From Amycolatopsis deserti (GTDB lineage Bacteria; Actinomycetota; Actinomycetes; Mycobacteriales; Pseudonocardiaceae), in the NCBI RefSeq assembly GCF_014653945.1, contig NZ_BNAU01000013.1, positions 1 to 64,000 of the forward strand: a DNA stretch of 64,000 nt. Direction: 5' to 3'. Position 1 is the first letter of the stretch, and each line of letters starts with the position of its first letter. Both the position numbers and the translations under genes were made by a program. Shown one piece after another: positions 1 to 64,000 of this stretch. The notes below the pieces were generated by a model. The model searched no databases and had not been told where the DNA came from. It saw nothing but the letters and a program-made list of their open reading frames with translations.

Positions 1-330
1 TTTCGCTTGTGGTGCTGCGGCCTTTCCGCGTGCCGCGTCTGCGGAGCTTCGCTTCTGGTGCTATGCCCTTCCCGCGCGACCTCTGTGGTGCTCCGCTTGT
101 GGTGGTGTGCCCGTCGGGCGTGCCGCGTCTGCGGCGCTCCGGTTCTGGTGCTGTGCCCTTCCCGCGCGACCTCTGTGGTGCTCCGCTTGTGGTGGTGTGT
201 GCCCTTCCGGCGTGCCGCGTCTGCGGCGCTCCGGTTCTGGTGCTGTGCCCTTCCCTCGCCACCGCTGCGGCGCTCCGCTTCTGGTGCTGCGTGCCTGCCC
301 AGTGCAGTGTCCTGGGCGCGCTGTGTCCCT
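1..330. repeat. Degenerate ~90-bp tandem repeats, about 3.5 copies
   Basis: A unit of about 90 bp repeats in direct orientation. The marker TGCCGCGTCTGCGG begins at 31, 121 and 213, so the periods are 90 and 92 bp. The marker CTRTGCCCTTCCC begins at 61, 151 and 243. A fourth, diverged partial copy follows from about 258. The change from 90 to 92 bp breaks any common reading frame, and the stretch is rich in GTG/CTG triplets, so it looks non-coding. The repeat runs off the left edge of the window, so its full extent is unknown. Confidence 0.7.
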
Positions 331-509
331 TGCCTTGCATCCCGGTCGTGCTGGGCCCCTTGGCATTACGACCCCGTCGTGCTGCCCCCTCCGGCAAGCG
401 GTGTCGCTTGTGGCGCAGTTCGCCCTTGTACGGCTGGGCATCTCGCGCGTCGACGACTGGTCACCTCGCGTGGCGGCGAATGGTGCCATCCGCGGAATGC
501 GCCGCACGA

Positions 510-703
510 GTGGGAAGTTCGTGAGCCGATGTGCGGTCCAGTCATCGCGTCAGCGCGGTGGTTGGGACTTTCGTGCGGTCGCGACTGGAACTTTCGTGTG
601 ACCACGAAATGTCCTTTCGCGCGAGGGGTGCCGTGCGAGTGGGAATCTCGTGCGCGTCCGCATTTGGCGTTGCCCGGCCGACCACGCAGGCTGGGATTCG
701 TGA
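510..703. repeat. Five spaced copies of a TGGGAAYTTTCGTG-like motif
   Basis: Five related copies lie on the plus strand at about 511-523 (TGGGAAGTTCGTG), 563-576 (TGGGACTTTCGTGC), 585-598 (TGGAACTTTCGTG), 640-653 (TGGGAATCTCGTG) and 691-703 (TGGGATTCGTG). Spacing ranges from about 22 to 55 bp. The third copy is followed by its own inverse: TTTCGTG (592-598), loop TGAC, CACGAAA (603-609), a perfect 7-bp stem. The last copy overlaps the likely GTG start of the prepilin peptidase gene. Between 330 and 510 I see nothing recognisable. Confidence 0.55.
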
Positions 704-1260
704 ACTGGGGAATCGTGGCGGCGCTCGGCGCCGTTGGAGCAACAGCGGGTGCCGGGACGGCGAGCCTCCTCCGGAGGGCCGACGCCCCGGTGCCTGCCGC
801 CGTGGTGGTGCTCGGCACCGGAGCGGCCTGGGCGGGACTCGCGACTGTGGGGCCGGCCTGGACGGCCTTCGTGCTGGCCGCGCTCGCCGTGCCGTTGGTC
901 GCGGCCGACCTACGCCATCGGCGGCTGCCCGATGTGCTCACGTTGCCCGCGTATCCGCTCTTCGTCGCGGTGGCGCCGGATCCGGCCAAGGCGCTCGCGG
1001 CGGCCGCGGTCTTCGCGGGCGCGCACCTGGCGGTCCATCTACTGGCGCCGCGCGCGATGGGCGCAGGCGACGTCAAGCTGGCGGGCGCCCTCGGCGCGGC
1101 ACTCGGCTCGGCGGGGTGGCTCGCGTTGCCGGCGGCCGCCGTGCTGGCCGCGGTCGTCACGACCGTCCTGGCCGCGACGCGCCGCTGGCCGGACGGGGTG
1201 CCCCACGGCCCGGGCCTGCTGGCAGCGGCGACCACGTTGGTGCTGATCCGCCCGGGATGA
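700..1260 (+). CDS. A24-family prepilin peptidase, short form without methylase domain
   Basis: A 186-residue, strongly hydrophobic protein predicted to be an integral membrane aspartic protease that trims type IV pilin or Tad-pilin precursors. Both family aspartate motifs are visible: the first in ADLRHRRLPD (about residues 66-75), the second in GAGDVKLAGALGA (about 117-129). It lacks the N-terminal cytosolic methylase domain of classical PilD, like the small enzymes common in actinobacteria. The start is placed at GTG 700, with GTG 715 possible, because the in-frame sequence upstream is repeat-derived and not protein-like. No clear ribosome-binding site is visible. No pilus genes follow in the window, so the substrate is unknown. 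Confidence 0.75.
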   Translation: MNWGIVAALGAVGATAGAGTASLLRRADAPVPAAVVVLGTGAAWAGLATVGPAWTAFVLAALAVPLVAADLRHRRLPDVLTLPAYPLFVAVAPDPAKALAAAAVFAGAHLAVHLLAPRAMGAGDVKLAGALGAALGSAGWLALPAAAVLAAVVTTVLAATRRWPDGVPHGPGLLAAATTLVLIRPG

Positions 1261-1858
1261 CCGTCGAGCCCGGGTGACCGCAGCCGTGGGGGCGGGTGAC
1301 CGTCCAGCCCCCGGCGGCCGGGCCGGTGCGGGTCGACGCTGAGCCGGGGATGGTCGCGTCCGCGGGCGCAGCCTGGGTGGCCGGGCCGGTGGGGGCGCGG
1401 GCGCCCGTGCGGCCGACGGTGGCCGCGGCGGTGGGCGCGGGGTGGCGCGCAGACGGGGCTGGTCGCGGCCGTGGGGCAGCCTGGGTGAGCGCAGCCCTGG
1501 GGTCGGGTGACCGCCCGGCGCCCGGTGGCCGGGCGGTAGGTGCGGGGCGACGTGCAGCCGGGGACGGTCGTGGCCGTGGGCGCAGCCTGGGTGGCCGGGC
1601 CGGTGGGGGCGCGGGCGCCCGTGCGGCCGGCGGTGGCCGCGGCGGTGGGAGACCACCCAGCCTGGGCTGACCGCCCACGGAAGGCGCGTCTCGGGTCTGC
1701 CCGGACTGCCCCAACGCTCCCGAGGCAAGCGCGACGGTGCGGCAGACACCATCGAACAAACCACGTAAATCCGGCCGGCCGGCACCCGCGTGGCGGCTCA
1801 GCCCACACCCGTTGGAGCCGCCTGAAGCCGGTCGTAGCCGACATGACAGGATCGTCTG
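1261..1858. other. GC-rich low-complexity intergenic region with a 72-bp direct repeat
   Basis: Six hundred bases with no convincing gene. A 72-bp direct repeat with one mismatch occupies 1364-1435 and 1578-1649, 214 bp apart. Shorter GGTGACCGC and CGCAGCCTGGGT phrases recur around it. Frames on both strands translate into repetitive Ala/Pro/Gly/Arg strings, typical of GC-rich non-coding DNA. The aroC promoter should lie near its right end, but no -10 box can be assigned with confidence. Confidence 0.5.
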
Positions 1859-5097
<3,239 letters not shown>

Positions 5098-5101
<4 letters not shown>

Positions 5102-6015
5102 CCGTCCCGGACCTGCGAACCGCCCGGCTGCGCCTGCGAGCACTCGACACCACCGACACCGAGGCGATCGTCCGGATCTTCGCCGACCCGGAGACGAGCC
5201 GCTTCCTCGCCGCCGACCTCAGCGATCCGGACCAGTGCCGCGCCTCGGTCGCACGCCGCCTGGCCTACACCGGGCCGGACGGCACCGGACACTGGGTCGT
5301 CGAGCGCGACGGCGCGGTCATCGGCCTGGCGCACCTGCGCCCGTCCACCGAGCTGTCCGGCGGCCTCACCGAGATCGGGTACTTCCTGGACCCCGCCCAC
5401 GGCGGCCAGGGCCTGGCGACCGAAGCCGCGGCCGCGCTGCTGCGCCACGCCTTCGCCACCCTCGGCCTGCCCGCGGTCTGGGCGCTCGTCCACGAGTCCA
5501 ATGTGGCCAGTCAGAACCTGGTGCGGCGCCTGGGGTTCACCGACGTCGGCGGCGGCGATCACTACGGCGCGCCACACCGGGTGTTCGTCGCGCTGCCCGG
5601 CGCGGCGGGGCACTGGCACCACGTCGAGCTGTGGGTGCCCGACCTCGCGCGGGCCGAGCAGAGCTTCGGCTGGCTGCTCACCGAACTCGGCTGGCGGGAA
5701 CACCAGCGCTGGCGCGACGGCGTGAGCTGGAAACTCGGCCCCGGCTACCTGGTGGTCGAGCAGTCCCCGGCGCTCACGAGCACCGTCCACGACCGGCGCG
5801 CGCCGGGTCTCAACCACCTGGCGCTGCACGCCGGATCACCCGAACGGGTCGACGAGCTCGCCGCGGCCGCGCTCGAGCACGGCTGGCGGGCGCTCTTCGC
5901 CGACCGCTACCCGCACGCCGGCGGCCCTGATCATCACGCCGCGTATCTGGAGAACGCCGACGGCTTCGAGGTCGAACTGGTCGCCGACGCCCCGCGCGTC
6001 ACTCGACCGGGTTAA
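5098..6015 (+). CDS. GNAT acetyltransferase-VOC (glyoxalase-like) fusion protein
   Basis: A 305-residue two-domain protein. Residues 1 to about 165 form a RimJ/RimL-like GNAT N-acetyltransferase, with the opening [11 protein letters not shown], the acetyl-CoA loop GGQGLATEA and the Asn-rich [16 protein letters not shown] segment. Residues of about 170-300 form a vicinal-oxygen-chelate domain with [21 protein letters not shown] and a C-terminal [11 protein letters not shown]. The substrate is unknown. The start overlaps the aroQ stop (ATGA), so it is read with the shikimate operon. This may reflect convenience rather than a role in the pathway. The next promoter lies just after it. Confidence 0.8.
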
Positions 6016-6023
6016 TCACTCTC

Positions 6024-6053
6024 TACACTGAGCTGGCGGCGGAAACGGAAGGA
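6024..6053 (+). promoter_or_regulatory. Putative -10 box and RBS of the lipoprotein gene
   Basis: TACACT (6024-6029) matches the actinobacterial housekeeping -10 pattern TANNNT. A GGAAGGA ribosome-binding site (6047-6053) lies 6 bp before GTG 6060. This suggests transcription separate from the aro operon. No clear -35 element is seen. Confidence 0.45.
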
Positions 6054-6059
6054 CGACGG

Positions 6060-7568
6060 GTGGGCGGACGCAGGGTGCTCGGCGGGGTGCTGGCCGCGGT
6101 GCTGGCCGTCTCCGCGCTGGCCGGGTGCACCGGCAGCGTGCCGCCCCAGGCCGAGGGCGCCGGGCGCGGCGTCATCGGTGGCGCCCAGCCGGAACCCACC
6201 CCGGTCACGCCCGACGACGTCCAGCTCAAGACCGACTCGCCGCGCGAGAGCGCCGCTGTCGTCGCCGCGGGCGGCCCCGGCGCGCCCTACAACTACGGCC
6301 CGACGGTGATGGCCGACGGCGCCACGAACCGCATGTGGTGGTGCAGCCAGTACCCCGGCTCACCGCCGCCCGGCGACGACATCCTCTACGCCGAATCCGC
6401 TTCCCTGGACGGGCCGTTCACCGGCCCCGGCGGCGCGGTCCCGCCCGCGGTGCTGTCCGGCAACCCGGGCCAGTTCGACGGCGTGCACGCGTGCGACCCG
6501 TCGGTGATCCGCGTGAACGGGACGTACTACCAGTACTACACCGGCGCCGCGGGCGACCACGCGCTCGGCAACTCGATCGGCCTCGCGACCAGCACCGACG
6601 GGATCACCTGGCAGCGCACAGGCGGCGGCAGGCCGATCGTCGACCCGGCCCACGACACCCACCGCGAGAACCTCTACGGCGCCGGCCAGCCGGCCGCGGT
6701 CTACCTCGACGGCTGGTTCTACCTGATGTTCACCGACACCACCGGCCTGGCCGCGGGCTGGAACGGCGCGGGCCAGTTCGTGCTGCGCTCCAAGGACCCC
6801 GCGTTCGCCAGTGGCGTCGAGGCCCTGGGCGAGGCCGGGTTCGCCGCGGTGGCGAGCACCGCCGCGCCGCGCACCAAATCGCTGGTCGACGCGTTCAGCG
6901 CGGACCTGATGTGGATCGACGCGCTGAACGCGTGGGCGATCGCGCACGAGACCGCCGACGGCACCACGATCACGTTCTGGGACCGCGACTTCGTCCGCAG
7001 CCCGTACCAGCCGCTGCTCATCCCCGGCGTGTGGCGGGAGGGGCCGGGCCTGGTGCGGCGGCCGGACGGGCACGCGCCGGTGTCGGCGAAGGACCCGTGC
7101 GGGCGGGTGCCGGTGGACGTCGTCCGTGCGACCGTGACCGGCGAGGCCGGCGCGCCGACCGACCTGCGGCGCTTCGGGCTCGACATCATCGGCGTCAACG
7201 CCTGCGCCGACCCGCAGCTGGCGCTGACCGTGCTGGACGGCTTCGCGATGCCCTCGCCTGTGCGGACCATGGACCTGGTCGTGTCGGGGCAGGTGGTGCG
7301 CATCGACCGCCGCTCGGTGGCGCAGGAACTGGCTGGTCACGTGCTGGACACCCGGCTCGACGTGCTGAACCAGTTCCCGGTCGCGGCGCGGTTGGAGTCC
7401 GGTACGCGGGCCCTCAAGGCGACCGGCCTGGGTGTGGGCTTCCTCCTCGACGACGGCCGCCTCTACCCGGTGCGCCGCGCGGACGCGGTCACCGCGAACG
7501 GCTCGTCGATCGAGGACGTGACACCCGCCCAGTGGCGCACCTACCCGGCCGGTCCAGTACTGGGCTGA
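6060..7568 (+). CDS. Secreted lipoprotein, five-bladed beta-propeller (GH43-like fold)
   Basis: A 502-residue exported protein. The N-terminus is a lipoprotein signal with lipobox LAGC (Cys23) after a hydrophobic run. The body contains repeated aromatic-rich propeller-like blocks: HACDPSVIRVNGTYYQYYTG, the nearby YGAGQPAAVYLDGWFYLMFTD, and SADLMWIDALNAWAIAHE. These resemble the blade starts of glycoside hydrolase family 43/62/68-type beta-propellers. The catalytic acids cannot be assigned with certainty, so sugar hydrolysis is only a possibility. The GTG start has a good RBS. It is convergent with the small membrane protein gene that ends at 7570. Confidence 0.65.
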   Translation: MGGRRVLGGVLAAVLAVSALAGCTGSVPPQAEGAGRGVIGGAQPEPTPVTPDDVQLKTDSPRESAAVVAAGGPGAPYNYGPTVMADGATNRMWWCSQYPGSPPPGDDILYAESASLDGPFTGPGGAVPPAVLSGNPGQFDGVHACDPSVIRVNGTYYQYYTGAAGDHALGNSIGLATSTDGITWQRTGGGRPIVDPAHDTHRENLYGAGQPAAVYLDGWFYLMFTDTTGLAAGWNGAGQFVLRSKDPAFASGVEALGEAGFAAVASTAAPRTKSLVDAFSADLMWIDALNAWAIAHETADGTTITFWDRDFVRSPYQPLLIPGVWREGPGLVRRPDGHAPVSAKDPCGRVPVDVVRATVTGEAGAPTDLRRFGLDIIGVNACADPQLALTVLDGFAMPSPVRTMDLVVSGQVVRIDRRSVAQELAGHVLDTRLDVLNQFPVAARLESGTRALKATGLGVGFLLDDGRLYPVRRADAVTANGSSIEDVTPAQWRTYPAGPVLG

Positions 7569-7569
7569 C

Positions 7570-8016
7570 TCAGTCCTCGGCCGCGCGCGGGCGGGGTGTG
7601 GGCCGCGGCCGCTTCGCCGGCTCGGCCGGGCGCTTGAGCCGCCCGCCGACGAACAACCCCAGTCCGGCGGGTACCAGCACCAGCAGCGCGGTGAACGCCG
7701 CGCCACCGGAGATCGCCGGCCACAGCTCCTCCGCGCCGGTCCGGTCGACGAACACCGCGCGGCCGATCACGTACAGGACCCCGGACACCGGCCCGGCCAC
7801 CAGCGACGCGATGAACCAGGTGCGCCCGGCGTCCGCCCGGCGCAGCCACGCGTCCAGCGCGCTCCACAGCGCCGCGGCGCCCACCAGCAGCGCGATCACG
7901 GCGATCCGGGCCGTCGTCAAGCCCGTCGGGTCGTAGATCGTCGCCTTGGCGAGGGCGACTTCGGCGATCGCGTGCAGCACCGCCATGCCGAGACCTCGAA
8001 CCAGCCAGGACCGCAT
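7570..8016 (-). CDS. Small integral membrane protein, Rv2536-like (B-4DMT family)
   Basis: A 148-residue protein with about four hydrophobic segments, starting MRSWLVRGLGMAVLHAIAEV, followed by an Arg/Pro/Lys-rich cytoplasmic tail (GGRLKRPAEPAKRPRP and onward). Position and divergent orientation beside pepQ-efp-nusB match Rv2536 of M. tuberculosis. I recall that this family is annotated as a four-helix drug/metabolite-transporter-like protein; no transport substrate is visible. ATG 8016 is preferred (GGTGG six bp upstream), with ATG 8022 as an alternative. The start is only about 40 bp from the divergent pepQ start. Confidence 0.7.
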   Translation of the reverse strand: MRSWLVRGLGMAVLHAIAEVALAKATIYDPTGLTTARIAVIALLVGAAALWSALDAWLRRADAGRTWFIASLVAGPVSGVLYVIGRAVFVDRTGAEELWPAISGGAAFTALLVLVPAGLGLFVGGRLKRPAEPAKRPRPTPRPRAAED

Positions 8017-8043
8017 ACCCATCCACCCATCGTCGCACCGCAC

Positions 8044-8049
8044 TAAGCT
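8044..8049 (+). promoter_or_regulatory. Putative -10 box for a leaderless pepQ transcript
   Basis: TAAGCT ends 6 bp before the GTG start of pepQ at 8056. With a normal -10 to +1 distance, transcription would begin at the start codon itself. No ribosome-binding site precedes the GTG, which agrees with a leaderless mRNA. Confidence 0.5.
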
Positions 8050-8055
8050 GCTCCT

Positions 8056-9153
8056 GTGCCCGACCTCCACGCCTCGCGGCGCGACGCCCTGCGCACGGTG
8101 CTCAACGAGTCCGGCGTCGACGCGTTGCTCGTCACCGACCTGCTCAACGTCCGCTACCTGACCGGCTTCACCGGCTCCAACGCCGCGCTGCTGGTCCACT
8201 GCGCGGGCGAGGACCGCACGGTGTTCTGCACCGACGGCCGCTACACCACCCAGGCCGAGCACGAGGTGCCCGACCTGCCGCGGGTCATCGAACGGGAGAG
8301 CGCGGCGGCCCTGCTGACGCGCGCCGCCGGGGACGCCGCCGCCCACCGGCGCACCGGTTTCGAGAGCCAGCACGTCAGCGTCGAGGCCCACGACGCGTTC
8401 GCCCGCCTCGCCGAGGGCATCGAGCTGACCCGCGCGCCCGGCCTGGTCGAGCAGCTGCGGCTGATCAAGGACGAGACCGAGATCGAGGCCCTGCGGATGG
8501 CCTGCGCCGCCGCCGACCGGGCGCTGGCCGGGCTGCTGGAGCACGGCGGCATCCGGCCCGGCCGCACCGAGCTGGAGGTGGCGCGCGACCTGGAGAACCG
8601 CATGCTCGACCACGGTTCGTCCGGGCCGTCCTTCGCCTCGATCGTCGCCGCCGGGCCGAACTCGGCGATCCCGCACCACCGGCCCACCGGCCGCCCGCTG
8701 CGCACCGGCGACTTCGTCAAACTGGATTTCGGCGCCACCGTCGACGGGTACCACTCGGACATGACCCGCACGGTCGTGCTCGGGCGCCCCGCGGACTGGC
8801 AGGAAGACCTCTACGAGCTGGTCCGCCGGGCCCAGGAGACCGGCCTGGAGGCGGCGCTGGCCGGGCAGGAGGTCGCCGACGTCGACCTGGCCGCGCGCCG
8901 CGTCATCGAGCAGGGCGGGCACGGCGAGGAGTTCTCCCACGGGCTCGGCCACGGCGTCGGGCTGGAGGTGCACGAGGCACCGAGGCTCGCGAAGAACGTC
9001 GCCGGTACACTGGCCGTCGGCATGACGGTCACCGTGGAGCCAGGCGTCTACCTCGCCGGCCGCGGTGGCGTGCGCATCGAGGACACGCTGGTCGTGCGGG
9101 ACGCCGATCCCGAACTCCTCACCCTGAGCAGCAAGGAACTCGTGGTCGTCTGA
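8056..9153 (+). CDS. pepQ: Xaa-Pro aminopeptidase/dipeptidase (M24B)
   Basis: A 365-residue dinuclear metallopeptidase that cleaves the bond before proline in peptides, probably cytosolic. The N-terminal creatinase-like domain begins RRDALRTVLNESGVDALLVT and carries LNVRYLTGFTGSNA. The catalytic pita-bread domain shows metal ligands D224 and D235 in KLDFGATVDGYHSDMTRT, the histidine loop HGLGHGVGLEVHEAP, and glutamates in VTVEPGVYL and GGVRIEDTLVV. It precedes efp by 36 bp, as in many actinobacteria and M. tuberculosis (Rv2535c). Confidence 0.93.
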   Translation: MPDLHASRRDALRTVLNESGVDALLVTDLLNVRYLTGFTGSNAALLVHCAGEDRTVFCTDGRYTTQAEHEVPDLPRVIERESAAALLTRAAGDAAAHRRTGFESQHVSVEAHDAFARLAEGIELTRAPGLVEQLRLIKDETEIEALRMACAAADRALAGLLEHGGIRPGRTELEVARDLENRMLDHGSSGPSFASIVAAGPNSAIPHHRPTGRPLRTGDFVKLDFGATVDGYHSDMTRTVVLGRPADWQEDLYELVRRAQETGLEAALAGQEVADVDLAARRVIEQGGHGEEFSHGLGHGVGLEVHEAPRLAKNVAGTLAVGMTVTVEPGVYLAGRGGVRIEDTLVVRDADPELLTLSSKELVVV

Positions 9154-9189
9154 CGCGGCCCGATCGGAAACAGGAGAACTGGACAACCC

Positions 9190-9747
9190 GTGGCCACCAC
9201 CAACGACCTGAAGAACGGCCTGGTGCTGAACCTCGACGGACAGCTGTGGTCCGTCGTGAACTTCCAGCACGTCAAACCGGGCAAGGGCGGCGCCTTCGTG
9301 CGCACCACGCTCAAGCACGTCCTGTCCGGCAAGGTGGTGGACAAGACGTTCAACGCGGGCACCAAGGTCGACACCGCGACCGTGGACCGGCGCAACATGA
9401 CCTACCTGTACAACGACGGGTCGGACTTCGTCTTCATGGACGGCGAGACCTTCGACCAGATCACCGTGCCGCGGGAGACCGTCGGCGACGGCGCGAACTA
9501 CCTGCTGGAGAACACCGAGGTCCAGGTCGCCATGCACGAGGGCGTGCCGCTCTACGTCGAGCTGCCCACCTCGGTCGAGCTGGTCATCCAGCACACCGAC
9601 CCGGGCCTGCAGGGCGACCGCTCCACCGGCGGCACCAAGCCGGCCACGCTGGAGACCGGCGCCGAGATCCAGGTCCCGCTGTTCCTGAGCACCGGCGAGA
9701 AGGTCAAGGTCGACACCCGCGACGGCCGTTACCTGGGCAGGGCGTAG
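9190..9747 (+). CDS. efp: Elongation factor P
   Basis: Binds ribosomes stalled at polyproline stretches, between the P and E sites, and promotes peptide bond formation. Its 185 residues fit the three-beta-barrel family. The loop tip that contacts the peptidyl-tRNA reads KPGKGGAF, with K32 at the tip position. The KOW-like N-terminal domain and the C-terminal OB folds ([19 protein letters not shown] and [12 protein letters not shown]) are complete. The start is GTG 9190, with AGGAGA at 9172-9177, a slightly long 12-bp spacing. Neighbours pepQ and nusB are the conserved context. Confidence 0.95.
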
Positions 9748-9748
9748 G

Positions 9749-10204
9749 TTGTCCGACTCCACCTCGGCGCCCCGGCGCGGCGGTCAGCCCGGCCGCCGCG
9801 CACTCCGCAGGCGCGCCGTCGAGATCCTGTACGAGGCCGCCCAGCGTTCGCTCGATCCGGTGACGCTGCTCGCGGACCGGGTGGGTTCCACCGACGCCGA
9901 CCCGGTCGGCGACTACACGATCTCGCTCGTCGAGGGCGTCACCGCGAACCGCGAGCGCATCGACGAGCTGCTCGCCGAGCACGCGCACGGCTGGAGCCTG
10001 GAGCGCATGCCGCCGGTCGACCTGGCCGTGCTGCGGGTGGGCATCTACGAGCTGCTGTGGGCCGCGGACGTGCCGGACCCGGTGGCGATCGACGAGGCGG
10101 TGGGCCTGGCCCGGGAGCTGTCCACGGACGACTCGCCCCGGTTCGTCAACGGCGTGCTGGGCCGGATCGGCACGATCGCCGACCGCATCCGCGCCGTCCT
10201 GTAG
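9749..10204 (+). CDS. nusB: Transcription antitermination factor NusB
   Basis: A 151-residue all-helical RNA-binding protein that acts with NusE (S10) at boxA of rRNA operons. The family pattern is clear: RRRAVEILYEAAQRS near the N-terminus, the central RMPPVDLAVLRVGIYELLW, and VAIDEAVGLARELSTDDSPRFVNGVLG near the C-terminus. The start appears to be the rare codon TTG at 9749, one base after the efp stop (TAG 9745-9747). No better in-frame start keeps the conserved N-terminus. A strong terminator follows. Confidence 0.93.
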   Translation: MSDSTSAPRRGGQPGRRALRRRAVEILYEAAQRSLDPVTLLADRVGSTDADPVGDYTISLVEGVTANRERIDELLAEHAHGWSLERMPPVDLAVLRVGIYELLWAADVPDPVAIDEAVGLARELSTDDSPRFVNGVLGRIGTIADRIRAVL

Positions 10205-10228
10205 GACCTGGGAGAAGACACGAGAAGA

Positions 10229-10260
10229 GCCCGGCGCGCGGAGATCGCGCCGGGCTTTTC
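10229..10260. terminator. Rho-independent terminator between nusB and bldD
   Basis: A perfect 10-bp GC stem, GCCCGGCGCG (10229-10238) with CGCGCCGGGC (10246-10255), has a 7-base loop and is followed by TTTTC. On the other strand it is preceded by AAGA-type purines, so it could also stop bldD transcripts coming from the right. The nusB and bldD genes converge here. Confidence 0.8.
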
Positions 10261-10277
10261 GCTGGTCAGCGTCGTTC

Positions 10278-10766
10278 TCAGTCCTCCTTCGCCGGGCGGG
10301 CTTCCGGCGGGAGGACGCCCCAGTCGATGAGCTGTTCGGTCAGCTCGCCGGGGGTCATGTCGTAGATGATGGCCAGCGACCGCAGGTCCTCGGTGCGGAT
10401 GGACAGCACCTTGCCGTTGTAGTCGCCGCGCTGGCTCTGGATGGTGGCGGCGTAGCGGGCGAGCGGGCCGACCTTCTCGGCCGGCAGCTGCTGCAGCCGC
10501 TCCAGGTTGATGACGATCTTGGTGGCGGGTTCGGCCCCGGACGGTACCCGGCCCTCGGGCAGCAGCTCGACCACCGGCACGCCGTAGAAGTCGGCCAGCT
10601 CGGCCAGCTTCTGCACGGTCACCGCCCGGTCGCCGCGCTCGTAGGAACCGACCACGACAGCCTTCCACCGACCGCCGGACTTCTGCTCGACCCCGTGCAG
10701 GGACAGCCCCTGCTGCTGGCGGATCCCGCGGAGCTTCGCCCCGAGCGCCTTGGCGTAATCGCCCAT
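10278..10766 (-). CDS. bldD: BldD developmental master regulator (c-di-GMP-responsive)
   Basis: A 162-residue DNA-binding repressor of developmental genes in actinomycetes. The N-terminal Xre-type helix-turn-helix begins AKALGAKLRGIRQQQGLSL (residues 5-23) and continues through SYERGDRAVTV (41-51). The C-terminal domain has the cyclic-di-GMP signature RGD-X8-RXXD: R113-G-D, then R124-T-E-D127, equivalent to RGD-X8-RQDD in Streptomyces BldD. It is convergent with nusB and divergent from pyrR, the same neighbourhood as in Streptomyces. A GGAGAA precedes ATG 10766. A BldD-like operator lies upstream. Confidence 0.93.
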   Translation of the reverse strand: MGDYAKALGAKLRGIRQQQGLSLHGVEQKSGGRWKAVVVGSYERGDRAVTVQKLAELADFYGVPVVELLPEGRVPSGAEPATKIVINLERLQQLPAEKVGPLARYAATIQSQRGDYNGKVLSIRTEDLRSLAIIYDMTPGELTEQLIDWGVLPPEARPAKED

Positions 10767-10828
10767 CTGGTGGTTCTCCGTTTCCTCGCCCAGTCGGTCT
10801 CGTGGGCCGCCGGGGGACTGCCGAGTTG

Positions 10829-10843
10829 AACACTCAGAGTAAT
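10829..10843. promoter_or_regulatory. Putative BldD operator (autoregulation)
   Basis: The sequence AACACTCAGAGTAAT matches the published 15-bp palindromic BldD consensus NTNACNC(A/T)GNGTNAN at 8 of 9 fixed positions; only the first T differs. It sits about 63-77 bp upstream of the bldD start, where a promoter would be expected, and in the bldD-pyrR divergent region. Autorepression is known for Streptomyces BldD; here it is inferred from the match. Confidence 0.6.
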
Positions 10844-10919
10844 GGTTACGCATTGTCGTCACCAGGTCAAGAACATGATGCCCCCGGCACCACCCGGACG
10901 GCTGAACGGTGCTGCCTGT

Positions 10920-10925
10920 TAACAT
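10920..10925 (+). promoter_or_regulatory. Putative -10 box of the pyr operon
   Basis: TAACAT fits the TANNNT pattern and would give a leader of about 70 nt before pyrR. That is long enough to contain the PyrR-binding hairpin. No convincing -35 is seen. Confidence 0.35.
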
Positions 10926-10958
10926 CGAGTGGATTTCCTCGGCAAGCAGGAAGTCGAC

Positions 10959-10995
10959 GTCCTTTAAGGACCCGTCCGGTGAGGCGGGGAAGGAG
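10959..10995 (+). promoter_or_regulatory. PyrR-binding RNA hairpin overlapping the pyrR ribosome-binding region
   Basis: The leader carries stem CCCG (10971-10974) and CGGG (10985-10988) enclosing TCCGGTGAGG (10975-10984), which matches the PyrR binding-loop core UCCNGNGAGG. The Shine-Dalgarno AAGGAG follows directly (10990-10995), 6 bp before GTG 11002. Just upstream, GTCCTT/AAGGAC (10959-10971) forms a small palindrome. Its CCTT could alternatively pair with the Shine-Dalgarno. This suggests translational control: PyrR with UMP binds the loop and affects access to the RBS. No intrinsic attenuator is visible. Confidence 0.65.
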
Positions 10996-11001
10996 TCCGC
11001 T

Positions 11002-11592
11002 GTGGCGTCACGCCCTCGTGACGCGGCAGCACCAGGTGGCGAGCGCGAGCTGCTCTCCGCCGGTGATGTCGCGCGCACCATCGCCCGGATGGCCCATCAG
11101 GTCATCGAGAAGACCGCCCTCGACGGCGGTACGGGCGCACCTCCCGTTCTCCTGGGCATCCCGACCCGGGGCACCTCGCTCGCGGCCCGGCTGGCCGAGC
11201 GGATCGCCGAGTTCTCCGGCGTCGAGGTGCCCACCGGCGCCCTGGACATCACCCTTTACCGCGACGACCTGCGCCGCCGCCCGACGCGGCCGCTCGCGGA
11301 CACCACCCTGCCCGAAGCCGGCATCGACGACCGCGTGGTGATCCTGGTCGACGACGTGCTGTTCTCCGGCCGGACCGTGCGCGCCGCGCTGGACGCCCTG
11401 CGCGACCACGGCCGCCCCCGGGCCGTGCAGCTGGCCGTCCTGGTCGACCGCGGGCACCGCGAGTTCCCGATCCGGGCCGACTACGTGGGCAAGAACATCC
11501 CGACCGCGCGTGCCGAAGACGTCGCCGTCCTGCTGTCCGAAGTGGATGGGCGCGACGCGGTGCTGCTGCGCGAGGGGGAAGCGAAGGCATGA
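11002..11592 (+). CDS. pyrR: Bifunctional pyr operon regulator/uracil phosphoribosyltransferase
   Basis: Binds pyr leader mRNA in a UMP-dependent way and also has uracil phosphoribosyltransferase activity. It has 196 residues, with a low-complexity N-terminal tail of about 17 residues ([16 protein letters not shown]). The core helix [14 protein letters not shown] follows, then [14 protein letters not shown] and the PRPP-binding motif [21 protein letters not shown] 11002 is chosen because AAGGAG lies 6 bp upstream and the PyrR hairpin ends just before it. The stop overlaps pyrB (ATGA). It heads the pyrimidine operon. Confidence 0.93.
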
Positions 11593-12521
11593 AGCACCTG
11601 CTGGCCACCGAAGGCCTCGACCCCGACCTGGCGACCGCGGTGCTGGACACCGCCGACGGCCTCAAGCGCACCCTGCTCGGGCGCGAGGTCCGCAAGCTGC
11701 CGACGCTGCGCGGCCGCACGGTCATCACCATGTTCTACGAGAACTCCACGCGCACCCGGGTCTCGTTCGAGATCGCCGGCAAGTGGATGAGCGCCGACGT
11801 GGTGAACGTCTCGGCGGGCGGCTCCTCGGTCGGCAAGGGCGAGTCGCTGCGGGACACCGCGCTGACCCTGTCCGCCGCCGGCGCCGACTGCGTCATCGTC
11901 CGCCACCCCGCCTCCGGCGCCGCCCAGCGCCTGGCCGGCTGGCTGGAGGGCACCGGCACCTCGGTCGTCAACGCCGGTGACGGCATGCACGAGCACCCCA
12001 CCCAGGCGCTGCTCGACGCGGCCACCCTGCGGGAACGGCTCGGCGGTATCAAGGACCGGCGGATCGCCATCGTCGGCGACGTGCTGCACAGCCGGGTCGC
12101 CCGCTCCAACATCCACCTGCTGTCCGCGCTCGGCGCCGAGGTGGTGCTCGTCGCCCCGCCCACGCTGCTGCCCGCCGGGGTCGGCGCGCTGCCGGTGACC
12201 GTGTCGCACGACCTGGACGCCGAGCTGCCCGCCCTGGACGCGGTGATGATGCTGCGGGTGCAGGCCGAGCGCATGCACGGCGGGTTCTTCCCGTCGGCGC
12301 GCGAGTACTCGATCGCCTACGGCCTGAACGAGGCGCGGCTGCGGCTGCTGCCCGAGCACGCGGTCGTGCTGCACCCCGGCCCGATGCTGCGCGGCATGGA
12401 GATCGCCTCCGCGGTCGCCGACGCGCCGTCCGCGGCGATCACCGAACAGGTCCGCAACGGGGTGCACGTGCGGATGGCCGTGCTCTACCACCTGCTGGCC
12501 GGAGAGGAAGACGCGAAGTGA
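11589..12521 (+). CDS. pyrB: Aspartate carbamoyltransferase, catalytic subunit
   Basis: Joins carbamoyl phosphate to aspartate, the committed step of pyrimidine synthesis. It has 310 residues. The carbamoyl-phosphate motif is [13 protein letters not shown] (about residues 49-61). [11 protein letters not shown] contributes the neighbouring-subunit Ser/Lys loop. [11 protein letters not shown] (about 134-144) and HPGPMLRG near the C-terminus complete the active site. No pyrI regulatory chain is present, as is usual for actinobacteria. Four-base overlaps link it to pyrR and pyrC. Confidence 0.95.
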
Positions 12522-13807
12522 ACCAGGTTCTGATCAAGGGCGCCCGGCTCTACGGCGAGGGCGATCCGGTGGACGTCCTGGTCAACGGCGGGACCATCGC
12601 CGAAATCGGCTCCGTCCAGGCGCCCGAGGACGCCGAGGTGATCGACGCGGACGGCCAGGTCCTGCTGCCCGGCTTCGTCGATCTGCACACCCACCTGCGC
12701 GAACCCGGCCGCGAGGACACCGAGACCATCGAGACCGGCTCGGCCGCGGCCGCGCTCGGCGGCTACACCGCGGTTTTCGCGATGGCCAACACCGACCCGG
12801 TCGCCGACAACGCGGTGATCGTCGAGCACGTGTGGCGCCGCGGCCGCGAGGTCGGCCTGGTCGACGTGCATCCGGTCGGCGCGGTGACCGTCGGCCTGAA
12901 GGGGGAGCGGCTGGCCGAGCTGGGCACGATGGCGAAGTCGGCCGCCGGGGTGCGGGTGTTCTCCGACGACGGCCACTGCGTGCACGACCCGCTGATCATG
13001 CGCCGCGCCCTGGAGTACTCCACCGCGCTGGACGTGGTCATCGCGCAGCACGCCGAGGAGCCGCGGCTGACCGTCGGCGCGCAGGCCCACGAGGGCGAGC
13101 AGGCCTCGCGCCTGGGCTACGCGGGCTGGCCGGCCTCGGCCGAGGAGTCGATCGTCGCGCGGGACTGCCTGCTCGCCGAGCACGCCGGCGCCCGCCTGCA
13201 CGTCTGCCACGTGTCCACCAGTGGCACCGCCGACGTGCTGCGCTGGGCGAAGGATCGCGGCACGCGGGTCTCCGCCGAGGTCACGCCGCACCACCTGCTG
13301 CTGACCGACGAGCGCCTGGCCACCTACGACCCGGTGAACAAGGTCAACCCGCCGCTGCGCACCAACGCCGACGTCGAGAAGCTGCGCGCCGCCCTGGCCG
13401 AGGGCGTCATCGACTGCGTGGCGACCGACCACGCGCCGCACGCCCCGCAGGACAAGGACTGCGAGTGGTCGGCCGCCCGGCCCGGCATGCTCGGCCTGCA
13501 GACCGCGCTGTCCGTGGTCGCCGCCACCATGGTCGAGACCGGCCTGCTGGACTGGCGCGGCGTGGCGAAGGTCATGAGCGAGCGCCCCGCGGAGATCGCC
13601 GGCCTGCCCGACCAGGGCCGTCCGATCGCCGTCGGGGAACCGGCGAACCTCGCGCTGGTGGACCCGGGCGCACAATGGACCGTGCGGGGGGCGGAGCTGG
13701 CCAGCCTCGCCGCCAACACCCCGTACGAGGGAATGCGGTTGCCCGCCGTGGTGACCGCGACGCTGCTGCGCGGGCGCGTGACGGCCCGCGAAGGGAAGAT
13801 CTGCTGA
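12518..13807 (+). CDS. pyrC: Dihydroorotase
   Basis: Cyclises carbamoyl aspartate to dihydroorotate. At 429 residues it is a type I, PyrC/AllB-like amidohydrolase. Zinc ligands are seen in [12 protein letters not shown] (H-x-H). A mid-barrel HAEE and the CHVST segment supply histidines, and [12 protein letters not shown] holds the catalytic aspartate. The carbamylated lysine position of other amidohydrolases is not obvious. The GTG start overlaps pyrB (GTGA) and the stop overlaps the next gene by one base. Confidence 0.94.
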
Positions 13808-14313
13808 TGGAACGGTTGCTGCTCACCCTGCTGGTGTTCGCCTGCTTCCTGCTCGGTCTCTGGGCCATGCGACGAAGCTGGCGGCGCCGCGCGCGCTCGC
13901 AGAGCGCGCAGCTGCCGCCGTTCCCGCAGACCCCCGCCGAGCCGGGGGAGGAGCTGCTGCCGCCGGCCAAGGGGCTCTACGTGAGCACCACCACGGCGGG
14001 CGACTGGCAGGACCGGATCGTCACGCGCGGGGTCGGCCTGCGCGGGCGCGCGGTCCTGCGGCTCTACCGCGACGGTGTGGAGATCGACCGGGCCGGCGCG
14101 CCCGGGTTCTTCATCCCGAGCGAATCCATTGTGGAGGTCAAGCGCGCGAGCGGGATCGCCGGGAAGGTGATGGGCACGAACAGCCTGATCGTCATCACCT
14201 GGCGCCTGGGCGGCAAGGAGCTGGACACCGGCTTCCGCGGTGACGACCTCGACGTCTATCCACAGTGGATCGAAAGCTTGTCCGAACGAGAGATCAAGGG
14301 AGGGGCCCAGTGA
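13807..14313 (+). CDS. Single-pass membrane protein of the pyr operon (Rv1382-like)
   Basis: A 168-residue protein: one N-terminal transmembrane helix ([19 protein letters not shown]), a basic stop-transfer RRSWRRRARS, then a soluble domain of about 120 residues that looks PH-like (GLYVSTTTAGDWQDRIVTRG and VGLRGRAVLRLYRDGVEI). It sits between pyrC and carA exactly as Rv1382 does in M. tuberculosis, and also in Streptomyces. Its role is unknown; persistent linkage suggests co-regulation with pyrimidine synthesis. ATG 13807 shares a base with the pyrC stop, and the end overlaps carA. Confidence 0.8.
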   Translation: MERLLLTLLVFACFLLGLWAMRRSWRRRARSQSAQLPPFPQTPAEPGEELLPPAKGLYVSTTTAGDWQDRIVTRGVGLRGRAVLRLYRDGVEIDRAGAPGFFIPSESIVEVKRASGIAGKVMGTNSLIVITWRLGGKELDTGFRGDDLDVYPQWIESLSEREIKGGAQ

Positions 14314-15439
14314 CCGTGGGCACCAGGACACCGGCCGCATTGGTGCTGGAGGACGGGCGGGTGTTCCGCGGATCGGCCTACGGCGCCCAGGGTCGCACGC
14401 TGGGCGAGGCCGTGTTCTGCACCGGCATGACCGGGTACCAGGAGACGCTGACCGATCCGTCCTACCACCGCCAGATCGTGGTGCAGACCGCGCCGCAGAT
14501 CGGCAACACCGGCTGGAACGACGAGGACGACGAGTCCGCCCGCATCTGGGTGTCCGGCTACGTCGTGCGCGACCCGGCCCGGACCCCGTCGAACTGGCGG
14601 TCCCGCCGCACCCTCGACGAGGAGCTGGCGCGTCAGGGCGTGGTCGGCATCAGCGGCGTCGACACCCGCACCCTGACCCGCCACCTGCGTGAGCGCGGCG
14701 CGATGCGGGCCGGGGTGTTCTCCGGCGACGCGCTGGACACCGAGGAGGCGATGACCGCCCAGGTGCTGGCGAGCCCACAGATGAAGGGCGCCGACCTGGC
14801 CGGCGAGGTCACCACCAAGGAGCCCTACGTCGTCACGCCGGAGGGCGAGCGCCGCTTCCGCGTCGCCGCGCTGGACCTGGGCATCAAGTCCAACACCCCG
14901 CGCCAGATGAGCCGCCGCGGCATCGAGCTGCACGTGCTGCCCTCGACCAGCTCGCTGGAGGAGCTGCTGGCGATCGAGCCGGACGGGGTGTTCCTGTCCA
15001 ACGGCCCTGGCGACCCGGCCACCCAGGACCACGCGGTCGCGCTGACCGAGGAGGTCCTGCGCCGCGAGATCCCGCTGTTCGGCATCTGCTTCGGCAACCA
15101 GATCCTCGGCCGCGCGCTGGGGCTGGGCACCTACAAGATGCGCTACGGCCACCGGGGCATCAACATCCCGGTGATCGACGTGGAGACCGGGCGGGTGGCG
15201 ATCACCGCGCAGAACCACGGCTTCGCCCTGGAGGGCGAGCCCGGGCAGCGGTTCGACTCGCCGTTCGGCGCCGCGCGGGTCAGCCACTACTGCCCCAACG
15301 ACGACACGGTCGAGGGCGTGCGCTGCGCGGACGTGCCGGCCTTCTCGGTGCAGTACCACCCCGAGGCGGCCGCCGGCCCGCACGACGCCGCGCCGCTGTT
15401 CGACGAGTTCGTGACCCTGATGGAGAAGAAGAGCCGCTG

Positions 15440-15440
<1 letters not shown>
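14310..15440 (+). CDS. carA: Carbamoyl-phosphate synthase, small (glutaminase) subunit
   Basis: Supplies ammonia from glutamine to CarB for carbamoyl phosphate, used in both pyrimidine and arginine synthesis. It has 376 residues. The N-terminal CPSase_sm domain includes [20 protein letters not shown]; the class I amidotransferase domain carries the nucleophile elbow [11 protein letters not shown] and the His-Glu pair in QYHPEA. GTG 14310 follows AAGGGAGGGG and overlaps the previous stop (GTGA). GTG 14316 is an alternative start. The end overlaps carB (TGATG). Confidence 0.95.
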
Positions 15441-18754
<3,314 letters not shown>

Positions 18755-18767
18755 CCGGGGCGACGGC

Positions 18768-19577
18768 GTGACGGGCTTCGGCGCCCGGCTGGTGGAGGCG
18801 GTCGCCGCGCGCGGGAACCTGTGCGCGGGGATCGACCCCCACCCCGGTCTGCTCGACGCGTGGGGCCTGGACCGGGATCCGGGCGGGCTGGAGAAGTTCG
18901 CCCTGACGGCGGTTGACGTCCTCGCCGAGGAGGTCTCCGTCGTCAAGCCCCAGGCGGCCTTCTTCGAGGCCTTCGGACCGCCCGGGGTGGCCGTCCTGGC
19001 CCGCGTGGTCGAGCACGCCCGCGACCGCGGCGCGCTCGTCCTGCTGGACGTCAAACGCGGCGACATCGGGTCGACGATGGCCGCCTACACGGCGGCCTAC
19101 CTGGGCCCGGACGCGCCGGTCCGGGCCGACGCGATCACCGTCTCGCCCTACCTCGGGTTCGGTTCGCTGGCGCCCGCGCTGGGCGGCGGCGAGGGCCTGT
19201 TCATCCTCGCCCGCACCTCCAACCCGGAGGCGGGCGCGCTGCAGAACGCCAAGCTGGACAACGGGAAGACCGTCGCCCAGTCGATTGTGGACGAGGCGGC
19301 CCGGTGCAACGCCGGCGCCGCCTCCCTCGGCGACGTCGGCGTCGTCGTGGGGGCCACGATCGGCGCCGGGGAGCTCGACCTGACCGGGTTGAACGGGCCG
19401 ATCCTGGCGCCCGGTTTCGGGGCCCAGGGAGCCACCGTGGACGATCTTCGCCGCCTCTTCGGTGCGGACCTGCCCGGGGTGCTGCCCGCGTCGTCCAGGG
19501 ACGTTCTCAGGCACGGTCCGGACCCCGTGGCGCTGCGCGACGCGGTGCGCCGCACCCAGGCCAGCCTGACCGGATAG
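18768..19577 (+). CDS. pyrF: Orotidine-5'-phosphate decarboxylase (type 2)
   Basis: Decarboxylates OMP to UMP, the last step of the pathway. It has 269 residues and belongs to the long, type 2 family typical of actinobacteria. The active-site LLDVKRGDIGSTMAAY holds the Lys-Asp pair; the N-terminus has LCAGIDPHPG and the C-terminus the phosphate-binding LAPGFGAQGA. It starts 14 bp after carB with GTG 18768. pyrD is not between carB and pyrF here, unlike in Streptomyces, so that step must be encoded elsewhere. Confidence 0.94.
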   Translation: MTGFGARLVEAVAARGNLCAGIDPHPGLLDAWGLDRDPGGLEKFALTAVDVLAEEVSVVKPQAAFFEAFGPPGVAVLARVVEHARDRGALVLLDVKRGDIGSTMAAYTAAYLGPDAPVRADAITVSPYLGFGSLAPALGGGEGLFILARTSNPEAGALQNAKLDNGKTVAQSIVDEAARCNAGAASLGDVGVVVGATIGAGELDLTGLNGPILAPGFGAQGATVDDLRRLFGADLPGVLPASSRDVLRHGPDPVALRDAVRRTQASLTG

Positions 19578-19695
19578 CGCCAATATCAGGTCCCTGTCCT
19601 GGAACCGAGCGACCACCCCCCGCATTGTGGCCGGTGGCGCGGGGTGGGTACCGTCGCGTCACCCACCCAGAATTTTGAGTACTACGGAGGAAAAC

Positions 19696-20013
19696 GTGGC
19701 ACTTCCCCAGCTGACCGAGGAACAGCGCAAGGCGGCGCTGGAGAAGGCCGCTGCCGCTCGTCGTGCCCGCGCTGAGCTGAAGGAGCGCCTCAAGCGAGGT
19801 GGCACCACGCTCACCGACGTGCTGAAGCAGGCCGACGAGGACGAGGTTCTCGGCAAGATGAAGGTCTCCGCCCTGCTCGAAGCCCTCCCCGGCGTCGGCA
19901 AGGTGCGCGCTCAGCAGACCATGGAGCGCCTGGAGATCGCACCGAGCCGGCGGCTGCGCGGCCTTGGTGACCGGCAGCGCAAGGCGCTGCTGGCCGAGTT
20001 CAGCGGCGAGTGA
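19696..20013 (+). CDS. mihF: Integration host factor, actinobacterial type (MihF/sIHF)
   Basis: A 105-residue nucleoid-associated DNA-binding protein specific to actinobacteria. A basic, Ala/Lys/Arg-rich N-terminal helix ([20 protein letters not shown]) is followed by an H2TH-type module containing [20 protein letters not shown] and [20 protein letters not shown]. It is required for phage L5 integration in mycobacteria and for nucleoid structure in Streptomyces. GTG 19696 has GGAGGA 4 bp upstream. A 118-bp gap after pyrF suggests it may have its own promoter. The end overlaps gmk. Confidence 0.93.
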
Positions 20014-20687
20014 GCGACACCGGCAGCGACCGCGTCACCGTGGCCGGCGGGCATGCCGGCCCGGCGACGCACCGTGAGCCGGTTCCGGACCAGGCGCGAC
20101 GTGGGTCCCGGAGCCGGCTCACGGTCGTCTCCGGCCCGTCCGGGGTCGGGAAGTCCAGCGTGGTCGGCGCGCTGCGCCGGCTGGACCCGGACATCTACTT
20201 CAGTGTTTCGGTGACCACGCGGGCCCCCCGCCCCGGCGAGGTCGACGGGGTCCACTACCACTTCATCGACCGCGCCACCTTCGACAAGATGGTCGCCGCG
20301 GGCGAGCTGCTCGAACACGCCGAGTTCACCGGCAACTGCTACGGCACGCCCCGGGAACCGGTCGAGCGGGCGCTGGCCCAGGGCAGGCCGGCCGTCCTGG
20401 AGATCGAGCTGCAGGGCGCGCGGCAGGTGCGCGCGGCCATGCCGGACGCCCGGCTGGTCATGCTCATGCCGCCGTCCTGGGACGAGCTGGTCGGCCGGCT
20501 CAAGGGCCGCGGCACCGAGGAGGAGGCCGCCGTCAGCGCCCGTCTCGCCGAAGCCGAGCGCGAGCTCGCCGCGGCGGGGGAGTTCGACGTGCGGCTGGTG
20601 AACGCCGACGTCGGGGAAGCCGCGCGGCAGTTGTTAGACTTGCTGCGGGGAGACCACCGACTTCACGAACAGAACTCAGGAGCATAA
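20010..20687 (+). CDS. gmk: Guanylate kinase
   Basis: Phosphorylates GMP to GDP. The 225-residue product has an N-terminal tail of about 36 residues ending [15 protein letters not shown], as in other actinobacteria. The P-loop is [10 protein letters not shown], the GMP-binding segment is [18 protein letters not shown], and [10 protein letters not shown] and [12 protein letters not shown] follow. The start is GTG 20010, overlapping the mihF stop; GTG codons within the tail are also possible. The neighbour order mihF-gmk-rpoZ-coaBC is conserved in M. tuberculosis and Streptomyces. Confidence 0.94.
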
Positions 20688-20691
20688 GCGC

Positions 20692-20964
20692 GTGACCGCA
20701 TCGCTCGGCATTTACGGCGAGGAACTCGAGGGCATCACCAACCCGCCGATCGACGACCTCCTGGCCAAGGTCAGCTCGAAGTACGCGCTGGTGATCTACG
20801 CCGCGAAGCGCGCCCGTCAGATCAACGACTACTACGCCCAGCTCGGCGAGGGCCTGCTCGAGTACGTCGGCCCGCTCGTGGAGCCGGGCCCGCGCGAGAA
20901 GCCGCTGTCGATCGCGCTGCGCGAGATCCACGCCGGCCTGCTCGAGCACACCGAGGGTGAGTAA
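20692..20964 (+). CDS. rpoZ: RNA polymerase omega subunit
   Basis: A 90-residue subunit that helps assemble the beta' subunit. The conserved core is [20 protein letters not shown] followed by [12 protein letters not shown] (about residues 15-46). The C-terminal [18 protein letters not shown] is typical of actinobacterial omega. GTG 20692 follows an AGGAG about 9 bp upstream, and the reading frame ends inside the coaBC start. Confidence 0.95.
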
Positions 20965-22177
20965 ACCTCGCGTCGTGCTCGGGGTGGGCGGCGGGATCGC
21001 CGCCTACAAGGCCTGTGAGGTGCTGCGCGGGCTGACCGAGTCCGGTCACGACGTCCGCGTGGTGCCCACCGAGGCCGCGCTGAAGTTCGTCGGCGCGGCC
21101 ACCTTCGAGGCGCTGTCCGGCCACCCGGTGCACACCGGCGTGTTCACCGAGGTGGACCAGGTGCAGCACGTCCGCATCGGCAAGGAAGCGGACCTGGTGC
21201 TGGTCGTCCCGGCGACCGCGGACCTGCTGGCCCGTGCGGCCCAGGGCCGGGCCGACGACCTGCTCACCGGCACGCTGCTCACCGCGCGCTGCCCGGTCGC
21301 CTTCTTCCCGGCCATGCACACCGAGATGTGGGAGCACCCGGCCACCCGGGACAACGTGGCTTTGCTGCGGTCCCGGGGCGCCGTGGTCACCGAGCCCGCC
21401 GCGGGACGGCTCACCGGCGCCGACACCGGCAAGGGACGGCTGGCCGACCCGGCCGAGATCGTCGACCTCGCCCGGCTGCTGCTGGCCGCGCCGAACGCGC
21501 TGCCGCGCGACCTGGAGGGCCTGCGCGTCGTCGTCTCCGCCGGCGGCACCCGGGAGCCGCTGGACCCGGTCCGCTACCTGGGCAACCGCTCGTCGGGCAA
21601 GCAGGGCTACGCGCTGGCCCGCGTCGCCGCGCAGCGGGGCGCCGAGGTCACGCTGGTGGCCGGGCACACCGTCGAGCTGCCCGAGCCGGCCGGCGCCGTG
21701 CTGCGGCGCGTGTCCACGGCCGAGCAGATGCGCGAGGCCGTCGCCGAGGCCGCCAAGGAGGCGGACGTCGTGGTGATGGCCGCCGCCGTCGCCGATTTTC
21801 GTCCCGCGAGCCGATCCGGCCACAAAATCAAGAAAACGGACGACCAGCCGGATCCGGTCATCACGCTTTCCCGAAATCCGGACATTCTCGCGGAGCTGGT
21901 AACGAATCGATTGCCGGGACAGGTCATTGTCGGTTTCGCCGCGGAAACGGGCGACGAGCGCGGTAGCGTACTCGACCACGGCCGTGCCAAACTGCGGCGC
22001 AAGGGCTGTGACCTGCTGGTTCTCAACGCCGTCGGGGATGGTCGGGCGTTCGAGGTCGAGGAGAACGCGGGCTGGCTGCTGGCCGCCGACGGCACCGAGC
22101 GGCCTATCCCGCTGGGCTCCAAAGCGCAACTGGCGGCCGCGGTGTGGGACGCCGTCGGGGAATTTCTCAGGCACTGA
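20957..22177 (+). CDS. coaBC: Bifunctional phosphopantothenoylcysteine decarboxylase/synthetase
   Basis: Carries out two steps of coenzyme A synthesis: CoaB joins cysteine to phosphopantothenate with CTP, and CoaC decarboxylates the product using FMN. Length is 406 residues. CoaC shows [16 protein letters not shown], the catalytic His71 in [20 protein letters not shown], and PAMHTEMW (118-125), where most bacteria have PAMN. CoaB begins around residue 190 with [19 protein letters not shown] and has the basic KIKKTDD motif. The start overlaps rpoZ by 8 bp. Confidence 0.94.
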
Positions 22178-22187
22178 CCGGCGCGCC

Positions 22188-22193
22188 TAGTCT
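22188..22193 (+). promoter_or_regulatory. Putative -10 box of metK
   Basis: TAGTCT lies just after the coaBC stop. A start of transcription near 22200 would leave a leader of about 25 nt containing GGAGGGA (22201-22207). No -35 is evident. Confidence 0.4.
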
Positions 22194-22225
22194 GGACGCC
22201 GGAGGGACAGAAGAGTTGATGGGAT

Positions 22226-23437
22226 GTGAGCGTGGTGACCGCGTCTAACCGCAGGTTGTTCACTTCGGAGTCGGTGACCGAGGGGCACCCGGACAAGATC
22301 TGTGACGCCATCAGCGACTCGATCCTGGACGCCCTCCTGGCCAAGGACCCGCGCTCCCGCGTCGCGGTGGAGACGCTGATCACCACGGGGCAGGTGCACG
22401 TCGCCGGCGAGGTGACCACCGAGGCCTACGCCGACATCCCGACGATCGTGCGCGAGCGGATCCTCGACATCGGCTACGACTCCTCCGCCAAGGGCTTCGA
22501 CGGCAACTCCTGCGGCGTGAACGTCGCCATCGGCGCGCAGTCCCCGGACATCGCGCAAGGCGTGGACACCGCCTACGAGTCGCGCGTGGAGAACGCGATC
22601 GACGAGATCGACCGGCAGGGCGCCGGCGACCAGGGCCTGATGTTCGGCTACGCCTGCTCGGACACGCCCGAGCTGATGCCGCTGCCGATCGCGCTGGCCC
22701 ACCGCCTGTCCCGCCGGCTGGCCCGCGTGCGCAAGGACGGCGTGCTGCCCTACCTGCGCCCGGACGGCAAGACCCAGGTCACCATCGAGTACGCCGGCGA
22801 CCAGCCGGTGCGGCTGGACACCGTCGTGGTGTCCACCCAGCACGCCGACGGCATCGACCTGGACACCATGCTCGGCGTCGACGTGCGCGAGCAGGTCGTG
22901 ATGCCCGAGCTGAACGAGGTCCCGCTCGACCACAGCGACGTGAAGCTGCTGGTCAACCCCACCGGCCGGTTCGTCATCGGCGGCCCGATGGGTGACGCCG
23001 GGCTGACCGGCCGCAAGATCATCGTGGACACCTACGGCGGCATGGCCCGCCACGGTGGTGGCGCGTTCTCCGGCAAGGACCCGTCGAAGGTGGACCGCTC
23101 GGCGGCCTACGCGATGCGCTGGGTCGCCAAGAACGTCGTCGCCGCGGGCCTGGCCGGGCGGGTCGAGGTGCAGGTCGCCTACGCGATCGGCAAGGCCTCG
23201 CCGGTCGGCCTGTTCGTGGAGACCTTCGGCACCGAGACCGTCGACCCGGCCAAGATCCAGGCCGCCATCACCGAGGTGTTCGACCTGCGCCCGGCCGCGA
23301 TCATCCGCGACCTGGACCTGCTGCACCCGATCTACGCCGCGACGGCCGCCTACGGCCACTTCGGCCGCACCGACGTCAAGCTGCCGTGGGAGAACACCGA
23401 CCGCGCAGACGCGCTGCGCTCGCTCGCCGGGGCGTAA
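22226..23437 (+). CDS. metK: S-adenosylmethionine synthetase
   Basis: Makes SAM from methionine and ATP. It has 403 residues in three related domains. Signatures are [16 protein letters not shown] (about residues 11-26), the [12 protein letters not shown] hexapeptide region and [22 protein letters not shown] 22226 is used; GTG codons at 22232 and 22235 would shorten it by two or three residues. The ribosome-binding site is weak or distant. No SAM riboswitch is recognised in the 48-bp gap after coaBC. Confidence 0.95.
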
Positions 23438-23482
23438 GGAGATGCCGCGACTGGCCTGCGAAGCGGTGCGGGTGGCGGAACC

Positions 23483-23565
23483 TCAGACGTCCCCTCGCTG
23501 TGGGATCGCCTCCTCATGAATGCCAATTCACCACGTCGGCGCTGTCCTCGCGAGGGAACGTCTGA
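23483..23565. repeat. 16-bp inverted repeat between metK and priA
   Basis: TCAGACGTCCCCTCGC (23483-23498) and GCGAGGGAACGTCTGA (23550-23565) pair over 16 bp with one mismatch, enclosing 51 bases. Shortly downstream a smaller hairpin, AGCGGC-TACT-GCCGCT (23602-23617), follows. Neither ends in a T run, so a simple intrinsic terminator is unlikely. The pair could be a palindromic intergenic element or part of a transcript leader for priA. Confidence 0.55.
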
Positions 23566-23654
23566 GAACCCGCGGCGGTGCCGGCTGCGTAGGTGGTGAG
23601 GAGCGGCTACTGCCGCTTCTCAAGGACCCGGGCGCGTCTGGTAGAGAACGAAGC

Positions 23655-25721
23655 GTGACCTCTTCCGACGCGCTCTGGGACCTGCCCGCGCCCCCCAAGC
23701 GGGCCGCGGCCGGGAAGCGTCCCGCGTCCCGGAAGGGGCAGCAGAAGCCGGCGGAGCGCGACCCCATCGCGCGCATCGTCGTGGACGTGCCGCTGGCGCA
23801 CCTGGACCGCACGTTCGACTACCAGGTGCCGGACAAGCTGGACGCCGACGCGGTGCCCGGCTGCCGGGTGCGGGTGCGGTTCGCCGGGCAGCTGGTCGAC
23901 GGGTTCCTCGTCGAGCGGGCCGCGACCACCGAGCACAAGGGGCGGCTGGCGTTCCTGGAGCGGGTCACCTCGCCCGAACCGGTGCTGTCGCCGACGCTGT
24001 TCGCGCTGGCCCGGCGCGTCGCCGACCACTACGGCGGCACGCTGATGGACGTGCTGCGCCTGGCGATCCCGCCCCGGCACGCCAAGGCCGAGTCCGAGCC
24101 ACCGCGCGACCCGGTGCGGGTGACCGAGGCGCCGTCGGTGCAGGCGTGGCAGCGGTACCAGTTCGGGACGTCGTTCACCGACGCGTTGCGCGCCGCGCGG
24201 CAGGCGCACGCCGTGTGGCAGGCGCTGCCGGGGGAGGACTGGCCGGCGCGGCTGGCCGAACTGGCGGCTCTCGCAGCCGCTTCCGGCCGGGGGGCGTTGC
24301 TGGTGGTGCCGGACCACCGCGACCTGACGCGGGTGCACGACGCGTGCGTGCGGGTGGCCGGGGCCGACGCGGTGGTGGCGTTGTCCGCGGACACCGGGCC
24401 GGCCGAACGGTACCGGCGGTGGCTCGCGGTGTCCCGGGGTTCGGTGCCGATCGTGGTCGGCACCCGCGCGGCGATGTTCGCGCCGGTCGCCGACCCCGGG
24501 CTGTTCGTGGTGTGGGACGACGGCGACGACCTGCACGTCGACCCGCACATGCCATATCCGCAGGTGCGGGACGTGCTGGCGTTGCGGGCCCACGCCCAGG
24601 GCGCGTCGTTCGTCGCCGGCGGGTTCGCCCGGACCGCGGAGGCCCAGCTGCTGGTCGAGACGCGGTGGGCCCATCCGATCATCGGATCGCGGGACGAGCT
24701 GCGGAAGGCGGCGCCGCGGGTCACGCCGGTGGGCGAGGACTTCGACGTGGCGCGCGACGAGGCGGCGCGCGTGGCCCGGCTGCCGTCGGTGGCGTTCGAG
24801 GCCGCGCGGCAGTCGTTGTCCGCCGGGGCGCCGGTGCTGGTGCAGGTTCCGCGGCGGGGTTACGTGCCCGCGCTCGCGTGCGCGCAGTGCCGGACGCCCG
24901 CCCACTGCCGCCGGTGCGCCGGGCCGCTCGGGTTGCCGGGCGGGGCGGGGGCGGACGTGGCGCACCCGCCGAGCTGCCGGTGGTGTGGCACGCCGGAGGC
25001 GCATTTCCGGTGCCCGGCCTGCGGTTCGGCACGGCTGCGGGCGGTGGTCGTCGGTGCGAAGCGGACCGCGGAGGAGCTGGGCCGGGCGTTCCCGGGGGTG
25101 CCGGTGCGGACGTCGGGGGCGCGGGAGGTGCTGGCTTCCGTGCCCGGGCGGCCCGCGCTCGTGGTCTGCACACCCGGGGCCGAGCCGGTGGCCGAGGGCA
25201 GTTACGGCGCGGCGCTGCTGCTGGACGGCTGGGCGTTGCTGGGGCGGCAGGACCTGCGCGCCGCCGAGGAAACGCTGCGGCGGTGGATGGCGGCGGCGGC
25301 CCTGGTGCGGCCGTCGTCGGCGGGTGGCCGGGTGGTCGTCGGCGCGGAGGCCCCGCTGGCGCCGGTGCAGGCCCTGGTCCGCTGGGATCCGGCCTGGCAC
25401 GCCGAGCGGGAACTGGCGGAGCGGCGCGAACTGGGCTTCCCGCCGGTGGTCCGGATGGCGAGCGTGGAGGGCTCCCCCGAGGCGGTGGCCGCACTGCTGG
25501 AGGAGACGGACCTGCCGCCGTCCGCGGAGATCCTGGGCCCGGTGCCGCTGACCGAGCCCGACGAGGAGGGCCGCTCCGAACGGGAGCGCGCCCTGATCCG
25601 CGTCCCCCGCGGCGACGGCCGGGCGCTGGCGTCCCGCCTCGCCGCGGCGCAAGCGGCCCGCGCCGCACGCAAAGATCCCGCGACGGTCCGCATCCAGCTG
25701 GACCCGCTGGAGCTGATTTAG
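23655..25721 (+). CDS. priA: PriA-like primosomal protein, helicase motifs degenerate
   Basis: A 688-residue relative of the replication-restart helicase PriA. The DNA-binding N-terminus (ARIVVDVPLAHLDRTFDYQV) and the zinc region with paired cysteines (CAQC, CRRC, CRWC, CPAC) are kept. At the Walker A position the protein reads PGEDWPARLAELA instead of GSGKT, and the DEEH box is replaced by WDDGDD. ATP-driven unwinding is therefore unlikely; this loss is known in actinobacterial PriA. GTG 23655 is preferred because the in-frame sequence before it is not protein-like and carries the intergenic inverted repeat. Confidence 0.9.
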   Translation: MTSSDALWDLPAPPKRAAAGKRPASRKGQQKPAERDPIARIVVDVPLAHLDRTFDYQVPDKLDADAVPGCRVRVRFAGQLVDGFLVERAATTEHKGRLAFLERVTSPEPVLSPTLFALARRVADHYGGTLMDVLRLAIPPRHAKAESEPPRDPVRVTEAPSVQAWQRYQFGTSFTDALRAARQAHAVWQALPGEDWPARLAELAALAAASGRGALLVVPDHRDLTRVHDACVRVAGADAVVALSADTGPAERYRRWLAVSRGSVPIVVGTRAAMFAPVADPGLFVVWDDGDDLHVDPHMPYPQVRDVLALRAHAQGASFVAGGFARTAEAQLLVETRWAHPIIGSRDELRKAAPRVTPVGEDFDVARDEAARVARLPSVAFEAARQSLSAGAPVLVQVPRRGYVPALACAQCRTPAHCRRCAGPLGLPGGAGADVAHPPSCRWCGTPEAHFRCPACGSARLRAVVVGAKRTAEELGRAFPGVPVRTSGAREVLASVPGRPALVVCTPGAEPVAEGSYGAALLLDGWALLGRQDLRAAEETLRRWMAAAALVRPSSAGGRVVVGAEAPLAPVQALVRWDPAWHAERELAERRELGFPPVVRMASVEGSPEAVAALLEETDLPPSAEILGPVPLTEPDEEGRSERERALIRVPRGDGRALASRLAAAQAARAARKDPATVRIQLDPLELI

Positions 25722-25768
25722 CGCAGGTCGCGTGGCGGCGCCGCCCCCCGGTGCAGCGCCACCGCGCC

Positions 25769-25785
25769 CCCCGCCACGGGCGGGG
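25769..25785. terminator. Possible hairpin terminator after priA
   Basis: CCCCGCC (25769-25775) and GGCGGGG (25779-25785) form a 7-bp stem with a 3-base loop, 48 bp after the priA stop. There is no T run, so its role as a terminator is tentative. Confidence 0.3.
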
Positions 25786-25867
25786 CAAGCGCCCGGCGCT
25801 GATCCTGACCCCGGCGATCATCCGCTTCGGGTTGAGCGCCGGGCCGGAACCAGGCAGACTGCCCGAA

Positions 25868-27643
25868 ATGCGGACTCTGCGTGGTGTCGCGGTTCTCGTC
25901 AGTGCGGTCCTGCTCGCCCCGGGCGTCGCGTACGCCGAGCAAGCCCCGCCGAAACAGCCGGTCGCCGTCGGGTTCGGGGGGGCGGTCGCCAGCATCGACG
26001 CCGACGCCACCGCCATCGGCACCCGGGTCCTGGCCGAGGGCGGCAACGCGGTCGACGCGGCCGTCGCCACCGCCGCGGCCCTCGGCGTCACCGACCCGTT
26101 CTCGGCCGGCATCGGCGGCGGCGGGTTCTTCGTCTACTACGACGCCCGCACCCACCAGGTGCACACCCTCGACGGCCGGGAAACCGCGCCCGCGTCCGCC
26201 GACGAGAACCTCTTCGTCGAGAACGGCGCGCCGATCTCGTTCGCCGAGGCCGTCACCAGCGGCCTGTCCGTCGGCGTCCCGGGCACGCCCGCCACCTGGC
26301 AGGACGCGCTGCGCAAGTGGGGCACCCGGCCGCTGAACCAGATGCTGCGCCCCGCCGCGCGCCTGGCCCGCGACGGCTTCACCGTCGACCAGACCTTCCA
26401 CACCCAGATCGCCAACAACGCGCAGCGCTTCTCGGCGTTCCCGAGCACGCGCGAGCTGTACCTGCCCGGCGGCGCGCCGCCCGCGGTGGGCAGCACGTTC
26501 ACCAACCCGGACCTGGCCGCCACCTACGAAACGCTCGCCCGCCAGGGCGCCCGCGCCCTCTACCGCGGCCCGATCGCCGAGGAGATCGCCGCGACCGTGC
26601 AGCAGCCGCCGGTCGATCCGGCCGCCGGCCTCAACGTCCGGCCCGGCAAGCTCACCACCGACGACATCGCCGCGTACCGCACCATCGAGCGGGAACCCAC
26701 CCACACGCGCTACCGCGGCCTCGACGTCTACGGCATGCCGGCGCCGTCCTCGGGCGGGCTCACCGTCGGCGAGGCGCTGAACATCCTGGAGAACTTCGAC
26801 GTCGCGCGCTTCGGCGAGGCCGACTACCTGCACCACTTCCTGGAGGCCAGCCGGCTGGCGTTCGCCGACCGCAACCGGTGGATCGGCGACCCGGCGTTCG
26901 TCGACGTGCCCGCGCGCCAGCTGCTCAGCCAGCGGTTCGCGGACAGCCGCGCATGCCTGATCGACCCGGACCGCGCCGCCACCGGAACCGTCGCCGCTGG
27001 CGACCCGCGCCACCCGCAGCCGTGCGCGGCCGGGGCCGCGGCGCCGACCCCGTACGAGGGCGAGAACACCACGCACCTGACCGTCGCCGACCGGTGGGGC
27101 AACGTGGTCGCCTACACGCTGACCATCGAGCAGGAGGGCGGCAGCGGCATCGTCGTGCCCGGCCGCGGGTTCCTGCTGAACAACGAGCTGACCGACTTCT
27201 CCTTCACCCCGGTCACCCCGGGCGTGCCCGACCCGAACCTGCCCGGCCCCGGCAAGCGCCCGCGGTCGTCGATGGCGCCGACGATCGTGCTCGAGCACGG
27301 CAAGCCGCTGCTGGCCGCCGGGTCGCCCGGCGGTGCCTCGATCATCACCACGGTGCTGCAGGTGCTGCTCGGCCGCCTGGACCGCGGGCTGACGCTGGAG
27401 GAGGCGATCGCCGCGCCGCGGGCCTCGCAGCGCAACTCCGGGCCCGCCCAGGTCGAACCGGCGTTCCTCGCGCTGCGGGAGTCCTCGGACCTGCGCGCGC
27501 GGGGCCAGCTGTTCTCGTCGACCCCGGCCGAGATCGGCGCCGCCACGGGCGTGGAGCGCCTGCCGGACGGCCGGTGGCTCGCCGCGGCGGAACCGGTACG
27601 CCGCGGCGGAGGAGCGGCGCAGGTGGTGCACCCCGCGCCCTGA
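25868..27643 (+). CDS. ggt: Gamma-glutamyltransferase, secreted
   Basis: Cleaves gamma-glutamyl bonds of glutathione-like substrates or transfers the glutamyl group; made as a precursor that self-cleaves. The 591-residue protein begins with a Sec signal peptide (MRTLRGVAVLVSAVLLAPGV, cleavage near AYA-EQ). The small subunit starts at the nucleophile Thr401 in NTTHLTVAD. Other signatures are GGNAVDAAVATAAALGV, the GIGGGGFFVYYD loop, PAPSSGGLTVGE and GSPGGASIITTVLQVLL. It lies alone between priA and fmt, with 146 bp upstream holding no obvious regulatory element. Confidence 0.92.
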   Translation: MRTLRGVAVLVSAVLLAPGVAYAEQAPPKQPVAVGFGGAVASIDADATAIGTRVLAEGGNAVDAAVATAAALGVTDPFSAGIGGGGFFVYYDARTHQVHTLDGRETAPASADENLFVENGAPISFAEAVTSGLSVGVPGTPATWQDALRKWGTRPLNQMLRPAARLARDGFTVDQTFHTQIANNAQRFSAFPSTRELYLPGGAPPAVGSTFTNPDLAATYETLARQGARALYRGPIAEEIAATVQQPPVDPAAGLNVRPGKLTTDDIAAYRTIEREPTHTRYRGLDVYGMPAPSSGGLTVGEALNILENFDVARFGEADYLHHFLEASRLAFADRNRWIGDPAFVDVPARQLLSQRFADSRACLIDPDRAATGTVAAGDPRHPQPCAAGAAAPTPYEGENTTHLTVADRWGNVVAYTLTIEQEGGSGIVVPGRGFLLNNELTDFSFTPVTPGVPDPNLPGPGKRPRSSMAPTIVLEHGKPLLAAGSPGGASIITTVLQVLLGRLDRGLTLEEAIAAPRASQRNSGPAQVEPAFLALRESSDLRARGQLFSSTPAEIGAATGVERLPDGRWLAAAEPVRRGGGAAQVVHPAP

Positions 27644-27674
27644 TCCGGCCGGGCGGGCCGCCGGGGCCGGTCAC

Positions 27675-27680
27675 TAGACT
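27675..27680 (+). promoter_or_regulatory. Putative -10 box for the fmt operon
   Basis: TAGACT ends 7 bp before ATG 27688. Transcription would start at or next to this ATG, which opens a 12-codon reading frame ending at fmt, so the transcript may be leaderless. Confidence 0.45.
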
Positions 27681-27687
27681 GGCTCCG

Positions 27688-27726
27688 ATGCCCACCTCCT
27701 CCACACCCGCCGCCGAGGTGCGTTGA
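27688..27726 (+). CDS. Possible 12-residue leader peptide overlapping fmt
   Basis: ATG 27688 begins a 12-codon frame ([12 protein letters not shown]) whose TGA stop (27724-27726) shares its last base with the fmt ATG (TGATG). It starts 7 bp after a TAGACT -10 box, so it could be translated from a leaderless mRNA and pass ribosomes to fmt by reinitiation. A GAGGTG inside the frame (27714-27719) is also positioned as an RBS for fmt. It may be chance; no homologue is known to me. Confidence 0.35.
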
Positions 27727-28652
27727 TGCGCCTCGTCTTCGCCGGTACCCCCGAACCCGCCGTGCCGTCGCTGCGGGCGCTGCTCGACTCGCCGCGGCAC
27801 GAGGTCGTCGCCGTCGTCACGCGGCCCGACGCGCCCGCCGGCCGGGGCCGCAAGCTCCTGCGCTCACCCGTCGGCGCGCTGGCCGACGAACACGGCATCG
27901 AGGTCCTCACCCCGGCCAAGGCCGGCGACCCCGAGTTCCTCGCGCGCCTGACCGAGCTCGCCCCGGACGCCTGCCCGGTCGTCGCCTACGGGGCGCTCCT
28001 GCCGCAGCGTGCCCTGGACATCCCGCGGCACGGCTGGATCAACCTGCACTTCTCGCTGCTGCCCGCGTGGCGCGGCGCCGCCCCCGTGCAGGCCGCGATC
28101 CGCGCCGGCGACGAGATCACCGGCGCCTCCACCTTCCGCATCGTCAAGGAACTCGACGCCGGCCCGGTCTTCGGCGTCGTCACCGAGAAGATCGCCGACG
28201 ACGACACCGCCGGCGCGCTCCTGGACCGCCTGGCGGTCTCCGGCGCCCGCCTCCTGGTGTCCACATTGGATGGCATCGAGGACGGCGAGGTCCAGGCGGT
28301 GCCCCAGCCCGCCGACGGCATCACCTACGCCCCCAAGGTCGCCGTCGACGACGCGCGCGTCACCTTCACCGCCCCGGCGGCCGCGGTCGACCGCCTGATC
28401 CGCGCGGTCACCCCGGAACCCGGCGCGTGGACGGAGTTCCGCGGCGAACGCCTCAAGCTCGGCCCGGTCACGATCGTCGACGAGCCCGCGCTGGAGCCGG
28501 GCGAGCTGCGCGTCGAGCGCAAGCGCGTCCTGGCCGGCACCGCGACGAAACCGGTGCGGCTGGGCGAGGTCCAGGCACAGGGCAAGAAACGCATGGCGGC
28601 CACCGACTGGGCCCGCGGCACCCGCATCGAGCAAGGAGAACGGCTGTCATGA
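27726..28652 (+). CDS. fmt: Methionyl-tRNA formyltransferase
   Basis: Formylates initiator Met-tRNA using 10-formyl-tetrahydrofolate. The 308-residue protein has the N-terminal transferase domain with [16 protein letters not shown]. The catalytic region [20 protein letters not shown] carries the HxSLLP motif, and the C-terminal OB-like tRNA-binding domain begins near [17 protein letters not shown] 27726 has GAGGTG about 6 bp upstream. It overlaps rsmB by 4 bp (ATGA). fmt-rsmB-rpe is the actinobacterial order. Confidence 0.95.
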
Positions 28653-30064
28653 ACGAGCGCAGGCCCTCCCGGCCCCAGCGCGGCCGCCCGGCGCCCCGCA
28701 AACAGGGCCCCCGCCGCCCGCCGGCCGAGGACCCGGCGCGCCGGGTCGCGCTGGACGTGCTGCGCGCCGTCCGCCAGCGCGACGCCTACGCCAACCTCGT
28801 GCTGCCCGACATGCTCCGCCGCAACCGCCTGTCCGGTCGCGACGCCGCGCTGGCCACCGAGCTCGCCTACGGCGCCTCCCGCGCTCAGGGCATGCTCGAC
28901 GCCATCATCGCCGCGTGCCTGGACCGCCCGCTCGACAAGGTCGACGGCCCGGTCCTGGACTGCCTCCGGCTGGGCGCCTACCAGCTGCTGCGCACCCGCA
29001 TCCCGGAGCACGCCGCGGTCACCTCGACCGTCGACCTGGCCCGCGCCGACGCCGGTTCGCACGTCGCCGGGTTCGTCAACGCCGTCCTGCGCAAGATCTC
29101 CGAGCAGGACGAGGACGCCTGGATGGCGCAGCTGACCCCGGACCGCGAGTCCGACCCGATCGGGCACCTCGCGATGCGCACCGCCCACCCGCGCTGGGTG
29201 GCGCGCGCGTTCGCCGAGGCCCTCGGCGACAAGGGCGACGACCTGCGGGCGGCGCTGGAAGCCGACGACGCCCGCCCGGCCGTCCACCTGGCCGCCCGCC
29301 CGGGTGAGATCAGCGCCGACGAACTCGCCGCCATCACCGGCGGCGACGTCGCCCCGTACTCGCCCTACGGCGTGCACCTGCCCGCCGGCTCCGGCGACCC
29401 GGGCGACTCCGAGCCCATCCGCGAGCGCCTGGCCGTGGTGCAGGACGAGGGCAGCCAGCTGTGCGCCGTCGCGCTCACCCGGGTGCCGCTGGAGGGCTCC
29501 GACGAGCGCTGGCTCGACCTGTGTGCGGGCCCCGGCGGCAAGGCCGGGATGCTCGGCGCCCTGGCCGCGACGCAGGGCGCGCACGTCGACGCCGTCGAGC
29601 AGGCCCCGCACCGCGCGAAGCTCGTCGAGCAGGCCACCGAGGGCCTCCCGGTGACCGTGCACGTCGCCGACGGCCGCGACCCCGGCCTCGAACCCGGCTA
29701 CGACCGCGTCCTGGTCGACGCGCCGTGCACCGGGCTGGGCGCGCTGCGGCGCCGCCCGGAGGCGCGCTGGCGGCGCCAGCCCTCCGACGTGCCGGACCTG
29801 ACCCGGCTGCAGGGCGAGCTGCTCACCGCGGCGCTGGAGCTGACCCGCCCCGGTGGGGTGGTGGCCTACGTCGTGTGCTCGCCGCACCTGGCTGAGACCG
29901 AGGGCGTGGTCGGCGAGATCGCCCGCCGCACCAAGGCCGAGGTGCTGGACACGCGCGAGTTCTTCCCCGGCGTGCCCCACCTGGGCGAGGGACCGTACGT
30001 GCAGCTGTGGCCGCACCGGCACGGCACGGACGCGATGTTCTGCGCCGTGCTGCGCAAGCCGTGA
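28649..30064 (+). CDS. rsmB: 16S rRNA (cytosine-967 C5)-methyltransferase
   Basis: Methylates C967 of 16S rRNA with SAM. It has 471 residues: a basic N-terminal tail ([20 protein letters not shown]), a NusB-like domain (about 28-170), and a Rossmann methyltransferase domain. SAM motif I is [18 protein letters not shown]. The catalytic cysteines are in [18 protein letters not shown] and [23 protein letters not shown] precedes ATG 28649, which overlaps the fmt stop. Also known as Sun/Fmu. Confidence 0.93.
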
Positions 30065-30570
30065 GCGTCCTGGGCCTGGTCGGCAGCTCGTGTGGGGGAC
30101 TGGACACCCGGTTCCGCGCCGAGCTGGCCGCGCCGGCCGCCGCCCGCGGCCACCGGCTCGCCGTCACGCTCACCCCGACCGCCCACCGGTGGCTGGACGC
30201 CGCCGGGGAGCTGGACGGGCTGGCCGCCCTGACCGACCTGCCGGTCCGCTCCGCCTCGCGCCTGCCCGGCGAGCCGCGGCCGCACCCGGACCCGCCGGTC
30301 TTCCTGTTCGCACCGGCCTCGGCCAACTCGGTCGCCAAGCTCGCGCTCGGCATCGCCGACAACCAGGCCCTCACCGTCCTGGGTGACGTGCTCGGCGACC
30401 CGGCCGTCACGGTCATCCTCGGCTACCAGGTCACCGACGCCCGGTTCCGGCACCCGGCCTGGCGGCGGCACCTGGACACCCTCGCCGAGGCCGGGGTGCG
30501 GGTGCGGCGGCTGGAGTACGGCAAGCCCTGGTCGGAGATCCTGGACCTGCTGCCGGCGCCCACAGGATGA
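30061..30570 (+). CDS. Small flavoprotein of the PPC-decarboxylase (HFCD) type
   Basis: A 169-residue protein resembling the homo-oligomeric FMN-containing cysteine decarboxylases (CoaC, EpiD). It has an N-terminal [11 protein letters not shown] loop, the family [20 protein letters not shown] (a PASANS version of the PASANT flavin motif) and a C-terminal region unlike CoaC. A full CoaBC is encoded at 20957, so this is a paralogue with unknown substrate. The GTG overlaps the rsmB stop (GTGA), so it is part of the fmt-rsmB unit. Confidence 0.7.
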
Positions 30571-30600
30571 GTGGGGCCACGGCTGCCCGGACCCACGATC

Positions 30601-30606
30601 TACACT
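30601..30606 (+). promoter_or_regulatory. Putative internal -10 box before rpe
   Basis: TACACT lies 8 bp before GTG 30615. The distance would allow a leaderless rpe message starting at or next to the GTG. Confidence 0.4.
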
Positions 30607-30614
30607 CCGTAACC

Positions 30615-31304
30615 GTGGCCCACCGACCTCTCATCGCGCCGAGCATCCTGTCCGCCGACTTCGCCCGTCTGGGCGAGGAGATCCACGCCATCGCCGGCGA
30701 CGGCCCCGCCCGCGCCGACTGGGTCCACGTGGACGTCATGGACAACCACTTCGTGCCCAACCTGACGCTGGGCCTGCCGGTCGTGCAGTCGCTGCTCAAG
30801 ACCACGGACATCCCGCTGGACTGCCACCTGATGATCGAGGACCCGGACCGCTGGGCCATCGGCTACGCCGAGGCCGGCGCCTACAACGTCACCGTGCACG
30901 TGGAGGCCGCCGCCGACCCGGTGATGCTGGCGAAGAACCTGCGCGCCGCGGGCGCCAAGGCCGGTCTGTCCATCAAACCGGGCACGCCGCTGGAAGACCA
31001 CGTCGAGACGCTCAAGCACTACGACACCCTGCTGGTGATGTCGGTCGAGCCGGGCTTCGGCGGCCAGTCGTTCATCCCGGACGTGCTGGAGAAGGTCCGC
31101 ACCGCCCGCCGCCTGGTCGACACCGGCCACCTCAAGCTCGTCGTCGAGATCGACGGCGGCATCAACGCCGACACGATCGAGCAGGCCGCCGAAGCCGGGG
31201 TGGACTGCTTCGTCGCCGGCTCGGCCGTCTACGGCGCGGAAGACCCCGGCAAGGCCGTCGCGGCCCTGCGCGAACGTGCCGCCCGCGTCGGCGCGGCACA
31301 CTGA
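30615..31304 (+). CDS. rpe: Ribulose-phosphate 3-epimerase
   Basis: Interconverts ribulose-5-phosphate and xylulose-5-phosphate. With GTG 30615 the product is 229 residues and opens [20 protein letters not shown], the family's usual start. An upstream ATG at 30567 (overlapping the previous stop) would add 16 residues and cannot be excluded. Metal and catalytic motifs are [42 protein letters not shown] and [10 protein letters not shown]. Ribulose-5-phosphate is also the substrate of RibB, encoded by the ribBA gene downstream. Confidence 0.92.
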
Positions 31305-31324
31305 CACCGACAAGGAGGCCGCCA

Positions 31325-31956
31325 GTGTTCACCGGCATCGTGGAGGAGCTCGGCGAGATCACCGCCGTCGAGCAGGTTCCGGGCGCCGCGCGGCTCACCG
31401 TGCGCGGGCCCGTGGTGACCTCCGACGCCAAGCACGGCGACTCGATCGCCGTCAGCGGGGTGTGCCTGACCGTCGTCGACGTGTTCGGCTCCGAGTTCAC
31501 CGTCGACGTGGTGCCCGAGACGCTGCAGCGCTCCCGGCTGGCCAAGATCGCCGTGGGGGACCGGGTGAACCTGGAGCGGGCGACCGCGGTGGGGGACCGG
31601 CTCGGCGGGCACATCATGCAGGGCCACGTCGACGGCACCGGGGTGTTCCTGTCCCGCGACGCGGCCGGGCTCACCCGGTTCGCGCTGCCGGAGGGGTTGT
31701 CCCGCTACATCGTGGAGAAGGGCTCGATCGCGGTCGACGGCATCTCGCTGACCGTGACGAGTGTGACGAACGACGAGTTCTCCGTGGCGCTGATTCCGAC
31801 GACACTGGAACTGACCACCCTCGGCCGTGCCGAGCCGGGTGATCTGGTGAACCTCGAGGTCGACGTGCTCGCCAAGTACGTGGAGAAGCTCGCGACGCCC
31901 CATCTGCCCGGCCGCACGGAGCACACTGGAGCCGGGGCAGGCTCGAAGGAGGACGC

Positions 31957-31960
<4 letters not shown>
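31325..31960 (+). CDS. ribE: Riboflavin synthase, alpha chain
   Basis: Dismutates two molecules of 6,7-dimethyl-8-ribityllumazine to riboflavin. Its 211 residues form two lumazine-binding barrels: the first begins [16 protein letters not shown] and the second [13 protein letters not shown] (about residue 98). A perfect Shine-Dalgarno AAGGAGG (31312-31318) lies 6 bp before GTG 31325. ribD (deaminase/reductase), found between rpe and ribE in M. tuberculosis, is absent here. No FMN riboswitch is visible in the 20-bp gap. The end overlaps ribBA. Confidence 0.94.
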
Positions 31961-34240
<2,280 letters not shown>

Positions 34241-34255
34241 GCGGCCCGCCCCGGC

Positions 34256-35032
34256 TCAGAGCGTCAGGTCCACCACCACCGGCGCGTGGTCGGAGGTGCC
34301 CTTGCCCTTGCGGGCCTCCCGGTCCACGTACGCGTCGCTCACCGAGCCGGCGAACTTCGCCGACGCGTAGACCAGGTCGATGCGCATCCCGTTGTTCTTC
34401 GGGAACGCCAGCTGCCGGTAGTCCCAGTAGGTGTAGGGCGTGTCGTACTTCAGCGCGCGCGGCATCACGTCGGTCAGGCCCGCCTCGCGCAGCGCCGCCA
34501 ACGCGGCCCGCTCGGCCTCGGTCACGTGTGTCATGCCGTCGAACAGCGTGATGTCCCAGACGTCGTCGTCGGTGGGCGCGATGTTGAAGTCACCCAGCAC
34601 GGCGAACGGCCGGTCCTGAACGGCCTCGGCCGCCACGGTCGCGCGCAGCGCCTCCAGCCACCGCAGCTTGTACGCGTAGTGCGGGTGCGACGGTTCGCGC
34701 CCGTTGGGCACGTACACCGACCACAGCCGCACCCCGCCGCAGGTCGCGCCGATCGCGCGCGGCTCGGAGGCGTCGTCGAACGTCGGCTCGCCGTCCAGCC
34801 CGCGCCGCACGTCCTCCAGCCCGACGCGCGACAGGATCGCCACGCCGTTCCACCGGCCGGTCCCGTAGGCCGCCACCTCGTAGCCGGCCTGCGCGACCTC
34901 GGCGGGGAACGCCTCCGTCGCGCACTTCAGCTCCTGCAGGCACACCACGTCCGGCTCGGCGGATTCCAGCCAGGACAGCAGCTTCGGGAGCCGCGCGGTG
35001 ACGGAGTTGACGTTCCAGGTGGCGATGCGCAT
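34256..35032 (-). CDS. xth: Exodeoxyribonuclease III (AP endonuclease)
   Basis: A 258-residue Mg-dependent repair nuclease of the EEP (exonuclease-endonuclease-phosphatase) family; cuts DNA at abasic sites and degrades 3' ends. Motifs in order: [19 protein letters not shown] (metal Asn7), VVCLQELKC (metal Glu), WNGVAILSR, the catalytic [15 protein letters not shown] and the C-terminal [12 protein letters not shown] with the catalytic Asp-His. It is transcribed away from uvrC with 90 bp between the starts, so repair genes of two pathways share a promoter region. Confidence 0.93.
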
Positions 35033-35109
35033 GATCCCGAGAATCGCATACCCGCCCGGCCCGGACGCACGCGGCGGGAGGGGTGCGTCGGACTGTCACA
35101 CCCGAGCCA

Positions 35110-35115
35110 TAGGCT
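35110..35115 (+). promoter_or_regulatory. Putative -10 box for leaderless uvrC
   Basis: TAGGCT ends 7 bp before GTG 35123. The GGAGG at 35116-35120 is too close to the start codon (2 bp) to act as a normal RBS, which favours a leaderless message. Confidence 0.45.
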
Positions 35116-35122
35116 GGAGGGC

Positions 35123-37066
35123 GTGGCTGACCCGTCCACCTACCGTCCCTCGCCGGGGAGCATCCCGGACGAGCCCGGCGTCTACAAGTTCCGCGACGCG
35201 ACCAAGCGGGTCATCTACGTCGGCAAGGCCAAGAGCCTGCGCAGCAGGCTGAACTCCTACTTCGCCGACCTGTCCGGGCTGCACCCGCGCACCCGGCAGA
35301 TGGTGACCACCGCGGCCAGCGTCGAGTGGACCGTGGTGTCCACCGAGGTCGAGGCGCTCCAGCTGGAGTACAACTGGATCAAGGAGTTCGACCCGCGGTT
35401 CAACGTCCGCTACCGCGACGACAAGTCCTACCCTGTGCTGGCGGTGACGCTGCACGAGGAGTTCCCGCGGCTGCACGTCTACCGCGGCCCGCGCAAGAAG
35501 GGCGTGCGCTACTTCGGCCCGTACGCCCACGCGTGGGCGATCCGCGAGACGCTCGACCTGCTGCTGCGCGTGTTCCCGGCGCGCACCTGCTCAAACGGCG
35601 TGTTCCGCCGGCACGGCCAGATCGGCCGGCCGTGCCTGCTCGGCTACATCGACAAGTGCTCCGCGCCGTGCGTGGGCAAGGTCAGCGCCGAGGAGCACCG
35701 GCGGATCGTCGAGGACTTCTGCGACTTCCTCTCCGGCCGCACCGACGCGATGGTGCGCAAGCTCGAAAAGGACATGGCCGAGGCCGCCGAGAACCTGGAG
35801 TTCGAGAAGGCCGCCCGGCTGCGCGACGACATCGGCGCGCTGCGGCGGGCCATGGAGAAGCAGGCCGTGGTGCTCGGCGACGGCACGGACGCCGACCTGG
35901 TCGCGTTCGCCCACGACGAGCTGGAGGCCGCCGTCCAGGTCTTCCACGTCCGCGGCGGCCGGGTGCGCGGCCAGCGCGGCTGGGTGATCGACAAGGCCGA
36001 CGAGATGGGCGTGGCCGACCTGGTCGAGCAGTTCCTCACCCAGTTCTACGGCGAGCAGGTCGAGCTGGCCGAGCAGGGCACCGACCTGGGCACGCCCGTG
36101 CCGCGCGAGGTGCTGGTGCCGGAACTGCCCGACGACGCCGAGGCGATGACCGAGTGGCTGTCCGGGCTGCGCGGCTCCCGGGTGCAGCTGCGGGTGCCGC
36201 AGCGCGGGGACAAGCGCGCCCTGGCCGAGACGGTGCAGCGCAACGCCGAGGAGGCGTTCCAGCAGCACAAGCTGCGCCGCGCCGGTGACCTGACGGCCCG
36301 GTCGGCGGCGCTGGCGGAGCTGCAGGAGCACCTCGGGCTGGACAGCGCGCCGCTGCGCATCGAGTGCGTCGACATCAGCCACACCCAGGGCACCGACGTG
36401 GTCGCCTCGCTGGTGGTGTTCGAAGACGGCGTGGCACGCAAGTCGGAGTACCGCCGGTTCGCGTTGCGGGAGGCGGCCACGGAGGGGGATGTCGCCTCCA
36501 TTGCCGAGGTCGTGCGGCGGCGGTTCGCTCGCTACCAGACCGAAACGCAGGAGGGCCTGGCCGGCGAGAAGCCGGGCATCGACCCGGAGACCGGACGGCC
36601 GCGCAAGTTCGCCTACCCGCCGAACCTGCTCGTGGTGGACGGCGCGGGCCCGCAGGCGACGGCGGCGGCGGACGTGCTGGCGGAGATGGGCATCACCGAC
36701 ATCGCCGTGGTGGGCCTGGCCAAGCGGCTGGAGGAGGTGTGGCTGCCCGGTGACCCGGACCCGGTGATCCTGCCGCGCACCTCCGAGGCGCTGTACCTGC
36801 TGCAGCGGGTGCGGGACGAGGCGCACCGGTTCGCCATCGCCTACCACCGGCAGAAGCGCGCCAAGCGCGTGCAGGTGTCCGCTTTGGACGGTGTGCCGGG
36901 GCTGGGGCAGGCGCGGCGGGCCGCGTTGATCAAGCACTTCGGGTCGGTGAAGCGGCTGAAGGAAGCAGGGGTGGACGAGATCGCGGAGGTGCCGGGCGTG
37001 GGGAAGCGCACCGCCGAAGCGATCTTCGCCGCGTTGGCCTCAGGTGGGGAGTCGGAGCAGAAGTGA
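35123..37066 (+). CDS. uvrC: Excinuclease ABC subunit C
   Basis: Makes both incisions in nucleotide excision repair, together with UvrB. The 647-residue protein has the N-terminal GIY-YIG nuclease ([20 protein letters not shown]), then the Cys-rich segment ([18 protein letters not shown]). The UvrB-binding UVR motif ([16 protein letters not shown]) follows, then the RNase H-like endonuclease ([34 protein letters not shown]). It ends with tandem helix-hairpin-helix motifs ([29 protein letters not shown]). GTG 35123 is placed by the promoter and the normal N-terminus. It leads uvrC-rapZ-yvcK-whiA. Confidence 0.95.
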
Positions 37067-37959
37067 CGGGAGAGACGATGGCCGAGGACCGCGGCACCGG
37101 CATGGAGGTGGCGGTGGTGACCGGCCTGTCCGGCGCCGGCCGCAGCACGGCCGCGAAGTGCCTGGAGGATCTGGGCTGGTTCGTGGTGGACAACCTGCCG
37201 CCGGAGCTGATCGCGACGATGGTCGAGCTGGGGGCGCAGGCCCGCGGCGCGATCACGAAGGTGGCCGTGGTGATGGACGTGCGCTCGCGCGCGTTCACCG
37301 ACGACCTGTCGTCGATCATCAAGGACCTCGACGCGCGCGGCTACAAGCCGCGGGTGCTGTTCCTGGAGGCCACCGACGCGGTGCTGGTGCGCCGGTTCGA
37401 GCAGGTGCGCCGCGGCCACCCGCTGCAGGGCGACGGCCGGCTGATCGACGGCATCACCGCCGAGCGCCAGATGCTCGCGCCGCTGCGCGAGGAGGCCGAC
37501 CTGGTGCTGGAAACCTCCGCGCTGTCGGTGCACGACCTGCGCGCGAAGATCGAGGACGCGTTCGGCACGGAGTCGGCGACGCAGACCCGGGTCACCGTGC
37601 TGTCGTTCGGCTACAAGTACGGCCTGCCGATGGACGCCGACCTGGTGATGGACGTGCGGTTCCTGCCCAACCCGTTCTGGATCCCCGAGCTGCGCGACCA
37701 CACCGGCCTGGACGCCGAGGTGCGCAACTACGTGCTGTCCCAGGAGGGCGCCGAGGAGTTCCTCGACCGCTACCACCAGCTGCTGCGCCTGATCGGCGCC
37801 GGCTACCGGCGCGAGGGCAAGCGGTACCTGACGTTGGCGGTGGGCTGCACCGGCGGGAAGCACCGGAGTGTGGCGATCTCCGAGGAGCTGTCCCGGCTGC
37901 TGTCCAATGAGGACGGTATGGCGGTGAAGGTGATCCACCGGGACCTGGGACGCGAGTGA
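37063..37959 (+). CDS. rapZ: RNase adapter/nucleotide-binding protein RapZ
   Basis: In E. coli RapZ binds small RNAs and glucosamine-6-phosphate; in actinobacteria the role is less clear. The 298-residue product has the P-loop GLSGAGRST (residues 21-29) with Arg in place of the Walker lysine, as is common in actinobacterial members, then [14 protein letters not shown]. The conserved C-terminal half has [20 protein letters not shown] and [16 protein letters not shown] 37063 overlaps the uvrC stop; ATG 37078 is an alternative. The 3' end overlaps yvcK. Confidence 0.92.
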
Positions 37960-38933
37960 CCGGGCCGTTGCGAGCCGTCGCGCTGGGCGGCGGGCACGGG
38001 CTGCACGCGACGCTGACCGCGCTGCGGCGGCTGACCCCGGACGTGACCGCGGTGGTCACGGTCGCCGACGACGGCGGCTCGTCCGGGCGGCTGCGGCGGG
38101 AGCTGGGCCTGCTGCCGCCGGGGGACCTGCGGCAGGCGCTGTCCGCGCTGGCGGTCGCCGAGACGGGCGAGTCGTTGTGGGCGGAGGTGTTCCAGCACCG
38201 GTTCGGCGGCAGCGGCGCCCTCACCGGGCACGCGGTGGGCAACCTGGTGCTGGCCGGGTTGTTCGAGGTGCTGGGCGATCCGGTGGCCGCGCTGGACGAG
38301 GCGCGCCGGCTGCTGGGCGTGTCCGGGCGGGTGCTGCCGATGTCGCCGGAGCCGCTGGAGATCGAGGCGGAGGTGTCCGGCCTCGACGACGACGGGTCGT
38401 TGCGCCGCATCCGCGGGCAGGTCGCGGTCGCCAGCACACCGGGGCGGGTCGAGCGGATCACGCTGCGCACGCCGCGGCGGCCGGGTGGGGTGCCGGCGGC
38501 GTGCGACGAGGCGGTGCGGGCCGTGCTGGACGCCGAGGCGGTGTTCCTGGGGCCGGGTTCGTGGTTCACCAGCGTCATCCCGCACCTGATGGTGCCCGGG
38601 TTGCACGACGCGCTGATGCGCACGGCGGCGACGAAGATCGTGGTCCTGAACCTCGTCCCTCAGCCGGGTGAGACGGCGGGGTTCTCACCCGAACGGCACT
38701 TGGACGTACTCTTCCAGCACGCGCCCGGGCTGCGGGTGGACGCGGTGATCGCCGACCGGGACTCGGTGCCGGCACCGGGCCGCCTGCGGGACGCGGCGGC
38801 GGGACTGGGGGCCAAGGCGCTTCTGGCGGATGTGGCGGACCCTGGTCGCGAGGGTGTGCACGATCCGGATGCGCTGGCGAGCTGTGTGCGGGAAGCTCTC
38901 GGTCTCAGCGGGACCGAGGGCCGGAAAGGGTAG
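37956..38933 (+). CDS. yvcK: YvcK/CofD-like gluconeogenesis factor
   Basis: A 325-residue member of the CofD/YvcK family that binds UDP-sugars and affects cell-wall precursor flow and growth on gluconeogenic substrates. The N-terminus ALGGGHGLHATLTALRRL and VTVADDGGSSGRLRRELG are the family signature; LPPGDLRQALSALA follows. FLGPGSWFTSVIPHLMVPGL lies at about residues 197-216. It overlaps rapZ by 4 bp (GTGA) and precedes whiA by 9 bp, the order found widely in Gram-positive bacteria. Confidence 0.92.
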   Translation: MTGPLRAVALGGGHGLHATLTALRRLTPDVTAVVTVADDGGSSGRLRRELGLLPPGDLRQALSALAVAETGESLWAEVFQHRFGGSGALTGHAVGNLVLAGLFEVLGDPVAALDEARRLLGVSGRVLPMSPEPLEIEAEVSGLDDDGSLRRIRGQVAVASTPGRVERITLRTPRRPGGVPAACDEAVRAVLDAEAVFLGPGSWFTSVIPHLMVPGLHDALMRTAATKIVVLNLVPQPGETAGFSPERHLDVLFQHAPGLRVDAVIADRDSVPAPGRLRDAAAGLGAKALLADVADPGREGVHDPDALASCVREALGLSGTEGRKG

Positions 38934-38942
38934 GGAGGGGCC

Positions 38943-39929
38943 ATGGCGATGACCGCCGCCGTGAAGGACGAGCTCAGCAGGCTGCAGATCACGAAGATCG
39001 GGCCGCGCCGGTCCGAAGTCGCGTCGATGCTGCGCTTCGCCGGTGGCCTGCACATCGTGGGGGGACGGGTGGTGGTGGAGGCCGAACTCGACACGGGTTC
39101 GGTCGCGCGGCGCCTGCGCAAGGAGATCCACGAGCTGTACGGCCACCATTCGGACGTGCACGTGCTGTCCGCGGGCGGGCTGCGCAAGACGACGAGGTAC
39201 ATCGTCCGGGTGGTTCAGGACGGGGAGAGCCTGGCCCGGCAGACGGGCCTGATCGACCAGCGGGGCCGTCCGGTGCGGGGTCTGCCGGCCGCGGTGGTGT
39301 CCGGCGGGATCGCCGACGCCGAGGCCGCGTGGCGGGGTGCGTTCCTGGCGCACGGTTCGCTGACCGAGCCCGGCCGGTCGTCTTCGCTGGAGGTCACCTG
39401 CCCCGGGCCGGAGGCCGCGCTGGCGCTGGTGGGGGCGGCCCGGCGGATGGGCATCCAGGCGAAGTCGCGTGAGGTGCGCGGGGCCGACCGGGTGGTGGTC
39501 CGCGACGGCGACGCCATCGGTGCGCTGCTGACCCGCCTGGGCGCGCACGCGAGCGTCCTGCAGTGGGAGGAGCGCCGGATGCGGCGCGAGGTCCGCGCGA
39601 CGGCGAACCGCCTGGCCAACTTCGACGACGCGAACCTGCGCCGGAGCGCCCGGGCAGCGGTCGCGGCGGCCGCCAGGGTGGAACGAGCGCTGGACATCCT
39701 GGCCGACACCGCACCCGAGCACCTGCTCGCCGCCGGACGGTTGAGGCTGGAGAACCGTCAGGCGTCCCTGGAGGAGCTGGGCCAGCTGGCCGACCCGCCG
39801 ATGACGAAGGACGCGGTGGCCGGAAGGATCCGAAGGCTCCTGGCGATGGCCGACAAGCGGGCGAAGGAACTGAACATCCCGGACACCGAAAGCGCCGTCA
39901 CCCCGGAAATGCTCGAAGAAAGCGTCTAA
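38943..39929 (+). CDS. whiA: Sporulation/cell-division regulator WhiA
   Basis: A 328-residue transcription factor that works with WhiB to trigger sporulation septation in Streptomyces. The N-terminal two-thirds has the homing-endonuclease (LAGLIDADG-derived) fold: [39 protein letters not shown] and [20 protein letters not shown]. The C-terminal helix-turn-helix is in [20 protein letters not shown], followed by a basic helix. ATG 38943 follows GGGAGGGG. It is the last gene of the uvrC operon; large palindromes follow it. Confidence 0.94.
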
Positions 39930-39956
39930 AGACGCGCCGTGCAGTGAACCAAAGCG

Positions 39957-40109
39957 GAGCTGGGTGGTCATCCCGTCGCCTGACACCGGAACGATCACCT
40001 TGAGCCAGGGCCGCAACCCTCGCTGGGTGGTGAGTTGACATGCCAACCTTGCGGCCCTGGCTCAAGGTGATATGCACAAACCGCAGGCGACGGGATGACC
40101 ACCCAGCTC
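39957..40109. repeat. Long near-perfect inverted repeat after whiA (153 bp)
   Basis: Two nested pairs of arms form one hairpin. The outer 26 bp (39957-39982 with 40084-40109) match perfectly; the inner 23 bp (39994-40016 with 40049-40071) also match perfectly. The arms are separated by short internal loops (11 and 12 bases), with a 32-base apical loop (40017-40048). It begins 28 bp after the whiA stop. It is far larger than an intrinsic terminator. It could be a palindromic mobile element (MITE- or REP-like), a cruciform, or a strong transcript-stabilising hairpin. Confidence 0.85.
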
Positions 40110-40190
40110 CCACCCACCCGAGGTGAGCCGACAACGGTCCCCGTCATCCCGGAGCCTGCCCGTCCGGCGAGGACATCTTTTGATCTTTAG

Positions 40191-40260
40191 AGGTGACTCG
40201 AGGCAGGCGAAGAGTCCGCCCTACGGGCGGAAAGCGCCTCACGGCGCCGAAAGGTCACCT
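40191..40260. repeat. Junction-like set of inverted repeats
   Basis: Outer arms AGGTGAC (40191-40197) and GTCACCT (40254-40260) enclose two separate hairpins: TCCGCCC-TAC-GGGCGGA (40215-40231) and GCGCC-TCAC-GGCGC (40234-40247). Read as RNA this would fold as a three-way junction. Whether it is transcribed is unknown. Confidence 0.55.
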
Positions 40261-40268
40261 TACGACCA

Positions 40269-40386
40269 CCCCCGCCCCCGCTCCTTGATTGTGTTTCAGT
40301 CGCCGAGCAGGCGTGTCAAGGCGGGAAAGAGTACCTTGACACGCCTGATCGGCGACCAAAAGCAGGCTGTGGATCGGGGGCGGGGG
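40269..40386. repeat. Second nested inverted repeat (118 bp)
   Basis: Inner arms of 23 bp with one mismatch (40299-40321 with 40334-40356) enclose a 12-base loop. Outer arms CCCCCGCCCCCG (40269-40280) and CGGGGGCGGGGG (40375-40386) are perfect. It is the third palindromic structure in 430 bp. The remaining bases between here and the serine hydrolase stop at 40471 show nothing recognisable. Confidence 0.75.
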
Positions 40387-40470
40387 AGGTCTGGTTGGGG
40401 TAGTCGGTCTTCTTGCGTTGCCGGCTTGCGGGTTGTTGGTGGTGCTGGAAAAGCAAGATTTCTACCCCAC

Positions 40471-41265
40471 CTACCCCAGCAACCCCTCCACCGCCGCGGT
40501 CGTCTGGGTCACCTCTCGCATCGCGGTCTCCATCGCTGTTCCGCTCGGCCGGTGGCTCAGCACCACCACCACGTACCGATCCCCAGCCCCGACCAGCCCG
40601 CTCGTGTGCGCGTCCACCCCACCGCGGCCGGCCGCCCACCCCTGCTTGATCGCCCACGCCCGGCCCGGCAACGCGTCCGGGATCCCGAAGTACTGGTCGA
40701 CCCCGTCGGCCGCCACGCGGTGTGCGTCCCGCAGCGGGTCCAGGATCAGGCGCCGCTCACCGGACGGCATGGCCAGCACCGCCCGGTACACCGTCAGCAC
40801 GTCCTCGGCCGACAGGAGCGTGTCGCCCCAGCGGCCCGGGTCCGATGGCGGCTCGGTGGCCGTGAGCCCCAGGGTCGAGACCGTGCGGCGGACGATCTCC
40901 GGCCCGCCGCCGGACTCCCACAGGCTGCTGGCGATCGCGTCGTCGCTGTAGGACAGCATCCTCGTCATGCGCGGGCTCGGCCGCTGCGGTGTCACGTGGC
41001 CGCGCTGCACGAGGTCGATCGCGATCAGCAGCTTCACCAGCGATGCCGACCGGTACCGCGTGCCGGTTCCCTCGCCGCGCAGGACACGGTCCTGCGCGCG
41101 GTCGTAGACGAGCACGCTCGTCGCCGAGGAGCCGGCCGGCGCCGACGTGCCGGAGCTGCTGCCGCGGAGCGCGAGCGCCGCACCCAGGGAGAGGGCGATC
41201 ACGACGACCGCGATGACGAGGACGACGATCGGGCCACGGCGGAGTGACCTGGTCTGCACGGACAT
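40471..41265 (-). CDS. Membrane-anchored serine hydrolase, beta-lactamase/PBP-like
   Basis: A 264-residue protein with one N-terminal transmembrane anchor (about 12-33) and an extracytoplasmic domain of the penicillin-recognising serine hydrolase type. SxxK is S75-L-V-K78, an SDN-like SDD is at 107-109, and a KTG-like KQG at 207-209. The gap from SxxK to SDD (32 residues) is shorter than in class A beta-lactamases (about 60), and no Glu166 equivalent is obvious, so beta-lactam hydrolysis is uncertain. It is divergent from a CseB-like response regulator, which suggests a cell-envelope role. Confidence 0.7.
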   Translation of the reverse strand: MSVQTRSLRRGPIVVLVIAVVVIALSLGAALALRGSSSGTSAPAGSSATSVLVYDRAQDRVLRGEGTGTRYRSASLVKLLIAIDLVQRGHVTPQRPSPRMTRMLSYSDDAIASSLWESGGGPEIVRRTVSTLGLTATEPPSDPGRWGDTLLSAEDVLTVYRAVLAMPSGERRLILDPLRDAHRVAADGVDQYFGIPDALPGRAWAIKQGWAAGRGGVDAHTSGLVGAGDRYVVVVLSHRPSGTAMETAMREVTQTTAAVEGLLG

Positions 41266-41354
41266 GGTGATCAGCGTCGGCCGCCGATGTCCGCGTCCCG
41301 TCGTCGTCGTGTCATGGTTTTGCAACAGAGTCGCGGCAGTTGGTGAAACCCCGC

Positions 41355-41360
41355 CATAAT
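41355..41360 (+). promoter_or_regulatory. Putative -10 box for leaderless response-regulator operon
   Basis: CATAAT, one base from the TATAAT consensus, ends 7 bp before GTG 41368. No RBS precedes this GTG, so a leaderless mRNA is likely. The divergent serine hydrolase starts about 100 bp away. Confidence 0.5.
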
Positions 41361-41367
41361 CGGCCGC

Positions 41368-42042
41368 GTGCCGACTGTGCTGTTGATCGAGGACGACCCG
41401 GCGGTCCGGGAAGGACTGTGCCTGGGCCTGCGCCGGCACGGTCACGACGTGGAACCGGCCGCCGACGGTGAACGCGGCCTGCGCCTGCTCGCCGCGCGCC
41501 GCCCGGACCTCGTGCTGCTCGACCTGATGCTGCCCGGCATCGACGGGTTCGAGGTGTGCCGCCGCATCCGCGCCACCGGCCCGATCCCGATCATCATGCT
41601 CACCGCTCGCGGCGACGACATCGACGTCGTCGGCGGCCTCGAAGCCGGTGCCGACGACTACGTGGTCAAACCCGTGCAGCCCCGCGTCCTGGACGCCCGC
41701 ATCAAGGCCGTCCTGCGCCGCGGCGCCACGACGGGCCACGACCGCGAACGGCACGGCGCGCTGACGATCGACCGCGCCGCCTGCGAGGTCACCAAGAACG
41801 GCGAGCCGGTCCGGCTGACCCCCACCGAGCTGCGGCTGCTGCTCGAGCTGTCCCGCGTCCCCGGCCGCGTGCTCAGCCGCCAGCAGCTGCTGGAACTGGT
41901 GTGGGACCACGACTACCTCGGCGACTCGCGGCTCGTCGACGCGTGCGTGCAACGGTTGCGCGCGAAACTCGAGGACCAGCCGGCGGCGCCGGTGTACGTG
42001 CGGACCGTGCGCGGCTTCGGCTACCGGTTCGGTCCACTGTGA
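41368..42042 (+). CDS. OmpR-family response regulator, CseB-like
   Basis: A 224-residue regulator. The receiver domain (1 to about 118) has the acidic pair in LLIEDDPAV, the phospho-acceptor aspartate in LVLLDLMLPGIDG, LTAR, and the switch lysine in VVKPVQ. The C-terminal winged helix spans about 130-222 (RLTPTELRLLLELSRVPGRV, and VRTVRGFGYRFG at the end). Overall it resembles CseB of Streptomyces, which answers cell-wall stress. GTG 41368 is supported by the leaderless promoter. The stop overlaps the kinase gene. Confidence 0.88.
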   Translation: MPTVLLIEDDPAVREGLCLGLRRHGHDVEPAADGERGLRLLAARRPDLVLLDLMLPGIDGFEVCRRIRATGPIPIIMLTARGDDIDVVGGLEAGADDYVVKPVQPRVLDARIKAVLRRGATTGHDRERHGALTIDRAACEVTKNGEPVRLTPTELRLLLELSRVPGRVLSRQQLLELVWDHDYLGDSRLVDACVQRLRAKLEDQPAAPVYVRTVRGFGYRFGPL

Positions 42043-43454
42043 TCAGACGAATCGTGGCGCGGCTGCGGGGAATCCGGGCGCGGCTGGTGCTGATCATCAG
42101 TCTCGTCGCGGTGACCGCGATCGTCGGCGCGACCGGCGTCAACTACGTCACCGCGCGCCGCACCGTCCTCGCCGCGACCCAGGACCAGGTGATGACCAAG
42201 CTGCGCGACGACGTGGACGCCATCGCCCCCACCCTGCGGATGCCGCCCGACGTGGCGACCCTCAACCAGCTCGTGCGGTCCGTCCCGGCGGCCGCCGTCG
42301 CCCGTTACGGCGAGCTGTCCTCGGACATCCGCGGTTCGATGCGGTTCGTGCCGCCCGAGCTGGTGGCCCGGGTGCGCGCCGAAGAGCGGCTGGTGTTCCA
42401 GCGCATCGACTCCGGTACGCCCGAACTCGTGGTCGGCATGCCCGTCATGACCGTCGACACCAGCTTCCGCCGCGTCCCGTCCGGGCTGGAGGTGTACGGG
42501 TGGTACTCGCTGAGCGCCGAACAGCACCAGATCACCGAGTTCGCGCTCAACGGCTGGCGCACCGCGGCCGTCGCGGTGCCGCTGGCGGTGCTCCTCGCGT
42601 GGCTGGCCGCGGGCGCGGTGCTGCGGCCGGTGCGGCGCCTGCGCGACGGGGCGCGCGACCTCGCGCGCGGTGAGCTGGCGACCCGCCTGCCCGAGCGTGG
42701 CGGCGACGAACTGGCCGAGCTGGCGCGCACGTTCAACGAATCCGCCGCCAGCCTGGAGAAGTCGGTGGGGGAGCTGCGCCGCATGGAAGCCGACGCGCGC
42801 CGGTTCGTCGCCGACGTCTCCCATGAGCTGCGCACCCCGCTCGCCGCGATGACCGCCGTGACGGAGGTGCTCGACGAGGAGGCGGCGCGCCTGCAAGGCG
42901 ACGCGGCCACGGCCACCCGCCTGGTGAGCGAGGAAACCCGCAAGCTCACCCGGCTCGTCGACGACCTCATCGAGATCTCCCGCTTCGACAACGGCCGCGC
43001 CCGCATGGACCGGCGCGAGGCCGACCTCGGCGAGCTGATCGCCGCGACCCTGCGCACCCGGCAGTGGAGCGACCGCGTCGAGGCCGAGCTGCCGCGCGGG
43101 ATCGTCGCCGCGGTGGACGCCCGCCGTTTCGACGTCATCGTGGCGAACCTGGTCGGCAACGCGCTGCGGCACGGCGCCCCGCCGGTGCGGGTGCGGCTGT
43201 CCGCGGCCGGTGCGGACGCCGTCGTCGAGGTCACCGACCACGGGCCGGGACTGGCCGGCGATGTGCTGCCGCACGTGTTCGCCCGGTTCTACAAGGCCGA
43301 CACCGCGCGGTCGCGGTCGGAGGGGAGCGGTCTCGGCTTGTCCATCGCGGAGAAGAACGCCGGCCTGCACGGCGGCACGATCGAGGCGGGCAACCACCCG
43401 GGCGGCGGCGCCCGGTTCGTGCTGCGGCTGCCGCGGGCGGAGGTGCGGCGATGA
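42039..43454 (+). CDS. Sensor histidine kinase, CseC-like
   Basis: A 471-residue membrane kinase paired with the preceding regulator. TM1 is at about residues 14-35; an extracytoplasmic sensing domain of about 135 residues follows, then TM2 (about 173-197). A HAMP region contains RPVRRLRDGARDLARGE. The HisKA helix carries H262 in SHELRTPLAA, and the HATPase domain has NLVGNALRHG, DHGPGLAG and GSGLGLSIAEKNAGLHGG. GTG 42039 overlaps the regulator stop (GTGA) and its own stop overlaps the lipoprotein gene (ATGA). The signal may be envelope damage, inferred from CseC. Confidence 0.88.
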   Translation: MIRRIVARLRGIRARLVLIISLVAVTAIVGATGVNYVTARRTVLAATQDQVMTKLRDDVDAIAPTLRMPPDVATLNQLVRSVPAAAVARYGELSSDIRGSMRFVPPELVARVRAEERLVFQRIDSGTPELVVGMPVMTVDTSFRRVPSGLEVYGWYSLSAEQHQITEFALNGWRTAAVAVPLAVLLAWLAAGAVLRPVRRLRDGARDLARGELATRLPERGGDELAELARTFNESAASLEKSVGELRRMEADARRFVADVSHELRTPLAAMTAVTEVLDEEAARLQGDAATATRLVSEETRKLTRLVDDLIEISRFDNGRARMDRREADLGELIAATLRTRQWSDRVEAELPRGIVAAVDARRFDVIVANLVGNALRHGAPPVRVRLSAAGADAVVEVTDHGPGLAGDVLPHVFARFYKADTARSRSEGSGLGLSIAEKNAGLHGGTIEAGNHPGGGARFVLRLPRAEVRR

Positions 43455-43978
43455 GGTGGATCGGGCTGCTGCTCGTACTGGTGCTCGCCGGGTGCGGCGT
43501 GCGCCCGACCGATCCGGTATCGGCGGGTGAGCCGCCGGTCGGGGCGGCACCCGGGCCGATCCTGGTCTTCCTGCAGGCGGGCAAACTGCAACCGGTCGTC
43601 CGCGAGACGGGCCGCCTCGGCACGCCCGCGGAGGCGGTCGCCCTGCTCCTGGCCGGCCCGACCCCGCAGGAAGACGCCGCGGGCTTGTCGTCCGGGCTGC
43701 CTCCGGGCGCCGTCGGCGCGTCCGTGGGCGCACTGGACCAGGGCATCGTGACCGTGAACCTCACCGCGCCCCTGGGCTTCCTGCCCGAACTGGCGAAGGA
43801 CCAGATCGTCTGCACCGTGATCGCGGTGCAGGCCCAGACAGGCGCCGACGCCGCCAACGTGCTCGTGCGGTTGGTGGGGGCGCCCGGCATCACGCAGGCG
43901 GACGAGTACACCACCACCAAGGCGCGGCCGGACGGGACGGACTCCGAGCGGGGCCGGTCCTGCCCCCTCGTGCGCTGA
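43451..43978 (+). CDS. Lipoprotein with GerMN-like domain (CseA-like)
   Basis: A 175-residue lipoprotein: signal MRWIGLLLVLVLAGC with lipidated Cys15. The mature part has ILVFLQAGKLQPVVRE, EAVALLLAGPTPQEDAAGLS and VTVNLTAPLGFLPELAKDQI, the pattern of GerMN domains. In Streptomyces, CseA is a lipoprotein that dampens the CseBC system. Position directly after the kinase, with a 4-bp overlap, supports a similar accessory role here. No sigE-like sigma factor is adjacent, unlike in Streptomyces. Confidence 0.7.
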   Translation: MRWIGLLLVLVLAGCGVRPTDPVSAGEPPVGAAPGPILVFLQAGKLQPVVRETGRLGTPAEAVALLLAGPTPQEDAAGLSSGLPPGAVGASVGALDQGIVTVNLTAPLGFLPELAKDQIVCTVIAVQAQTGADAANVLVRLVGAPGITQADEYTTTKARPDGTDSERGRSCPLVR

Positions 43979-44130
43979 CCTTCGACCGCGACCGATGTGC
44001 AAGGTGTGTTACGACGGCCCGCTGCCGGGTACGAACTCGTAACCTGCCGGTTTCATCCCGGAGCGGCTGGCGAAACCCGTCTGCCGAAGCATCGATCTCG
44101 CCGATGTCCGGTTCGGGGAAGGGGATGCGC

Positions 44131-45159
44131 ATGCGTGGCTTCAGGGCGAGGAAGGTGGCGGCGCCGCAGGTGTCCGCCGACGTCGGCTCCTGGCTGCCCC
44201 GGCGCAGCAGCCAGGCGGGTGACTGGCCGGTGGCCGACCTGGTCGCCGCCAAGGGGGACACGACCGTCAGCGTGGTGATCCCGGCCAGGGACGAGGAGGC
44301 CACGGTCGGCGACATCGTGCGCACGATCCGCCGGGATCTGGTCGAACGTCACCAGCTGGTCGACGAGGTGATGGTCGTCGACTCGCGCTCGCAGGACGCG
44401 ACCGCGCGCGTGGCCGTGGAAGCCGGGGCGACCGTGGTGGCGCAGGATTCGGTGCTGCCGGCCCTGCCCGGGCTGCAGGGCAAGGGGGAGGCGCTGTGGA
44501 AGGGACTGGCCGCCTCCCGCGGCGACATCGTCGTGTACGTCGACGGCGACCTGTACGACTTCACCAGCGACTACGTGACCGGTCTGCTCGGCCCGCTGCT
44601 CACCGACGACTCGATCGCCTACGTCAAGGGCTTCTACCACCGGCCGTTGGTCGGGCCGGTGAGCACCGACGCCGACGGCGGCGGCCGGGTCACCGAGCTG
44701 GTGGCGCGCCCGCTGCTGAACCTGTACTGGCCCGAGCTGGCCGGGTTCGTGCAGCCGCTGGCCGGCGAGTACGCCGGGCGGCGCGAGGTGCTGGAGCGGG
44801 TGCCGTTCGTGGCGAACTACGGGGTCGAGGTCGGGCACCTGATCGACATCCTGGAGGCCCACGGGCTGGACGCGCTCGCGCAGGTCGACCTCGGCAAGCG
44901 CACCCACCGGCACCAGAACACCCAGGCGCTGGGCCGGATGTCGGGCCAGATCATGCTCACCGTGTTCGACCGCCTGGAGCGCTACGGGCGCCTGGTGTCG
45001 GCCGAGCCGCCGGCGACGCTGCTCGCGCAGTTCCGCCGCGGCGAGTCCGGGCACGGCGTCGACCGCGAGCTGGTGGTCACCGACCTGGCGTGCGAGCAGC
45101 GCCCGCCGCTGGCGACGCTGCGCGCGGCCGACGGCTCGGGCTTGCGCGAAATCGCCTGA
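44131..45159 (+). CDS. gpgS: Glucosyl-3-phosphoglycerate synthase
   Basis: Transfers glucose from an NDP-glucose to 3-phosphoglycerate, the first step to glucosylglycerate and methylglucose lipopolysaccharides of actinobacteria. It is a retaining GT81/GT-A enzyme. Motifs are VSVVIPARDEEATVGDIVRT, VDSRSQDAT, GKGEALWKGL and the metal-binding YVDGDLYDF; further on VANYGVEVGHLIDIL and HRHQNTQALGRMS. ATG 44131 (342 residues) has GGGGAAGGGG 6 bp upstream; ATG 44104 or 44125 would extend it slightly. The 125 bp upstream contain a GGTTTC/GAAACC inverted pair but no clear promoter. Confidence 0.9.
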   Translation: MRGFRARKVAAPQVSADVGSWLPRRSSQAGDWPVADLVAAKGDTTVSVVIPARDEEATVGDIVRTIRRDLVERHQLVDEVMVVDSRSQDATARVAVEAGATVVAQDSVLPALPGLQGKGEALWKGLAASRGDIVVYVDGDLYDFTSDYVTGLLGPLLTDDSIAYVKGFYHRPLVGPVSTDADGGGRVTELVARPLLNLYWPELAGFVQPLAGEYAGRREVLERVPFVANYGVEVGHLIDILEAHGLDALAQVDLGKRTHRHQNTQALGRMSGQIMLTVFDRLERYGRLVSAEPPATLLAQFRRGESGHGVDRELVVTDLACEQRPPLATLRAADGSGLREIA

Positions 45160-45163
45160 CGCC

Positions 45164-45865
45164 TCAGGTGGCGTCGTGGAACACCAGGCCCAGGGTGTGG
45201 CGGATGCCGGTGCGCACGGTGCTCACGCCGTGCCGCACCGGCGCCGCCGACCAGCCGCGGGTCGAGCGCACCGGGCGGTCCCGCGTGGTGAAGATCAGCG
45301 CGTGACCCTGCGGCAGCTGGGTGACCGTGCCGCGGGACTGGGCCCGCGGCCGCTGCTCGACCAGCAGGAACTCGCCGCCGGTGTGGTCGGCGTCGGGCAC
45401 GTCGAGCCCGATCACGACCTGCAGCGGGAACACCAGCTCGCCGTAGAGGTCGCGGTGCAGCGCGTTCCAGTCGCCGGCCCGGTAGCGCAGCAGGATCGGC
45501 GTCGACCGGGTCTGGCCGGCGCGGTGGCACCGGTCGAGCCAGGTCTCCAGGTCGTCCGGCCAGGGCGCGTCCCAGCCGAGCTTGGCGGCCCAGTCGCGGG
45601 CGATCGGCAGCAGGTGCGGGTAGAACGCCGCGCGCAGGCGGGCGACCGGCTCGGGCAGCGGGTAGCCGAAGTAGCGGTACTGCCCGGACCCGAACCGGAA
45701 GCGCGCCATGTCGATGGTGGACCGGAACCGGCTCACGTCGTCGTACAGCGCGGACAGCTCACCGCACTCGCGCGCGCTCAGGATCGGCGGCGTGAGGGCG
45801 CAGCCGGTGTCGTTCAGTTCTTCGGTGAGGGCCGGCCAGTCCAGGGCCGCGACATCCGCGATCAC
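45164..45865 (-). CDS. 2-oxoglutarate/Fe(II)-dependent dioxygenase family protein
   Basis: A 233-residue predicted non-haem iron oxygenase. The HxD iron motif is in NALHRDLYGELVFPLQVVIG, the distal histidine is in PVRHGVSTVRTGIRHTLGLV and a nearby arginine would bind 2-oxoglutarate. FGSGQYRYFGYPLPEPVARL is typical of the PF09859-type proteins. The substrate is unknown; relation to AlkB-type repair enzymes has been proposed for this family. The start is GTG 45865. It is convergent with gpgS, whose stop is 4 bp away. Confidence 0.75.
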   Translation of the reverse strand: MIADVAALDWPALTEELNDTGCALTPPILSARECGELSALYDDVSRFRSTIDMARFRFGSGQYRYFGYPLPEPVARLRAAFYPHLLPIARDWAAKLGWDAPWPDDLETWLDRCHRAGQTRSTPILLRYRAGDWNALHRDLYGELVFPLQVVIGLDVPDADHTGGEFLLVEQRPRAQSRGTVTQLPQGHALIFTTRDRPVRSTRGWSAAPVRHGVSTVRTGIRHTLGLVFHDAT

Positions 45866-45908
45866 CCTGCCAAGTCTGCGCGCCCGGCCGGGCGGTGGCT
45901 GGCGGGAA

Positions 45909-46346
45909 TCAGTCGGCGAGACCGCCGTACGCGATCACCTTGGTGACGCGTGCCCGGACCAGCAGCTCGCCGGGCACGGCGTTGCGCTTGCCGAACTCGT
46001 CCGCCCGGTCCTCGCCCATGTACCGCGCGCCGATGCGGGTGGACCAGTGCAGCATCTCGTCCAGGTCCTCGTGCAGCGTCGCCTCGGCGGTGAACTGGAC
46101 GAACGCGAACGGCGGCTCCTGATCGTCCACGCACAGCGACAACCGCGGGTCCCGGCGCAGCGCCCGCCCCTTCACCGACTCCGCGCCGGTGTTGAAGATC
46201 AGCTCGTCGGCGCCGTCGTCGGTGTTGACGACGAACCAGATCGGCGTCACGTGCGAGCTGCCATCGGCGCGGGTGACGCCCAGCTTCCCGGTGCGCGTGC
46301 CCGCGGAGGCGAACTCCAGCCACTCGTCCCTGTTCAGTGCGTGCAT
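45909..46346 (-). CDS. PPOX-class flavin/F420-dependent oxidoreductase-like protein
   Basis: A 145-residue split-barrel protein of the pyridoxamine 5'-phosphate oxidase fold, common in F420-producing actinobacteria. Visible pattern: GKLGVTRADGSSHVTPIWFV, FNTGAESVKGRALRRDPRLS, and WSTRIGARYMGED. The cofactor (FMN or F420) cannot be told from the sequence. It is divergent from the MarR-family gene 25 bp away, which may regulate it. Confidence 0.78.
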   Translation of the reverse strand: MHALNRDEWLEFASAGTRTGKLGVTRADGSSHVTPIWFVVNTDDGADELIFNTGAESVKGRALRRDPRLSLCVDDQEPPFAFVQFTAEATLHEDLDEMLHWSTRIGARYMGEDRADEFGKRNAVPGELLVRARVTKVIAYGGLAD

Positions 46347-46371
46347 GGGGCGACCCTAGCGACATGGGATC

Positions 46372-46839
46372 ATGACGCTCATGGCGAGCGACGCACCGAC
46401 CGCCGACGAGGCCGTCCGCACCATGCTGCTGCTCCTGCCGCGCCTGGTCGGCCGCGCCAAGAAGCTGCCGGTCCCGGAGCGGCTGCGCGACTTCAACCTC
46501 GCCCCGCGGCACCTGTCGCTGCTGTCCTACCTGCTGTTCGACGGCCCGATGACGGTCAACGAGCTGGCCGCGCGGCTCGAGGTCGCGCCCACCACTGTCA
46601 GCCTGATGGTCGGCGACCTCAGCCGCCGCGGGATCCTCGACCGCACCGAGGACGACAACGACCGGCGCCGCACGATCGTGAGCATCGCCGGGACCTACCG
46701 CGCCGAGGTCGAGGGCTGGCTCGCCGCCGGCGCCCGCGCCTGGCGCACCGCCCTGGACCCGCTCACCCCTGAGCAGCGCCGCCTGGTCATCGACACGCTG
46801 CGCACCTATGAGCGTGAAGTCGAGCGAGAACGAGGGTAA
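46372..46839 (+). CDS. MarR-family transcriptional regulator
   Basis: A 155-residue winged-helix regulator. The DNA-binding core is LAPRHLSLLSYLLFDGPMTV then ELAARLEVAPTTVSLMVGDL and the wing RRGILDRTEDDNDRRRTIVS, all typical of MarR proteins, which usually sense small phenolics or oxidants. ATG 46372 is used; ATG 46381 is possible. It is divergent from the PPOX-like oxidoreductase, a common arrangement of a MarR repressor and its target. Confidence 0.85.
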   Translation: MTLMASDAPTADEAVRTMLLLLPRLVGRAKKLPVPERLRDFNLAPRHLSLLSYLLFDGPMTVNELAARLEVAPTTVSLMVGDLSRRGILDRTEDDNDRRRTIVSIAGTYRAEVEGWLAAGARAWRTALDPLTPEQRRLVIDTLRTYEREVERERG

Positions 46840-46897
46840 CGGTAGCCCGCCCGTCTCCCGCCGCCGCCCTCAACCGACGCGCTTCGCGCGACTGTCC

Positions 46898-46903
46898 TAG
46901 TCT
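46898..46903 (+). promoter_or_regulatory. Putative -10 box of the SMC-like operon
   Basis: TAGTCT ends 8 bp before GTG 46912. No RBS is present before the GTG, so a leaderless transcript for the three-gene operon is likely. Confidence 0.5.
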
Positions 46904-46911
46904 CGAGCGCT

Positions 46912-48390
46912 GTGCGTGACTCGGACCTGATCAGCGGGGGGCTGGTGGACGAGGGCCTGGCCCGGCGGCTCAAGGCGCTCGCCTGCACCGCGCCCCTGCA
47001 CGACCTGGACGCGCGCAAGTCCAAGCTCGACTGGGCCGACGCGACCGTCTACCAGATGGCCGAGATCGCGCTGCACACGATCGACCTGGTCACCATCGCG
47101 ATGGACTTCGACACCGGCGCCAACCACGACGACGTCGTCCGGCGCCTGCAGCCGTTCATCGCCGCGCAGGCCCCGCGCCGCCCGGCCGAGGAGCACCTGC
47201 GCGTCGCGCGCTGGGTGCTGGACAACCTGATCAACGTCGGCACCACCGACCGCGGCTTCCGGCGCGTCTACGGCAGCCTGGACTCCAACGGCACCTACCG
47301 GCGCCGCGCGTTCGACTTCAAGCTGCTCGTCGAGCTGGCCGCCCCGGACGGCGAGGTGTACCTGCGGGCCAGCGACGAGGCGATCAACGTGCTGGTCGGC
47401 GCGCTGGACACGGACGTGGAGTCCGCGCAGATCGCGGCCGAGGTGAAGCTGGAGAACCTGATCAGCCGCGGCCGCCTCGCCGACGCCAAGCTCGCCGCCG
47501 AGCAGGCCCGCTACCGCACCGTCCAGTACGGCGAGACGCTGCGCGCCAAGCTGGACGCGACCCGCCGCGACGTGCGCGCGGTGGACTGGGACCGCGAGAT
47601 GCCCGAGCTGCTGGACTCCGCGCTGACCCACATCGAGGCCCGCTTCCGCGCGGAGAACGCGATCCTGCGCAACATCACCGCCGCCCGCGACGAGGCCGAG
47701 GACGTCGACCACAAGCGCCGCGCCGCCGAGCTGGTCGACATCGTCAGCGACTGCATCAGCCGCCACACCCAGCTGCAGGCCCGGCTGCAGGCCGCCGGTG
47801 CGGTGTTCCGCGCCGAGCAGGACCGGCAGCAGTTCTCCGGCCCGCCGCAGCGCGCGACCGTCGACCTGTTCGGCCAGATCCTGATGCCCGCGCTGGAGCT
47901 GCCGATCGCCGACGCCGTGTCGCCGCTGGAGTCGTACTTCCACGCCTCCGCGGGCTTGATCGTGCCGACCGTGCCCGCGCTGCCGTCGCTGGTCTCGCTG
48001 CTGCTGCGGCCCGCGCCCGAGCGCGACAAGGTGGTCGGCGAGGTGCCCGAGCCGGAGCTCGTCCCGCCGGAGAGCCTGGACCACTACAGTGACGAGCAGT
48101 GGCGGCGGGCCGACGAGCTGCTGGACCTGCCGGAGGTGCCGCGGCGGCTGTCCGGCGTGCTGGCCGAGGCCCGCGAGCTGGACCCGGAGCTGCCGCGTCT
48201 GGTGGCGCTGCGGGCGCTGCACTCCTACAGTCCCGAGGTGGGCGCCGCCGTCCGGCAGGGGGACGACCGCGCGCTGCTCGCCGTCGACGACGGCACGCTG
48301 CTGGAGGACGCCGAGTTCGGGGGAGCCGACCTGTTGCTCAGCACGGCGCGGCTGGAACGCGACGAGGAAGACGAAGAGGGGGCGGCATGA
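46912..48390 (+). CDS. Kleisin-like subunit of an SMC-type complex (MksF/JetA-like)
   Basis: A 492-residue, largely helical, acidic protein not recognised by clear named motifs. Its size, position and gene order match the kleisin of MksBEF/MukBEF and Wadjet (JetA) systems. It has an N-terminal helical region, a long central helical block rich in Arg/Glu (about 180-290, including IEARFRAENAILRNITAARD) and a likely winged-helix C-terminal part (about 390-480). It ends in an acidic tail (RDEEDEEGAA). The 4-bp overlap with the next gene (ATGA) implies stoichiometric production. The assignment rests on context and architecture, not on catalytic residues. Confidence 0.6.
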   Translation: MRDSDLISGGLVDEGLARRLKALACTAPLHDLDARKSKLDWADATVYQMAEIALHTIDLVTIAMDFDTGANHDDVVRRLQPFIAAQAPRRPAEEHLRVARWVLDNLINVGTTDRGFRRVYGSLDSNGTYRRRAFDFKLLVELAAPDGEVYLRASDEAINVLVGALDTDVESAQIAAEVKLENLISRGRLADAKLAAEQARYRTVQYGETLRAKLDATRRDVRAVDWDREMPELLDSALTHIEARFRAENAILRNITAARDEAEDVDHKRRAAELVDIVSDCISRHTQLQARLQAAGAVFRAEQDRQQFSGPPQRATVDLFGQILMPALELPIADAVSPLESYFHASAGLIVPTVPALPSLVSLLLRPAPERDKVVGEVPEPELVPPESLDHYSDEQWRRADELLDLPEVPRRLSGVLAEARELDPELPRLVALRALHSYSPEVGAAVRQGDDRALLAVDDGTLLEDAEFGGADLLLSTARLERDEEDEEGAA

Positions 48391-49187
48391 CGCGTCCGGT
48401 CACGACCGGCGACGCCGAGAACGCGGCACGGCTGATCTCGTTCGGCATGCGGCCCAAGCACCTGCCCTCGCGCGACGTCGTCTACGCCGACCTGGTCCGC
48501 CGCTACGGCGAGGACAGCGCGTTCAAGCAGCTGACCAACTCGGTCGCCGCCGGCCTCGGACTGATGGTGCTCGACGTGAGCCACCAGGCCGGCGCGGTGC
48601 TGGCCGCCACCGACGAGTCGGTGTTCGAGGTCAAGATGGACAGCTACGCGCGGCAGAGCAAGATCCGCGAGCGCCGCGACACCGAGAAGGTGCTGCACGG
48701 CCTCGTCCACCTCGCCACCGCCGCCCTGGGCTACCCGCGCCCGGACGATCTGGCCAACGACACCTACATCGGCCGCGTCAGCGTCGACCAGGTCGACGGC
48801 GTGGTGCGCGAGGCGTGCCGGATCCTCGACGAGCGCGCCGCCAAGGCCGAGGCCAACAACGACCCGCTGTCCGACTCGCCGGAGCTGGAACAGGCCTGGC
48901 GCGCCTACGCCCGCCGCCCGGAGGCGGCGGCCACCAAGGACGGACGGCTGGCCTCGGACACCACGCGCGGCATGGTGTCGCGGGCCCTGCGGTTCCTGGC
49001 CGACCAGGGGTTCCTGGTGCAGGTCAGCGGCGAGCAGGGCGGCACCTACCGGACCACGCCGCGCTACCAGGTGCAGGTGCGGGAACTGGCCGCCGACAGC
49101 GCGTTCGAGGAGCTGCTGGCCCTCGGCGTGGTCGCGGTCTCCGACGGCGAGGGCACGCTGCGCCCGTCCATTTCGGACACTCTGTAG
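48387..49187 (+). CDS. KITE-like winged-helix subunit of an SMC-type complex (MksE/JetB-like)
   Basis: A 266-residue soluble protein. Early on it carries VVYADLVRRYGEDSAFKQLT and near the C-terminus a winged helix, SDTTRGMVSRALRFLADQGF followed by LVQVSGEQGGTYRTTPRY. Two such modules are expected in the MukE/MksE/JetB (KITE) class that clamps the kleisin. Name-level homology is not certain. It starts within the kleisin stop and precedes the ATPase by 10 bp with GGGGGAG (49187-49193) as RBS. Confidence 0.6.
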   Translation: MTRPVTTGDAENAARLISFGMRPKHLPSRDVVYADLVRRYGEDSAFKQLTNSVAAGLGLMVLDVSHQAGAVLAATDESVFEVKMDSYARQSKIRERRDTEKVLHGLVHLATAALGYPRPDDLANDTYIGRVSVDQVDGVVREACRILDERAAKAEANNDPLSDSPELEQAWRAYARRPEAAATKDGRLASDTTRGMVSRALRFLADQGFLVQVSGEQGGTYRTTPRYQVQVRELAADSAFEELLALGVVAVSDGEGTLRPSISDTL

Positions 49188-49197
49188 GGGGAGATCG

Positions 49198-52100
49198 GTG
49201 TACGAGCTTTCGCGGGTGCGCCTGCACTCCGTCGGGCCGGCGGGCGCGCGCTACCAGAACGTGCTGCTGGACTTCAGCGGCGTCGGCCCGCTGGTGAAGG
49301 CGCCGGCGCAGGACGCGCTGTTCACCGCCGGGATCCACTCCGCGGACGGCAGCCTGCCGCGGCGGCCGTCCCCGGCCAGCGTGCTGTTCCTGGAGAACGG
49401 CGGCGGCAAGTCCGTGCTGATCAAGCTGATCTTCTCGGTCATGCTGCCCGGCCGCCGCCAGGTGGTGGGCACGACCAGCACGCGCGTGCTGGAGAAGTTC
49501 GTGATGGCCAAGGACGTCGCGCACGTCGTCCTGGAGTGGCAGCACACCGAGACCGGGCAGCGGGTGATCACCGGCAAGGTGTCGGAGTGGCGCGGGCACG
49601 TGGTCTCCAACGACCCGGCGAACCTGGTCGACTCGTGGTACTGCTTCCGGCCCACCGCCGCGCTGGGCCTGGAGTCGCTGCCGTTCACCGAGGACGGCCG
49701 ACTGCTGACCATGTCCGGGTTCGCCGAGCAGCTGGAGCGCGCGCACAAGGCCGAGCCGGAGCTGGAGCTGTTCACCACCCGCCGCCACCACGAGTGGACC
49801 GAGCGGCTGGACACCCTCGGCCTGGACACCGAGCTGTTCCGCTACCAGCGCGCGATGAACGCCGGCGAGGGTGAGGCGGCCGACGCGTTCGCCTTCACCT
49901 CCGACGAGGCGTTCGTGGAGTTCCTGCTGCGCGCGGTGATCCCCGAGGACGACCCGAAGGACCTGGCCGAGGTCGTGCAGACCTACGCGCACAACCTGGG
50001 GCAGCGCGGCGAGCTGATGTCCGAACGCGACTTCGTGGCCGGGGCGCTGGACCTGCTGACGCCGCTCACCGAGGAGGAGTCGCTCGCCGCCGCGTCCCGC
50101 AAGCTCGCCGCGGTCGCCCGCGAGGAGGCCCGCGCGCTGGCCGGGTCGGTCATCGCCCGGCACGAGCTGGAGGCCGAGCGCCTCGACGGGTTGAAGTCCT
50201 ATGTGGACGAAACCCGGGACGCGGAGAAGCTGGCCGAAGGGGATCACCGGCGCCGCAACGCGGTCGTCACCGAGCTGCGCCGCGTGGTCGGCGAGATGCG
50301 GCTGGCCGACGCGACCGCGGAGAAGACGCGGATCGACGACGAGCTGAAGAAGGCTCGCGAGACCGCGGCCGCGTGGCGCGAGACCGGCACCGTGCTCGCC
50401 CACGTCAACGCCGCGCGCAAGGCGACCGATATCCGCAAGCTGGTCGGCGACCGCGAGCAGAGCGCGAAACCGGCCCTGGAGGCCAAGAACGCGGCCGCCA
50501 CCGCGCTCGCCCGCGGGCTGCTGGCGCTGGCGCGGGAAGCCGAGGAGCAGGCGCAGGCCGCCGAGGCCCGCGCCGAAACCGCCCGCACCGCCGCCGCGGC
50601 CGCGCAGGACCAAAGGGACGCGGCCACCGCGACCGCCGCCGGGCACCGCGCCGAGCTGGGCCAGCTGACCCGCCGCATCGAGGAGGTGCGCACGCAGGTG
50701 CAGCAGGCCGTCCGCGACGGGCTGCTCACCGACGGCACACAGGTCGCCGCGGCCGCGCAGGAGGCGCGCACCCGGGGCGAAAACGCGACCACCGAGCTCG
50801 CCGCGCGGGAGAGCGAACTGGAGGGGGTCGCCGAGGACCACGCCCAGGCCCAGGCCGCCCTGCACGCCGCGCAGCAGCGGGCCGCCACCGCGCAGTCCCG
50901 GGCCGCGCACGCGGCGGAGGAGCTGGCGAAGGCGCACCGGCGGTCGGACAGCCTCGCCGCGCACCCGCGGCTGCTGGAGCTGCTCGGGGGCGACAACGTC
51001 CAGCTGGAGACCGACACGCCCGCGCTGCTGACGCGGCTGCGCGAGGCCCGCGCGGCCGCCGAGCGCGAGCAGACCGCGCTGCGCATGGAGGAGTCGGTCG
51101 ACGAGCGGGCGCTGGCCGCGCTCGGATCCGGTGGCCTGCTGCCCGCGCCGCCGGAGGTCCAGTCCGCGTTGGACGTTCTCGAGGCGGCCGGGATCACCGC
51201 GTGGTCGGGCTGGCGTTATCTGTCCACGATGGACGCGCCGGGCCGGGAGCGGGTGCTGCGGGACCTGCCGCACCTGCTCGGCGGCGTGCTGATCAACGAC
51301 CCGGCCCAGCTGGACCGGGCCCGCCAGGTGCTCGCCGACGCCAAGCTCCTGCCGAGCGTGGTGCTGCCGGTCGGCACCACCCAGGCGGTGCGGGCCGACG
51401 GTGCGGCGCCGGGCGTGGACTTCCTGGTCCCGCCGAACCCGGCGATGTACGACGAGGAAGCGGCCGACACCGAGCGCCAGGCCATCGCCGCCCGGCACGC
51501 CCGCCGCCAGAAGCAGCTCGAGGCGCTGGCCGGCGCGATCGGCGACGACGCGGCGCTGGAGTGGAAGCTCACCACCTGGCGCGAGGACTACCCGCCCGGC
51601 GCGCTGGCGACCCTCGCCGAGGAGGCCGAGGCCGCGGCCGGCGAGCAGACCGAGGCGGACGCCGCCGTGGCCGCGCAGGAACGCGCGGTGGCCGACCTGG
51701 CCGCGCGCCGGGCCCGGCTGCGCGAGGCGATCCCGGCGTTGCGAGCCGAGGCGCGCGAGAGCGAGGAACGCGCCCGCAAACTGGCCGAGCTGGCCGAACG
51801 GGTCGCGTTGATTCCACAGTGGACTGAGACCGTCGAGCACGCGCAGGAGATCGTCACCCGCGCCGAAGCCGAGGCGGAGCAGGCGGCTTCGCGCGCGGCC
51901 CGGCTGCGGGAGGAGGCCGCCGAGGAGCAGCGCACCGCCGACGGCCACCGCCGCACGGTCACCCACGCGCGCGCCGAGCTGGCCGAGGTGCCCGGCGGGG
52001 GATCGGTGTCCGAGAACGAGCCGGTGCCCGCCGAACCGGTCGACGCGCTGCGCCGGGCGTTCGCCGCGGCCAGCGACGCCTACGCCCGCGTCGAGGTGGG

Positions 52101-53661
52101 CAGCGACCTGCGGGCCGAGCTGGACCAGGCGGAGAACGCGGAGTCCGCGGCGCGGGCGGCGCTCGAGGCGCTGGAGCCGGCGGTCCGGGAACAGGCCGCG
52201 CGCCTGCTGGAGACACCGGACGGCTCCGACGCGGCCACCCGTGCCGCCGCGCTGGCGCGTGCCGGGCGCACGGTGTCCGCGCTGGAGGCCGAGCACAGCG
52301 AGGCGATCGGCCTGGTCGCGACCTGCAAGGCCGAGCTGGACCAGCTGCCGAAGCAGAACGCGTCGCTGGAGGTCCGGCCGCGCGACGTCGAGCACGGCCG
52401 GGAGCTGATCGACGAAGCCATCGAGGAAGCCTCGGTGGCGGCCCGCGCCCTGGAGGAGGCGCAGGCGCGGCGCGCGGAGGCCGAGCGCACCCTGGAGGCG
52501 GCCACCGCGTCGGCGGCCGGGTTCCGGATGCTCGCCGAGTCGATGGCGCACCTGGCCCCCGAGGGCGAGCCGGAGAGCGTGTTCGACGGCGACGTGGAGG
52601 CCGCGCAGGCCCGTTACCGCAAGCTGAACACGACGCTGACCGACGCCGAGGCCGCGGTCGACGGCGCGGAGAAGCGGGTGCGGGCGGCGGCGGACGCGCT
52701 GGCCCAGTACGCCACCGACAAGCGGTTCGAGAAGCTGACCAGCCCGGTGCGGCAGCAGATCGTGTCGGTGCGGCGGGACAGCCTGCCCTCGCACGCGCGG
52801 GAGTGGTCGGCCGCGCTGAAGCCGCGGCTGCGCACGCTGACCGACGACCTGGCGCAGATCGACCGGCACCGGTCCGGGATCGTGGCCCGGTTGCAGGGCA
52901 TGGTCGAGGGCGCGCTGCGGATGCTGCGGTCGGCGCAGCGGCTGTCGCGGCTGCCGGAGGGGCTCGGCGGCTGGTCGGGGCAGGAGTTCCTGCGGATCCG
53001 GTTCGGCGATCCGGAGGAGCCGCAGCTGTCCGAGGCGCTCGGGCAGGTCGTCGACGAGGCGGCGCTCGGCAAGACCAGCGACGGCCGCGACGTCAAGCGG
53101 GACGGGATGTCGCTGGTGCTGCGCGGCGTGCGGGCGGCGGTGCCCAAGGGGTTCCGGGTGGACATCCTCAAACCGGACTCGGTGCTGCGCACGGAACGCC
53201 AGCGGGTGTCGGAGATCCGGGACGTGTTCTCCGGCGGCCAGCAGCTGACCGCGGCGATCATCCTGTACTGCACGCTGGCGGCGCTGCGGGCGAACAACCG
53301 CGGCATGGTGCGCAACCGGCACTCCGGGGTGCTGTTCCTGGACAACCCGATCGGCCGCGCGTCCGCCGGGTACCTGCTGGAGCTGCAGCGGGTGGTCGCG
53401 GAGGCGCTCGGGGTGCAGCTGATCTACACGACGGGCCTGTTCGACGCCGGGGCGCTCTCGGAGTTCCCGCTGATCGTGCGCCTGCGCAACGACGCGGACC
53501 TGCGGGCGGGCCGCAAGTACCTCTCCGTCGACGCGACGATCCGCAACCACCTCGACGACCTCGGCGAACCGGACGGAACGGCGCGGATCTCCGCGACGCG
53601 GCTGTTCACGAAGCCGGGGGAGCAGGCGGCCGGAGCAGGGGAGATGACCGGAAGGCCTTAG
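49198..53661 (+). CDS. SMC-like coiled-coil ATPase (MukB/MksB/JetC-type)
   Basis: A 1487-residue P-loop ATPase with SMC layout. The N-terminal head has Walker A ENGGGKS (66-72). Long coiled coils rich in Ala/Glu/Arg run from about 320 to 630. A compact Gly/Pro-containing hinge-like domain follows (about 640-750, SGWRYLSTMDAPGRERVLRD). A second coiled region runs to about 1230, and the C-terminal head carries signature motif VFSGGQQLT (1343-1351) and Walker B VLFLDN (1378-1383). A post-Walker-B histidine or glutamate typical of ABC ATPases is replaced by NPIG. It would form a DNA-loop-extruding or clamp complex with the two upstream proteins. No nuclease gene follows. Confidence 0.85.
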   Translation: MYELSRVRLHSVGPAGARYQNVLLDFSGVGPLVKAPAQDALFTAGIHSADGSLPRRPSPASVLFLENGGGKSVLIKLIFSVMLPGRRQVVGTTSTRVLEKFVMAKDVAHVVLEWQHTETGQRVITGKVSEWRGHVVSNDPANLVDSWYCFRPTAALGLESLPFTEDGRLLTMSGFAEQLERAHKAEPELELFTTRRHHEWTERLDTLGLDTELFRYQRAMNAGEGEAADAFAFTSDEAFVEFLLRAVIPEDDPKDLAEVVQTYAHNLGQRGELMSERDFVAGALDLLTPLTEEESLAAASRKLAAVAREEARALAGSVIARHELEAERLDGLKSYVDETRDAEKLAEGDHRRRNAVVTELRRVVGEMRLADATAEKTRIDDELKKARETAAAWRETGTVLAHVNAARKATDIRKLVGDREQSAKPALEAKNAAATALARGLLALAREAEEQAQAAEARAETARTAAAAAQDQRDAATATAAGHRAELGQLTRRIEEVRTQVQQAVRDGLLTDGTQVAAAAQEARTRGENATTELAARESELEGVAEDHAQAQAALHAAQQRAATAQSRAAHAAEELAKAHRRSDSLAAHPRLLELLGGDNVQLETDTPALLTRLREARAAAEREQTALRMEESVDERALAALGSGGLLPAPPEVQSALDVLEAAGITAWSGWRYLSTMDAPGRERVLRDLPHLLGGVLINDPAQLDRARQVLADAKLLPSVVLPVGTTQAVRADGAAPGVDFLVPPNPAMYDEEAADTERQAIAARHARRQKQLEALAGAIGDDAALEWKLTTWREDYPPGALATLAEEAEAAAGEQTEADAAVAAQERAVADLAARRARLREAIPALRAEARESEERARKLAELAERVALIPQWTETVEHAQEIVTRAEAEAEQAASRAARLREEAAEEQRTADGHRRTVTHARAELAEVPGGGSVSENEPVPAEPVDALRRAFAAASDAYARVEVGSDLRAELDQAENAESAARAALEALEPAVREQAARLLETPDGSDAATRAAALARAGRTVSALEAEHSEAIGLVATCKAELDQLPKQNASLEVRPRDVEHGRELIDEAIEEASVAARALEEAQARRAEAERTLEAATASAAGFRMLAESMAHLAPEGEPESVFDGDVEAAQARYRKLNTTLTDAEAAVDGAEKRVRAAADALAQYATDKRFEKLTSPVRQQIVSVRRDSLPSHAREWSAALKPRLRTLTDDLAQIDRHRSGIVARLQGMVEGALRMLRSAQRLSRLPEGLGGWSGQEFLRIRFGDPEEPQLSEALGQVVDEAALGKTSDGRDVKRDGMSLVLRGVRAAVPKGFRVDILKPDSVLRTERQRVSEIRDVFSGGQQLTAAIILYCTLAALRANNRGMVRNRHSGVLFLDNPIGRASAGYLLELQRVVAEALGVQLIYTTGLFDAGALSEFPLIVRLRNDADLRAGRKYLSVDATIRNHLDDLGEPDGTARISATRLFTKPGEQAAGAGEMTGRP

Positions 53662-53843
53662 AGTGGTGCCTTGTTCGCTGCCGTGAACCACAGATTGATC
53701 ACGGCGACCGGCACAACGATGAACGACCACCACTCGCGCTTCCGAGGCAGGCTCCCCTGAGCCAATTCGCCTCGCGCGCGTACGCCCGAACTGGTAGCGG
53801 CCCACGCCAGCACGAAATCAGTCCGTTGCTGGAGCCCGCCCAT
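53658..53843 (-). CDS. Possible small membrane protein
   Basis: A 61-residue frame ends with a hydrophobic segment EWWSFIVVPVAVINLWFTA near its C-terminus, a plausible single transmembrane helix. It overlaps the SMC gene end by 4 bp in the convergent direction. I recognise no family. It could be a remnant of a longer gene, since the in-frame sequence upstream extends to 53972 but is less protein-like. Confidence 0.3.
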   Translation of the reverse strand: MGGLQQRTDFVLAWAATSSGVRARGELAQGSLPRKREWWSFIVVPVAVINLWFTAANKAPL

Positions 53844-54086
53844 CGGAGGCCGGGCGTAGCCCCGTTCGTTGAGCAAGGTCGCTCCGGCCGGACGCGATCT
53901 TGGCCACTTCGTGTCCGTATCGCGAATGGGCACGCTGCCGCCATCACAACCGTCGCCGCCTCTACCGCGCAAGCTGTCAACCCCTCGGTTATCAGGCGTA
54001 CTCGAGGTTCCTGGCCTGTGGAATCCGCCAACAGGGATTGCTCGTTTTGCGACGTGGTGGGGCGGCCGACCCTGGTGAGAAGGTGG
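53844..54086. other. Intergenic stretch without recognised features
   Basis: After the possible small membrane protein the sequence to 54086 has lower GC than its surroundings and no convincing gene, repeat or terminator on either strand. Together with 53662-53843 it is the break between the SMC-like operon and the following group of small genes, and may be decayed coding DNA. Confidence 0.4.
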
Positions 54087-54572
54087 TCAGCCGCGGACAG
54101 CCGCCTGGTAGGCAGCCAGCTCGGCGGCGTCGTCGATGCTGCCGTGGTGGTGGAACTGCGCCCAGCGCCCGCCGGAGTAGCGGAAGTACCGGCTGGTGCG
54201 GATGCGCAGCGGCACCTCGCGGCCATCCACCACGTACGAGCCCGTCTCGCGCCCGGCGAACAACGCGTGCCCGTCCCCGGTGTACTCCACGATGTCGCCG
54301 AAGGTGACCGTGACCCGCGCCGGGCCGTGGAACACTTTGTCGTACAACGCGGCGATGTCCGTGCCGCCGCGCAGGATCCCGCCGAGCGGGTTGTTCAGCT
54401 GCGCCAGCGCGTCGTCGGTCCAGACGCGGGCGAACACCTCGGAGTCCCGCTGGTTGAAGGCGAAGTAGAACGTCTCCAGCGCGGCCAGCGCGCCCTCGAT
54501 GCCCGGCGCGGTGGCCGCGTCCAGGCGGTTGCGGGAGTCCGGGCCGAAGGTGGCCGCGAGGCGTCGGGTCAT
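54087..54572 (-). CDS. SnoaL/NTF2-like protein
   Basis: A 161-residue protein with a cone-shaped NTF2 fold pattern: LAALETFYFAFNQRDSEVFA, WTDDALAQLNNPLGGILRGG, VTVTFGDIVEYTGDGHALFA and a final FRYSGGRWAQFHHHGSIDD. This type includes ketosteroid isomerase-like enzymes, polyketide cyclases and stress-related binding proteins; the substrate is unknown. It is divergent from the ArsR-type regulator 42 bp away, which may control it. Confidence 0.75.
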   Translation of the reverse strand: MTRRLAATFGPDSRNRLDAATAPGIEGALAALETFYFAFNQRDSEVFARVWTDDALAQLNNPLGGILRGGTDIAALYDKVFHGPARVTVTFGDIVEYTGDGHALFAGRETGSYVVDGREVPLRIRTSRYFRYSGGRWAQFHHHGSIDDAAELAAYQAAVRG

Positions 54573-54588
54573 GTGCGCTCCTGCCGTC

Positions 54589-54606
54589 TACAGTGTTCGA
54601 TGGAGG
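54589..54606 (+). promoter_or_regulatory. Putative -10 box and RBS of the ArsR-type regulator
   Basis: TACAGT (54589-54594) is a -10 candidate. GGAGG (54602-54606) sits 8 bp before ATG 54615, which decides the preferred start over ATG 54600. Confidence 0.4.
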
Positions 54607-54614
54607 TCGACCAC

Positions 54615-54962
54615 ATGAGTGTACGACAGCAATCGAACAGTGCGCGAGCGCGCGGGCTGACCCACGTCCACCCGAAGGACGTGCCGCTGCAGGACGCGCT
54701 GACCGCGGTCGCCGACCCGGTGCGCCGCGCGATCCTGCGCGAGCTGGCCGGGCTGCCCGACTGGACCAAGGCGTGCGGCACGTTCGACCTGCCGGTCACG
54801 AAGGCCACCCGCAGCCACCACTTCGCGGTCCTGCGCGCGGCCGGCCTGATCGAACAACGGGACGAGGGCCCGCGACGGCTGAACCGGCTGCGCCGCCCCG
54901 AGTTCGACGAGGCCTTCCCCGGGCTGCTGGACCTGGTGCTGACTAGTCCTTCCGACCGTTGA
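54615..54962 (+). CDS. ArsR-family winged-helix regulator
   Basis: A 115-residue regulator. The winged helix is LTAVADPVRRAILRELAGLP, then the recognition helix region VTKATRSHHFAVLRAAGLIE and the wing EQRDEGPRRLNRLRRPEFDE. No metal-binding cysteine pair is visible beyond one Cys in KACGTFD, so it is probably not a metal sensor. ATG 54615 follows GGAGG; ATG 54600 would add five residues. It is divergent from the NTF2-like gene and overlaps the convergent LysE gene by 20 bp. Confidence 0.85.
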   Translation: MSVRQQSNSARARGLTHVHPKDVPLQDALTAVADPVRRAILRELAGLPDWTKACGTFDLPVTKATRSHHFAVLRAAGLIEQRDEGPRRLNRLRRPEFDEAFPGLLDLVLTSPSDR

Positions 54963-55587
54963 GCGCCAGCCCGGCGCCCAGCCCGATCATCACCAGCCCA
55001 CCGGTGCCGCCGACCAGTTCGAGCCGCTTCGGGGAGCGGGCGAACCACGTCCGAGCCGCGCCCGCCACCAGCGCCCACGCGCTGTCCGACACCAGCGCGA
55101 TCACCGGCAGCGCGATGCCCAGCACCAGGATCTGCGCCACCACGCCACCGGCCGCCTGCTCGACGAACTGCGGCAGCACCGCGGCCAGGAACACGATCGA
55201 CTTCGGGTTGGCGAACCCGACGACGAACCCGTCGCGCAGCACGGTGAGCGTCCGGCCGCGCGTGGCGGGCACCGCGTCCGCCAGCGCCTCCGACAGCTTG
55301 CGCCGGTGCCGGATCGCCTGCACGCCCAGGTAGACCAGGTACCCCGCGCCGGCCAGTTTGATCACGGTGAACACCGCCGCCGAGGTCTGCACGATCGCGC
55401 CCATCCCGAACGCGATCGCCACGACCTGCGCGTACACACCTCCCGCGTTGCCGACCACCGTGAGCAACGCGTCCCGCCGGCCCACGGTCAGCGCGCGGCT
55501 CACGGTGAACAGCACGCTCGGACCGGGGACGACCACCATCACGAACACCAGCGCGGCGAAGGCCGCGAAGTGGCTGGGGGAGACCAT
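54943..55587 (-). CDS. LysE/RhtB-family amino-acid exporter
   Basis: A 214-residue inner-membrane protein with about six hydrophobic segments. The family N-terminus FVMVVVPGPSVLFTVSRAL and the VGFANPKSIVFLAAVLPQFV segment (conserved NPK and PQF) are clear. Members export lysine, homoserine, threonine or related compounds; the substrate here is unknown. Its 3' end overlaps the ArsR-type gene tail to tail by 20 bp. Confidence 0.9.
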   Translation of the reverse strand: MVSPSHFAAFAALVFVMVVVPGPSVLFTVSRALTVGRRDALLTVVGNAGGVYAQVVAIAFGMGAIVQTSAAVFTVIKLAGAGYLVYLGVQAIRHRRKLSEALADAVPATRGRTLTVLRDGFVVGFANPKSIVFLAAVLPQFVEQAAGGVVAQILVLGIALPVIALVSDSAWALVAGAARTWFARSPKRLELVGGTGGLVMIGLGAGLALNGRKD

Positions 55588-55660
55588 CGGCCGAGCGTAT
55601 CGGCGCCGCCACCCGGGTGACGAATGTTTATCCGCCGATCACCCCGCCAACCCCGGGACG

Positions 55661-56164
55661 GTGACCGGATACCCGCCCAGTGACCCGACCGAGCCCGACT
55701 ACGGCCGGCTGTGGGCCGGCGGGGTGGCGACCGCGGTCGTCGCCGCGCTGGTGGCCGTCGTCGGCCTGCTGATCGCCCGCGGCCTGTTCGACGTCGCCGT
55801 CCTGGCCCCCAAGGGCAACGGCATCTGGGGCAACGCCAACACCGTCACCTACGCGCTGTGCGCGGCCGCCGCGGCGCTGCTCGCGACCGGGCTGATGCAC
55901 GTGCTCAGCCTCGGCACCTCGGCGCCCGGCCAGTTCTTCGGCTGGATCATGGTGCTGATCACCGCGATCGCGATCGTGCTGCCGCTGACGCTGGCCGTGA
56001 AGGTGGACGCCAAGATCGCCACGGCGCTGATCAACCTCGCGATCGGCGCGGTCATCGCGATGCTGGTGAGCACGGTGGCCGCCACCGCGCGCCGCCGCCG
56101 CCGGGACCGCGAAGCGCACACGGCCACCCTGAAGTGGGACCAGGGCCCGCACTACTACTCCTGA
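55661..56164 (+). CDS. DUF6069-like four-helix membrane protein
   Basis: A 167-residue protein with about four transmembrane segments: GGVATAVVAALVAVVGLLIA, then NTVTYALCAAAAALLATGLM, FFGWIMVLITAIAIVLPLTL and LINLAIGAVIAMLVSTVAAT, ending with a basic RRRRRDREAH. It looks like the actinobacterial DUF6069 family, recalled from memory; function is unknown. GTG 55661 is the start that keeps the Pro-rich cytoplasmic N-terminus (VTGYPPSDPTEPDYGRLW). Confidence 0.65.
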   Translation: MTGYPPSDPTEPDYGRLWAGGVATAVVAALVAVVGLLIARGLFDVAVLAPKGNGIWGNANTVTYALCAAAAALLATGLMHVLSLGTSAPGQFFGWIMVLITAIAIVLPLTLAVKVDAKIATALINLAIGAVIAMLVSTVAATARRRRRDREAHTATLKWDQGPHYYS

Positions 56165-56196
56165 AAACTGTCGGTGCCCGGTGGTAGAACCGCCGG

Positions 56197-57363
56197 GTGA
56201 ACAGGAAACTGGGGAACCACCAGCGCCGCGCCCGGCTGGTTGTCCGGCACCACCTCGCGGCGCCCGCCGACGGGCCGGAACAGGTCGCCGAGAGCCTGGT
56301 CGCGCTGCACGCGACCGATCCGGCCACCGTCCACCTCTCGGTGCTGGCCCGCTCGGCGGCGAGCACCACCGACGTCGAACGCGCGCTCTACGACGACCGC
56401 ACCCTGGTGCGGATGCTCGGCATGCGGCGCACGATGTTCGTCGTCCCGCGGGGGCTCGTGCCGGTCGTCCAGGCCGCCTGCGCCGACGACATCGCCATCC
56501 GCGAGCGCAAGCAGCTGATCAAGCACCTGGCCACCGCCGACCTCGAGGGCGACCTCGACGCCTGGCTCGCCGAGGTCGAGGAGGGCGCCCACGCCGCACT
56601 CCGGGCGCGGGAACCGGCGTTCGCCCAGCAGGTCGCGGACGGCGAGCCCCGCCTGCGCACCGAGATCGTCATGGCCGCGGGCAAACCGTACGAAGCACGC
56701 GGCTACATCACCAACCGCGTGCTGTTCCTGCTCGCCGCCCGGGGCCGGATCGTGCGCGGACGTCCCCGCGGCACCTGGCTGTCCACCCAGTACGCGTGGT
56801 CCACCACGGAAACCTGGCTGCCCGGGCTCGAACCGGTGGACGCCGAGACCGCCCGGGTGGAGCTGGCCCGCCGCTGGCTGCGCGCCTTCGGCCCGGCTCC
56901 GGTCGCCGACCTGAAGTGGTGGACCGGCTGGACCGCCGGGCAGGTCAAGAAGACGCTCACCGCGATCGGCCCGGTGGAGGTCGATCTCGACGACGGCCCG
57001 GGCATCGCGCTGCCCGGCGACGACGAGCCGGTCCCCGAGCCCGGTCCCGTCGCCGCGCTGCTGCCCGCCCTGGACCCGACCCCGATGGGCTGGCAGGACC
57101 GGAGCTGGTTCCTCGGCGCGCACCAGGCGCGGCTGTTCGACCGCACCGGCAACATCGGCCCGACCGTCTGGTGGGACGGCCGCATCGTCGGCGGGTGGGC
57201 CCAGCGGCCGGACGGGGACATCGCGATCCGTCTGCTGGAGGACATCGGCGCCGACGGAACGACGGCCGTCGACGCCGCCGCCGAACGGTTGCACGGCCGC
57301 CTGGGCGGGGTCACCGTCATACCGAAATTCCGGACGCCCGTCGAGCGAGATCTGTCATCTTGA
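56197..57363 (+). CDS. Winged-helix DNA-binding protein, AlkZ/YcaQ (HTH_42) superfamily
   Basis: A 388-residue protein of the family that includes the interstrand-crosslink DNA glycosylases AlkZ and YcaQ/AlkX. Typical elements are ESLVALHATDPATVHLSVLA near the N-terminus, LGMRRTMFVVPR, YITNRVLFLLAARGRIVRGR and LLPALDPTPMGWQDRSWFLG near the C-terminus. Where the characterised enzymes have a Gln-x-Asp or Gln-x-Gln motif, this one has LHATD, so glycosylase activity is uncertain. It starts with GTG 56197, 32 bp after the membrane protein gene. Confidence 0.75.
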   Translation: MNRKLGNHQRRARLVVRHHLAAPADGPEQVAESLVALHATDPATVHLSVLARSAASTTDVERALYDDRTLVRMLGMRRTMFVVPRGLVPVVQAACADDIAIRERKQLIKHLATADLEGDLDAWLAEVEEGAHAALRAREPAFAQQVADGEPRLRTEIVMAAGKPYEARGYITNRVLFLLAARGRIVRGRPRGTWLSTQYAWSTTETWLPGLEPVDAETARVELARRWLRAFGPAPVADLKWWTGWTAGQVKKTLTAIGPVEVDLDDGPGIALPGDDEPVPEPGPVAALLPALDPTPMGWQDRSWFLGAHQARLFDRTGNIGPTVWWDGRIVGGWAQRPDGDIAIRLLEDIGADGTTAVDAAAERLHGRLGGVTVIPKFRTPVERDLSS

Positions 57364-57404
57364 TCGTCGTCTTGATCGATTCCCCACGGTGGTGCACATC
57401 TCGT

Positions 57405-58517
<1,113 letters not shown>

Positions 58518-58521
58518 GGCC

Positions 58522-59730
58522 ATGGCTGTCAAGACTCTCGAAGACCTGCTGGCCGAGGGTGTCTCCGGGCGGCGCGTTCTGGTCCGGTCGGACCTGAACG
58601 TGCCGCTCGACGGCTCGACCATCACCGATGACGGCCGGGTGCGCGCCGCGCTGCCGACCATCCGGAGCCTGGCCGAGGCCGGCGCGAGGGTGATCGTCGC
58701 GGCCCACCTCGGCCGTCCCAAGGGCACCCCCGAGGCCAAGTACTCGCTGCGCCCGGTCGCCGACCGGCTCGGCGAGCTGCTCGGCAAGGAGGTCCGCCTG
58801 GCCGGTGACGTGGTCGGCGAGCAGGCCCGCGCGGTCGTCGCCGGCCTGGCCGACGGCGACGTCGCCCTGCTGGAGAACGTGCGGTTCGACCCGCGCGAGA
58901 CCAGCAAGGTCGAGGACGAGCGGGCCGAGCTGGCCCGCGACCTCGCGGCCCTGACCGGAGAAGGCGGCGCGTTCGTCTCCGACGGTTTCGGCGTGGTGCA
59001 CCGCAAGCAGGCCTCGGTCTACGACGTGGCCCGCGCGCTGCCCGCCTACGCCGGCGGCCTGGTGCTCGCCGAGCTGGAGGTGCTGAGCAAGCTCACCGGC
59101 GCCCCGCAGCGGCCGTACGTGGTCGTGCTCGGCGGGTCGAAGGTGTCGGACAAGCTCGCGGTGATCGAGGCGCTGCTGCCGAAGGTGGACCGCCTGCTCA
59201 TCGGCGGCGGCATGGCCTTCACGTTCCTGGCCGCCCAGGGCCACAGCGTCGGCTCCTCCCTGCTCGAGCAGGACTACGTGGAGACCGCGCGCAAGCTGCT
59301 GGCCGAGCACGCCGACAAGATCGTCGTGCCCTCCGACGTCGTGGTGGCGGACAAGTTCGCGGCCGACGCGGCCACTGACACGGTCGCCGCCGAGAAGATC
59401 CCGGACGGCTGGATGGGCCTGGACATCGGCCCGCGCACCACCGAGCACTTCGCGGCCGAGGTGGCCGCGGCGAAGACGGTGTTCTGGAACGGCCCGGCCG
59501 GCGTGTTCGAGATGGCCCCGTTCGCGGCCGGCACCAAGGGTGTCGCGCAGGCGATCGCCGACTCGGAGGCGTTCAGCGTGGTCGGTGGTGGCGACTCCGC
59601 GGCCGCGGTGCGCGTGCTGGGCCTGCCGGAGGAGAAGTTCTCGCACATCTCCACCGGTGGCGGCGCCTCCCTGGAGTACCTCGAGGGCAAGGAGCTGCCG
59701 GGCGTCGCGGTGCTGGAGGGTGGTGCCTGA
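58522..59730 (+). CDS. pgk: Phosphoglycerate kinase
   Basis: Transfers phosphate from 1,3-bisphosphoglycerate to ADP. The 402-residue enzyme shows the substrate site [13 protein letters not shown], the HLGRPKG basic patch, the hinge with [19 protein letters not shown] and the nucleotide-binding [10 protein letters not shown] and [11 protein letters not shown]. The ATG lies 4 bp after gap, and the stop overlaps the tpiA start by one base. Confidence 0.96.
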
Positions 59731-60515
59731 TGGCGCGCAAGCCGTTCATCGCCGGCAACTGGAAGATGAACCTCAACCACCTCGAGGCCATCGCCCTGGT
59801 GCAGAAGATCGCCTTCTCGCTGCCGGAGAAGTACTACGCGAAGGTCGATGTCGCGGTGCTGCCGCCGTTCACCGACATCCGGAGCATCCAGACCCTGGTC
59901 GACGGCGACAAGCTGCTGCTGACCTACGGCGCCCAGGACCTCTCGCCGCACGACTCCGGTGCCTACACCGGTGACGTGTCCGGTCCGATGCTCGCCAAGC
60001 TCGGCTGCTCCTACGTGACGGTCGGGCACTCCGAGCGGCGCGAGTACCACCACGAGGACGACGAGCTGGTCGGCAAGAAGGTCCGCGCCGCGATCAAGCA
60101 CGGCATCAAGCCGATCCTGTGCGTCGGCGAGAAGCTCGAGGTGCGGGAGGCCGGCGGCCACGTCGACCACTGCCACTCGCAGCTGCTCGCGGCGCTCAAG
60201 GGTCTCAAGGCCGAGCAGGTCCGCGAGGTCGTGGTGGCGTACGAGCCGGTGTGGGCCATCGGCACCGGCAAGGTCGCGACCTCGACCGACGCCGAGGAGG
60301 TCTGCAAGGCGCTGCGCGGCGCCCTGGCCGACAAGTACGGCTCCGAGGTGGCCGACGAGGTCCGCGTGCTCTACGGCGGGTCGGTCAAGTCGGGCAACAT
60401 CGCCGAGCTGGTCGCGTGCGACAACATCGACGGGGCGCTGGTCGGCGGGGCGAGCCTGCAGGCCGAGGAGTTCACCAAGCTCTGCGCGCTGGCTGCGGGT
60501 GGGCCGCTGCCGTAA
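59730..60515 (+). CDS. tpiA: Triosephosphate isomerase
   Basis: Interconverts dihydroxyacetone phosphate and glyceraldehyde-3-phosphate. At 261 residues it is complete: [15 protein letters not shown] (catalytic Lys), [16 protein letters not shown] (catalytic His), [17 protein letters not shown] (catalytic Glu and loop 6) and [16 protein letters not shown]. The ATG shares its A with the pgk stop (TGATG), giving coupled translation. Confidence 0.96.
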
Positions 60516-60531
60516 CCGGGGGGTCGGCGAG

Positions 60532-60537
60532 TAGTCT
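60532..60537 (+). promoter_or_regulatory. Putative -10 box of secG
   Basis: TAGTCT lies 16 bp after the tpiA stop and would give a leader of about 50 nt before secG. Confidence 0.4.
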
Positions 60538-60590
60538 GGCAACCTCAGACCGTCACACGATCAGGCAACTCCCGAAGACCAGAGGATGAG

Positions 60591-60821
60591 ATGAAGCTGT
60601 TCCTGCAAATCCTGCTGATCGCGTCCAGCGTGCTGCTCGTGATCGCCGTGCTGCTGCACCGCGGCCGCGGTGGCGGGTTGTCCTCGCTGTTCGGGGGTGG
60701 CATGCAGTCCAGCCTCGCGGGGTCGAGCGTGGCCGAGAAGAACCTCGACCGCATCACCCTGCTGCTGGGCGCCGTCTGGCTGATCAGCATCGTGGGCCTG
60801 GGCCTGCTGCTGAAGGTGTGA
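60591..60821 (+). CDS. secG: Preprotein translocase subunit SecG
   Basis: A 76-residue partner of SecYE in the inner-membrane export channel. Two transmembrane helices flank the conserved cytoplasmic loop: MKLFLQILLIASSVLLVIAV, then LLHRGRGGGLSSLFGGGMQS and RITLLLGAVWLISIVGLGLL. ATG 60591 follows AGAGGATG. It follows tpiA in the order seen in M. tuberculosis (tpi, ppc, secG), but with no ppc gene between. Confidence 0.94.
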   Translation: MKLFLQILLIASSVLLVIAVLLHRGRGGGLSSLFGGGMQSSLAGSSVAEKNLDRITLLLGAVWLISIVGLGLLLKV

Positions 60822-60882
60822 CGGCCTGAACGCACGGGCGTGCCTATGGGGGGTGCGCCGCCTATCCACACTGTGAGGATTC

Positions 60883-61224
60883 ATGGTTGGCGGTAACGCA
60901 ATCAGAGGCACCAGGGTCGGTGCCGGTCCGTCCGGTGAGTCGGAGCGCGGTGAGGCCGCTCCCCGCCGCCGGGTGTCGTACTGGTGTGCCAACGGGCACG
61001 AGTCCAAGCCGTCGTTCGCCATGGACGCGGAGGTGCCGGACGAGTGGGACTGCCCGCGCTGCGGGCTACCCGCCGGCCAGGACGAGAAGAACCCGCCGGC
61101 CGCGCCGCGGACCGAGCCGTACAAGACCCACCTGGCGTACGTGAAGGAACGGCGCAGCGACGCCGACGGCGAGGCCATCCTCGCCGAGGCGCTCGAGCGG
61201 CTGCGTCAGCGCCGTCAGATCTGA
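60883..61224 (+). CDS. rbpA: RNA polymerase-binding protein RbpA
   Basis: An actinobacterial transcription activator that binds the principal sigma factor and promoter DNA and stabilises open complexes. It has 113 residues. The core RbpA domain has zinc-type ligands in YWCANGHES and EWDCPRCGLP; the basic linker and the sigma-interacting helix are in PYKTHLAYVKERRSDADGEA and ILAEALERLRQRRQI. ATG 60883 has GAGG upstream. A hairpin follows the stop. Confidence 0.94.
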   Translation: MVGGNAIRGTRVGAGPSGESERGEAAPRRRVSYWCANGHESKPSFAMDAEVPDEWDCPRCGLPAGQDEKNPPAAPRTEPYKTHLAYVKERRSDADGEAILAEALERLRQRRQI

Positions 61225-61243
61225 GGAAGCGCTTTCCCGGACA

Positions 61244-61283
61244 CGGACCCGCCTCGCCGGCGCGCACCGGCGGAGCGGGTCCG
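61244..61283. terminator. Probable terminator between convergent rbpA and kinase gene
   Basis: Arms of 17 bp (61244-61260 with 61267-61283) pair except for two adjacent mismatches; the loop is CGCGCA. A short TTCTGCGTTCC follows. It lies 20 bp after rbpA and about 84 bp from the end of the oppositely oriented kinase gene, so it may serve both. Confidence 0.6.
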
Positions 61284-61366
61284 TTCTGCGTTCCGGACCT
61301 CGCCCGGCCCTGACGCGGGCTTCAAGCCGCCGGAGGGCAGCACGCCGAGCCCGCGACGCCCCTGTC

Positions 61367-62563
61367 TCAGACGCCCAGCGGGTAACGGGCCCGCACGCGG
61401 AAGCCGCCGTCCTCGGTGGGGCACGTTTCCAGGCTCCCGCCCAGCAGGCGAGCCCGTTCGGCGAGGCCGGTGAGCCCGTAGCCGCCCGAGGGGAGTTCCG
61501 TCGCCTCGTGGCAGGGGCGCTCGTTGCGCACCTCCACGCTCAGCGCGCCGTCCTCACCACGCACGAGGACCGTCGCGGTGGCGCCGGGCGCGTGTTTGCG
61601 CACGTTGGTCAGCGCCTCCTGCACCGTGCGGTACGCCGCCGCCGACACCTTCGGGGGCACGTCCTCGGGCACCTCGTCCATCGTCAGCCGCACCGCGACC
61701 GCGCTGTCGTGCACCAGCCTGCCGAGCTCGGCGATCCCGGGTTGCGGGCCGTCGTCCTCCAGGCCGGACCGCAGCACACCCACCAGCGAGCGCAGCTCCT
61801 CCAGCGTGCGGGTGGACAGCTGCCGGATGACCTCGGCGGTCTGCCGCGCCGACGGCGAGTCCTGCGCGGTGAGCACCCCCGCCTGCATCGCGATCAGGGT
61901 GATGTCGTGGGAGACCACGTCGTGCATCTCGCGCGCCAGCCGCGCCCGCTCCTCGGCGCGCACGGCGTCCGCGGTGAGCTTGCGTTCCCGGTCCCGGCTG
62001 GCGGCCAGCTCGCCCAGCTTCTGGGACAGCTGCGCGCGGGCGCCGATGAGCAGCCCGATCGCGATCGGCATGCCGGCCACCAGGACGCCGTAGATGCCGT
62101 CCAGGACGTGTTCGCGCCAGCTCAGCTGCGCGAAGTCGCTCGGCGGCCACTGCACGAACCGGCACATCCACACCAGCGCCGCCCCGACCCACACCTGCCA
62201 GTGGGTCTGTTTGCGGGTGGCGAGCATGCCCAGCGCGATCATCGCGGCCAGCTGCGACCAGCCGGTGAGGAAGCCGGGCACGGTCAGCAGCACCACGCCG
62301 AACGGCATCCAGCGACGGCCGGCCAGCGCCAGGCAGGCGAGCCCGGACAGGTAGATCGAGTACGGCGGCGCCTTCTCGGGGATGACGAGCCAGACGTCGA
62401 GCACGGCGATGAGGATGGCGGTGGCGTCGATCGCGAGCGGCAGCCACACCGCCCGCCGCGCGAGCGCCGCCCGGCGGGAGCGGGTGCCGCCGTGCGCCCG
62501 GTCGGCGGCCCCCGCGCCTGGGCCGCCGACCGAAATCCCGATGGAGAGTCCCTCGGTGCTCAT
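61367..62563 (-). CDS. NarL/DesK-type sensor histidine kinase without adjacent regulator
   Basis: A 398-residue kinase. The N-terminal half has about five to six transmembrane segments (from WLPLAIDATAILIAVLDVWL to LVAGMPIAIGLLIGA). The HisKA_3 phosphorylation site is the His in LAREMHDVVSHDITLIAMQA. The ATPase domain has VQEALTNVRKHAPGATATV and GYGLTGLAERARLLGG. Such kinases normally pair with a LuxR-type regulator encoded next door, but none is present on either side. The region upstream of it holds an IS30 relic, so the partner may have been lost or may lie elsewhere. Confidence 0.88.
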   Translation of the reverse strand: MSTEGLSIGISVGGPGAGAADRAHGGTRSRRAALARRAVWLPLAIDATAILIAVLDVWLVIPEKAPPYSIYLSGLACLALAGRRWMPFGVVLLTVPGFLTGWSQLAAMIALGMLATRKQTHWQVWVGAALVWMCRFVQWPPSDFAQLSWREHVLDGIYGVLVAGMPIAIGLLIGARAQLSQKLGELAASRDRERKLTADAVRAEERARLAREMHDVVSHDITLIAMQAGVLTAQDSPSARQTAEVIRQLSTRTLEELRSLVGVLRSGLEDDGPQPGIAELGRLVHDSAVAVRLTMDEVPEDVPPKVSAAAYRTVQEALTNVRKHAPGATATVLVRGEDGALSVEVRNERPCHEATELPSGGYGLTGLAERARLLGGSLETCPTEDGGFRVRARYPLGV

Positions 62564-62830
62564 GGTTTGGACCTCACTCGTCTTGTGGACTGCCTATGAG
62601 AGTCCGAAGTCACCCGATCGGGACGCGAGTGGCCGCAACAATGTGCGGATGCTAACGGGAACCTCACACGGGTGCGGGAAACACCGGAGGCGTGCGGGGG
62701 AGGGGAATGCTCATGGGCGAGGGGACGCGGGCCGCCAGCGCGGTGGCCTGGCGTTGATCGGCGAGGCCGCCGACGGGCGGCGGCTCGGCTGCGCTCACCC
62801 CGGCTGCCGGGTTCCGCCGGGCCGACGGCG
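62564..62830. other. Intergenic region upstream of the IS30 relic
   Basis: No gene is recognised. The stretch contains a short GAGTGGCCGCAACAATG (about 62619-62635) that faintly resembles the inverse of the sequence at the right end of the IS30 relic, so it could be the other, decayed terminus. The kinase promoter should also be here, reading leftwards. Confidence 0.35.
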
Positions 62831-62977
62831 ATCCCAGGACACTGGGAAGGCGACCTGATCATCGGCAAGGACGGTGCTTCCGCGATCGGCACCCTGGTCG
62901 AACGACCGCCCACGCAAAACGCTCGGCTGGGACACCCAGCCGAGCGCTTCGCGAAACTCCTGACCCAAGCCAGTTGA
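62831..62977 (+). pseudogene. IS30-family transposase relic with internal deletion
   Basis: Two pieces of an IS30-type DDE transposase are joined. The first (62831-62905) translates to [11 protein letters not shown] and SAIGTLVER, which is the hallmark around the first catalytic Asp. The second, from about 62904 in another frame, reads [11 protein letters not shown], and then PAERFAKLL after a one-base frameshift, the typical C-terminus. The intervening catalytic domain, including the second Asp and the Glu, is missing. It cannot be active. The sequence just after it (GTTGCAACGACCCC, from about 62986) looks like an IS30 terminal repeat. Confidence 0.75.
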
Positions 62978-62981
62978 TCAG

Positions 62982-63006
62982 TTGTGTTGCAACGACCCCA
63001 CTCAAG
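62982..63006. repeat. Probable right terminal repeat of the IS30 relic
   Basis: GTGTTGCAACGACCCC followed by ACTCAAGT resembles the ends of actinobacterial IS30-type elements. It stops directly against the pgl stop codon (63007-63009), so insertion or deletion occurred at the very end of pgl. Confidence 0.4.
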
Positions 63007-63789
63007 TCACGCTGTGGGCGGCAGGTACACGTTCGACAGCTTGCCCGCCGCCGCGCGGTCGAGCAGCCACAGCGTCCTCCGCTGGCCCCGGGCGCCCGCC
63101 ACGGGCACCTGCACCTCGCCGGCACCGGACAGGGCCAGCGCGACCGCGTCGGCCTTCGCCTCACCCGTCGTCATCAGCCAGACGTCGTGCGAGCGCCGGA
63201 TCGCGGGCAGCGTCAGCGACACGCGCGTCGGCGGGGGCTTCGGGCAGTTGCGCACCGCCACCACCGACCGCTCGGTCTCGTACACCGCCGGAGACTCCGG
63301 GAACACCGACGCCGTGTGGCCCTCGCCGCCGAGACCGAGCAGGCAGATGTCGAACTGCGGCACGTCGCCGTGGTCCTCCGGCTTCGCGTTGTCCGCCAGC
63401 ACCTGCGCGTACGCCGCCGCGGCCGCGTCCACGTCGTCGCCGAACTCGCCGTCTGAGGCCGCCATCGCGTGCACCCGCTTCGGGTCGACGGGCACGTGGT
63501 CCAGCAGCGCCTCGCGGGCCTGCTTCTCGTTGCGCTCGTCGTCGTCCGCGGGCACGAACCGCTCGTCGCCCCAGTAGATGTCCAGCCGCGACCAGTCCAC
63601 CGCGTCCCGCGCGGGGGAGCGGCGCAACTGCTCCAGCACCGCGATCCCGGTGCCGCCGCCGGTGAGCACCACCGACGCCGACCCCTTCGCGGCCTGCAGA
63701 TCCACCAGGCGCGTCACCAGCCGGGCCGCCGCGGCCGCCGCCAGCAGCTCACCGTTGGCGTAGACCACCACTTCCGAAGAAGCCATCAC
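63007..63789 (-). CDS. pgl: 6-phosphogluconolactonase
   Basis: Hydrolyses 6-phosphogluconolactone in the oxidative pentose phosphate pathway. The 260-residue protein is of the NagB-fold DevB/SOL type: VVLTGGGTGIAVLEQLR (phosphate loop), LDIYWGDERFVPADDDERN and the catalytic region FDICLLGLGGEGHTASVFPE. VWLMTTGEAKADAVALAL is near the C-terminus. The start is GTG 63789 or ATG 63786, each overlapping the opcA stop. opcA-pgl is the order next to zwf in actinobacteria. Confidence 0.94.
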   Translation of the reverse strand: MMASSEVVVYANGELLAAAAAARLVTRLVDLQAAKGSASVVLTGGGTGIAVLEQLRRSPARDAVDWSRLDIYWGDERFVPADDDERNEKQAREALLDHVPVDPKRVHAMAASDGEFGDDVDAAAAAYAQVLADNAKPEDHGDVPQFDICLLGLGGEGHTASVFPESPAVYETERSVVAVRNCPKPPPTRVSLTLPAIRRSHDVWLMTTGEAKADAVALALSGAGEVQVPVAGARGQRRTLWLLDRAAAGKLSNVYLPPTA

Positions 63790-64000
63790 GCGCTCGCCTT
63801 CGCCGACTTGGCCGGCTTCTTCGCGGGCGCCTTCTTCTTGGCGGCGCCCACCGAACCCGAGGCCAGCTTGTCCAGGCCCTGCAGCGACGCCTCGAACACC
63901 TCGTCCGGATCGAGCCGCCGCAGCTCCTCGATCAGGCAGTCCTTGGTGTTGCGCCGGTGCAGCGCGATCCGCCGCGTCGGCTGGCCCGGCTGCATGAGCG
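63786..64000 (-). CDS. opcA: Glucose-6-phosphate dehydrogenase assembly protein OpcA, C-terminal part
   Basis: Only the end of the gene is in the window; it continues past 64000. The visible 71 or so residues include GQPTRRIALHRRNTKDCLIE then ELRRLDPDEVFEASLQGLDK, the conserved C-terminus of OpcA, which assembles and activates glucose-6-phosphate dehydrogenase. It ends with a Lys/Ala/Pro-rich tail (KKKAPAKKPAKSAKASA). The stop overlaps the pgl start, and zwf would be expected upstream, outside the window. Confidence 0.88.
   Translation of the reverse strand, partial: LMQPGQPTRRIALHRRNTKDCLIEELRRLDPDEVFEASLQGLDKLASGSVGAAKKKAPAKKPAKSAKASA

Follow-up and report, generated by a model that had tools for sequence, protein, structure and literature searches.

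Genes and motifs of the operon

The window, a 64,000-nucleotide stretch of Amycolatopsis deserti DNA, contains three forward-strand genes between whiA (38943-39929) and gap (57465-58517), two flanking identities that are backed by Pfam. The promoter-proximal jetA-like gene (46912..48390, GTG start) encodes a kleisin of the MukF/JetA kind with 492 residues, as assigned by PADLOC profile and fold. It is followed by a jetB-like gene (48387..49187, ATG start) for a 266-residue protein of the KITE (MukE/JetB-like) type, assigned by its predicted fold, and by a jetC-like gene (49198..53661, GTG start), whose 1487-residue product is an SMC ATPase according to its PADLOC profile. The start of the jetB-like gene overlaps the jetA-like stop by 4 bases, and 10 bases separate the jetB-like stop from the jetC-like start; in all these respects, coordinates, lengths, spacing and flanks, the first-pass annotation was accurate. 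A promoter and terminator scan found none. Repeats form short families that are located mainly within jetC.

The 492-residue protein matches the PADLOC JetA3 profile PDLC00567 over residues 10-489 (E 2.1e-209), and the 1487-residue protein matches JetC3 (PDLC00588) over residues 1-1479 (E 0, 1956 bits). The sequence match of the middle protein is weak and its predicted fold is KITE-like (JetB/MukE). Curated Pfam and NCBIfam models of MukB, MukE and MukF gave no match to the window proteins at E<=1. The initial statement that none of the three has an obvious match therefore holds for Pfam and NCBIfam, but not for PADLOC, whose JetA3 and JetC3 profiles are covered almost entirely. Since no true relatives emerged when solved structures were searched by sequence, using profiles of JetC, JetA and JetB or the JetD from locus L112, we relied on fold comparison. 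The AlphaFold2 model of the JetA-like protein (pLDDT 78.7, pTM 0.41) has the MukBEF chain 9gm7_C as its top Foldseek match (E 1.7e-4), and MukBEF and MukE-MukF entries are the top structure matches of the predicted subunit folds. The predicted folds thus bear out the earlier description of a kleisin-KITE-SMC operon without a Toprim nuclease, which is also the subunit composition of MukBEF and MksBEF.

We identify the operon as jetABC from the type III Wadjet lineage, with jetD absent. A survey for a fourth gene, as proposed at first pass, did find JetD-bearing relatives: locus L112 in Amycolatopsis marina and one on a Rhodococcus plasmid. Four-gene relatives such as L112 show 61-63% JetA identity. 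Because these relatives exist and the kleisin and the ATPase match PADLOC type III families at near full length, the proposal of an undescribed system had to be abandoned.

JetC retains Walker A (NGGGKS, residues 67-72, 49396..49413), the ABC signature (SGGQQ, residues 1345-1349, 53230..53244) and Walker B (LFLDNP, residues 1379-1384, 53332..53349), all on the forward strand. The ABC/SMC ATPase set noted at the outset is therefore present up to the Walker B Asp, but the next residue is Asn and the catalytic Glu is absent. The same Asn occupies this position in 146 of the 147 type III JetC rows. As JetD-bearing copies are among them, it characterises type III JetC as a family, irrespective of JetD, and loss of the catalytic Glu is ruled out as a hallmark of the JetD-less state. 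Type I JetC, judged on one Frankiaceae protein, has Asp-Glu at Walker B. The substitution hints at hydrolysis that is slow or otherwise altered.

Search for the JetD nuclease

When two type III JetD proteins were searched against the window, the best match had an E of 0.05 and fell within the AlkZ-like gene, on the wrong strand. This agrees with the first reading that no JetD-like gene adjoins the operon, and rules out a split or overlooked JetD nearby. In the 7.74 Mb genome, neither PF09983 nor PDLC00590 found a match at E<=1, nor did PDLC00594 at E<=1e-5, a profile that in the same search does detect JetD in other Amycolatopsis genomes. A JetD alignment run against the genome at E<=10, without a positive control, likewise gave no match, a result that alone proves little. 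When five neighbouring genes were scanned with PADLOC, four had no match and a LysE-like one matched BnzA weakly (E 0.035). For a nuclease encoded elsewhere, which had been considered from the sequence, no candidate of the JetD kind was located in the genome. Canonical Smc is also encoded there.

Distribution, phylogeny and selection

jetC3 occurs in 19/19 Amycolatopsis and 118/121 Streptomyces genomes; in the 14 of these with a clear JetD3 match, JetD adjoins an extra copy and never the core copy. Separately, three genomes (G437, G478, G485) have a JetD3 match with no jetC3 match listed alongside. Across Pseudonocardiaceae, 136 of 200 genomes have no jetC3 match in a count that scored two candidates per genome and can miss extra jetC copies, so jetABC is dispensable in much of this family. 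Downstream DNA of 4.5 kb or more is available for 54 named Pseudonocardiaceae loci; gap comes after the operon in 49 of these, and what had been taken for an accessory segment is a conserved chromosomal locus. The DNA retrieved around 13 extra copies contained none of the neighbour genes sought. No match was found in 50,697 phage records, and five in 72,556 plasmid records. JetD is kept in some close relatives (for example L163, L173 and L182), and the A. marina genome contains both the JetD-bearing and the JetD-less state. At the JetD-less locus L110, the next gene is that of a candidate defence ATPase (PADLOC PDC-S01), in keeping with a role in defence.

In jetABC trees, the JetD-less copies form two large groups amid JetD-bearing ones. 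The 147-row tree omitted 17 partial or split loci, four duplicates, rows without A, B and C, and rows with a short JetA or JetC, while a 50-row tree consists of rows that we selected. The Pseudonocardiaceae group has 83 rows, at least 11 of which are the same contigs under two identifiers, and hence represents about 72 loci. Fourteen JetD-less pairs give dN/dS values of 0-0.36, showing that JetD-less jetABC is under purifying selection. Open frames and ATPase motifs are retained; a few loci (L109, L204) look broken or split, and jetA-jetB coupling is looser in Streptomyces. An alignment of JetA, JetB and JetC revealed no signature of a lost JetD interface apart from one JetC position (residue 1058 in the window protein).

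Only two of the 61 named core-group loci carry JetD. In one of them, L090 of A. rifamycinica, a 1082-base stretch with JetD takes the place of 17 bases at the jetC terminus, the former jetC end persists behind JetD, and this JetD retains the Toprim Glu and Asp-x-Asp. The flank comparison favours a JetD insertion into a JetD-less operon, which we consider probable, over an ancestral survivor. Deletion in the relatives of L090, although it keeps some residual probability, is disfavoured because the other 13 rows of its tree group are JetD-less and JetC ends of a similar kind are also seen outside the group, in loci that have no JetD (L156, L157, L158). For the second locus, L111, the data fit gain as well as retention of JetD. 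At L104/L183 an open frame had suggested a JetC-JetD fusion; as the JetC end sits in a different frame (G383), a frameshift is more likely.

A proposed chromosomal role for JetABC and its alternatives

With its A-B-C gene order and full-length JetA3 and JetC3 profile matches, the operon resembles type III Wadjet, from which it differs in having no JetD beside it or detected in the genome, and in being fixed at one chromosomal place where type III systems are patchy. It shares with MksBEF of Pseudomonas aeruginosa an SMC, a kleisin and a KITE subunit without a nuclease, in a host that, like Pseudomonas, also has Smc. What sets it apart is its membership of the type III profile families and the Walker B Asn of its ATPase. 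MukBEF of enterobacteria has like subunit folds and no JetD, but according to excerpts of two papers it substitutes for Smc in its hosts (PMC10586767), which is present here, and MukB has the catalytic Glu E1407 (PMC7617805) where this JetC has Asn. Corynebacterium glutamicum MksBEFG, a type I Wadjet, has the same core in an actinobacterium; it differs in the Asp-Glu of type I JetC, as judged on the Frankiaceae protein, in having the nuclease MksG and in controlling plasmids (PMC10123090, excerpt).

Loss of JetD is already known in general within the Wadjet group. A review proposes that MukBEF and MksBEF descend from Wadjet systems that lost JetD as they switched from defence to a chromosomal function, as is likely for the chromosome-organising MksBEF of P. 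aeruginosa (PMC10586767, excerpt), and several further members of the group also lack JetD (PMC7617805, excerpt). Our literature search found no report of a JetD-less state for the present lineage, which may be in the operon list of PMC7617805, no paper treating Walker B of type III JetC, and a single paper mentioning both Wadjet and Amycolatopsis, on Rhodococcus.

The nuclease is missing here and in most related bacteria that were surveyed, in a near-permanent chromosomal gene set, so the complex probably has a different job now. We favour, with a probability of roughly 0.55, a type III jetABC without jetD that has been retained as a vertically inherited chromosomal operon with an accessory role in chromosome organisation (or DNA repair). 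JetA, JetB and JetC would assemble into the usual kleisin-KITE-SMC complex, load onto DNA and go through an ATP-driven cycle of loop entrapment or extrusion that, without JetD, would end without a cut. Such an ending would make an accessory SMC complex beside Smc the most likely outcome, one that by analogy with P. aeruginosa MksBEF may serve chromosome organisation (or DNA repair) rather than plasmid destruction. A JetC without catalytic Glu would not suit a vigorous motor, which counts against this explanation, as do the many Pseudonocardiaceae genomes with no jetC3 match, the close relatives with JetD and the defence ATPase gene at L110. The wider proposal, that type III Wadjet was disarmed on two or more occasions (in Streptomyces with Frankiaceae, and in Pseudonocardiaceae) and co-opted to serve as a chromosomal SMC complex, can be re-armed by JetD insertion and interconverts between both states at one locus, is put forward tentatively.

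Even with no JetD of its own, the complex might still act against plasmids: it could compact, silence or mis-segregate them, or recruit an unlinked nuclease. Ancestry in a defence system, the common JetD-bearing sister copies and the near absence of a lost JetD-contact signature speak for this, yet we judge it unlikely: all four Jet subunits are required against plasmids in Bacillus subtilis (PMC10586767, excerpt), neither the genome searches nor the five neighbours offered a nuclease candidate, and the chromosomal operon is found in nearly all Streptomyces, in contrast to the extra copies, which are patchy. Alternatively, JetABC could have a low-cost function at present and owe its retention to the regain of JetD under plasmid threat, as the probable insertion at L090 with its intact Toprim residues and the near lack of JetABC changes tied to JetD loss would allow. 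Since selection cannot act for future use, a present function would be required even then, and with JetD in just two of 61 core-group loci, one of them ambiguous, we regard this as improbable. That the operon is a decaying Wadjet remnant, as nuclease loss, the few broken loci and the relaxed jetA-jetB coupling in Streptomyces could imply, is largely refuted by the low dN/dS and is further opposed by the intact frames and ATPase motifs; its probability is very small.

Type III is another Wadjet type in which JetD-bearing and JetD-less states co-exist, in living species, within the A. marina genome and with a probable re-insertion, so that the step from defence to housekeeping becomes directly testable. 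What is automatically annotated as 'Wadjet' in Streptomyces and Amycolatopsis may in many cases be a non-cutting complex, and a second SMC complex, in addition to Smc, may take part in the chromosome biology of these antibiotic producers. If the wider proposal of repeated disarming is true, nearly every Streptomyces and Amycolatopsis has an unstudied second condensin-like complex.

Identity of the operon and its missing nuclease

The three-gene layout of the first-pass annotation is borne out, with the jetA-like (46912-48390), jetB-like (48387-49187) and jetC-like (49198-53661) genes all on the + strand and joined by a 4-base overlap and then a 10-base gap. The jetA-like product matches the PADLOC type III profile JetA3 (PDLC00567, E 2.1e-209, residues 10-489) and the jetC-like product matches JetC3 (PDLC00588, 1956 bits, residues 1-1479), while the JetB3 match of the jetB-like product is weak (E 0.021). 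No informative Pfam or NCBIfam match was obtained for the three proteins at E<=1, the best being that of the ATPase coiled coil to an SMC model (24 bits, cut-off 567). Amycolatopsis tucumanensis is the closest named relative, with identities of 99% for JetA, 100% for JetB and 97% for JetC.

The proposed absence of a JetD nuclease extends to the whole host genome (24 contigs, 7.74 Mb, completeness 99.95%), which also encodes a canonical Smc (982 bits). Four genome-wide searches for JetD returned no match: the profiles PF09983 and PDLC00590 (both at E<=1), the profile PDLC00594 (E<=1e-5) and an 18-row JetD alignment as query (E<=10). The PDLC00594 search is the strongest of these negatives, because that run did detect JetD elsewhere in the genus.

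JetC retains Walker A and the ABC signature. The Walker B Asp (window 53332-53349) is followed by Asn in 146 of 147 aligned rows, JetD-bearing and JetD-less alike; the one exceptional row is most likely locus L104, which is frame-shifted and whose DNA encodes LDNP. This Asp-Asn contrasts with the Asp-Glu of one type I JetC, encoded in a Frankiaceae genome and matching solved JetC chains at E 1.8e-47. For the Lamassu ATPase, PMC10586767 describes a change from Glu to Gln and states that hydrolysis is slowed by changes of this kind. In L104 and L183 the jetC frame seems to continue into jetD, yet the JetC end sits in another frame (G383), and this run-on is likely a frameshift in metagenome assembly.

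Gain and loss of JetD

The proposed survey of homologous operons for a fourth gene located jetD beside jetC in 7 of the 73 named loci with at least 1.5 kb downstream (80 named loci in all). Core jetC was present in 19/19 genomes of the genus (1883-1965 bits, profile search). PDLC00594 matched in five of these, weakly and partially in G320 and next to a second, divergent jetC in the other four. At least 118 of 121 Streptomyces genomes have a jetC3 match (among the matches listed) and 12 a PDLC00594 match, two weak and partial and ten beside an extra copy; each of these ten also has another jetC of core pattern. JetD adjoins jetC in all 14 extra copies from the genus and Streptomyces (L025, L140-L152), in one of which, L142, jetA was not detected. 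It is found in none of the 26 Streptomyces core loci with at least 1.5 kb downstream (27 examined). G281, a Streptomyces genome, has a JetD-bearing copy near each chromosome end (L151 and one at the other end), probably within terminal inverted repeats.

Across 200 Pseudonocardiaceae genomes, jetC3 was found in 64 and JetD3 in 22; JetD lies behind a high-scoring jetC in several (for example G435, G377, G346 and G462), and therefore JetD-bearing and JetD-less states are interleaved there. G437, G478 and G485 have JetD3 matches without a listed jetC3 match alongside, reflecting either a divergent jetC or a solitary JetD. JetA3 occurred in 23 of 197 genomes sampled from the class. A. marina has both forms on separate contigs, L055 being the core copy without JetD and L112 the one with four genes; a Rhodococcus plasmid encodes a JetA relative (55%), two hypothetical genes and then a gene annotated JetD. 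In JetD-less L110 of Cellulomonas timonensis, the next gene (L110:16903-18192) encodes an AAA/DUF4143 ATPase matching the PADLOC candidate PDC-S01 (E 2.7e-76).

A FastTree phylogeny of JetA, JetB and JetC heads (147 rows including 32 that carry JetD; certain loci are represented twice) shows JetD-bearing deep branches and two large JetD-less groups: Streptomyces plus Frankiaceae (30/30 JetD-less) and 83 Pseudonocardiaceae rows, two with JetD. Small separate losses fall at L110, L181, L190 and L191. IQ-TREE on 50 chosen rows gave 7 state changes, or 6 counting well-supported branches only, against an average of 13.6 for shuffled labels; it separates Streptomyces and Frankiaceae in an unresolved relation. 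Local placements in this tree are uncertain because of long branches such as L163, L147 and L148. These trees firmly indicate that JetD came and went several times; the number of losses is not firm, owing to the Frankiaceae/Streptomyces relation and the long branches.

One probable gain can be traced in A. rifamycinica. The DNA of its locus L090 follows JetD-less L085 as far as 16704 and resumes the match at 17787; the intervening 1082 bases, comprising a new jetC end and JetD, replace 17 bases of L085. The 32 bases ending jetC in L085 have a counterpart behind JetD in L090, and the break is identical against L079 and L087. The L090 JetD retains the Toprim Glu and Asp-x-Asp, and its highest identity to other JetDs in the set is 42%. 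JetD was probably inserted anew here into a JetD-less operon; insertion is favoured over deletion in all relatives because similar JetC ends occur in JetD-less rows outside the L090 group.

Selection and chromosomal place

Pairwise dN/dS values (simple counting on high-GC genes, only the sign being firm) for 11 Pseudonocardiaceae JetD-less pairs were 0.03-0.17 for JetA, 0-0.09 for JetB and 0.06-0.14 for JetC. Two Streptomyces JetD-less pairs gave 0.07-0.25, one Frankiaceae JetD-less pair 0.13-0.36 and one mixed pair 0.13-0.31; four JetD-bearing pairs gave 0.08-0.27 for JetA to JetC and 0.20-0.42 for JetD. On this sign, the operon is maintained and is not decaying.

Neighbourhoods were counted in 61 named Pseudonocardiaceae loci, 54 with at least 4.5 kb downstream. 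The gap gene lies downstream in 49/54, the remaining five ending 4.7-4.8 kb past jetC; an AlkZ-like gene lies downstream in 44/54 and a PNPOx-like gene upstream in 50/60. Of the 26 Streptomyces core loci besides L035, 20 share the membrane-protein gene that lies behind jetC in L035. None of the eight core-neighbour genes searched for turned up near 13 extra copies, in fetched stretches that are short for most of them. In the window, two DNA-repair-like genes border the operon, one on each side, Oxygenase-NA (45164-45865, - strand; PF09859, E 3.5e-82) and an AlkZ-like DNA glycosylase (56197-57363, + strand; PF06224, E 2.2e-70), and may hint at a role in repair. In Streptomyces, 18-365 bases separate jetA from jetB in 25 measured core copies (among L026-L038, L114-L124 and L197-L204); in most other copies the two genes overlap or abut.

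Function of a JetD-less complex

MukBEF and several further Wadjet-group members lack the nuclease, according to PMC7617805, and PMC10586767 describes types II and III as having received little study. In PMC10482375 Wadjet is reported to be enriched in Actinobacteria and, within Streptomyces, towards chromosome ends; its main text does not use the word JetD. In the text available of PMC13121528, which deals with SMC in Streptomyces, MksB turns up a single time, within a reference, and Wadjet is not mentioned. We found no published description of the JetD-less type III lineage in the literature reachable, which included few subscription papers or preprints and no supplements.

By homology, ATP binding and head engagement would be expected of JetABC, as would entrapment of DNA and perhaps loop extrusion. 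The Wadjet cycle ends in cleavage by JetD, a step that would be missing from this complex. The main rival explanation is that the operon would control plasmids without cleaving them; a third option is that it could be a scaffold open to re-arming. Because the motor is under selection, the cutter is absent, a normal Smc is present and the chromosomal place is fixed, the reading that best fits is that the operon would encode an accessory chromosome complex like MksBEF.
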